Below, in pieces: positions 1 to 32,387 of a stretch of DNA of 32,387 nucleotides. The notes beneath the pieces are model-generated. The model was not told the origin of the DNA. It did not search any database and saw nothing but the letters and a program-made list of their open reading frames with translations. Source of the stretch: a virus. The stretch spans positions 1 to 32,387 of IMG/VR virus record IMGVR_UViG_3300004782_000003; one strand, 5' to 3'. Within the stretch, counting starts at the first letter, position 1, and each line of letters starts with the position of its first letter. The position numbers and the translations under genes were made by a program.

Positions 1-66
1 TTCTAATTCTTTTAGTTCAATTTTTAATTGATATTTTATAAAATCTAATAATTCTTGTTTTTTCAT
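1..66 (-). CDS. First early gene, N-terminal part (continues at the other window end)
   Basis: An ATG at 66-64 with the ribosome site AAGAGGG opens a frame of 22 codons (MKKQELLDFI...) that is still open at base 1. The frame at the opposite end of the window (32387-32232) has no start, is in the same phase, and completes it, giving a lysine- and glutamate-rich protein of about 70-73 residues. It is the first gene behind the strong promoter at 114-142. Function is unknown. The join rests on in-frame continuity and a shared 9-bp terminal sequence (TTCTAATTC), so it is inferred. Confidence 0.7.
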   Translation of the reverse strand, partial: MKKQELLDFIKYQLKIELKELE

Positions 67-113
67 TTTATTTCCCTCTTTCTTTCTTGCCAACTCTTTG
101 GTTGACTGTCTTA

Positions 114-142
114 ATTATAGCACCTATAATAGCACTTGTCAA
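114..142 (-). promoter_or_regulatory. Early promoter with a palindrome on the -10 box
   Basis: On the minus strand the -35 box is TTGACA (142-137) and the -10 box TATAAT (119-114), separated by exactly 17 bp, a perfect sigma-A consensus. A perfect palindrome ATTATAG-cac-CTATAAT (114-130) covers the -10 box and most of the spacer. The same palindrome type sits in the same place at the promoter at 22456-22484, so both are probably controlled by one regulator. It drives the early operon that begins at 66. Confidence 0.85.
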
Positions 143-202
143 CTACTAATTTTATTTATTTTTTACTTTACATTTTGGCATAGAAAAAGACTAGTATTTC
201 AA

Positions 203-1030
203 CTAATCTTCCTTTATATATAAGACATCTCCCTTTTTGATTATTATATGATATAGTTTTGTTTTTTTACTTGTAAATATTTGTTTCGGCATATTTGCAA
301 CTTGCAATTCGCACAAATGTAATTTATCTTGCAACGCCGTTTTTTCCTGCGTCTGTTTAATAACAATTGCGTTTAACTCGTCGATCGTTTTTGTTTGCTC
401 ACTTTCAATATGCTTGTATCGGTCTAATTCCTTACTTAATAACCTTTTTTCCTCACTTTTAGCAACTATCTCACTTGATAACATCTCATTAGTGCGCTTA
501 TATGCCTCTAATTCTTGTTTTAACGCCTCTATCTGCTTTGTTAAGTCATTTATAGTACTAGCACTAGGTTCGTTGTTAAAGTCGCTTAAATCGGTTAATT
601 TAGTGGTTTTAGAGTATACTACTATAACATAGTTTCCATAACCAGTCGGCGAATTGCCAACTGCGACTACTAATCCAGGATATGATCTATTCCAAACTAA
701 TTGTCGGCTGTTTTTTATTCCGTTGATAATGTCGTACGCATAATGGTTTTCATAGCCTAACCAATTTGTCGTGATTTTCGTTTTACCATTTTCCCAAATA
801 TCGTTGCTTATGAAATACTCACATTCTTGCTTGTTCGGTTTATAAATATCTTTCATACTAGCCAAAGTCCACGATTTTGTCATTATGCCCTCAATGACCA
901 TTAAGTGCAAATGAACCCCATTAGATTTGCCTGTATTACCCTCTATACCGATTTTATCGCCGTATTTGAGTGTTTGTCCAAGTTTCGCATTTACACTATT
1001 TAAATGCCCGTATAACACACTATAAATCAT
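203..1030 (-). CDS. Circularly permuted M23 (LytM-like) peptidase, probable endolysin
   Basis: 275 aa, start set by AAAGGAGG upstream of ATG 1030. M23 zinc endopeptidases cut peptidoglycan cross-links or stems and normally run HxxxD, then GYGNYVxIxH, YxxLYxHL, GD.IG..GNTG and HxH. Here the second half comes first: YSVLYGHL (3-10), GDKIGIEGNTGKS (24-36), HLH (40-42). The first half follows: HYAYD (H96, D100) and TGYGNYVIVV (129-138). All zinc ligands and the catalytic His are therefore present but in swapped order. Residues ~155-245 form a long coiled coil; no recognised wall-binding domain is seen. It follows the holin, which supports a lysis role; a virion-associated hydrolase is the alternative. 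The family is confident; activity of the permuted fold is inferred. Confidence 0.8.
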   Translation of the reverse strand: MIYSVLYGHLNSVNAKLGQTLKYGDKIGIEGNTGKSNGVHLHLMVIEGIMTKSWTLASMKDIYKPNKQECEYFISNDIWENGKTKITTNWLGYENHYAYDIINGIKNSRQLVWNRSYPGLVVAVGNSPTGYGNYVIVVYSKTTKLTDLSDFNNEPSASTINDLTKQIEALKQELEAYKRTNEMLSSEIVAKSEEKRLLSKELDRYKHIESEQTKTIDELNAIVIKQTQEKTALQDKLHLCELQVANMPKQIFTSKKTKLYHIIIKKGDVLYIKED

Positions 1031-1161
1031 ATGTTCCTCCTTTTGTTGACAAATCTACTTATAAAAAGAATTTTGTCCGTAAGTTTGCCAATATATCATA
1101 ACTTATTTTGTAACTTTTTATGCAATTTAGGAATTGTATTCCCAATTTACATAACTTTTGA

Positions 1162-1196
1162 CAAAAAATGCACAAAATATTCAAAAGTTGTGCATT
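1162..1196 (-). terminator. Rho-independent terminator after the holin gene
   Basis: Minus-strand stem AATGCACAA / TTGTGCATT (196-188 pairing with 175-167, 9 perfect pairs) with a 12-nt loop, running into a TTTTTT tract. It lies 11 bases past the holin stop and before the lysin, which would then depend on read-through or a promoter in 1031-1160. The rest of that gap has an AT-rich run and an imperfect palindrome centred on GGAATACAATTCC (about 1128-1140), but no convincing -35/-10 pair. Confidence 0.8.
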
Positions 1197-1206
1197 CTAT
1201 GTCAGT

Positions 1207-1587
1207 TTAATATTTTATTTCAGTAATTTCTTCTTCTAATTCGTCATCAATCTCTTGCTCAATCTCTTTTATCATTTTCTCAACTTGTAAAATGTCTTTC
1301 AGATTAAGCAATGCTTTTCCAACATACATTACAATTGCCGATTTGATAAGCAAGTCAGGTGCAAGTTCTATATCGCCAACACTTACTAATCCAAATATCT
1401 TATCATACACAACCGCAGTTGCAATGAATGAATATGAAATAATAAATGCTTTACCAATTCCGATTAACAATTTTTTCAAGTCAAATTTATAACTCATTGT
1501 TTCTAAATTGAAATATAGTCCCGTCATAATGTTCGCCGAAATTGCGATGAATAAATATGGTAGTAAATCTAATATTATTTTAATCAT
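1207..1587 (-). CDS. Holin
   Basis: 126 aa. Three hydrophobic segments are visible (about 5-25, 44-66 and 80-98), followed by a charged, very acidic C-terminus (EIEQEIDDELEEEITEI). This is the usual plan of phage holins that permeabilise the membrane at the end of infection. The gene lies between the tail-fibre-like gene and the M23 lysin, has a GGAGG ribosome site before ATG 1587, and is followed by a strong terminator. No single holin Pfam family is obvious to me by eye; the assignment rests on topology and position. Confidence 0.7.
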   Translation of the reverse strand: MIKIILDLLPYLFIAISANIMTGLYFNLETMSYKFDLKKLLIGIGKAFIISYSFIATAVVYDKIFGLVSVGDIELAPDLLIKSAIVMYVGKALLNLKDILQVEKMIKEIEQEIDDELEEEITEIKY

Positions 1588-1596
1588 AAATCCTCC

Positions 1597-2379
1597 TTAT
1601 AAATAAGCACATACTGCTTTGATTATCAATGGTGATAAAGAACCAGCTGCTATCAAGTTAGCTCCGTTTGTTCCAGTTGTTCTTGATAAAAAATAGTATG
1701 TTGTTTTAGATGCTAAGATAACTGGTTTTACTTTATATAATTGGTTATACATATCCAGCGTTGCAGAAGCACCACTCATTCCCGAAAATGTTGTAAATTC
1801 TGTATCGCTTTCACTATTATTTGCAGTTGATAAAGTCGCTTGATATCTCATTGTTGTTTGCGCTGCTGTTGTCGACATTGCAACTGGCGCTTCAAAACTA
1901 ACATTCCAATTTCCTATTGGTATTGAAATTGTTGTTGTTCCTAAATTATACCAAACATTTTGTGTCGGCGTTGCTTGAGAAATATTACTTGTTATTTTTG
2001 TAATTACACTCCATTTATTAGGGTTCATTGGAAATCCTTGTGGCGCTTTCCCTGCACTAAACCATACACTCGTAATCGCTGTGTTTGTAAGTGTGTAGTC
2101 AGTTCCACCATACATAGTTACGTAAATATCACTACCAACTAATTGTGTTGCTGTAATTATAAAGTATTTATAACTCGCACCTTGTAGTACCCTTACTTTC
2201 ATACCTATACTTATGTCATCAATAAAATCATTGTTAAGTATCATTATAAATGTAGGCGCGTCAGCACTTGAATAACTTGCCGTCCACTGACTTGACATTT
2301 TAGTCCAACCGCCCGCAAACATATTCATCGCTATTTGGTCAATCGGCGTATTTGTACTTGGTTCATTTTCCCAAAACAT
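1597..2379 (-). CDS. Putative tail fibre / receptor-binding protein
   Basis: 260 aa, rich in Thr, Ser, Asn and aromatic residues and lacking charged helices, typical of beta-rich fibre or tip proteins. A short N-terminal part (1-30) with NMFAGGWTKMSSQW precedes a beta-rich region, and the C-terminal half (from about 130) resembles a jelly-roll-like sandwich. It is the last structural gene before the holin, where receptor-binding proteins usually sit in siphoviruses. The ribosome site AAGGAG precedes ATG 2379. No specific family is recognised. Confidence 0.5.
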   Translation of the reverse strand: MFWENEPSTNTPIDQIAMNMFAGGWTKMSSQWTASYSSADAPTFIMILNNDFIDDISIGMKVRVLQGASYKYFIITATQLVGSDIYVTMYGGTDYTLTNTAITSVWFSAGKAPQGFPMNPNKWSVITKITSNISQATPTQNVWYNLGTTTISIPIGNWNVSFEAPVAMSTTAAQTTMRYQATLSTANNSESDTEFTTFSGMSGASATLDMYNQLYKVKPVILASKTTYYFLSRTTGTNGANLIAAGSLSPLIIKAVCAYL

Positions 2380-2391
2380 ATAATCATCTCC

Positions 2392-2514
2392 TTATCTATG
2401 TTTTCCGCAACGGATACAAACATTGTTTATATCGTATAAATGCCCGAACAATAAACATTGTAAATTGAACGCTAGCATTGCGAATGGTTTAAGAAACATT
2501 TTTATAAATCTCAT
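2392..2514 (-). CDS. Small protein with CxxC C-terminus
   Basis: 40 aa, start set by AGGAGGTGG eight bases before ATG 2514. The N-terminal half is hydrophobic (FLKPFAMLAFNLQCLLFGH) and the tail holds NVCIRCGKHR, a CxxC knuckle seen at the end of many very small phage proteins. It overlaps the end of the preceding gene by 26 bases in another frame and ends 13 bases before the fibre-like gene, so it is translated in the same operon. Function is unknown; a membrane-proximal metal-binding peptide is the most that can be said. Confidence 0.6.
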   Translation of the reverse strand: MRFIKMFLKPFAMLAFNLQCLLFGHLYDINNVCIRCGKHR

Positions 2515-2899
2515 ATGTTTCCACCTCCTCTTTTATATTTGACTTTATTTGGTTAGTAGTTAGCGCCAAATAGTTGTTTAAAAAACTTAATATAATCCAA
2601 CCTGCTGTGGTCGTGATTATTGTTTTTGTTATCGTTTTTAACAACATTTGCGACTTTTTTGCGTCTTGGTTTTCCAGCTCGCAAGTGCGCATATCTAGTC
2701 CTTTTATCTTTTCGTCAAACTTCATCTCGAACTTCTCGAATAATTCAATAGTTTTGATGTTCCCGTCGGCGACCGCTTTTGTTATCATTGTTGACAATTC
2801 AAACTTATCTTTTAGCGCTTGCTTGTCTTGATTATGATAATTTTCCTCTAATCGTCTTACTCGCTCATCAAGTCCTAGCATTGTTTGTGTATCATTCAT
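2489..2899 (-). CDS. Coiled-coil protein with one membrane segment (XhlA/holin-accessory-like)
   Basis: 136 aa. A long charged helical region (1-90, LDERVRRLEENYHNQDK...) is followed by one hydrophobic segment (about 94-112, TIITTTAGWIILSFLNNYL) and a short charged tail. This plan resembles haemolysin XhlA-type proteins that sit next to holins and aid lysis, but baseplate-linked coiled-coil proteins look similar. It lies between the baseplate gene and the fibre/holin block. Function is tentative. Confidence 0.5.
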   Translation of the reverse strand: MNDTQTMLGLDERVRRLEENYHNQDKQALKDKFELSTMITKAVADGNIKTIELFEKFEMKFDEKIKGLDMRTCELENQDAKKSQMLLKTITKTIITTTAGWIILSFLNNYLALTTNQIKSNIKEEVETYEIYKNVS

Positions 2900-2905
2900 A
2901 TGTTG

Positions 2906-3874
2906 TTACCCTCTATCACACTTCCATAATATTTTAAATTCTTTTCCGCTAAAATCCATATCTAATTCTGGAACATTCAAATAAGTAATTGTCGTAAAAC
3001 TTTGCCCCGTTGGATAAGTTGCATTATACAACATTCCGTCATATTCAAATTTAACCGATTTTATTGCTCTATACTTCTGCGTTGGATATAATGTCGAACT
3101 TGGATAAAGTGTTGTCTTTGGATACAATATATTATTTTCAATATAATAATTAGGAAATCCGCTAAACTCCAACTGACCCGCTGCGGTTTTAGTAATTGTT
3201 AAATCATAAATGCTATATTCCTCGCAGACATCATCTCCGTCAGCTTCTCCACACAAGTAAATTTTACTCAACGCAGTCGTTCTAAAATCAACTTCATCAC
3301 TCGTTGGTAAATATCTATAATCCGGTGTTACTTGAAGCACTCCGTTTACATACAACTCTTTTATATTCTCGTTTGTTGATATTTCATCAGTCCTCGAAAT
3401 ATATAAAGCGTCAAAGAAACGATAAATAAAATCTAACTCGCGAATATCCAAATAAGACATTAAATAGTCATCTAAATATGTGCCACGACCAAATCCTAAA
3501 TAAGTTAATTCATTGCCTGTTTCAAATACTCCGCCAAAATTAAATGTACTTGTAATAACTCTCGTTTTATCAGTCAAATATTCCGTAACATTTTTAAACG
3601 AACTTTCGGTATCATACAACATAGTTGTTGAAGCGTCCGTCAGCGTGTTTGCCTGTGTCGTAATAAACGCGCTATAAAATAATTTTAAGTTTGGTTTTGT
3701 ATAATCGCCAACAAATTGCGGGAACAAACTTTCGCCCAAATCGGTCGGCAACATATAAAACAATACATAGTCCAAATAATTATCAAGCAGCCTATTTTTC
3801 AAGGTCAACTTTTTAACTATTTTTCCGTCTTTTTCAAACAGCAAGTCAACTTGCTTATTCTCCATTTTAAACAT
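2906..3874 (-). CDS. Baseplate / upper tail protein
   Basis: About 322 aa counting from ATG 3874. I prefer this start to TTG 3883 because GGAG directly abuts the TTG but sits 9 bases before the ATG. The protein is beta-rich with few helices and holds a short internal repeat of TLYPSS/TLYPT type near residue 265. It directly follows and overlaps the tail hub gene, the place of a second baseplate or tip protein. No enzymatic motif is seen. It is probably a virion component linking the hub to the fibre; the exact role is not recognised. Confidence 0.5.
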   Translation of the reverse strand: MFKMENKQVDLLFEKDGKIVKKLTLKNRLLDNYLDYVLFYMLPTDLGESLFPQFVGDYTKPNLKLFYSAFITTQANTLTDASTTMLYDTESSFKNVTEYLTDKTRVITSTFNFGGVFETGNELTYLGFGRGTYLDDYLMSYLDIRELDFIYRFFDALYISRTDEISTNENIKELYVNGVLQVTPDYRYLPTSDEVDFRTTALSKIYLCGEADGDDVCEEYSIYDLTITKTAAGQLEFSGFPNYYIENNILYPKTTLYPSSTLYPTQKYRAIKSVKFEYDGMLYNATYPTGQSFTTITYLNVPELDMDFSGKEFKILWKCDRG

Positions 3875-5396
3875 TAACTTCAACTCCGTCCACTAATACA
3901 TTTTGAGATAATACAGTCTTCTCATCTTGACTGTATAATACCTGCATTATATTCTTGATATCATTCTCGTCAACTTCGACATCCGGCTTCCTAAATATAT
4001 CAATATAATTCTCTTTTAAATTACTTGACCTCGTTTCAATTCGTAAACTTTCAACTCCGCCATTGTTCATATATTCAATATCGGTAATTATATAACTGCC
4101 CGCATTTATAAAAAACTGCGGTAAATCTATTGTTATCTTATTAGTAAGTTTTATTTTGTTTTTCAATGTTGTAAAGCTCGCATTATCGCTATTCCCTTTT
4201 AGTCCAATTTCAACAATATTATTTTGTCTATTATTTTGACTTAATAAAGACTTCGCATATTCGGTTAACTCCGCAACTGTAAAATACTTACCATACATCT
4301 GCACCGAACTTTCAACAATTCCAGAAGTGTTTAAAACTCCCTTGTTTGCCTCAATCTCAACTGGATCGATATATGTTGCTTTAAACTTTTCTAAAACACA
4401 AGCTGAATATAGTAACTCCAATATTCCGTCCGGACCGCGATATTTAAATCCCACAATCGTATTATCGTTGTTCTGACTTTTTTCTAATAGTATCAACTTC
4501 GCTGCGTCCTCATCATCAACGCCTAATATTCCGATATCGGCAGGAAATACTATAACTCCCGTACTAAATGATAAAGTGTAATTCTTTGGTGTAAATCCAC
4601 CCTCTAACACTTCAAATCTTAATGCCAAGTCGCTGTTTTTAACTCTGCTAACTGCGTTGTTAGAAATAGTAACCGGTGTGTTAAATTTATAACTTTCGCC
4701 TTGTGTCAATTCACTTATAAAATAGTTTGGATTTCCATCATTTATTAAATAGAAGTTGTTTAGGCTTAACTTATTCGTATAATCAACCGCCTCGAACTTT
4801 GGTATTAAATATTCAATTCCGCTTTCTTCAATAGTTCCCGAAATATCAAGCACCGCTTCCGAAGCAATAATTCCGTCAATAGTTCTTAAATAAATCTTTT
4901 TCAACTCATCTACATAATAAGTAAACGAAAATCTATTTGCCAACTCATCAAGCGCCTTTTCAACTATCTGCGAAGAATATATCTTACTAAAAGACAAGTT
5001 TTCCGGCAAGTCGTTATATTCTATTGTAAATCCGTCCTTACTTACTAAATCAGCAAGTATCGAAACAACACCCGCTTTTACAGTCAAGTTTGTGATGGTC
5101 TTTGATACAGTTCTTTTTGAAAAGTAGGTCTGTGGTGTCAACAAACTTATTGATAAGATCGCCGGAGTTTCCGAAGAAACGAACTTTGGAAGCGCAAAAC
5201 TATCAACATACCCGTAAAAAATAACTGTGCTATCTTCCAAAATCTTAACTTCCTGATATTTGACCGGTAAATCTGCAACAACTTTATCTCTAAAATCTAT
5301 TTGTATATCGCTGAATTTCGTTTCTCGGCTCGAAGTACTTATTGTCGGTCTATTTAATAAACAATAATCGGTGTCGTTAAATCTCGCTACTATCAT
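3867..5396 (-). CDS. Tail hub / Tal-like tail tip protein
   Basis: 509 aa. It follows the tape measure gene directly, where distal tail and hub proteins are encoded. The N-terminal ~100 residues (FNDTDYCLLNRPTIS... KILEDSTVIFYGYVDS) resemble the first beta domain of gp27/Tal-like hub proteins (self-association around the tail tube end), and residues ~100-400 are a mixed beta domain. No separate Dit gene is visible between the tape measure and this one, so it may combine adaptor and hub roles. Family recognition is by general pattern and position. Confidence 0.6.
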   Translation of the reverse strand: MIVARFNDTDYCLLNRPTISTSSRETKFSDIQIDFRDKVVADLPVKYQEVKILEDSTVIFYGYVDSFALPKFVSSETPAILSISLLTPQTYFSKRTVSKTITNLTVKAGVVSILADLVSKDGFTIEYNDLPENLSFSKIYSSQIVEKALDELANRFSFTYYVDELKKIYLRTIDGIIASEAVLDISGTIEESGIEYLIPKFEAVDYTNKLSLNNFYLINDGNPNYFISELTQGESYKFNTPVTISNNAVSRVKNSDLALRFEVLEGGFTPKNYTLSFSTGVIVFPADIGILGVDDEDAAKLILLEKSQNNDNTIVGFKYRGPDGILELLYSACVLEKFKATYIDPVEIEANKGVLNTSGIVESSVQMYGKYFTVAELTEYAKSLLSQNNRQNNIVEIGLKGNSDNASFTTLKNKIKLTNKITIDLPQFFINAGSYIITDIEYMNNGGVESLRIETRSSNLKENYIDIFRKPDVEVDENDIKNIMQVLYSQDEKTVLSQNVLVDGVEVNV

Positions 5397-6874
5397 TATA
5401 AATTACCTCCTCCAAGTTTTACTGTTTGCGTGATGTAAGGTGTTAAGCCTCTACTAACAACGCGTCCGTCCAACTCGATATTTGGCTGTTGAACATAAAT
5501 CGTTGTCATTCCGTTTATGCCACTTCCACCCGCTGCTGGATTATATTTTTTAGGTACGACTGCTTCGCCTTGGTGTAAGAATGCAAGTCCGTCTCCTTGT
5601 ACCATATTTGTTCCAACATCTAACATTGGTATTTTAGGTATTGAAAATGTTAAGTTTTTAATTTTCTTTTGTCCAAGTCCTTCAAGTATTCCGTTCATAC
5701 CATCTATTAAAACGTTCAAAGGTGTTAAAGCGTTTTTAACAAAAAAGTTAATTCCACCCACTAAATTATTTATCATACTATTAAACATATTTGTAATGCC
5801 TTTAAAAATATTCCAAAGTCCGGTTTTTAACCAATTGAACGAAGTCATAAATGCTTTTGCGACTTCATTAGCAGCCCATTTAACTTTATCAAAATGTTTT
5901 ACTAATAATATAATTGCAATTATAATTGCTCCTATAACTAGAACAATCGGGTTCATCGCTAAAAAGTTTAATGCAAGTGAAACACCTTTTATTACTGTTA
6001 TTAAGTTTCCAAAAATAACTAACAATGGTCCCATAACTGCAATAACACCAAGAATAATCAATATAGTTTTCTTTTGTCCATCAGTCAATTGACTAAACCA
6101 CGAAACAACACTTGATAATCCTGTAACTAATTTCAACGCAATTGGTAATAATATAGCGCCCATTTGTGTTGATAATTCTTTTATCTTCTCGCCGGCCATT
6201 CTACTTTGGTTCGCCATTCCGTCGCTAGTTCTTGCAAAGTCGCCTTGTGCTTTTGAAGTCTTTTCCATTACAAATTGATATCTCAATTGTACTTTTTCCG
6301 CTTGTGTCATTTTGTCTATTGTTTTTTTTATCTTTTTAACGCGTCTAAACTCCTCTAAATTTGTTTCGGTCATTACTATTCCTAAACCTTTTAAACTCTC
6401 TGTCTCGCCCGTAAAAATGCCTTTTAACGCGGTAGAAGCTACATCTTGTCGAACATTCTTAAACGAAGCTAAGTCAGCTGATAATTGTGTCAACTCCATT
6501 GCCATATCCGCAGCGCCATCTTCGGCAATTCCCATACCTGTACCCATATCGCCGAATAACGCTGCGCTATCTAGTGCTGTTTGTTGTGCTAACCCCATTG
6601 ATTTGATAGAAGTTTTCGCCCAATTTTTTACACCTTGTGCACTGTCGCCGAACGAAACATTTACTTTATTTATTGTTTCATCTAAATCGCTCGCCATTTT
6701 AACACTTGCAACGCCTAAACCAACGATTGGCAAGGTCAATCCCATTGTCAATCCTTTTCCTGCATTTTTAAACTTATTGCTCAAAGCGTCGGCTTTTTGT
6801 CCAAGACTATCCATATGCTTATTAGCACTTGTTTCGTCCAAGGTAACTTTTATTTTTAATTCTCCGTCATTCAT
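5396..6874 (-). CDS. Tail tape measure protein
   Basis: 492 aa. The N-terminus is a helical Gly/Ala/Lys-rich region with the typical tape-measure run (MASDLDETINKVNVSFGDSAQGV), followed by hydrophobic segments at about 268-330 (ILIILGVIAVMGPLLVIFGN and IVLVIGAIIIAIILLV) and a C-terminal region with GDGLAFLHQGEAVVPKKYNP, a motif common at the end of tape measures. The protein sets tail length and is ejected ahead of DNA. At 492 residues it predicts a short flexible tail, using the usual ~0.15 nm per residue. It is preceded by the chaperone pair as expected. Confidence 0.9.
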   Translation of the reverse strand: MNDGELKIKVTLDETSANKHMDSLGQKADALSNKFKNAGKGLTMGLTLPIVGLGVASVKMASDLDETINKVNVSFGDSAQGVKNWAKTSIKSMGLAQQTALDSAALFGDMGTGMGIAEDGAADMAMELTQLSADLASFKNVRQDVASTALKGIFTGETESLKGLGIVMTETNLEEFRRVKKIKKTIDKMTQAEKVQLRYQFVMEKTSKAQGDFARTSDGMANQSRMAGEKIKELSTQMGAILLPIALKLVTGLSSVVSWFSQLTDGQKKTILIILGVIAVMGPLLVIFGNLITVIKGVSLALNFLAMNPIVLVIGAIIIAIILLVKHFDKVKWAANEVAKAFMTSFNWLKTGLWNIFKGITNMFNSMINNLVGGINFFVKNALTPLNVLIDGMNGILEGLGQKKIKNLTFSIPKIPMLDVGTNMVQGDGLAFLHQGEAVVPKKYNPAAGGSGINGMTTIYVQQPNIELDGRVVSRGLTPYITQTVKLGGGNL

Positions 6875-7496
6875 TTATATCACCCGCTTTCGTCTTTACG
6901 TAATTGTATAATCTTTCAAGTCCGCTATCTATTGACTTTGGATTTGGAAGAGCATATTGTCTTTTTTTATCCATATTGAACTTGTGTTCTTTTTGTTCGG
7001 CAGTTTTATAACTTCCGCTCGGTTTCTCATAAGTCCTATATTGAATAACTTTTCCTATTGTTGAATGTTCTTGTAAAAATATTCCCTCCAAAATTGTATC
7101 GAACTCCCACCAAGATATATTATCTTTGTTTAAGTCAATCCCCATTTTTTTAAAGTCAACATAATAATATTTAAAATCAAGTTCAAGGTCAAAGACTTTT
7201 TCGCCTCCACCTTTATTATTCGTATTAAATAAATATTTTGCTATTTCATCAAGAACGAAAGACCTATCTTTCTCCTCAATTTCTATTTTTAATAATTCCA
7301 TACCTTTTCGTACTTTAAAATTATTGTCAAAATCACTAGAAAACAGATTTAAAAGGCTTAAAACAACCTTAAAAGATAAATCAATTTTATATATTCTATC
7401 GTCAATTTTTAAGGTGTCTAATTGCCCGAAATCTTGCGTAGGTCGGAAATCATAGTATTTGAACGTTCTGCCTTTTTCCCTATAAAGGCTTTCCAA
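6867..7496 (-). CDS. Tail assembly chaperone, second frame (Gp15-like)
   Basis: 209 aa as read from TTG 7496, with the Gp15-family look (FRPTQDFGQLDTLKIDDRIYKIDLSFKVVLSLL... YYVDFKKMGIDL). It overlaps the upstream gene by 79 bases in the -1 frame, and the TTG follows directly on a run of eight T (minus strand). I infer that it is mostly made as the C-terminal part of a -1 frameshift product with the preceding ORF, like lambda G/GT. It would chaperone tape measure and tail tube assembly. Independent TTG initiation is the alternative, but no good ribosome site precedes it. Confidence 0.75.
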   Translation of the reverse strand: MESLYREKGRTFKYYDFRPTQDFGQLDTLKIDDRIYKIDLSFKVVLSLLNLFSSDFDNNFKVRKGMELLKIEIEEKDRSFVLDEIAKYLFNTNNKGGGEKVFDLELDFKYYYVDFKKMGIDLNKDNISWWEFDTILEGIFLQEHSTIGKVIQYRTYEKPSGSYKTAEQKEHKFNMDKKRQYALPNPKSIDSGLERLYNYVKTKAGDINE

Positions 7497-7837
7497 AAAA
7501 AATCAAACATTGCCTCGGTCATTTCTAAATACTTAAACTCGCCTACTGCCTCTTTAAATGGTGCTTTATGTTCTTTAAAACATATGTCCTCGAAGCGTTC
7601 TTGATTTGCAATTGTTATTTCGTTTATTCTTTGGTCGGCTTTTTCTTTATCTTCATCATTCAACTTATTATAATTTTTAGCAATTTTTAAACTTTCCTCG
7701 TTTATAATAATTTCGTTAATCTCTTTATTCTCCGCTCCTGTCAATTGCATTTGAAATTCGTAAATTGTTTCCCCGTTCTCATTTTCTGCCTTTATAGTTT
7801 CATCAACTTCGTATTTTTTACTTGTTAATACTATCAT
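7418..7837 (-). CDS. Tail assembly chaperone, first frame
   Basis: 139 aa, acidic and helical (NEIIINEESLKIAKNYNKLNDEDKEKADQ), between the major tail protein and the Gp15-like ORF. It starts at ATG 7837 behind AAGGAGG. The C-terminal region holds FDFFWKAFIGKKAE, encoded across the T8 slippery run. Read-through without slippage gives the 139-residue protein; slippage gives a fusion of about 320 residues. Position and overlap are what identify it; the sequence itself is not strongly diagnostic. Confidence 0.75.
   Translation of the reverse strand: MIVLTSKKYEVDETIKAENENGETIYEFQMQLTGAENKEINEIIINEESLKIAKNYNKLNDEDKEKADQRINEITIANQERFEDICFKEHKAPFKEAVGEFKYLEMTEAMFDFFWKAFIGKKAERSNTMISDLRKISGN
7495..7502 (-). 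promoter_or_regulatory. Programmed -1 frameshift slippery site
   Basis: The minus strand reads GAT TTT TTT TGG in the upstream chaperone frame: a T TTT TTT heptamer of the X-XXY-YYZ form inside a T8 run. A -1 slip moves ribosomes into TTG GAA AGC CTT, exactly the start of the Gp15-like frame. A second weaker candidate is GGG AAA AAG, about 20 bases downstream. Frameshifting in this gene pair is established in many long-tailed phages; its use here is inferred. Confidence 0.65.
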
Positions 7838-7857
7838 TTCTTTTCCTCCTTATATAT

Positions 7858-7885
7858 AAAAATAAGAGAGCATAATAGCTCCCTT
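7858..7885 (-). terminator. Terminator overlapping the stop of the major tail protein gene
   Basis: Minus-strand stem AAGGGAGC / GCTCTCTT (885-878 with 871-864, 8 pairs including one G-U), loop TATTAT, then ATTTTT. The TAA stop of the upstream gene (7884-7886) lies in the stem, so ribosomes finishing the major tail protein would disturb the hairpin. Partial termination here would keep major tail protein mRNA in excess over minor tail genes. Confidence 0.75.
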
Positions 7886-8321
7886 ATGCTGAATAATCAG
7901 TCTCTACAAATGTTGCGTTGTCATAAACTTTTAAATCAAAGTCAATTTGTAAAACTTCTTCGGTAACTGCTGAATAAGTAATTCCGCTTAAAGTTGCTGT
8001 GAAAACTAATTGTTTTCCACTTGTTCCTTTTAGTAAGTTAACAATTTTAACATCTGCTGTTGCTGCTGAACCTACTGCGTACTCTTTCGCAATTATAAAT
8101 TGTGCTACTGCGTCAGATTTTGCAAATTTGAAACTTGTTGACCAAGTTGGATCAATTGCAGTTTTAACATTGTTTGCTATTGCTGAACATAAATCATTCC
8201 AAGTATCTAATGTTTCTCCTTGGTCATAATCAAGGTTAAGTGGGCAAAGTTCTGTAAATGCTGGTGTCTCAGTTGCAGATATATCAAAAAATAATTTGAA
8301 TTTTGTTGCTGAACTTTCCAT
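7884..8321 (-). CDS. Major tail protein (tail tube)
   Basis: 145 aa, small, Thr- and Ala-rich beta protein (ESSATKFKLFFDISATETPAFTELC... GTSGKQLVFTATLSGITYSAVTEEVLQIDFDLKVYDNATF). It lies between the tail terminator (minor capsid 3-like) and the tail chaperones, the invariant place of the tube subunit, and is followed directly by a terminator as befits a highly expressed gene. The ribosome site GAGAGG precedes ATG 8321. It forms the tube hexamers stacked on the tape measure. Confidence 0.85.
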   Translation of the reverse strand: MESSATKFKLFFDISATETPAFTELCPLNLDYDQGETLDTWNDLCSAIANNVKTAIDPTWSTSFKFAKSDAVAQFIIAKEYAVGSAATADVKIVNLLKGTSGKQLVFTATLSGITYSAVTEEVLQIDFDLKVYDNATFVETDYSA

Positions 8322-8334
8322 AAAATCTTCCTCT

Positions 8335-8730
8335 CTATATTACCTTTGCGCGAAAAGTAATATTATATACATTTCGTTGGTTTTCGTCTTTTCCAACATA
8401 AGTTGGAGTGGTGTTTGCTAGTATCATAATAATTTTATTTCCTGTGCCAAACGATACATCTTGTTTTCTATCTAATGAATTATAAATTTCATCACATAGA
8501 GTTCTAGTTGTATTATCATTTTCGCTACCTCGGACAATAACTCTGAAAGTTTGGTCAAAGTAATTCACGCCACACAAGTTGTAATCTGGTGTACCACCTA
8601 ATAAGGTTACGGCACAAATGTTATCGCCCGTCTGGGGCAGTTGTGGGGTAAAAACTTGCGTAAGTACCAAACTTGTATTATCCGCAATAATGTTTCTAAT
8701 TTTAGTTATAAACGCTTCCGTATCTAACAT
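8335..8730 (-). CDS. Tail terminator / minor capsid protein 3-like
   Basis: 131 aa. The pattern LDTEAFITKIRNIIADNTSL...FTPQLPQTGDNICAVTLLGGTPDY...YFDQTFRVIVRGSENDNTTRTLCDEIYNSL is that of the minor capsid 3 family (PF12691-like), which caps the tail tube and joins it to the connector. It follows the minor capsid 1 and 2 homologues in the conserved order. A second role in head-tail joining is known for the fold. Confidence 0.8.
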   Translation of the reverse strand: MLDTEAFITKIRNIIADNTSLVLTQVFTPQLPQTGDNICAVTLLGGTPDYNLCGVNYFDQTFRVIVRGSENDNTTRTLCDEIYNSLDRKQDVSFGTGNKIIMILANTTPTYVGKDENQRNVYNITFRAKVI

Positions 8731-8734
8731 AACA

Positions 8735-9091
8735 TCACTCTTTCTTTTGTTGATTTATTATTTCGGCGATCATTTTTAAATATTTCGCCTTGTTTTCAAT
8801 TTTAGTTCGCTCAAACCATTGAGGAACTGCACTTCTATTACCTGGACCGGCATTTATACCACTCGTATAATATAACCAGCGCACTTGTGGGGCTTTAATA
8901 AGTATAAGACCTTTCTTGAAGTCGCTTCTAGTTTCTCCGCTGTCATACATAGTTTGCGTATCTATATACGTAAACTCTTTGCTGTCTTTATAATACTGCT
9001 TTGTAACTTTCGGCAATGCTTTTTCGACCGATTTTTTTACTACATCGTCCACCCACTTGAACGCTTGATTGAAACTAGTGAATTGCTTCAT
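8735..9091 (-). CDS. Neck protein / minor capsid protein 2-like
   Basis: 118 aa. It carries the minor capsid 2 (PF11114-like) features: a basic helical N-terminus (FKWVDDVVKKSVEKALPKVTKQYYKDSKEFTYIDTQTMYDSGE) and the late motif QVRWLYYTSGINAGPGNRSAVPQWFERTK. It shares one base with the upstream gene (9091) and is cotranslated with it. It is expected to act in head-tail joining, as an HK97 gp10-like completion protein. Confidence 0.8.
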   Translation of the reverse strand: MKQFTSFNQAFKWVDDVVKKSVEKALPKVTKQYYKDSKEFTYIDTQTMYDSGETRSDFKKGLILIKAPQVRWLYYTSGINAGPGNRSAVPQWFERTKIENKAKYLKMIAEIINQQKKE

Positions 9092-9420
9092 TATTTCAAC
9101 ATAATTTCGTAGTGGTGTGCCTTGTCCGTGTATAGTGTTTCAACATCAATAATATGGTAAATATGGCTATCAAATGTTATCTTGCTTCCCACAATAGGTT
9201 CTTCGGTAAATCCGCCCGAGTTTACTAAATCATAAAACATAAGCGCGTTGCCGATTATCTCGTTGCCGTCTAATGCTCTAAAACTTTGCTTTTTCTTTTC
9301 AATGCGTATATCAGTTAAACTGACATTTGCGCCGAATGAAATTCCCTCGCCCGTATCTCCTAAATACTTATTATATGTCGCTGTGTGTATTAAAAGATTT
9401 TTCGGAATTGGTTTTACCAA
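9091..9420 (-). CDS. Head closure / minor capsid protein 1-like
   Basis: 109 aa starting at TTG 9420 with GGAGG ten bases upstream. KPIPKNLLIHTATYNKYLGDTGEGISFGANVSLTDIRIEKKKQSFRALDGNEIIGNALMFYDLVNSGGFTEEPIVGSKITFDSHIYHI is a typical minor capsid 1 (PF10665-like) head-closure sequence. It seals the connector after packaging and offers the tail docking face. It overlaps the small gene 9371-9532 in another frame. Confidence 0.8.
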   Translation of the reverse strand: MVKPIPKNLLIHTATYNKYLGDTGEGISFGANVSLTDIRIEKKKQSFRALDGNEIIGNALMFYDLVNSGGFTEEPIVGSKITFDSHIYHIIDVETLYTDKAHHYEIMLK

Positions 9421-9532
9421 TTTTCTTGTCCTCCAACACTTTCCAACCCGCCATTAAATACCATTTTAAAGCCCCCTCAGGCACTTCTCTTATTACTGCT
9501 CCTATTTTTACCTTGAACATTTTATCTTTCAT
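9371..9532 (-). CDS. Small connector-region protein
   Basis: 53 aa. The start is fixed by AAGGAGGGTC before ATG 9532, in an ATGA overlap with the stop of the upstream connector gene. Sequence: MKDKMFKVKIGAVIREVPEG, then ALKWYLMAGWKVLEDKKIGK, ending in a frame-shifted overlap (48 bases) with the head closure gene. The VPEGALKWYLMAGWKVLE core looks like a real small domain of the kind placed between adaptor and head-closure genes in Bacillota siphoviruses. Function is unknown. Confidence 0.7.
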   Translation of the reverse strand: MKDKMFKVKIGAVIREVPEGALKWYLMAGWKVLEDKKIGKTNSEKSFNTHSDI

Positions 9533-9894
9533 ATGACCCTCCTTGTAAGCCCTGCGTCAACAAGATATCTTCTCGACTTCGGACTTATTTTATAGTAGCC
9601 ATCTTTTCCCGCTGTGTTTCCCTGCGCTGATGAAAATTTGCCAATTGTAAAACTTTCGCTATCATAACTATTATCGTCGTTTTCTTCATTGAATAAAACT
9701 TGATAAGCAGTCGCTAGCTTTAAATTTGTAGGAGCGTTAGAAGTGTCGTAAAGATTATAATTGTCGCGCATATGATATTTCATCAATTCGCTCGCCTCGT
9801 AAATTTTTATATTATCCGAAGCTGTATAACTTGACACTCCTAGTATTTCATTTAATTCGGCATAAGTTATATATGCTGTTCTTGTAATTGCCAT
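9529..9894 (-). CDS. Head-tail adaptor (gp6/gp15-like connector)
   Basis: 121 aa, mostly helical, with ITYAELNEILGVSSYTASDNIKIYEASELMKYHMRDNY and a tyrosine-rich tail. It directly follows the major capsid gene. This matches the DNA-packaging adaptor family (HK97 gp6 / SPP1 gp15), which forms a ring under the portal after DNA packaging. Family identification is by size, helical content and order. Confidence 0.75.
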   Translation of the reverse strand: MAITRTAYITYAELNEILGVSSYTASDNIKIYEASELMKYHMRDNYNLYDTSNAPTNLKLATAYQVLFNEENDDNSYDSESFTIGKFSSAQGNTAGKDGYYKISPKSRRYLVDAGLTRRVI

Positions 9895-9925
9895 ATTACC
9901 ACTCCTTTATTTGTGTTTTAGTTAA

Positions 9926-10756
9926 TTACGCTGCTCCGTTATCAACTTGGATTAAAGTAGGTCTAACTGCCCCAGTTACATAAGCCCAACGACCTTGTAC
10001 TGCTGCGTCTCCGATATAAGTTCCTGAACCATCTAATGATTGGATCATTACTTCTCTTGTGAAAGCCATTCCGAATACGAATGCTCTTTCTTGCATTGCT
10101 ATAATGTTAGTTCCTGCTGGAAGTAAAGTTGTAACGAATACGTCAAATCCTAAAACACGTCCAATGTAACCATCAGTTTGAATGCTATCTCCACGAGTTG
10201 TATCTAAAACTAATTTGCTATCTACTGATAACATAAGTCCTTGAACTTCTGGTGTAATTACTAATGCGCGTCCTTTTTGAGGTGCTTTTGCATTATCTAA
10301 TGCTACTTTAAGAGCTATGATTTTTCCGTAAAGGTTTGCTGCTGTTGGTGCTGCTCCTGCTGCTGCTACTAATTCAGTTCCGTCAGCTTCCATTTTGATA
10401 AATCCATCTTTGTCAATTTGCTCACCAGCTGAACCCATCGCTGCCATAAGTCTTTGAACTACGTAATCTGATGGTGCAGTTTCTACTGTGAACCCATCCA
10501 TAATTTCGTTGATTGCTTTTTCTTTAAGGTTTGCGATTGTTACATAAGCACTTCCGTCTGCTGATAAAGCAACGCCAGTACCTGGAACATAGTCAGCTAT
10601 TGTTGCAAGTTCATTTACATAAACTTTAACGTTAGTTGAACCAGGAGTTCCCACGATATCTTTTCTTGAAACTTGTCTAATAATTGAACTTTCTGCTAAT
10701 ACTTCTTCCGAGATATTTGAATACCCCTCAACTTTTCTTGCTGTTGTTACTGCCAT
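9926..10756 (-). CDS. Major capsid protein (HK97 fold)
   Basis: 276 aa. The N-arm region TTARKVEGYSNISEEVLAESSIIRQVSRKDIVGTPGSTNVKVYVNELA leads to an E-loop-like segment and the P/A domain end MQERAFVFGMAFTREVMIQSLDGSGTYIGDAAVQGRWAYVTGAVRP, all typical of HK97-like capsid proteins. The scaffold gene is just upstream and the adaptor just downstream. The gene has strong ribosome sites and a preference for GCT/ACT/GTT codons with few rare ones, fitting very high expression. At 276 residues it is small for the family, so no separate delta domain is expected. Confidence 0.9.
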   Translation of the reverse strand: MAVTTARKVEGYSNISEEVLAESSIIRQVSRKDIVGTPGSTNVKVYVNELATIADYVPGTGVALSADGSAYVTIANLKEKAINEIMDGFTVETAPSDYVVQRLMAAMGSAGEQIDKDGFIKMEADGTELVAAAGAAPTAANLYGKIIALKVALDNAKAPQKGRALVITPEVQGLMLSVDSKLVLDTTRGDSIQTDGYIGRVLGFDVFVTTLLPAGTNIIAMQERAFVFGMAFTREVMIQSLDGSGTYIGDAAVQGRWAYVTGAVRPTLIQVDNGAA

Positions 10757-10776
10757 AATATTTCATCTCCTATTTC

Positions 10777-11337
10777 TTATTTTTTAAGTTTTTTATATGC
10801 CTCTAAAAATGAACTATCTTCTTTTCGCTGATAAGTTTCATCTTGTTTTTCCACTCCGACTTTCGGCATAGTTTTTTTAAGTTCCGGCAATTCTTCTTCA
10901 ATTACTTTTGCAATTCTATTCTGCAATTCTTCATTGTTGATACCAGCCTCATTAAATAAGTCGTTCGTGTCGATTAGTTTTTTAACTAATCCCAGTTTGC
11001 TCGTGTCAACTTCTAATGATGATAAAGTAGTCTTGATACTTTCATCTAGTTTAGTTTCCTGAACTTGTTTCTCTAATGTTGTGTATTTCGTTTTCCAGTC
11101 TTCAAGTTCTTCCGATTTTCTTTCTAAATCCGTTTTTTGTGCTTCTTGAAGTTCTTTAACTTTTTTAAGTCCATCTTTCGCACTTTTAACATCTTCGATA
11201 CCCAATTCTTTTAGTAATTGTTCTTGTGCCGATTTTCTTTCTTTGGCAATAAGTCCGTTTACTTGCGATTGCGGTAACATTTCCTCTGATTTCGTTTCTA
11301 CAACTGGTTCAGTAACCAAAGTTTCGTTATTTTCCAT
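10777..11337 (-). CDS. Capsid scaffold protein (Gp20-like)
   Basis: 186 aa, highly charged and coiled-coil through residues 25-100 (AKERKSAQEQLLKELGIEDVKSAKDGLKKVKELQEAQK...), with a C-terminal basic tail ending AYKKLKK. It lies immediately before the major capsid gene. The composition and position match the phage scaffold / minor structural Gp20 family; the basic C-terminus is what usually contacts the capsid protein. A GGAGGAGGAGG ribosome site precedes it, with a small hairpin (CCGA/TCGG) just upstream. Confidence 0.85.
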   Translation of the reverse strand: MENNETLVTEPVVETKSEEMLPQSQVNGLIAKERKSAQEQLLKELGIEDVKSAKDGLKKVKELQEAQKTDLERKSEELEDWKTKYTTLEKQVQETKLDESIKTTLSSLEVDTSKLGLVKKLIDTNDLFNEAGINNEELQNRIAKVIEEELPELKKTMPKVGVEKQDETYQRKEDSSFLEAYKKLKK

Positions 11338-11416
11338 AACTTGCCTCCTCCTCCGATTAAAGTGTCGGTAACTATGTGTTCCTCATACCTACAAAGCCGA
11401 TAAGTGGGCTTGATTT

Positions 11417-12112
11417 TTATAATCCGTTTTCGTACCAAGAGTGTGTTAAATTAACATTGTTGACAACTCCAACTAGGTTTTGCATTGTTAATAAATATTT
11501 TGTATTCTTTTTAAAAATAACTTCATTTTTTCTTTCAACGCTTCCGCCGACTCTTTGTCCTGCTCCACCAGCAACACCAATTCTTCCACATCTTAGTTTA
11601 GTTGCTCCAACAGTTGATATGCCCGTTGGATTTAATCTCATTGTTGCTGTTGATGTATTGCTTGATAAACGATTATTGTTTAATAATAATTGTAATGTTC
11701 CATTTGCGTTTGCAGTTATTGTTTCATAAGTTTCATAAACAAGCGCTCCGTCGTTCGCAGTAATATCAAATATCATATGCAATCCCTTGTCGCCCGTTTC
11801 AATTACCCAATTCCAAGTTGTATTTGCAGGTATTGGCAAACATTGTGTATTAAAGAAGTGATATCCTTTATGTATAAACCAGTGCTCTACATCAAGTGTT
11901 GCTATTGAATTGGAAATATCTTTGGCATTTTCTAAAACTAATGCCGTTCTTTCCATTTCTTGTCCGAACGACTTCATTGTTATTTCGCCATTTGCTAAAT
12001 AAGGCAATAAACTTGGTGCGATGTCCGGAGACATCTCTGCGTTTTCGGTATCTAAATAACCATTTTGTGTTAGCACATCGCCGACTTCTAGTCCGTGTGA
12101 TTTATTTCTCAT
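11417..12112 (-). CDS. Head-associated beta-sandwich protein, possible decoration protein
   Basis: 231 aa. The N-terminal 60 residues are polar and helical; from about 80 the protein is a beta sandwich with GYHFFNTQCLPIPANTTWNWVIETGDKGLHMIFDI and NNNRLSSNTSTATMRLNPTG, ending LTHSWYENGL. I recognise this as a widespread uncharacterised phage structural family found near capsid genes, from memory only. It lies between the minor head protein and scaffold genes, so it is probably a capsid decoration or head-fibre component. No enzymatic motif is visible. Confidence 0.55.
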   Translation of the reverse strand: MRNKSHGLEVGDVLTQNGYLDTENAEMSPDIAPSLLPYLANGEITMKSFGQEMERTALVLENAKDISNSIATLDVEHWFIHKGYHFFNTQCLPIPANTTWNWVIETGDKGLHMIFDITANDGALVYETYETITANANGTLQLLLNNNRLSSNTSTATMRLNPTGISTVGATKLRCGRIGVAGGAGQRVGGSVERKNEVIFKKNTKYLLTMQNLVGVVNNVNLTHSWYENGL

Positions 12113-12129
12113 TTTTCCCCATCTCCTAT

Positions 12130-12909
12130 TTATTCATCAATTACATCTACACGCATAATGCAATGACAGTTAATATCTTGGTTCGCTTTTCCAAAGTGCT
12201 GGGGTGCTATTGTTTTTATGCCACCTACATTAAACATAGTGTCGCGACCTTTGACAGTCTGACCGTTTGCATTCTTGTGTGTTTCTCTCGCTTCTTCTCC
12301 GCGCCCTGTGTGTATCCAAGTTTTTTTAATATTTAAATCTTTTGTCGCTTCAAGTTGTGCTTCTGATTTATAAAAGTTTTTCTCGGTAATTGCGATTGAT
12401 TTCGCCTTGCCTTTACTGTAACCATATAAGCGTTGAAGTTCTTTCGCTGTTTGCTTATAATTTTTGCCGTCGCGATACATCTGCATTACTGTATTTTGTA
12501 CTCGTTTGTTTAAAATCTTGGCATTGCCTTTTATAACTTGCTTGATTTTTATCTTTTGCTGGCGTTGTTTTATCAACTTATCAACTATGGCATTCCACTC
12601 TTTAACAGATATAGCCTTTTTTGGCACTTTTAAGCCTTTTTTAGCGAAGTTAAAGTATTTATTAACCCCAAACATCACTTTATAACTTCCGTCCATTGTG
12701 ATGGCTAAATTGCGTTCCCACAGTACTAATAAAATTGGGAGGATTAACTTTAACGAATTTTTTACTTCTTTTTCGTTAGTTAATTCCCCGTCCTTATTAT
12801 ATTCCGGCTCTGCTATTGGTAAGTCTAGTTTGGCATAATTGTCATCAATATTCTTCAACATCAATTTCGTTTCTTCGTTGTCTAATTTTTCCAATTCCTT
12901 TTCAGTCAT
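12130..12909 (-). CDS. Minor head protein (Mu gpF / SPP1 gp7-like)
   Basis: 259 aa. The C-terminal third carries the Mu-F signature: SIAITEKNFYKSEAQLEATKDL, then ARETHKNANGQTVKGRDTMFNVGG and APQHFGKANQDINCHCIMRV, with the conserved His and NCHC cysteines. The N-terminal part is helical and charged. It directly follows the portal gene, as in SPP1. Such proteins enter the procapsid with the portal and affect DNA ejection. Confidence 0.85.
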   Translation of the reverse strand: MTEKELEKLDNEETKLMLKNIDDNYAKLDLPIAEPEYNKDGELTNEKEVKNSLKLILPILLVLWERNLAITMDGSYKVMFGVNKYFNFAKKGLKVPKKAISVKEWNAIVDKLIKQRQQKIKIKQVIKGNAKILNKRVQNTVMQMYRDGKNYKQTAKELQRLYGYSKGKAKSIAITEKNFYKSEAQLEATKDLNIKKTWIHTGRGEEARETHKNANGQTVKGRDTMFNVGGIKTIAPQHFGKANQDINCHCIMRVDVIDE

Positions 12910-12922
12910 TTTGTATCACTCC

Positions 12923-14362
12923 TTATTCGGTAGTGTTTTCTTCTTCCTCGAAAGTTACATTTCCATTGTTGGTAAGTATACGCACTTTATCTTCTTCGCT
13001 TAATTCATCGCCATAAACATCGTCAAGCGCTTTCTCGTTATCAATAATGCTCGCGTCTATCAACATTTTAACTTCTTCAATTACTTCTTTTCTACTTGGT
13101 GTGATATACTCGCCGAATTTAACTTCAACATACATTTCTTTCTTATCAATGCCATGCACATTTAATAATAGTAAGAATAGTTTTTCCAAAAATTCTTCCC
13201 AAGTTTCAATCATATTCTTTCTTGTTCTTAATGAAACAACTTCGCGTCTTGCGATATTTTCGCCCGATGCATTTGCTCCTGTGTTTTCATCAATACCAAC
13301 AGTGATTGGAGATAGTCCAAATCCCGCTAAAATATTGTTCGTGATTGCGTTGATCGCTTTTGTATATTCTTCGGTTCTTATTGCTGGCTGATTATGTGTA
13401 ATTTCGCTTTTCGCTGTTTCGCGTAAATCCGTACCAGTAACAACATATTTCTTTTTAAATGCGTTGAACTGCTTGTTGTCCATTAAAATGTCCGGTACAT
13501 AAGTTTCAGCGCGTCCATTTCTTATTTCATCACTTAATTGCGACCAAGTTTCATCTAAACTATCGAACTCGGCAATAAGCCCCTCATAATCGCTCTTGTT
13601 GGCAACTTTTTCCATCGCCCACATTTGATTGTTTGGGATTATTACGTTTACAATGTCCGCCGTTTCCGGTAGCGCATTCATATTTACTTCCGTAAGTCCG
13701 TGTTGTGTTTTTTTGTAAAGATTATATTTAACATAGCCTTTTCCATAATGCTCGTGAAGTTCAAACTTCCCGTCATCGTATTTTTCAATGAATATTAACT
13801 CTTGTAAACGTCCGCGTTTATAAACTGCTCTATAAGATAGTGGACTATACTTCTCAATTATCGGGTATTCGCTAATTTCTTTATCAATACTTATTTTAAC
13901 TGCAAATCTTCCAGCCCAACTTTCGGTAGTAATCATATTAGTTACTTGTTTTCTAAAATCATTGTCGTCAAGTATATCTTCTAAAACGATAGTTTCTTTT
14001 TCAACTTCTTTTTCTTTCATCATTACTTTATAATCCATACCGCCACTTTGTAGCAAGTTAGATTTTGCGTAAGAGCAGAAGCTTGGAAGTCCACTGTGTA
14101 TAATTCTCATTGTTGCGTCAAGGTTTGAATAATAATAACTTGACTTCGTATCAATTGTTAATGAACTTTGTGTTCTAGTGGCATAAAAGTCGGCTAGCAA
14201 CTCCTCATTACCTAAAAACCACAAATATCGTTCTTGTAAATTGTATAACTCATTTTGCATTGCTAACTTCGGCATAGAACCACCACTTTCTCTTGAATAA
14301 TTTTGAATATACGGATAAAGGAAGTTTGTTATTCCTTGCCCGAACTTATCTTTTAAATTCAT
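12923..14362 (-). CDS. Portal protein (SPP1 gp6-like)
   Basis: 479 aa, the usual length for SPP1-type portals. The N-terminal region (LYNLQERYLWFLGNEELLADFYATRTQ) and the stem region near residue 320-360 (TNNILAGFGLSPITVGIDENTGANASGENIARREVVSLRTRKNMIETWEEFLEKL) are characteristic. It forms the dodecameric packaging channel and lies directly after the large terminase gene. The tail is acidic (TFEEEENTTE). Confidence 0.92.
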   Translation of the reverse strand: MNLKDKFGQGITNFLYPYIQNYSRESGGSMPKLAMQNELYNLQERYLWFLGNEELLADFYATRTQSSLTIDTKSSYYYSNLDATMRIIHSGLPSFCSYAKSNLLQSGGMDYKVMMKEKEVEKETIVLEDILDDNDFRKQVTNMITTESWAGRFAVKISIDKEISEYPIIEKYSPLSYRAVYKRGRLQELIFIEKYDDGKFELHEHYGKGYVKYNLYKKTQHGLTEVNMNALPETADIVNVIIPNNQMWAMEKVANKSDYEGLIAEFDSLDETWSQLSDEIRNGRAETYVPDILMDNKQFNAFKKKYVVTGTDLRETAKSEITHNQPAIRTEEYTKAINAITNNILAGFGLSPITVGIDENTGANASGENIARREVVSLRTRKNMIETWEEFLEKLFLLLLNVHGIDKKEMYVEVKFGEYITPSRKEVIEEVKMLIDASIIDNEKALDDVYGDELSEEDKVRILTNNGNVTFEEEENTTE

Positions 14363-14366
14363 ATAA

Positions 14367-15668
14367 TCACTTCCCTATCTCATTTTTGTAAGGTAGCCAC
14401 CCATATTGTCCTGCTTGTATAAGGTGGTCGTTTCCGTCTTCTGGTTCATCTTTCGTTTCTTTCCACGAATAAATGTTCAATTCTTTTTGCATTGGCTTCG
14501 TATCTTCTTCAACAAGGAAGAATTTTCCGATAGCGAACCAACCGCTTTGCATATTTATACGGTCAATATTCTTTGTTTTTTTGTAAGCGTCGAATACGTT
14601 GTATATCTTGCCCGTCATTTTTATATATTTACGAACTTCTAATATAGTCGCTTGATCCGCGCTGTCTATAAATATATTTTTAGTAAAGCCCCATTTTTCA
14701 AAACACATTTGTAAAAATAAATCTATCTTGACCGGCATATCGCTCGGCGTTAGTGGGACGACTAAATCTTTGTTGTTATATTCTCGGCAGTCTAGGACAA
14801 CCCACTCGTTGTCGGTAGTTAAACCGCCATAAACAAGTGCGAATGTATCTTTTGAATTGCTTGAATAAGATGTGTCAACTCCAAGGCTGAATAGTTTATA
14901 AGACTTTTTCTTTGCTTCTTCGCGTGTGATTAAATGGCGTGCTTCAAGATTAAATATCAATCCGCTTGCTCGACCGCGCAATCCCAACACTTTATTTTTA
15001 TAAATCTTTGTTCCTTTCGGATAAGACCTTATCTTCTTTTCTTTTTGTTCTTGTGTAAGTCCGGCATTATCATCAAACATAAAATACCAGTGTACCCAAC
15101 CATTTTCGGCTGGCTCATTTAACATCTCTAATAATTCCGTCGGATAATCTTTTTCATATTCCGGTAATGGTCTTGACTTGTTGATATACTCTTTATAAAC
15201 ATCTAAATCGGGATTGTCCGGATTTAATGTCGCCATAAGATAATCACAACGTCCTGATACTTCTCTTAAATAGTCCATATCTGCAATGTTGACCTCATCT
15301 ATATAAACGCAACCAACTTGACCACCAAGGACTTTTTTCCATCTTGCTCGGTCGGAGTATCCTAAAACATATATGATTTTATTCTTTATTTGTAAGTGGG
15401 GCATATTGATTGGTCCTCGACCATTTCCATAATATGCAATGTTGTCGCCAAACACATCGAGTATTCCCAACTCGGCATTGATAATATTTTTTTCAATAAC
15501 TCCTAAATCAAGTCCGCTCAATATATGGTCTTTTTTATCACTTTTTAATACTTGGAATATGTATTTAATAACGCCTGTTGTTGTTTTACCACTTGCAGTC
15601 GAACCTTCAAGGAACTCGAACTCGGCGTCCGTCTTTAAAAAATGCTTGTATTTATCACTAAATTCCAT
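14367..15668 (-). CDS. terL: Terminase large subunit
   Basis: 433 aa. It powers DNA packaging and cuts the concatemer. The ATPase part shows Walker A GSTASGKT (22-29) and Walker B GCVYIDEV (119-126). The C-terminal RNase H-like nuclease shows acidic residues in LGVDTSYS (D265), FIDSADQA (D335, D338) and DGNDHLIQAGQYGW (D414). It is of the terminase_6 / Xtm-like group. All motifs are in normal order, unlike the permuted enzymes elsewhere in the window. It is 4 bases from TerS and 4 from the portal. Confidence 0.95.
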   Translation of the reverse strand: MEFSDKYKHFLKTDAEFEFLEGSTASGKTTTGVIKYIFQVLKSDKKDHILSGLDLGVIEKNIINAELGILDVFGDNIAYYGNGRGPINMPHLQIKNKIIYVLGYSDRARWKKVLGGQVGCVYIDEVNIADMDYLREVSGRCDYLMATLNPDNPDLDVYKEYINKSRPLPEYEKDYPTELLEMLNEPAENGWVHWYFMFDDNAGLTQEQKEKKIRSYPKGTKIYKNKVLGLRGRASGLIFNLEARHLITREEAKKKSYKLFSLGVDTSYSSNSKDTFALVYGGLTTDNEWVVLDCREYNNKDLVVPLTPSDMPVKIDLFLQMCFEKWGFTKNIFIDSADQATILEVRKYIKMTGKIYNVFDAYKKTKNIDRINMQSGWFAIGKFFLVEEDTKPMQKELNIYSWKETKDEPEDGNDHLIQAGQYGWLPYKNEIGK

Positions 15669-15672
15669 ATCA

Positions 15673-15996
15673 TCACTTCATCGCTTTTAAAATATCGTCC
15701 AATTTTCCGTCATTAAATTCGATTTTACTTTCGCTGCGGTCAACTGGTTTCTCGCCTATTGTATCTCTCAATACCTCGAAAGCTTTGACGTTTCCGTTAA
15801 GTGCCTCGCCGATAAGTGCCATTGATACTTTTTCTTGCGTGTCGCCCATTTGTAAAAGTTTGATTAAATCGTGTTTTAATAAAGTGTTGCGCTTGCGTGC
15901 AATGTGAGAGGCATATGCTCCCTTGCTTTGTATCGCTTTTACTTCTTCTGGGTCTCTTTGGTTTAATGGTATCAAATTATTATTAACTCCTGCCAC
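15673..15996 (-). CDS. terS: Terminase small subunit
   Basis: 107 aa from GTG 15996. I chose this start because GAGGTGG lies 7-8 bases upstream and the product begins MAGVNNNLIPLNQRDPEE, a natural N-terminus, whereas upstream starts lack ribosome sites and would fall near the sigma-factor terminator. The helical core (KHDLIKLLQMGDTQEKVSMALIGEALNGNVKAFEVLRDTIGEKPVDRSE) matches small-terminase-like proteins placed before TerL. It recognises phage DNA for packaging. Confidence 0.7.
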   Translation of the reverse strand: MAGVNNNLIPLNQRDPEEVKAIQSKGAYASHIARKRNTLLKHDLIKLLQMGDTQEKVSMALIGEALNGNVKAFEVLRDTIGEKPVDRSESKIEFNDGKLDDILKAMK

Positions 15997-16060
15997 ATTT
16001 CCACCTCGCTTTTTTTTACCCTCTACTATTAAATTACCCATAACAAAATAAAAAGGCAAC

Positions 16061-16084
16061 AAAAAAAGTGTATTTTCTACACTT
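16061..16084 (-). terminator. Terminator after the sigma factor gene
   Basis: Minus-strand stem AAGTGTA / TACACTT (7 perfect pairs, 16084-16078 with 16072-16066), loop GAAAA, followed by seven T. It begins at the sigma gene stop codon. It would separate the metallophosphoesterase-sigma transcript from the terminase and structural operon. The next 80 bases must then carry a structural-operon promoter, read-through, or a site used by the phage sigma factor. Confidence 0.85.
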
Positions 16085-16619
16085 AATTGTTATTTATCGT
16101 TGATTTTATCTTTTTCATTGCCTTGTTATTTATATTTGTAATATGTGTTTGTGATAATTCGTACTTTTCAGCTAACTGCTTGCGTGAAAGGTTAGCACTT
16201 CGCAAGTTCCACATATTAGTCAAAACATCTTGCTCTCGGTCGGTTAATAGAGATATGGCGTTGTATAATTCTTTTTTTGTTTCATCAAACACCATATCGT
16301 CCTCTATTTTGCCATTTTCAGCCATTTCTAGCGACTTTAAATCGTTTTGAGTATAAATACACTCGTCGAGGCTAACATCTGTCCTAAGGCGTTTTTGTGC
16401 TGTTTCTCGCTTTATCTCTTTTAGCAATTCATTCTCCATACATTTATAAACGTAATTGGAAAATGTCGATTTATTCTCATCGTAGCTGTTCAGCGCCTTG
16501 GCATAGCCGATATAACATATGTCCAAGTAGTCGTCTTTCTTATCATACAAGTGATATTTCTTCAAAATAGAGAACATCAGCGGGTGGTAGTCTTTCTCTT
16601 TGTAGTCATCAGTTCTCAT
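16083..16619 (-). CDS. Phage-encoded sigma-70 family RNA polymerase sigma factor
   Basis: 178 aa. Region 2 is seen at about 25-75 (KDDYLDICYIGYAKALNSYDENKSTFSNYVYKCMENELLKEIKRE). Region 4 with its helix-turn-helix is at 120-172 (LLTDREQDVLTNMWNL then LSRKQLAEKYELSQTHITNINNKAMKKIK). It would redirect host RNA polymerase to phage promoters, most simply the structural operon that begins just downstream. The start overlaps the upstream stop (ATGA). A strong terminator follows. The length fits compact sigma factors lacking region 3. Confidence 0.85.
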   Translation of the reverse strand: MRTDDYKEKDYHPLMFSILKKYHLYDKKDDYLDICYIGYAKALNSYDENKSTFSNYVYKCMENELLKEIKRETAQKRLRTDVSLDECIYTQNDLKSLEMAENGKIEDDMVFDETKKELYNAISLLTDREQDVLTNMWNLRSANLSRKQLAEKYELSQTHITNINNKAMKKIKSTINNN

Positions 16620-17803
16620 TTTTTAATCATAACCTTTTCCTGCCCTCTATTCATCTTCATATAATTATCATATTTATTATTATAATCATTATTCTTCGTA
16701 TTGTAATAAGGTATTGCCTCCGGTAATATTGAAACAACATTTCCTTTGGTATCTAGTTTAATAGTAATAATCCACGCCCCAACATCATTTGATAATCCCT
16801 TGCCATCAGTAAATGGCGTGCGGTCTTGAAAACTCGGAACTTCAAAATAATGAATATTTCTATAAAGCATATAAAATAATTTGTGATGATGTCCACATAA
16901 AACAACATTTGGCTTTTTCCCACCACGAATTACATCTAAATGTTTTTGCCCACGATATGAATAAGCATAAGAACTTCCATCTTGCGGGTGCATTAGCAAA
17001 ATCTCGCATTTATTTATATTTACAGTCGCCCTATCTTGCCCAAGATAAATCATATCACTTCTTCTATCAGCAATTACTCGCCCGATATCAGCCATTCCGT
17101 TTCTTTGGTGCGTATAGTCATGATTTCCTGTAAGAAAATATGTAGTCATTCCCTCGCGTTTAGGATAAGCATTGACAACATAGTCCGCTTGATCGTCAAA
17201 GCCTAACATAAATATACTTCCTAATCTATCTTTATAAAATCCGTCCGAGATGTCGCCGGCGTGTAAAACTGTATCAATGCCACGCTCTTGGAATAAATCA
17301 TAAGTCTTGTGTAGTAATTCAAGTTGTTGCCATTTACTGCATAAGTGCGTGTCTGATACAACGCCAAGCGTGATTGTAGAAGCAACATCAGGAAGCCTCA
17401 ACTCGTTATCTTCAATATCGCTCTTGCCAAGTTTAATCTTGATATCATCATCAACTTTATAAACTTGAATGTTATAATGCGACAATTTCAATTCTTCAAC
17501 AATGCCAAGTATTTCAATTTTTGTCATTTCAAAGTATTTTTCAAGTTGCTCAATATCTTTTTCAGCTTTGATAAGTTTCAATAAGTTGGTCTTTGTATCT
17601 TCCAAACTTTCTTTCTCGCTGCGAAGTGGAAGCACATATTTTTTATAAGTACTTCTCCACGCCTCAAATCCTATGCTTGTATCAAACTCCTCGTTCGCCT
17701 TTTTAGTCGCCTTTTCCCAATAGCCATATCCATTTTCTTTTTTCTCGTCCTCAATAATCCTTTTTAACTTTTCGATGTGGTCAATATTATTTTTGTCAAA
17801 CAT
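16616..17803 (-). CDS. Calcineurin-like metallophosphoesterase with N-terminal DNA-binding-like region
   Basis: 395 aa from ATG 17803, preferred to ATG 17809 because AAGGAG is only two bases from the first ATG and eight from the second. All five metallophosphoesterase motifs appear in order: SDTH (about 150-153), HAGD (181-184), GNHD (226-229), LMHP and CGHHHK. The first ~130 residues are separate, with a helical and winged-helix-like part (LEKYFEMTKIEILGIVEELK). The substrate is unknown: a nuclease, a nucleotide phosphoesterase or a phosphatase are all possible. It is the first gene behind the promoter at 17849-17876 and is cotranscribed with the sigma factor. Confidence 0.8.
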   Translation of the reverse strand: MFDKNNIDHIEKLKRIIEDEKKENGYGYWEKATKKANEEFDTSIGFEAWRSTYKKYVLPLRSEKESLEDTKTNLLKLIKAEKDIEQLEKYFEMTKIEILGIVEELKLSHYNIQVYKVDDDIKIKLGKSDIEDNELRLPDVASTITLGVVSDTHLCSKWQQLELLHKTYDLFQERGIDTVLHAGDISDGFYKDRLGSIFMLGFDDQADYVVNAYPKREGMTTYFLTGNHDYTHQRNGMADIGRVIADRRSDMIYLGQDRATVNINKCEILLMHPQDGSSYAYSYRGQKHLDVIRGGKKPNVVLCGHHHKLFYMLYRNIHYFEVPSFQDRTPFTDGKGLSNDVGAWIITIKLDTKGNVVSILPEAIPYYNTKNNDYNNKYDNYMKMNRGQEKVMIKK

Positions 17804-17848
17804 TTGCATTTCTCCTTTTCGTAGAAGTCCATTCTACCCTCTAATTAT

Positions 17849-17876
17849 ATTATACCACTAATTTGTGTGTTGACAA
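17849..17876 (-). promoter_or_regulatory. Promoter for the metallophosphoesterase-sigma operon, with palindrome on -35
   Basis: -35 TTGTCA (17876-17871), 16-bp spacer, -10 TATAAT (17854-17849). A perfect palindrome TGTGTTG-n-CAACACA (17866-17880) covers the -35 box, suggesting an operator for repression or activation at the early-to-late switch. It lies directly after the RNA terminator. Confidence 0.7.
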
Positions 17877-17898
17877 CACATTTTACATAAAAAGGCAT

Positions 17899-17921
17899 AA
17901 AAAAACCAAACTTTCGTTTGA
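17899..17921 (-). terminator. Terminator of the large non-coding RNA
   Basis: Minus-strand stem TCAAAC / GTTTGG (921-916 with 911-906, outer pair U-G) closed by a GAAA tetraloop (915-912) and followed by seven T (905-899). This is a textbook intrinsic terminator and ends the structured RNA described in the next entry. Confidence 0.9.
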
Positions 17922-18468
17922 TCGTTTTATACTTGGCTAATATGTCCATCGCTTTCGCTTCTCAATGCAAGTCATTTTAAATAATAAATACAAGTCGGTC
18001 AAGTCTACTCCAAATTTTACAATTGATATTATTTTAGGCATTTACTACTATTTCCAATGCGGATACCTCTTGTATTTGTGCAAAGTTATTAACCCTGCTT
18101 GTAAGATATCAACGAGTTGACCTACTCTACATTCCGTGGATTTATAGTCCATTCCGCAGATGATTTGATACCCTACAAGCAAGATTTAACTCTTGCCCAT
18201 CATTCTCTCACAAGCCATCTACATTTTCTATCGTGGCTTTCACAATGTTTATTTTAAGTGTCCCTTGCTAGCATTTAACACTAATATAAATAGAGAACGA
18301 TAATTTGGAGTTATTCGCTCCTTTGTGAAATGTAATAATCACACTTTGACCAGACGACCTTGTTAGATATTTGTCCAGTTATAGTAATCTACATCTCACA
18401 AAGCAAGGAACAAGTCCGTTGCTCGAAAGGGGTTTTCAAAGGTTGTCAGAGAAGTAATTTACCTCTCT
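17899..18468 (-). ncRNA. Large structured non-coding RNA (~570 nt), ROOL/GOLLD-like candidate
   Basis: No gene fits in 17.9-18.5 kb, yet the stretch has a consensus promoter (18475-18503) and an intrinsic terminator (17899-17921). Its minus strand folds extensively. There is a 14-bp helix between 18403-18390 and 18334-18321 (CUUUGUGAGAUGUA with UACAUUUCACAAAG), a 16-bp helix between 18180-18165 and 18112-18097 (GCUUGUAGGGUAUCAA with UUGAUAUCUUACAAGC, three G-U), and a 9-bp helix between 18077-18069 and 17994-17986. Local hairpins include AGAGAG/UUCUCU at the 5' end, GGAG/CUCC, AAGCCA/UGGCUU, GCAAGA/UCUUGC and a GCGAAAGC GNRA hairpin. Length, phage context and own promoter match the ROOL class (typically just under 600 nt, by recollection); GOLLD is longer. 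Class assignment is inferred; that it is a structured RNA is well supported. Confidence 0.8.
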
Positions 18469-18474
18469 AATGAT

Positions 18475-18503
18475 ATTGTATCATCAACACAAAGAAGTGT
18501 CAA
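18475..18503 (-). promoter_or_regulatory. Strong promoter of the large non-coding RNA
   Basis: -35 TTGACA (18503-18498), 17-bp spacer, -10 TACAAT (18480-18475); transcription should start near 18468, just before the first RNA hairpin. GTGTTGA occurs twice (at the -35 and within the spacer), and a related GTGTTG element lies on the -35 of the promoter at 17849-17876, hinting at shared control. Confidence 0.85.
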
Positions 18504-18533
18504 CACCTTTCGCACATTTTGTATAATTTATTT

Positions 18534-18710
18534 TTAATCTTTAAATGTTGATAAGATTTCAAGCGCCAGTTCTTCATCAGTTCCTAAATATTCCTCGGCG
18601 ATGTGTTTGATTTCTTCCAGTTGCTTACTCTCTTTTCGCACGATATAAATTATTGCTGTGATTAAAACTAGTAGCCCAATGGCGATTATATCAAATACCG
18701 ATATCATCAT
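18534..18710 (-). CDS. Small single-pass membrane protein
   Basis: 58 aa. The start ATG 18710 overlaps the stop of the HNH gene (ATGA), with AGAAGAAG upstream. Residues 4-24 (SVFDIIAIGLLVLITAIIYIV) form one transmembrane helix, followed by a charged cytoplasmic-type tail (RKESKQLEEIKHIAEEYLGTDEELALEI). It is the last gene of the second early operon, ending 31 bases before the RNA promoter. Function is unknown. Confidence 0.65.
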   Translation of the reverse strand: MMISVFDIIAIGLLVLITAIIYIVRKESKQLEEIKHIAEEYLGTDEELALEILSTFKD

Positions 18711-19096
18711 TTTCTTCTTCTCCCTTTTTTATCTTCTCTGTGGTAGGTTAGTAAATGGTCGCGTGTGTAGGTCGGTTGATATTCCATTTCAGTTAAACAT
18801 CTCTCTAACCACTTATAAAACTCGTATCTCATCTTGTCATCACAAGTTGCTTTGTACTCATAAAGAAATTGCTTGATTAGTTTCAGTTTCTTTATGTCAT
18901 CATCAATTAGTATATGAAGCCCGCTATGTTCGAGGTGTGCGACGAGTGATCCATTTTCGGTACTCGTTGCGCCACCTTTACTTCTCGGCTCTATATGGTG
19001 CATTGTAATAGGGTTGCTAGTGCGGATTATTCCACCGCACATACAAATTGTCCCGTAGTCGTAAACAAGTAAATCCCTAACTTTCTTGTTGTCCAC
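18707..19096 (-). CDS. HNH endonuclease
   Basis: 129 aa from GTG 19096. The core is CMCGGIIRTSNPITMHHIEPRSKGGATSTENGSLVAHLEHSGLHIL: a CxC zinc knuckle, the HH pair, the central Asn and the final His. HNH proteins near terminase genes often take part in packaging with the terminase, and others are homing enzymes. Here it is separated from TerS by the RNA, metallophosphoesterase and sigma genes, so either role is possible. It overlaps the upstream diphosphohydrolase gene by 20 bases. Confidence 0.85.
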   Translation of the reverse strand: MDNKKVRDLLVYDYGTICMCGGIIRTSNPITMHHIEPRSKGGATSTENGSLVAHLEHSGLHILIDDDIKKLKLIKQFLYEYKATCDDKMRYEFYKWLERCLTEMEYQPTYTRDHLLTYHREDKKGRRRK

Positions 19097-19469
19097 CGGT
19101 GCAAGACCCCTTTCCAGTTGGTTTGTTATCTTTGAACCAGCCCGTCATATCACATATAAGCGGGTTTTCAGCGTGGTATTCCTCATCATTGATTAAACAT
19201 AAGGCATTCCAAACAATGGCGCTTAAATGGTCTTCTGTGCGGTCGCCTTTCGCGTATTTGGACGCGTGGCGCATTAAACTCCCAAACACCGCACTTTGTG
19301 GCTGACCTTTGCGCCAGTTGTTATCGCCGTATTTATCAGCACCTAATCCATACCAAATCGCAACGCGTTCTAGTAAGTCAAGTGGTAATAATTCCATTCG
19401 TGGTTTGTGGTCGGCGAAGTCTCGTTTACTTCCTGAGCTGAACTCTCTTGTTTTTCCGCTAGTTTCCAT
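19077..19469 (-). CDS. dATP/dGTP diphosphohydrolase-like protein (MazZ/MazG-like)
   Basis: 130 aa. The helical core RMELLPLDLLERVAIWYGLGADKYGDNNWRKGQP...GSLMRHASKYAKGDRTEDHLSAIVWNALCLI matches the phage dATP/dGTP diphosphohydrolase N-terminal family (PF18909, formerly a DUF; MazZ of phage S-2L belongs here). It would convert purine dNTPs to dNMPs and pyrophosphate. MazZ works in 2-aminoadenine phages with PurZ, but no PurZ is present here, so a general nucleotide-pool or host-shutoff role is more likely. Its upstream leader is nearly identical to that of the methyltransferase at 27466. Confidence 0.75.
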   Translation of the reverse strand: METSGKTREFSSGSKRDFADHKPRMELLPLDLLERVAIWYGLGADKYGDNNWRKGQPQSAVFGSLMRHASKYAKGDRTEDHLSAIVWNALCLINDEEYHAENPLICDMTGWFKDNKPTGKGSCTGGQQES

Positions 19470-19498
19470 ATAATGTTACTCTCTCTTTCTTTCTATTC

Positions 19499-19978
19499 TT
19501 ATTTCGTATCAGTCAATAACTCATAAACTACTTTGCCCATTGATACTTTTGAGCAGAATATGAACTCAATTCCGTATCGTTTACTCATTGTTTCCATAAT
19601 CCTTTGTAATGTGTCGGATTTTACTTTTGTTCGTGGAAGTCCGGTTGTTGAACTCTTTGGCACTTTCCAAGTATAGACCTCATCGACAAATCGGATTTGC
19701 GCGTGGGCGATTAGGAAAATGAAACGCTCGCAGCCGATATCTTTGGCACGCTGGATTTCTCGTTTAATGCGTTCGTGGTTGGAAGAGTTGGCAAGGTTTC
19801 CGCAGACTTCCATCAGGTCTTTTTTTGTGTCTATTATGACGCGATTGGAGTTGGTAAGTTTGTAGTCGCCGGCATATAACTTGTTGCGGATATATCTTAT
19901 CTCGTTGCGTTCGAAGTAGTCGATGATGTGTTTATCTTTTTGTTGGCGAGTATCACATTCGATAATTATATTATTCAT
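19499..19978 (-). CDS. ERCC4-domain nuclease
   Basis: 159 aa from ATG 19978, which overlaps the upstream stop (ATGA) with TGGGGA before it. Upstream starts would intrude deeply into the preceding gene. The ERCC4/XPF nuclease core is visible: IIECDTRQQKDKHIIDYFERN, then YAGDYKLTNSNRVIIDTKKDLMEVCGNL (Asp and KKD catalytic pattern), then RFIFLIAH. It cuts branched or structured DNA and may resolve replication or recombination intermediates. Confidence 0.8.
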   Translation of the reverse strand: MNNIIIECDTRQQKDKHIIDYFERNEIRYIRNKLYAGDYKLTNSNRVIIDTKKDLMEVCGNLANSSNHERIKREIQRAKDIGCERFIFLIAHAQIRFVDEVYTWKVPKSSTTGLPRTKVKSDTLQRIMETMSKRYGIEFIFCSKVSMGKVVYELLTDTK

Positions 19979-20262
19979 ATAATCCCCATTTCTTTGAATT
20001 GATTTAAATAATAAGTTTCGCATTGATCATCTTCCTCGAAGCGGTGAAAGTATTTCGTTAGTTCATCAGGATATTTTTCATAATAACTTTTTAAATATTT
20101 TGAATAAAGTGAATTGAATAATTTTGTATTTACTTTTGTTTTGTCCGTAATTGTTATACAGTCCTTATTTTTCCATAAATAGTTCAATAAAACGGTCATC
20201 GAGATTGGCGGTTGTTTTATCTGTGCGACTTCGTCGCGGTTTGTAAGGTTGTGGTTATTCAC
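19975..20262 (-). CDS. Hypothetical protein, 95 aa
   Basis: A helical, tyrosine-rich protein (LFNSLYSKYLKSYYEKYPDELTKYFHRFEEDDQ) in the middle of the early operon, overlapping the previous gene by 8 bases and the ERCC4 nuclease start by four. The N-terminus has a small Pro-rich patch (IKQPPISMTVLLNYLWKNKD). No family is recognised. Its coupling to the nuclease gene suggests they are made together. Confidence 0.65.
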   Translation of the reverse strand: MNNHNLTNRDEVAQIKQPPISMTVLLNYLWKNKDCITITDKTKVNTKLFNSLYSKYLKSYYEKYPDELTKYFHRFEEDDQCETYYLNQFKEMGII

Positions 20263-20482
20263 TTATCGCACCTCTTTTTGCTAATTTTTCGATTTTTTCG
20301 TATTTTTCTTTCATCTTTTGAAAATCACAATCTTCTTTATAATTAAAATCAATAATATCTAATAAGTATTTAGTTAATTCTTTGTTGGTGTTTCCTATGT
20401 TGTCAATAAGGTCAATAATGCAATATTTTATTTTGTAATTTTCTTTTAATAATCGTAACTTTTCTTTTTCATTTAGCGTCAT
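20255..20482 (-). CDS. Hypothetical protein, 75 aa
   Basis: A charged helical protein rich in Lys, Glu and Asn, with a predicted helical hairpin (EKEKLRLLKENYKIKYCIIDLIDNIGNT and FQKMKEKYEKIEKLAK). The ribosome site AAAGGAG lies upstream of ATG 20482. It is cotranscribed with neighbours; no family is recognised. Confidence 0.6.
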   Translation of the reverse strand: MTLNEKEKLRLLKENYKIKYCIIDLIDNIGNTNKELTKYLLDIIDFNYKEDCDFQKMKEKYEKIEKLAKRGAISE

Positions 20483-20490
20483 ATCTTATT

Positions 20491-20691
20491 TCACTCCTTT
20501 GATTTCTTTATCGTATCTATAAACTCATTGATACTCGCATATAATTCGCGCTTGCCTTTGTTTCGTTTTGCCTTGTTAATATCAATATTCATATCTCGGT
20601 AGAATTGCGCAACATCTTGCTTATCTAATTCGACTACTACTGAATTGAAGTAAGGATCGATTATGATTAAACTTAATTTTGGTGTGTTCAT
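20491..20691 (-). CDS. Hypothetical protein, 66 aa
   Basis: It begins with a beta strand pair (PKLSLIIIDPYFNSVVVELD), followed by a basic helix (INKAKRNKGKRELYASINEFIDTIKK). The ATG at 20691 overlaps the stop of the DnaB-N-like gene. The basic patch could bind nucleic acid, but no family is recognised. Confidence 0.6.
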   Translation of the reverse strand: MNTPKLSLIIIDPYFNSVVVELDKQDVAQFYRDMNIDINKAKRNKGKRELYASINEFIDTIKKSKE

Positions 20692-21101
20692 ATCTTCTCC
20701 ACCTCATTTCTAAACTCCTCAACACTAATCTCGCGACTTTTTAATTTCGTTGCCAAATTAAGTATTGCTTGAATATTCTTCTTTTCTTCAATCTCCCCAT
20801 TATACAACTTAATCAACTGCTCTTGGTATTGGTTAAAATGCGCCGTTGTAGGCTCGATTTGTACCAACTCACATATATCGCCAACTATGTTGTATTTATC
20901 CACACACACGACCGCCATTAGGTTGAAATCGTAGTTTTTAAAGTTTTTGTAGAATTGTTTCATAAATAATAATAAACTGCGGTATTGTTTGAAGTGTTTT
21001 GGCTCGACAATCAGTTGGTCTGTCAATTCAGGTTTAATAAGTAGGCAGGATATAATTGCTCTTTCAAGCGTTGTGAAGTCGTTGTATAAAAGTTCGTTCA
21101 A
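20688..21101 (-). CDS. Stand-alone DnaB N-terminal-like protein
   Basis: 137 aa. LYNDFTTLERAIISCLLIKPELTDQLIVEPKHFKQYRSLLLFMKQFYKNFKNYDFNLM closely follows the start of DnaB-family helicases (LEAEQAVLGSLL...FY...H..IF.AI), and the helical remainder fits the N-terminal dimerisation domain. There is no RecA-type ATPase part: the frame stops at 137 residues and the next gene is unrelated. It could act as a loader or decoy that contacts host DnaB or DnaG. Identification is by pattern; confidence is moderate. Confidence 0.55.
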   Translation of the reverse strand: MNELLYNDFTTLERAIISCLLIKPELTDQLIVEPKHFKQYRSLLLFMKQFYKNFKNYDFNLMAVVCVDKYNIVGDICELVQIEPTTAHFNQYQEQLIKLYNGEIEEKKNIQAILNLATKLKSREISVEEFRNEVEKI

Positions 21102-22217
21102 CTAAATCCACTCCTTATCCCACAAACTTACATCTTGTGGTAAATGATCCGTTCCATAAATTGCATTGTATGAAGCTACTAGGAATTTATCATATTCAAC
21201 ATAATCAAATATGTTATGTGATTTTCCAATATTTATAAGTGCTTTTCTTGGTGCGCCAATTCCTCCAAATAGTTCGATCATTTCAATGTGTTCTTCGTTT
21301 TTAAATAGTTCGGTAAATATTGCCTCTAATAAATTTACAACAATACTATTTCCTGCTTGTTTATAAAGTTGTCTATTGCTGTTTACTTTAGCCGCTTTTT
21401 CAAAATCGGCATCATCAAATCCCATTAGTCGCCAACATTCTTTTGGTGTTAGTTTTCTTATCTTATAATTTGTAAATACAGCTTGATTGCATGATGTTGT
21501 CAATGTTTGTGCTACTTGATGATCTACACGACCTCTTCTTGTTTTTGAGTTAGGATGTTCTAGGTTAATACTGTCTCCATCCTTTGCCTCGGCATATCCT
21601 TTTTTTGTAGCTTCTTTCACAATCATAATTTGAAGATTTGTTGTTTCCTCTAACTGTTCGCAATAAGTAATCATTCCACTATGTTCTTCTCCAGCACCCC
21701 TTGCAGTAAGTGTTGGACAAATACTATTATTACCTTGTACTTTTTCAAAAGGTTTTTGATATGCTTTCCAATTTGCAATCTTACCGATTTTTTTTTCACT
21801 TAAATAATACTTCTCATCAACTTTATCTTCTAATAAGTCTTTTAATTTAAGTTGTAGTTCTTGTTTTGGTGGAAATACAAAATTATTAACATCACTTAAA
21901 ATTGATATACAAAAAACTCTTTCTCTATTTTGAGGTATTCCATAATCTTTTGCATTAAGCACCTGATAATAATTTTTATAACCTAGTTGTTCCATTTTTG
22001 TTAAATAATCATCAAACACTTGTCTATGTTTCTTACTTATAACATTTTTAACATTTTCCCAAATAACATAATCTGGTCTAGTCTTTTCCACTATTCTAAT
22101 TGTTTCATAAAGTAGCGAACTTCTTGTTCCACTCCCTTGTTCTCCACCTGCTTGTTTTCCTGCAAGACTGAAATCTTGACAAGGACTTCCGTGAAATATT
22201 ACTTTTGCTTTATTCAT
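21102..22217 (-). CDS. Circularly permuted DNA (cytosine-5) methyltransferase
   Basis: 371 aa, normal total length for the family. The usual order is I-II-III-IV-VI-VIII-TRD-IX-X. Here the protein begins at motif IV (GSPCQ, catalytic Cys13), then motif VI ENV (54-56), motif VIII QNRERVF (96-102), a variable target-recognition region (about 165-260), motif IX (about 262-282) and motif X GNSIVVN (289-295). Only then do motif I IELFGGIGAP (314-323) and the II/III segment follow, ending KEWI. The SAM-binding part is therefore at the C-terminus, an order like beta-class amino-methyltransferases. The start has GAGGAAG before ATG 22217, overlapping the upstream stop. It probably modifies phage DNA against host restriction. 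The target is unknown. Confidence 0.9.
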   Translation of the reverse strand: MNKAKVIFHGSPCQDFSLAGKQAGGEQGSGTRSSLLYETIRIVEKTRPDYVIWENVKNVISKKHRQVFDDYLTKMEQLGYKNYYQVLNAKDYGIPQNRERVFCISILSDVNNFVFPPKQELQLKLKDLLEDKVDEKYYLSEKKIGKIANWKAYQKPFEKVQGNNSICPTLTARGAGEEHSGMITYCEQLEETTNLQIMIVKEATKKGYAEAKDGDSINLEHPNSKTRRGRVDHQVAQTLTTSCNQAVFTNYKIRKLTPKECWRLMGFDDADFEKAAKVNSNRQLYKQAGNSIVVNLLEAIFTELFKNEEHIEMIELFGGIGAPRKALINIGKSHNIFDYVEYDKFLVASYNAIYGTDHLPQDVSLWDKEWI

Positions 22218-22488
22218 TTTCTTCCTCCTCTATTTTAATAACTATAATTCTTTGGCTGTACTCATCTTTAACTCGGCGGGCATATGCTGGCATTGTATAA
22301 AAATAAAATGTATTAGGACTAACTCCTAAAAAAGTCGCACACTGCCATTTATTGCCGATAAATAAAAATTGATCGCCCTTGTAAATTGCATAATCTTGTG
22401 AAGTTACGATAATAATCCCCTCTTTTTCTTTATAATATATAATCAAACTAACAATATAATAGCACCTATTATAAGTACAGTCTAACAT
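22210..22488 (-). CDS. Small DNA-binding-like phage protein; start uncertain
   Basis: The frame is open from ATG 22488, but residues up to about 25 lie over the promoter (22456-22484) and look non-coding. The recognisable part is VTSQDYAIYKGDQFLFIGNKWQCATFLGVSPNTFYFYTMPAYARRVKD...IIVIKIEEE, a common short phage protein with a helix-turn-helix-like segment (QCATFLGVSPNTFYFY). A ribosome site AGAGGGG (about 22417-22423) sits just before in-frame ATT, ATT and ATC codons, so translation may start at a rare codon near 22411-22417. It is the first gene of the operon and may regulate it. Confidence 0.6.
   Translation of the reverse strand: MLDCTYNRCYYIVSLIIYYKEKEGIIIVTSQDYAIYKGDQFLFIGNKWQCATFLGVSPNTFYFYTMPAYARRVKDEYSQRIIVIKIEEEENE
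22456..22484 (-). promoter_or_regulatory. Promoter of the second early operon, with -10 palindrome
   Basis: -35 TAGACT (22484-22479), 17-bp spacer, -10 TATTAT (22461-22456). The palindrome ATAATAG-cac-CTATTAT (22456-22472) covers the -10 box, matching in core (TAGgtgCTA) and placement the one at the early promoter 114-142. The -35 overlaps the first copy of the TCTAACAT repeat (22481), so the origin-like repeat cluster and this promoter are linked. Confidence 0.65.
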
Positions 22489-22741
22489 TTTGTATTTTTT
22501 AGTCTAACATTTATCTAACATTTATCTAACATTTTTATTGGCACTTTGCCCTTATTTTTCAACAAAGTCTAACATTCTAACATAAAAGTCCGGCATCGAG
22601 CCTTACGCGAGAAAAATATTTATAAATTATTTCTATTATAGGGTGTGTAGTTGGAAAAAAATGTTAGAATGTTAGACACCTATATGAAATAAGGTCAAAC
22701 TAGGCGTTTTTCTTGTAGAATTACGTTAGAATAATGTTAGA
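22481..22741. repeat. TCTAACAT iteron cluster, probable replication origin
   Basis: Nine exact copies of the 8-mer TCTAACAT lie in 260 bp: forward at 22481, 22503, 22514, 22525, 22568 and 22576, and inverted at 22661, 22669 and 22734, plus a near copy at 22723. Spacings of 22, 11 and 11 bases put the first four on one face of the helix. The pairs at 22567-22583 and 22661-22677 form a perfect 17-bp inverted repeat flanking an AT-rich segment (about 22611-22640) that could melt. It sits directly downstream of the DUF927 ATPase gene and holds no gene. Iterons next to a replication gene are the usual design of phage origins; an operator array is the alternative. Confidence 0.65.
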
Positions 22742-22750
22742 CTTTTGACT

Positions 22751-24496
22751 TCAAGCCACAATTTCGTCGATTTTTAGGTAAACGTAGTTCCCTTTTTCTT
22801 TTCGAACAATCGTGTTGTGATAGTATCGACCTTGCGAATTTGTCTTCAAAAAGTCCATTTCTGCCCACTCTTTTTTGATTGTGTCAAACTCATAACCGCC
22901 TTTTGAAAGCTCACGACTTAAAACTTGCATATTTATTACGTAGTTAAACTCGTCCTTACGCCCCCAAACTTCGCCATAGCCCATATCATCAAAACGTTTA
23001 TAATTGGCATTAAATAGTCCAATAATGAACTCTTTGGCTTTCATACAAGTTCTAATTTCGTCTTTGTCGTTGATATATTCTTTTATATCATCTATTTCAA
23101 GCGATAGTTCGTTATCAAACATACACTCGCCCGCCAATTCATCAGCTAGGAGTAGGCTAGCAAGCGATCCAGCCTGCTTATCAGTCGCCTTGGTAGTATT
23201 AAGTATCTCATTATAAATAACGTTGTAGCGGTCTTCTAACACGCCTGATTTAAGTGATTGAATGTACTTGATATAAATCTCGCCGGCAAATCCATAGTTG
23301 CGTTTGATGATTGAGGCGATTTTCGTTCCGTCCTCGACAATCTTTCCGCGTATTTCCATATCAATAACACGATTATAAACTTGCTCGCCGGCATTTTCCT
23401 TAACCAATTTATCATTATTAGTAAATAAAAAGTTGCAGTACCAAGTTTTAACTTCTTTTGCTTGCGAGTTCTTATTCAATCGCCCTTTTTCCGTTTGACC
23501 GGATAAATCCATTACTAAACTATCCATATCTAAATGTTTATTTTTCTTCACGATTTGCAACTCGTCAAAGTAGCAAGTTAAGTTTCGCATAAACGAAGCG
23601 ACTGTTATATAGTAGTTTTGAGTGTTATTACTTGATAAGCGCAGCGCCCCAGTGTCCGGATTTCCGAATATTGACATCGCCACCATACAAGACAGTGTTT
23701 TACCATTTCCCGATAGTGATGACCACGCATTTACTAAATAAGGCTGTAAAGTCAACTTTTCCAATAATGGAGAAGCAAAAACAGTTGCCATAAGTAAACG
23801 AACTACTTTGTTGGCGCGTAATACATCGACCGTTTCTTTCCAAGTGTTGTAATCGCCCTTTGTATCTATCGCTTTATAAATAGATTTGAAATCATCTGCT
23901 CCGTCGAACATCGCCCCGCTGTCGTAAGGAATAAACTTATCGTCTTTCCAGCCGAGATGTGAAACGGAAGATAATGTTTCAATTTTGTTGATATTCATAA
24001 TCTCGTTGAAATAATTTACATAGTGTTTAACATTTTCGCTCGTAACATCAAGACCATAATCGGCAAGTCGTAGAAGCTTTACGCCAACTACCAACTCACT
24101 TTTATCAACGATCATTTCTTGCCACTTGTTTTCTTTATAAAATATTATCTTAATTTTTTCTTTATAAGTGTCCTCGTTTATAAATCTCTCGACCGGAATA
24201 ACCGGTATAAAAGAGAACTTCAAGTTTTGATTATCTGTGATACCGTTGATGTCTACTTTATAAATCCCAAAATTGAAATTTTGTACGTTATATTTGGTCG
24301 GTGGCAGATCGCCATTATTGACAAACATCTTTGTTGATTTGATTTTCTTTTCCCATTGTTTTAATAATTTTTTAAAAGTAGGTTCAACGCCGTCAAGTTT
24401 TGCTTGGCGCAACATCTTCGCCTCGACTTTTGTTCGTTCGATATCGTCTGTTATTGCTAACAACTCTATAAAATTTTTATCTTCTAAAATGTCCAC
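22751..24496 (-). CDS. DUF927-type replication ATPase/helicase
   Basis: 581 aa from GTG 24496 with AAAGGGG upstream. The central ATPase shows Walker A LSGNGKT (261-267) and the DUF927 pattern NAWSSLSGNGKTLSCMVAMSIFGNPDTGALRLSSNNTQNYYITVASFMRNLTCYFDEL, with Walker B LTCYFDEL. DUF927 proteins are often fused to or paired with primases and act as replicative helicases. No primase domain is visible in the first 200 residues or elsewhere in the window, so host primase may be used. The gene ends at the iteron cluster and starts just after RHH gene 2. Confidence 0.8.
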   Translation of the reverse strand: MDILEDKNFIELLAITDDIERTKVEAKMLRQAKLDGVEPTFKKLLKQWEKKIKSTKMFVNNGDLPPTKYNVQNFNFGIYKVDINGITDNQNLKFSFIPVIPVERFINEDTYKEKIKIIFYKENKWQEMIVDKSELVVGVKLLRLADYGLDVTSENVKHYVNYFNEIMNINKIETLSSVSHLGWKDDKFIPYDSGAMFDGADDFKSIYKAIDTKGDYNTWKETVDVLRANKVVRLLMATVFASPLLEKLTLQPYLVNAWSSLSGNGKTLSCMVAMSIFGNPDTGALRLSSNNTQNYYITVASFMRNLTCYFDELQIVKKNKHLDMDSLVMDLSGQTEKGRLNKNSQAKEVKTWYCNFLFTNNDKLVKENAGEQVYNRVIDMEIRGKIVEDGTKIASIIKRNYGFAGEIYIKYIQSLKSGVLEDRYNVIYNEILNTTKATDKQAGSLASLLLADELAGECMFDNELSLEIDDIKEYINDKDEIRTCMKAKEFIIGLFNANYKRFDDMGYGEVWGRKDEFNYVINMQVLSRELSKGGYEFDTIKKEWAEMDFLKTNSQGRYYHNTIVRKEKGNYVYLKIDEIVA

Positions 24497-24500
24497 GTGC

Positions 24501-24626
24501 CTATTCCCCTTTCCATAACATAACTAACGCATATCTTATATACTCACTTACGCTCATATGAAGTTCTTTCGCCTTTTGTTGCAGTTTTTTATGCAGTTCT
24601 ATCGGCATACTTATATTAAATTTCAT
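24501..24626 (-). CDS. Small ribbon-helix-helix protein 2
   Basis: 41 aa. MKFNISMPIELHKKLQQKAK followed by ELHMSVSEYIRYALVMLWKGE is a complete RHH fold: one strand, helix A, turn, helix B with the SVSEYIRYAL core. The ribosome site GGGGG precedes ATG 24626; the stop is 4 bases before the GTG of the DUF927 gene. It probably represses its own promoter (24660-24688) or binds the nearby repeat cluster. It is a distant partner of RHH protein 1. Confidence 0.8.
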   Translation of the reverse strand: MKFNISMPIELHKKLQQKAKELHMSVSEYIRYALVMLWKGE

Positions 24627-24659
24627 ATTTTACCCCCTATCTTTGTGTACTATGAACTA

Positions 24660-24688
24660 ATTATATACCTTATAACCACTAAAAGCAA
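24660..24688 (-). promoter_or_regulatory. Promoter of the RHH2-DUF927 operon
   Basis: -35 TTGCTT (24688-24683), 17-bp spacer, -10 TATAAT (24665-24660), just downstream of a terminator. A short inverted repeat TTATA/TATAA spans 24661-24675 next to the -10 and could be an operator, but it is too AT-rich to be sure. Confidence 0.7.
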
Positions 24689-24698
24689 CACTTTTTTA

Positions 24699-24725
24699 CA
24701 AAAAAAAGAAGATTTTACACTTCTT
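24699..24725 (-). terminator. Terminator after the SSB-like gene
   Basis: Minus-strand stem AAGAAG / CTTCTT (24725-24720 with 24711-24706), loop TGTAAAAT, then a run of T (24707-24701). The stem is short but the U-tract is good, and it lies 9 bases past the SSB stop and just ahead of a new promoter. Confidence 0.7.
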
Positions 24726-24733
24726 ATTTATGA

Positions 24734-25342
24734 TTAGTCTAAATCGAAATCATTATCAGCAATATTTACATATTCACCAAATGTTTTTTCGATTGAATTT
24801 TTGTTTTTATTGGCCACATATTCTTCGTAAGCAACAAATGTTCCGTTTAATAATTTAACTCTTGGCACCCTTACTTCACTTAATTTATCAAGCGATCTAA
24901 ATTGTGTAAGTTTAGTTGAAGTTTTTAATTCGCCTTTGTTATTAGTATATTCTTCAAGTCCAAATACTCCTACCAACTTTTTACCAACTAACGTTTTTTC
25001 TTCAAAATTCCATTTATAACCAGCGTTTGAATTTTCAACTGTTGTAATAAATCCTTTAAACATTGCAACATTTTTTTCTTCTTCACTTAAAGAAATATAT
25101 TTAATCGCCCCGTTTGGCCATTTCTTATCTGCATTGGTATTATTATCAAATTGTTTTTGGAAATAATCCTTTTGGTCGCCACTAGCAATATCAACTTCAA
25201 TTCTTAATGATGTGTTGCCAGTCATTCCTGTGTACTCGTACGCTTTCTTAATTACAACGATATGTCCTCCAAGTTCAAGACTTTCAAATCCTCCGAACTC
25301 TGCTGCTGCTTCTACTGTTTCCCAATTTTGTGGTTTTTGCAT
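24734..25342 (-). CDS. Single-stranded DNA-binding protein (DUF669-like)
   Basis: 202 aa. WETVEAAAEFGGFESLELGGHIVVIKKAYEYTGMTGNTSLRIEVDIASGDQKDYFQKQFD is typical of phage DUF669-like, OB-fold single-strand binding proteins. The end is acidic (EYVNIADNDFDLD), the usual SSB tail that recruits partner proteins. It is directly downstream of the nuclease-ATPase recombination gene, as expected for a recombination set. Confidence 0.8.
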   Translation of the reverse strand: MQKPQNWETVEAAAEFGGFESLELGGHIVVIKKAYEYTGMTGNTSLRIEVDIASGDQKDYFQKQFDNNTNADKKWPNGAIKYISLSEEEKNVAMFKGFITTVENSNAGYKWNFEEKTLVGKKLVGVFGLEEYTNNKGELKTSTKLTQFRSLDKLSEVRVPRVKLLNGTFVAYEEYVANKNKNSIEKTFGEYVNIADNDFDLD

Positions 25343-25343
25343 A

Positions 25344-26006
25344 TTATTTTTCCTCTTCTTTCTTTTCTTCTTCTATTTTATCTAAATCATAATATTCTCT
25401 AATAACTTTGTCAATTTCATTTAAGTCATTTTCAACTTCTTCGTTTTCAAACATTCCAATTGGTGTTTTAACAACGTCATTTCCATTTGTTTTTGTTCTC
25501 ATAATATATTTACCGTCTTTATATTCAGTTCTTAAAACAACTGTAAACATACCCTCAATACAAACTTTTTCATCAAGCATTTTTCCTATTGATTTTGGTT
25601 TTATTTTACCAAATTCATTGACATCTTCGTGCATAAAGAAATAAACTATTTTTCCACCGTCAACGTTTTTTATTTGACTGATTAAATTCCAATAGTTATC
25701 TCCAAGTTCGTTATAAAGTCCAAAGATAGCATTTCCTCCACCACCTTTTGAATGGTTTTTCATAAATTGATTTGTAATTAAATAACCTGCGTCATCTAAA
25801 ACGATCAATTTTCTTTTTGTTCCTGCTATTGTTTTTAAAACATCTGCATATTCATCAGTTATTTTAATATTTTTAAATGTGTTTTTAAAAGGTAATTGTT
25901 TACCTAAAACATTTATCAATGTTAGTTTACTATCATCAACATTTCTCAATGAAGCTGACTTTCCTGAACCTGATGGACCAATAACTAATACTGCCATACT
26001 TTTCAT
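25344..26006 (-). CDS. Internal in-frame start giving the ATPase alone
   Basis: AGGAGG at 26021-26016 is followed after nine bases by ATG 26006, in frame with the fusion protein. The product (MKSMAVLVIGPSGSGKS...) would be a 220-residue ATPase, the normal size and N-terminus of Sak4-like proteins. Among in-frame internal Met codons here, this one has a full ribosome site in the ordinary sense of the host. It reads as a former gene start kept after the nuclease gene lost its stop codon. Use of the site is inferred. Confidence 0.65.
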   Translation of the reverse strand: MKSMAVLVIGPSGSGKSASLRNVDDSKLTLINVLGKQLPFKNTFKNIKITDEYADVLKTIAGTKRKLIVLDDAGYLITNQFMKNHSKGGGGNAIFGLYNELGDNYWNLISQIKNVDGGKIVYFFMHEDVNEFGKIKPKSIGKMLDEKVCIEGMFTVVLRTEYKDGKYIMRTKTNGNDVVKTPIGMFENEEVENDLNEIDKVIREYYDLDKIEEEKKEEEK

Positions 26007-26792
26007 ATTTCTAATCCTCCTATTTTCTAATATTTGCCTTGCTTCTTTCATCAAGTCTTTTGGTTCTATAATTTCGTAGTTATTATTTTGTAGTCCGAAA
26101 TATATAATAATCTTCTCATCAACTTTTAAGCCTGTGTTCTTTTCGATTTTAAAACTGTAATTGCATAACTGTAAAGAATAATGAATAAAATTGACATCAT
26201 CTAAATCTTGTAAAGGGACTTTCATTCGTTGATTATATTTTGTCTTATAAACTATTTCTTTATTTGTTTTAAAATCGGCAACAACAATTCCGCCCGTGTA
26301 GTTGTTTAAAAATACTATATCAGTCGCACCGCACTCGTCAAACTCCTCATCTCCCAAGTATATTTCAATTCCAATAACCGAAAACATATCTTTATAATCA
26401 TTATAGAAATTGTCAGCTTGTGGAATAAGTTGCTCAACATCACTTTTTAATCGTTCAATATCAATTTCGCTTGGCACTTTTGAATAATCAAAGATGTATT
26501 TTTCATTTGCCCATAAACTTTGTGCGTATTCGTGGATCATTGTGCCTTTTATTGTAGAGTGTAAGTTTTCAATTCGCCATTCTTCGAGTAATTCTTGTTG
26601 CGTTATTCCACGCTTTTTAGCCACTCTCTCGCTCATTGTATCACTATCAAACTCATTGCCATACTGATGTATTAAACCTGTTGTTGATATACCTACACGC
26701 TTGCCAGCGATATGATAATAGTGTCCCTCATCTACAAAACTATATTTCCCAAACGCTTGTTGAAATTTGTTTTTAATTTCTTGTAGTTCCAT
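25344..26792 (-). CDS. RecB/Cas4-type nuclease fused to a P-loop recombination ATPase
   Basis: 482 aa. The N-terminal half is a PD-(D/E)XK exonuclease: GTMIHEYAQ (His87), CGATDIVF (Asp158), VVADFKTNK (Asp173, Lys175) and the QLCNYSF motif (about 208-214). The C-terminal half is a P-loop ATPase: Walker A GPSGSGKS (272-279) and Walker B KLIVLDDAG (328-336), like Sak4-type phage recombinases. Normally an exonuclease and an annealing or Sak4 protein are separate genes; here they form one frame. A perfect AGGAGG lies inside the frame nine bases before Met263, so the ATPase is probably also made alone (25344-26006). Confidence 0.85.
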   Translation of the reverse strand: MELQEIKNKFQQAFGKYSFVDEGHYYHIAGKRVGISTTGLIHQYGNEFDSDTMSERVAKKRGITQQELLEEWRIENLHSTIKGTMIHEYAQSLWANEKYIFDYSKVPSEIDIERLKSDVEQLIPQADNFYNDYKDMFSVIGIEIYLGDEEFDECGATDIVFLNNYTGGIVVADFKTNKEIVYKTKYNQRMKVPLQDLDDVNFIHYSLQLCNYSFKIEKNTGLKVDEKIIIYFGLQNNNYEIIEPKDLMKEARQILENRRIRNMKSMAVLVIGPSGSGKSASLRNVDDSKLTLINVLGKQLPFKNTFKNIKITDEYADVLKTIAGTKRKLIVLDDAGYLITNQFMKNHSKGGGGNAIFGLYNELGDNYWNLISQIKNVDGGKIVYFFMHEDVNEFGKIKPKSIGKMLDEKVCIEGMFTVVLRTEYKDGKYIMRTKTNGNDVVKTPIGMFENEEVENDLNEIDKVIREYYDLDKIEEEKKEEEK

Positions 26793-26930
26793 TTAACTGC
26801 TCCTATCTATAAGTTCAGCAATTGCTATTCTCACAAGGGCATTTAATGAAATGCGTTTTTTATCAGCAAGTTCGACCGCCTTTTGTTTTAATTCATCCGG
26901 AAGAACCACTGAAATCGGTTTCATCCTCAT
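26793..26930 (-). CDS. Small ribbon-helix-helix protein 1
   Basis: 45 aa. RMKPISVVLPDELKQKAVEL then ADKKRISLNALVRIAIAELI is a full RHH domain with the SLNALVRIAI helix B. AGGAGG lies 7 bases before ATG 26930, and the stop abuts the ATG of the nuclease-ATPase gene. It is first in its operon, behind a promoter whose -35 lies in a large palindrome, so autoregulation is likely. Confidence 0.85.
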   Translation of the reverse strand: MRMKPISVVLPDELKQKAVELADKKRISLNALVRIAIAELIDRSS

Positions 26931-26952
26931 TCTTAACCTCCTATCTATACTT

Positions 26953-26981
26953 ATTTTATCATAAAAATAATGTTAAGTCAA
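26953..26981 (-). promoter_or_regulatory. Promoter of the RHH1-recombination operon
   Basis: -35 TTGACT (26981-26976), 17-bp spacer, -10 TAAAAT (26958-26953), followed by AGGAGG and the RHH1 start. The -35 lies inside the palindrome 26968-26997, so a bound repressor would block polymerase. Confidence 0.8.
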
Positions 26982-26997
26982 CCACAACTTAACATTA
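26968..26997. promoter_or_regulatory. 11-bp-arm palindrome: operator and possible terminator
   Basis: TAATGTTAAGT (26968-26978) and ACTTAACATTA (26987-26997) are perfect inverted repeats with an 8-nt centre. As DNA it overlaps the -35 box and suits a dimeric RHH repressor. As RNA its minus strand forms a hairpin followed by TTTTT, which could end the upstream early operon. The half-site AATGTTA also forms the core of the origin-like repeats (AATGTTAGA). Confidence 0.7.
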
Positions 26998-27010
26998 AAT
27001 ACGATTTATT

Positions 27011-27226
27011 TTATCTTCTTTTCATTGTATAAACTTTTGGTCTTTCAACTTCTTCAAGACTGATGTATCTTTTTGAACGATCATCAATCGTTGCTTCAAC
27101 ACAATCGCTACAAAGTTCTTCGATAACTTGTTTTCCAGCTTTTAAAAATGTGAACTTCCACTCTTTTAAATTATCGCAAGATGATGTTTGGCACTTTTCG
27201 TTTTCATCTAGATTTTCTTTGGTCAT
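27011..27226 (-). CDS. Small zinc-binding protein
   Basis: 71 aa with two Cys pairs (CQTSSC and CSDC, about residues 12-17 and 39-42), a likely four-cysteine zinc site. GGAGG precedes ATG 27226. It is the last gene of the long early operon and ends just before the palindrome at 26968. A rubredoxin- or knuckle-like small protein; no function is recognised. Confidence 0.65.
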   Translation of the reverse strand: MTKENLDENEKCQTSSCDNLKEWKFTFLKAGKQVIEELCSDCVEATIDDRSKRYISLEEVERPKVYTMKRR

Positions 27227-27395
27227 TTGTAATACCCTCCTTTTTCATTCTAATGGCCTGTAAGCAATGAATTATCAACTCGGTATCAAATATATAAGAT
27301 ACCCCGCTTTCATGCGCTGTATAGTGCTTGTGTCGTGTTATACCCATATTCATTAGCATATGCAGGAAGTCATCAGTTGTTATTAACTTGCACAC
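27204..27395 (-). CDS. Hypothetical protein, start uncertain
   Basis: 63 aa if it starts at GTG 27395 (MCKLITTDDFLHMLMNMGITRHKHYTAHESGVSYIFD). The frame remains open and protein-like for 19 more codons upstream (NLILIETDHIIFEKDG), to a TGA. The ribosome site AAAAGGAG (about 27457-27464) abuts an ATG in another frame, so the true start may be a rare codon near 27450-27437 or involve a +1 shift. It overlaps the zinc protein start by 23 bases. No family is recognised. Confidence 0.5.
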   Translation of the reverse strand: MCKLITTDDFLHMLMNMGITRHKHYTAHESGVSYIFDTELIIHCLQAIRMKKEGITNDQRKSR

Positions 27396-27465
27396 GCCAT
27401 CTTTTTCAAATATGATATGGTCGGTTTCTATTAAGATTAAGTTCGTGGTGGTTCATCTCCTTTTA

Positions 27466-28911
27466 TTAAAATAGTGGTAATGCTTTTTCTTGGTTTTCCT
27501 TCATTTCTTTTTCCGATTCATTATTCCAATATTCTATTCTTGCTTTTGCTATTTCAACATATTCGGTATTAAGTTCACACGCTTGCCAATTTGTAAAGCC
27601 TGCTTTTAGTCCGCCGATGACCTCGCTTCCCGAACCTGCGAATGGGTAGCATATTTTTTGGTCGTTTGGTGTTTTGAATAGTGATAGGATTTTATTATTT
27701 AGGGCGATTGGTTTTAGTGTTGGGTGGTTGTTGATCGCCACGCTATTATTTCGTTGGTAAGGGTTTTCAATGTCTTTTTCCCTGCCATCGTGCGAATATT
27801 GTTTTTCATCGCCTTGACACCCCGCATTCCTTTCACTCTTGCTAACCTTTGGATTATAAAAGTATAAGTCGTGGTCTTCTTGTTCGTAGTTGCATTTGTG
27901 TAGGATTTTAGAACAACCAGCAATATTGCCATAACCTCGGCTAACTTGTTGTGAATTGCCTGTTGTCCATATTCCGCCATTTCCACCACCAACTGAATTA
28001 TTACCCTTACTAATCCCGCTCTGTCTATCTAACACTTCTGCCGTTAAGTCGTTGCAGAATGTTTGGGCTGGGTATCTGCCATCTGGTTGTATAAACTTGT
28101 CTTTAATATACCTTTGACCGCCACCGTAAAACTCTGCTAATTTACTTTTACCTTCTTTGTTTTGATAAGTTCCACCGTTAAGATTATCACTCGTTTCCAC
28201 TCTATTCCCATCTATATCAAACGCTCCACAACAACAAGTATCATCTCCGTTTTCATAAGCTAGTGTATCGTGTAAACAACTACCCGTCTTATAAGGCTTC
28301 TGAAATACCATTATTGTTTCGTTAGTTTGTTTTAGTGGAGATATAGAGTATTTATAACCTTCATATTTTTTAGCAAGGTCGGTTGAGGGTGCTGTTAATA
28401 ATCCTTGTGTATTTTCTTTTTTTTCTTTATTACCTGCATAACCAGTAATGTCGCCATTTGGTCTTCTTTCACTCCATTTTTTTCCATCAGGAGTTTTCTT
28501 TTCGCCCGTAACTTCTCTTTCAGCACCCGCATTTTTATCTATCTGTTTACTTAAATCAGTTGCCTTTGGAAAGTTACTTATAAAATACCAATACAAACTT
28601 TGTTGTTCAGTAAACCCTGCTAAATTAGCATAATACTTAAACAATAGTAATTGTCTGTCCATACCATACATCACGCAGTAGCCACCGTGTTTAAGTGTTC
28701 TAAACGCCTCTTTGAACCATTGTTCCCAGTACTCGCCCGTTGGCATTTCCCACTTATTCATAAAGTCGTTTGCTTTCTTATAATCTACTTTGCCATCAGG
28801 TCTTATAATAACCTCACTGCCCAAGGCATATGGCGGGTCAGAAAAGTTTATATCAAACTCAAAGTCCGCCTTGCTTCTTAAATATTCTAAACTATCTTTT
28901 GTTTCTATCAT
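27466..28911 (-). CDS. Amino-group DNA methyltransferase (beta class, DPPY)
   Basis: 481 aa. Motif IV DPPYALG (about 25-31) comes first, a long specificity region follows (about 130-390), and motif I CYPFAGSGSEVIGGL with the SAM-binding ELNTEYVEIAKARIEYW ends it. This is the normal order for beta-class N6-adenine or N4-cytosine enzymes. The target region is large and Gly/Asn/Cys-rich (GDDTCCCGAFDIDGNR), perhaps metal-binding. It probably protects phage DNA or modifies host DNA. ATG 28911 overlaps the upstream gene by 20 bases; a leader nearly identical to that at 19467 precedes it. Confidence 0.85.
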   Translation of the reverse strand: MIETKDSLEYLRSKADFEFDINFSDPPYALGSEVIIRPDGKVDYKKANDFMNKWEMPTGEYWEQWFKEAFRTLKHGGYCVMYGMDRQLLLFKYYANLAGFTEQQSLYWYFISNFPKATDLSKQIDKNAGAEREVTGEKKTPDGKKWSERRPNGDITGYAGNKEKKENTQGLLTAPSTDLAKKYEGYKYSISPLKQTNETIMVFQKPYKTGSCLHDTLAYENGDDTCCCGAFDIDGNRVETSDNLNGGTYQNKEGKSKLAEFYGGGQRYIKDKFIQPDGRYPAQTFCNDLTAEVLDRQSGISKGNNSVGGGNGGIWTTGNSQQVSRGYGNIAGCSKILHKCNYEQEDHDLYFYNPKVSKSERNAGCQGDEKQYSHDGREKDIENPYQRNNSVAINNHPTLKPIALNNKILSLFKTPNDQKICYPFAGSGSEVIGGLKAGFTNWQACELNTEYVEIAKARIEYWNNESEKEMKENQEKALPLF

Positions 28912-29119
28912 ATAATGTTACTTTCTCTCTTTCTTCGATTTCACGATCAAACTTAACTCGTTCAATCATCTCTACCAACTGCAATAGTCGGTCTTTCGTG
29001 TTTATCTTGTATTCGTATAATACCTTACCGCATAAATCGCATATATCTATTTCCTTGCAGTCAACTAATTTGTATTTATATTTTGCCTCGTGTGTTTCAC
29101 ATAAGTAGCATTTAGTCAT
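28892..29119 (-). CDS. Zinc-ribbon-like small protein
   Basis: 75 aa with two CxxC pairs: CYLC (4-7) and CDLC (27-30), then a charged helix (YKINTKDRLLQLVEMIERVKFDREIEE). A small zinc ribbon with a coiled-coil tail, perhaps an adaptor of host transcription or replication. ATG 29119 is overlapped by the stop of the preceding membrane protein gene (TAAATG). Confidence 0.65.
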   Translation of the reverse strand: MTKCYLCETHEAKYKYKLVDCKEIDICDLCGKVLYEYKINTKDRLLQLVEMIERVKFDREIEEREKVTLYDRNKR

Positions 29120-29275
29120 TTATTTACCATTTTTATTAGTGGTTAAATCTAATATTTCTATAAATATTAAACTCAACATACATATTATCGTGCTTTCAAA
29201 ACCAGTGAGATAAGATAATCCTGTAAAGAGAAAACAAGCAAGCATATAACCAGTAAGTTTTATTACAAAATCCAT
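29120..29275 (-). CDS. Small membrane protein
   Basis: 51 aa with two hydrophobic segments (KLTGYMLACFLFTGLSYLTG and TIICMLSLIFIEIL). The start ATG 29275 has GGAGAG upstream; the stop abuts the next ATG. A two-pass membrane peptide of the kind common in early regions. Function is unknown. Confidence 0.6.
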   Translation of the reverse strand: MDFVIKLTGYMLACFLFTGLSYLTGFESTIICMLSLIFIEILDLTTNKNGK

Positions 29276-29276
29276 T

Positions 29277-29354
29277 TTATCTCTCCTTTTCCATACCGTT
29301 TATAATGTCGCAAAGTTCGTTGAGTTTATTTGCTAATTTTATTTTTTCACTCAT
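29277..29354 (-). CDS. Very small charged protein
   Basis: 25 aa from ATG 29354 (MSEKIKLANKLNELCDIINGMEKER); a TTG two codons upstream has better spacing to AGGAG, so the true start may be 29360. It fills an otherwise empty 80-base gap and ends two bases before the next ATG. An amphipathic helix; no function is recognised. Confidence 0.45.
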   Translation of the reverse strand: MSEKIKLANKLNELCDIINGMEKER

Positions 29355-29360
29355 TCTCAA

Positions 29361-29594
29361 TCACTCTCCTAACTTTTCTACAAGTCCTGCTTGGATTAGA
29401 TCGAACAGTGCTTCTAATTCAAACGTTGCCTTACAAGCATTTAAACTTATATTTCTGTGTTCATTTATAAATATTGTAGTTGTATCAATTTGTTTTAAAA
29501 AACAATTATAATAACTACTTTCTTTATCTCTATAATATCTAAATCCTAATTCTTCAAGTTGTTCTATTTTTACATTATATTTTATCTTTAACAT
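29361..29594 (-). CDS. Hypothetical protein, 77 aa
   Basis: Mixed alpha/beta protein (KYNVKIEQLEELGFRYYRDKESSYYNCFLKQIDTTTIFINEHRNISL...) resembling small phage proteins that bind short ligands or peptides. ATG 29594 directly follows the upstream stop. No family is recognised. Confidence 0.6.
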   Translation of the reverse strand: MLKIKYNVKIEQLEELGFRYYRDKESSYYNCFLKQIDTTTIFINEHRNISLNACKATFELEALFDLIQAGLVEKLGE

Positions 29595-29861
29595 CTACTC
29601 AACCTCCTTAATATTGTGTTTTTGTACAAATGACTTTTCCATTTCTTCCATTTCTAGTTGTAATAATTTCATATTTGGTATTTTCAATAATAAGTTTTTA
29701 GCATATAGTTTTTCCCACATCTTCTTATAAACATCTTCTTGGTCTTGGTATTTTTCTAGGATTTTAAATACATCTTCAAGTTGAACTATTTTTGTATAGA
29801 AGTTTTCGTTATATGCTTCTTGTTCGATATTTTTCTTAATCTCATCTATAATGTTATTCAT
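29595..29861 (-). CDS. Hypothetical helical protein, 88 aa
   Basis: Almost wholly helical and charged, with coiled-coil propensity (VFKILEKYQDQEDVYKKMWEKLYAKNLLLKI and LLQLEMEEMEKSFVQKHNI). It overlaps the YopX-like gene by 8 bases. Unknown function. Confidence 0.6.
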   Translation of the reverse strand: MNNIIDEIKKNIEQEAYNENFYTKIVQLEDVFKILEKYQDQEDVYKKMWEKLYAKNLLLKIPNMKLLQLEMEEMEKSFVQKHNIKEVE

Positions 29862-30300
29862 TATTTACCTCCTTGTCGTGAATTGTTCCTATTACTTCAA
29901 ATAATTTTCCTTCATCATTTGGGATTGATACTAACCAACTACTATGACTAGCATATTTATTTGTACCTTTAATTGTTTCAAAATAGAAACCTGTATTTTT
30001 AAACGATATAATTCCTTTTTCATTTGCTATAAAATAACCATAGTCTTGTTTACCGCTTGGTTCATAAATATAATCAACAATATCTCCCTCATAAATTTCT
30101 TTACCATTCTTATCAAGTAGTCCTGTAAATTGTCCTAGTGTTTCAGGTTCTATCGTAAAATATAAAGATGGGTAGTCCTCAGTATGAGGAAACATATTGC
30201 AAAATTGTTTTTCGTTTGATGTTGGAAAACCATAAACCCATACACCGTCGTTTATACACTCGCAGTTTTTTGTTTTTGCTCTAAACTTAATTTCCCTCAT
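29854..30300 (-). CDS. YopX family protein
   Basis: 148 aa. MREIKFRAKTKNCECINDGVWVYG, ETLGQFTGLLDKNGKEIYEGDIVDY and KLFEVIGTIHDKE are the signature blocks of the YopX family, common in Bacillota phages. The role of YopX proteins is not settled. The start overlaps the upstream membrane protein stop (ATGA). Confidence 0.9.
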   Translation of the reverse strand: MREIKFRAKTKNCECINDGVWVYGFPTSNEKQFCNMFPHTEDYPSLYFTIEPETLGQFTGLLDKNGKEIYEGDIVDYIYEPSGKQDYGYFIANEKGIISFKNTGFYFETIKGTNKYASHSSWLVSIPNDEGKLFEVIGTIHDKEVNNE

Positions 30301-30500
30301 TCGTTTTCACTTGTCCTTTCAATGATTTTAAATATAATATATGACAAAACTTCTAGTGGTAAAAATAATATATCTAATATCAATAACGGTATGCATAATA
30401 TTGTTTTTAAAATATAAATAAACATTCCGTAGGAACTTAAATCACTAAATGTATAATAACCCAAATTGTTTAAATCACTTAATACGCTTTTGAATATCAT
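30297..30500 (-). CDS. Small membrane protein
   Basis: 67 aa with a long hydrophobic region (about 26-60: MFIYILKTILCIPLLILDILFLPLEVLSYIIFKII) that could form two membrane passes. ATG 30500 overlaps the upstream stop. Function is unknown; membrane peptides of this type often affect host envelope or superinfection. Confidence 0.6.
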   Translation of the reverse strand: MIFKSVLSDLNNLGYYTFSDLSSYGMFIYILKTILCIPLLILDILFLPLEVLSYIIFKIIERTSENE

Positions 30501-31090
30501 TCTTTCCCCTCCAATTTGTTTAAAATTTCTTGATAAAACGGTCTTCCCATCGAATATAAAGTTTCAGGTGTTCCTCCAAAGCAATTGTTTTGAACCATTA
30601 TTGATTTTGTTTCTTCACATCTATTTTTAACAAACTCAATCAATTCCTGCTTTTCTTTTTCTTTAACATATAATTCGGATTTTAAATCTGCAATTTGTTT
30701 CATTAAATCTAACGTTGGTCGCATTTTGATTTCTATTTCTTTTGCTTGTTCATCTTTTTCAATAATTTTTTTACCAATTAACATATCGCATTTTATTTGT
30801 AATTTTTCATTTTCTTTTTTCAATTTATTAACTGAAAACTCGGATGATGCCACAAATGCTTTTGCAATTTCGTAATTATTTTTCAATTTATTCTCCACTT
30901 CATCACGTGCATTTTGAAGCATAACATAATCGGCTTTCAATCGCTCGTTCTCTTGTTGGAGTTGATTAGCACCATCAATCAATATTGTTAAACTTTTTGG
31001 GTGTAATACATCTTCTGGATAATATGTAGCACTTTTGATATTGTCATATTCCTTGTTTAATTCATTTAATACTTCATTAAATTCTTTCAC
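30497..31090 (-). CDS. Coiled-coil protein, 197 aa
   Basis: GTG start at 31090. Extended coiled coil from about 40 to 175 (ANQLQQENERLKADYVMLQNARDEVENKLKNNYEIAK...), with a C-terminal patch VQNNCFGGTPETLYSMGRPFYQEILNKLEGK that resembles the end of several early phage proteins. No enzymatic motif; possibly a scaffold for early phage-host complexes. Confidence 0.6.
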   Translation of the reverse strand: MKEFNEVLNELNKEYDNIKSATYYPEDVLHPKSLTILIDGANQLQQENERLKADYVMLQNARDEVENKLKNNYEIAKAFVASSEFSVNKLKKENEKLQIKCDMLIGKKIIEKDEQAKEIEIKMRPTLDLMKQIADLKSELYVKEKEKQELIEFVKNRCEETKSIMVQNNCFGGTPETLYSMGRPFYQEILNKLEGKE

Positions 31091-31218
31091 TTTCTCATCT
31101 TCCTTTCTAATTTCCTAATCTTCATATTTATAAGCATTTTACCAAACTCGCTAGCAAACGCTCTTTGTCGTTCTAGGTCGAATATTTGTAGGTGGATCGT
31201 TTTAATCATCTTCTTCAT
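31087..31218 (-). CDS. Small basic protein, 43 aa
   Basis: ATG 31218 (MKKMIKTIHLQIFDLERQRA FASEFGKMLINMKIRKLERKMRK in two blocks) with TAGGAA upstream; it overlaps the next gene by GTGA. A strongly basic helical peptide that may bind nucleic acid. It fills a tightly packed stretch with frame overlaps on both sides, which supports its reality. Function is unknown. Confidence 0.55.
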   Translation of the reverse strand: MKKMIKTIHLQIFDLERQRAFASEFGKMLINMKIRKLERKMRK

Positions 31219-31288
31219 TTATTCCTACCAATATGGCAAGTATTCCAAAAGCTGCTATAAGTATAAATACAATTATTTTGCCTGTCAT
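31202..31288 (-). CDS. Single-pass membrane microprotein
   Basis: 28 aa (MTGKIIVFILIAAFGILAIL, then VGINEEDD) beginning at ATG 31288 with AAGGAGG upstream and an ATGA overlap with the preceding gene. One transmembrane helix with an acidic tail. Function is unknown. Confidence 0.6.
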   Translation of the reverse strand: MTGKIIVFILIAAFGILAILVGINEEDD

Positions 31289-31437
31289 TTATGCTTTACG
31301 ACCTCCTTGACCGGTTTTAATATAATTTCCTTGTCATTGTACTCCATTGTCATTTCGTGTCCGTTGGCGTCCGTAAACACCTTTGGAATGCGTATTTTTC
31401 GTGTTGTCTTTTCTGCCTTGACTATTTTTTTAAACAT
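31285..31437 (-). CDS. AbrB/SpoVT-like small protein
   Basis: 50 aa. TTRKIRIPKVFTDANGHEMT followed by MEYNDKEIILKPVKEV resembles the swapped-hairpin AbrB fold (xRKIxIPK...G.....EY.D.xIILKP). It would be a DNA-binding transition regulator or antitoxin-like protein; no toxin gene is adjacent. ATG 31437 has AGGAGG about 12 bases upstream. A candidate regulator of the palindromes at the two -10 boxes, but this is conjecture. Confidence 0.55.
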   Translation of the reverse strand: MFKKIVKAEKTTRKIRIPKVFTDANGHEMTMEYNDKEIILKPVKEVVKHK

Positions 31438-31440
31438 ATT

Positions 31441-31692
31441 TTAATCAATCCCCCTCCTGTGATAATTTTGATCTTCGGTGTCTTTGTAAATTCTTCTTTC
31501 CTCGTCGTCTTTTGCTTGTTCTTTTGCCTCGTCAATATCAGCTTGTAATTTGTAAATGATGTCCATTGCCATATCAATAACCTCATCAATAGTAATTAAA
31601 TCCTTGTCCCAACTTTCCAATAATACCTCTTTTGATATTTTATTAAGTTTTTGTAGTTGTTCTTCTTCTTTTAAATTAAATAATAAATTCAT
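31441..31692 (-). CDS. Hypothetical acidic protein, 83 aa
   Basis: Helical and acidic throughout (FNLKEEEQLQKLNKISKEVL, then DLITIDEVIDMAMDIIYKLQADIDEAKEQ), with a basic His/Arg C-terminus (NYHRRGID). The end of its gene supplies the ribosome site of the AbrB-like gene. No family is recognised. Confidence 0.6.
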   Translation of the reverse strand: MNLLFNLKEEEQLQKLNKISKEVLLESWDKDLITIDEVIDMAMDIIYKLQADIDEAKEQAKDDEERRIYKDTEDQNYHRRGID

Positions 31693-31810
31693 ATTTACTA
31701 ATCTCCTCTCCTAATTTGTTCGTAAGTCTTGTGTACTCGGTTCTTAATTCAACGAACCTTGCAATTTCTAATAACATAATTGTAAATAGTACGATACATA
31801 ATCCTAACAC
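31676..31810 (-). CDS. Small membrane protein, GTG start
   Basis: 44 aa from GTG 31810, with GGGAGG seven bases upstream. A hydrophobic N-terminus (LGLCIVLFTIMLLEIARF) is followed by a charged helix; it resembles the small membrane components of early phage regions. It overlaps the downstream gene by 17 bases in another frame. Confidence 0.55.
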   Translation of the reverse strand: MLGLCIVLFTIMLLEIARFVELRTEYTRLTNKLGEEISKYEFII

Positions 31811-31812
31811 AA

Positions 31813-31956
31813 TTAAACCTCCCAACCTTTCATTTCAATTAACTTGCGTGAATATCGTAGTTGCTTTCTATATTTATAAAGAGCAAATTCAGTTTTAAAC
31901 TCTTTTATAAATTCCTTGTTTGTAGTCATATCTAATAACTTAATTCTTAAACTCAT
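31813..31956 (-). CDS. Small basic protein, 47 aa
   Basis: ATG 31956 (MSLRIKLLDMTTNKEFIKEF then KTEFALYKYRKQLRYSRKLIEMKGWEV). A helical, basic protein ending just before the ribosome site for the next gene. A GGGGCGAG ribosome site precedes the ATG weakly. Unknown function. Confidence 0.55.
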   Translation of the reverse strand: MSLRIKLLDMTTNKEFIKEFKTEFALYKYRKQLRYSRKLIEMKGWEV

Positions 31957-31957
31957 T

Positions 31958-32230
31958 TTATCTCGCCCCCAATACTTGCTCGCAATAATCTTGCGAATTA
32001 GTTTTCAAACAATTTTCTATAGCGTCCTTTGTTGAATAATGCGAAATAATTAAAACACCAACTACAAATATAATTCCGATAAAAACCATTTCTACAAATG
32101 TTTTAATTCTTTCTTTCTCATCAATTTGCTTTTGGATTTTTAATCCTGTACGTAGCGCCTTGCTTCTTGCTTTAAATAATGCGTTTGACACCTCGTGTCT
32201 TTCGTCAATAATTTGTTGTAATGTTTTCAT
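31958..32230 (-). CDS. Membrane-anchored protein, 90 aa
   Basis: An N-terminal helical basic region (IIDERHEVSNALFKARSKALRTGLKIQKQI) is followed by one membrane helix (about 45-65: FVEMVFIGIIFVVGVLIISHY) and a C-terminal segment with two Cys (ENCLKTNSQDYCEQ) that may form a disulfide outside the membrane. AAGGAG precedes ATG 32230. Unknown function. Confidence 0.65.
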   Translation of the reverse strand: MKTLQQIIDERHEVSNALFKARSKALRTGLKIQKQIDEKERIKTFVEMVFIGIIFVVGVLIISHYSTKDAIENCLKTNSQDYCEQVLGAR

Positions 32231-32231
32231 A

Positions 32232-32387
32232 TTATTTACTCTCCTTTTCTATATAAATCCAATATTTATTATTTAAATGTTCGTTATGTTCAATGTTTTT
32301 TTCATTTAATAAAGATAATACATTGAATTGGTCTTCTTTTTTAATTTCTACATAAATTTTTTTTTCGCTTTTAAAGTTTTCTAATTC
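32232..32387 (-). CDS. First early gene, C-terminal part (start lies at the other window end)
   Basis: The frame is open at base 32387 and runs 51 codons (ELENFKSEKKIYVEIKKEDQ...YWIYIEKESK) to TAA 32232-32234. The codon phase at the window end matches the fragment at 1-66. Together they form a 70-73-residue protein rich in Lys, Glu and Asn, the first product of the early promoter. Function is unknown. Confidence 0.65.
   Translation of the reverse strand, partial: ELENFKSEKKIYVEIKKEDQFNVLSLLNEKNIEHNEHLNNKYWIYIEKESK

Follow-up and report, generated by a model that had tools for sequence, protein, structure and literature searches.

Circularly permuted C5-cytosine methyltransferases (C5-MTases) are known both from nature and from the laboratory. 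Albert et al. 2018 (PMC5944983) give 27 natural examples, every one cut in the variable region, to which their REBASE search confined natural permutations. The same paper describes ten active engineered layouts, and reads the confinement of natural cuts to the variable region as a preference of nature for keeping both domains intact. For the origin of these enzymes, a model of permutation by duplication has been proposed and has experimental support (PMC5944983). Directed evolution of M.HaeIII produced active enzymes cut between motifs III and IV (Type C), and an engineered III/IV permutant of M.MpeI is also active (PMC5944983). Activity of the M.MpeI permutant cp122, which is probably of Type C judging by the position of its cut, is low and undetectable on gels in the same account (PMC5944983). 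No natural III/IV case was found in the literature searched, which lies outside subscription journals and the current REBASE.

The window, that is, the whole stretch of DNA analysed here, is an entire 32.4-kb virus record with tape measure, portal, terminase and capsid genes of siphovirus type. Sequence comparisons confirm the minus-strand gene at 21102-22217 (ATG start, 371 aa; PF00145, TIGR00675) as one intact m5C methyltransferase gene that is circularly permuted. It appears to be a new natural variant, with a III/IV layout previously known only from laboratory-made versions.

Motif order and in silico rotation

The motif order originally predicted for this gene, IV-VI-VIII-TRD-IX-X-I-III, is borne out by alignment to HhaI, which aligns in three permuted pieces (residues 6-143 to HhaI 74-210, 248-300 to 266-314, and 311-355 to 12-54). 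With motif II included, the order in the 371-aa protein is IV-VI-VIII-TRD-IX-X-I-II-III. Alignments with HhaI and with canonical relatives from phages place motif IV (GSPCQDFS, with catalytic Cys13) at residues 10-17 (22167-22190; this and all following motifs are on the minus strand). Motif VI (ENV, residues 54-56, 22050-22058) and motif VIII (PQNRERV, residues 95-101, 21915-21935) come next. The poorly conserved variable region, or TRD, spans residues about 144-250 (21468-21788), and is followed by motif IX (RKLTPKECWRLMGF, residues 254-267, 21417-21458) and motif X (QAGNSIVV, residues 287-294, 21336-21359). Residues 295-312 (21282-21335) form a fused linker, recognised by its length and by a helix in the structure model as the old C-terminal helix plus the old N-terminus. 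Motif I (IELFGGIG, residues 314-321, 21255-21278), which binds SAM, has moved to the C-terminus, where it is followed by the motif II region (DYVEYDK, with acidic E341, 21186-21206) and by motif III (LPQDVSLW, with D362, 21120-21143). The chain ends five residues later. Motifs I, IV (PCQ), VI (ENV), VIII (QxRxR), IX and X are thus all present, in an order other than the I to X succession that is usual, though not required, for membership of the C5-methyltransferases.

As encoded, the protein matches PF00145 from residue 4 over profile positions 62-324 of 324, with 224.5 bits (2.9e-66) against a cut-off of 22 bits. TIGR00675 is matched with 214.9 bits (2.2e-63), where the cut-off is 100.65. The first 61 PF00145 positions, absent from this match, are located at the protein's C-terminus. 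A rotated form built in silico, in which residues 313-371 are followed by residues 2-312, matches PF00145 in a single stretch over positions 3-324 of 324 with 241.5 bits. The comparison proposed with the original prediction, between the circularised sequence and HhaI, gives one continuous alignment over HhaI 15-210 that joins motifs I to VIII. Rejoining the ends therefore restores a standard enzyme, as had been expected.

By the HhaI alignment, residue 371 corresponds to about HhaI 69 and residue 2 to about HhaI 70, so the cut falls in the loop that connects motif III to the strand carrying motif IV. An N-terminus between III and IV, with the old termini fused, is the Type C topology. The C-terminal 59 aa match canonical enzymes with E-values down to about 1e-18, and the permuted layout is therefore not a product of chance. 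The claim of a normal total length also stands, the length being close to one unit. The spacing from motif I to motif IV is 66 residues in the circularised gene versus 61-65 (median 63) in 53 canonical relatives, and the 22-aa linker from X to I comes near the sum of a canonical C-terminal tail (median 18) and a canonical N-terminus (about 5).

Operon context and integrity of the gene

The methylase ATG is placed just ahead of motif IV, and a Shine-Dalgarno sequence (AGGAGG, 22224-22229, minus strand) lies 6 nt 5' of it. A 92-aa gene of the same operon (22210-22488, minus strand) overlaps the methylase start by 8 bp; it weakly matches the PHROG 'host nuclease inhibitor' family phrog_803 (1.1e-9). 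On the other side, a DnaB-N-like gene of 137 aa (20688-21101, minus strand) begins directly after the methylase stop codon. The 3' codons of the methylase (GAT AAG GAG TGG ATT TAG) include AAGGAG (21111-21116, minus strand), the likely Shine-Dalgarno sequence of this downstream gene, which starts with TTG at 21101. In the relative L062, the orthologue of the downstream gene is likewise preceded by AAGGAG. Because this element probably serves the next gene, the terminal E-W-I of the methylase may derive from the recipient site rather than from the enzyme.

These junctions bear on whether the motif order was created by misassembly or by a chimeric contig, which is very improbable. The gene comes from one metagenome-derived contig, and near-identical records may be hidden from searches, so that it stands without an independent copy. 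However, a collapsed tandem repeat would yield the canonical order, and an artefact needs three separate false joins, all in frame and exactly at gene boundaries with Shine-Dalgarno sites and an 8-bp overlap. In addition, neither half of the methylase has a remnant elsewhere in the window.

The methylase ORF is free of frameshifts and stops. Of the columns conserved to 95% or more among 53 canonical enzymes, the gene retains 38 of 39 in its N part, the single loss being at the new N-terminus, and seven of eight in its C part. These conserved residues, together with the gene's own Shine-Dalgarno sequence and its overlap or abutment with operon neighbours, make misassembly or a decaying relic unlikely. 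An inactive or decaying product would account for the faster change of the I-III part, and it recalls the low activity of engineered cp122 M.MpeI. Nevertheless, this explanation is improbable, given the open frame, the signature residues retained in every motif, and an N half whose rate of change is at the median (end branch 0.37, median 0.37).

An AlphaFold model, for which separate N and C pieces of relatives served as input, has a pTM of 0.73. Its pLDDT exceeds 90 across a large part of the core for catalysis and SAM binding, including the strands and helices of the displaced motifs I-III, while confidence is low in the TRD at residues 154-249, which is unresolved and makes that part of the model unreliable. 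The top solved matches in a Foldseek search of the PDB are HhaI, with TM-scores of about 0.45-0.5 that are held down because Foldseek aligns in chain order.

In the proposed architecture, the chain would begin with the strand that precedes the PCQ catalytic loop of motif IV and continue through VI, VIII, the TRD, IX and X. A short linker, composed of the old C-terminus and the old N-terminus, would then lead from X into the SAM-binding motifs I-III, leaving the new ends in the III/IV loop. The old ends are close together in the C5-methyltransferase fold, so joining them should cost little, and the predicted fold is that of the usual two-domain enzyme. Such an enzyme would place a methyl group on a single cytosine within a short recognition sequence, and would most likely protect phage DNA from host restriction. 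Among the proteins scanned, no restriction enzyme was recognised beside the methylase (the HNH protein at 18707-19096 lies apart from it), which points to a solitary methylase. Guarding of phage DNA by a solitary methylase is the likeliest role in light of established phage biology, and canonical members of the family are common in Firmicutes phages at similar places, adjoining replication or SSB-type genes.

Judged by its sequence and its modelled fold, the gene is quite likely a genuine phage C5 methyltransferase that was born by circular permutation and is probably active. Counting against this explanation are the single metagenomic virus contig, for which a second independent copy was not seen, and the long branch of the I-III half, which could mean relaxed constraint. 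The weak activity of cp122, whose cut is nearly identical, counts against it as well.

The methylase site, between the helicase and DnaB-N-like genes, may be a variable insertion spot. L062 carries a DUF927 helicase 67% identical to that of the window, and its synteny was considered as a trace of an ancestral methylase copy. This candidate was rejected: the methylase is absent there, and a 206-aa HNH-like ORF (L062 3626-4246) occupies its position. In the window, the stretch separating the methylase operon from the DUF927 helicase gene carries eight copies of TCTAACATT (five plus, three minus) at 22481-22741, compared to 0.7 expected in the whole window. The same motif recurs at the syntenic place in L062 (3027-3280), and the array is iteron-like and possibly a replication origin. 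Elsewhere in the window, a single 482-aa ORF (25344-26792) combines an exonuclease-like domain (phrog_298) with a Sak4-like annealing ATPase (phrog_2872). A second DNA methyltransferase, of the N6/N4 amino type (27466-28911, PF01555), has a very long insertion between its catalytic and SAM halves, such that profile positions 2-220 extend over residues 20-456.

Origin of the two halves

The permuted gene would have arisen through tandem duplication or recombination of methylase genes, after which the first copy would have lost motifs I-III and the second copy motifs IV-X. Phylogenies of the two halves conflict. The IV-X half is sister to the canonical locus L103 (support 95/99), whereas the I-III half, in its own tree, groups with the L125/phiFL3A set (100/97) on a branch of 1.25 versus a median of 0.15. 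Joining the I-III half to L103 is disfavoured (AU p 0.031). The corresponding value with the wider N-half set is 0.0006, for a group that was picked after the N tree was seen. Identity of the C half to the nearest relatives of the N half is 0.48-0.53, below the 0.62-0.85 (5-95% range) of canonical pairs with similar N identity. Either halves of two methylase genes were combined into a hybrid, or the part that moved has evolved rapidly.

A hybrid would combine halves of two distinct m5C genes that were neighbours, or of an enzyme split over two genes, instead of deriving from one duplicated gene. The discordant trees and the low C-half identity favour such an origin, as do the tandem m5C genes of Bacillus phage CM1 and the two-gene enzymes common in related phages, and it is given a little under an even chance. 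However, with only about 60 columns and a long branch, the C half cannot be placed with confidence, and fast change of the moved half would look identical. A product of hybrid origin would function alike. The fullest reading, that this is the first natural III/IV-cut C5-methyltransferase, produced by recombination of two different phage methylase genes and active, is put forward tentatively, as somewhat less probable than its negation.

In CM1 (L053 1430-5425), four annotated DNA methyltransferase genes follow one another. The leading pair are m5C genes with only TAA-ATG between them, and a single lost stop codon would fuse them. This pair shows that the precursor arrangement of a permutant exists in phages, and it represents a plausible intermediate that would need only the loss of two flanks. 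Many related phages carry an m5C gene in two frames, split between VIII and IX with extra sequence (L007, L011, L012, L015, L018, L020, L021, L023, L024, L029, L068 and L069). These are either two-subunit enzymes or interrupted genes.

Rarity of the layout and comparison with known enzymes

All IMG/VR relatives in which both halves are visible have I-III first. Within the nearest 80 IMG/VR loci, the canonical order is found in 78 of the 78 that are readable, and the remaining two are truncated at contig ends. A phage-database search for the same order, suggested at the outset, yielded no second III/IV permutant when the X-to-I junction was sought in 50,697 phage records. The same was true of junction searches in 72,556 plasmid records and 84,980 species genomes and of a protein-level search in about 790 genomes, and junction patterns had no match in viral contigs. 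Both halves of the pattern are found in only 13 of 47 and 55 of 80 canonical relatives (28-69%), and the pattern failed to pick up the Clostridia enzymes described below, so the absence of the junction is only partly informative.

Several apparent X-to-I fusions have other explanations. The apparent continuation from X into I in the PHROG families phrog_16427 and phrog_17284 is a spurious extension past X: the motif I-III piece alone matches neither of them, and in phrog_16427 the canonical L001 ends at profile position 172. In Listeria phage vB_Lmo_C2, the seeming fusion comes from an amino-methylase gene that overlaps a canonical m5C gene. In CM1, the match spans the stop codon between two tandem canonical genes, and the sole pattern match among species genomes (L061) is a cluster of tandem canonical genes.

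A different permutation is present in 4 of 391 Clostridia genomes, whose m5C enzymes start just before motif II and carry motif I at the extreme C-terminus (L077 G267:C5:96617-96889; L079 G385:C21:36461-36721; L081 G364:C56:3824-4066; L088 G134:C180:6501-6743). Motif I is preceded by a conserved KAMPYLFEDLKL.SFFSGIGAFEKAL-like linker, and motif IV is followed by a zinc-ribbon insert. In L088, the TIGR00675 match begins at profile position 21, and the phmmer alignment of the N-terminal part to HhaI starts at residue 54. Two of the four genes are near a tyrosine or serine recombinase. These enzymes, with a Type A cut, are not closely related to the window gene, but both are natural prokaryotic permutations in the SAM-binding half with X fused to I. 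Their I/II layout falls outside the published set of natural permuted C5-MTases, and the window gene is therefore not the sole natural exception.

If the III/IV layout is natural and the enzyme active, C5 enzymes in nature have access to the beta-class layout, and the Clostridia and window enzymes together would overturn the published rule that confines natural prokaryotic permutations to the variable region. Such a cut, made in nature inside the catalytic domain, is at odds with the reading that nature prefers cuts sparing both domains. The gene also makes an evolved enzyme available for comparison with the weak engineered one, provides a natural point of departure for split or fused targeting methylases, and bears on the interconversion of amino- and C5-methyltransferase layouts.

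The nearest canonical phage m5C relatives (IMG/VR L103, L101 and L151, Enterococcus phage phiFL3A gp26 and Listeria phage HB17054) are 66-67% identical to the window gene in the IV-X half and up to 57% in I-III. Unlike the window gene, they place I-III before IV-X wherever the order is readable. Type H/J enzymes (M.BssHII, M.Alw26I, M2.Eco31I, M.Esp3I and M2.BsaI) are natural and of bacterial type, and resemble the window gene in having X before I. They are cut between VIII and IX, so that IX-X precede I-VIII (PMC5944983), whereas the window gene is cut between III and IV, inside the catalytic domain, and its N-terminus lies outside the variable region. The break of M.BssHII had correctly been placed elsewhere, near IX/X; its chain has IX and X first, in keeping with the variable-region cuts of natural permuted C5-MTases.

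Engineered Type C enzymes, namely M.MpeI and the group-one directed-evolution permutants of M.HaeIII, share the III/IV cut but are man-made from one gene (PMC5944983). Residue 1 of the window protein aligns at about M.MpeI 122-123 (4dkj; query 7 to 129). Prior artificial construction of this topology, active though weakly in M.MpeI, did not enter the original prediction, nor did the further natural permutations represented by plant DRM and the Clostridia family. Plant DRM, like the window gene, is a natural permutation inside the C5-MTase catalytic domain. DRM proteins are eukaryotic, have UBA domains and carry VI-X before I-IV (PMC3934875, PMC5529103), whereas motif IV of the window gene (residues 10-17) precedes VI. 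Class-beta N6A/N4C amino-methyltransferases follow the same abstract order of catalytic motif, TRD and SAM motifs, and the proposal that a III/IV break copies the beta-class order holds in this formal sense, the window order being IV-TRD-X-I-III. The resemblance goes no further. The class-beta catalytic motif, [DNS]PP[YFW], and any PF01555 match are absent from the window protein, which has PCQD at residues 12-15 and homology to C5 enzymes, and is an m5C enzyme by every motif.
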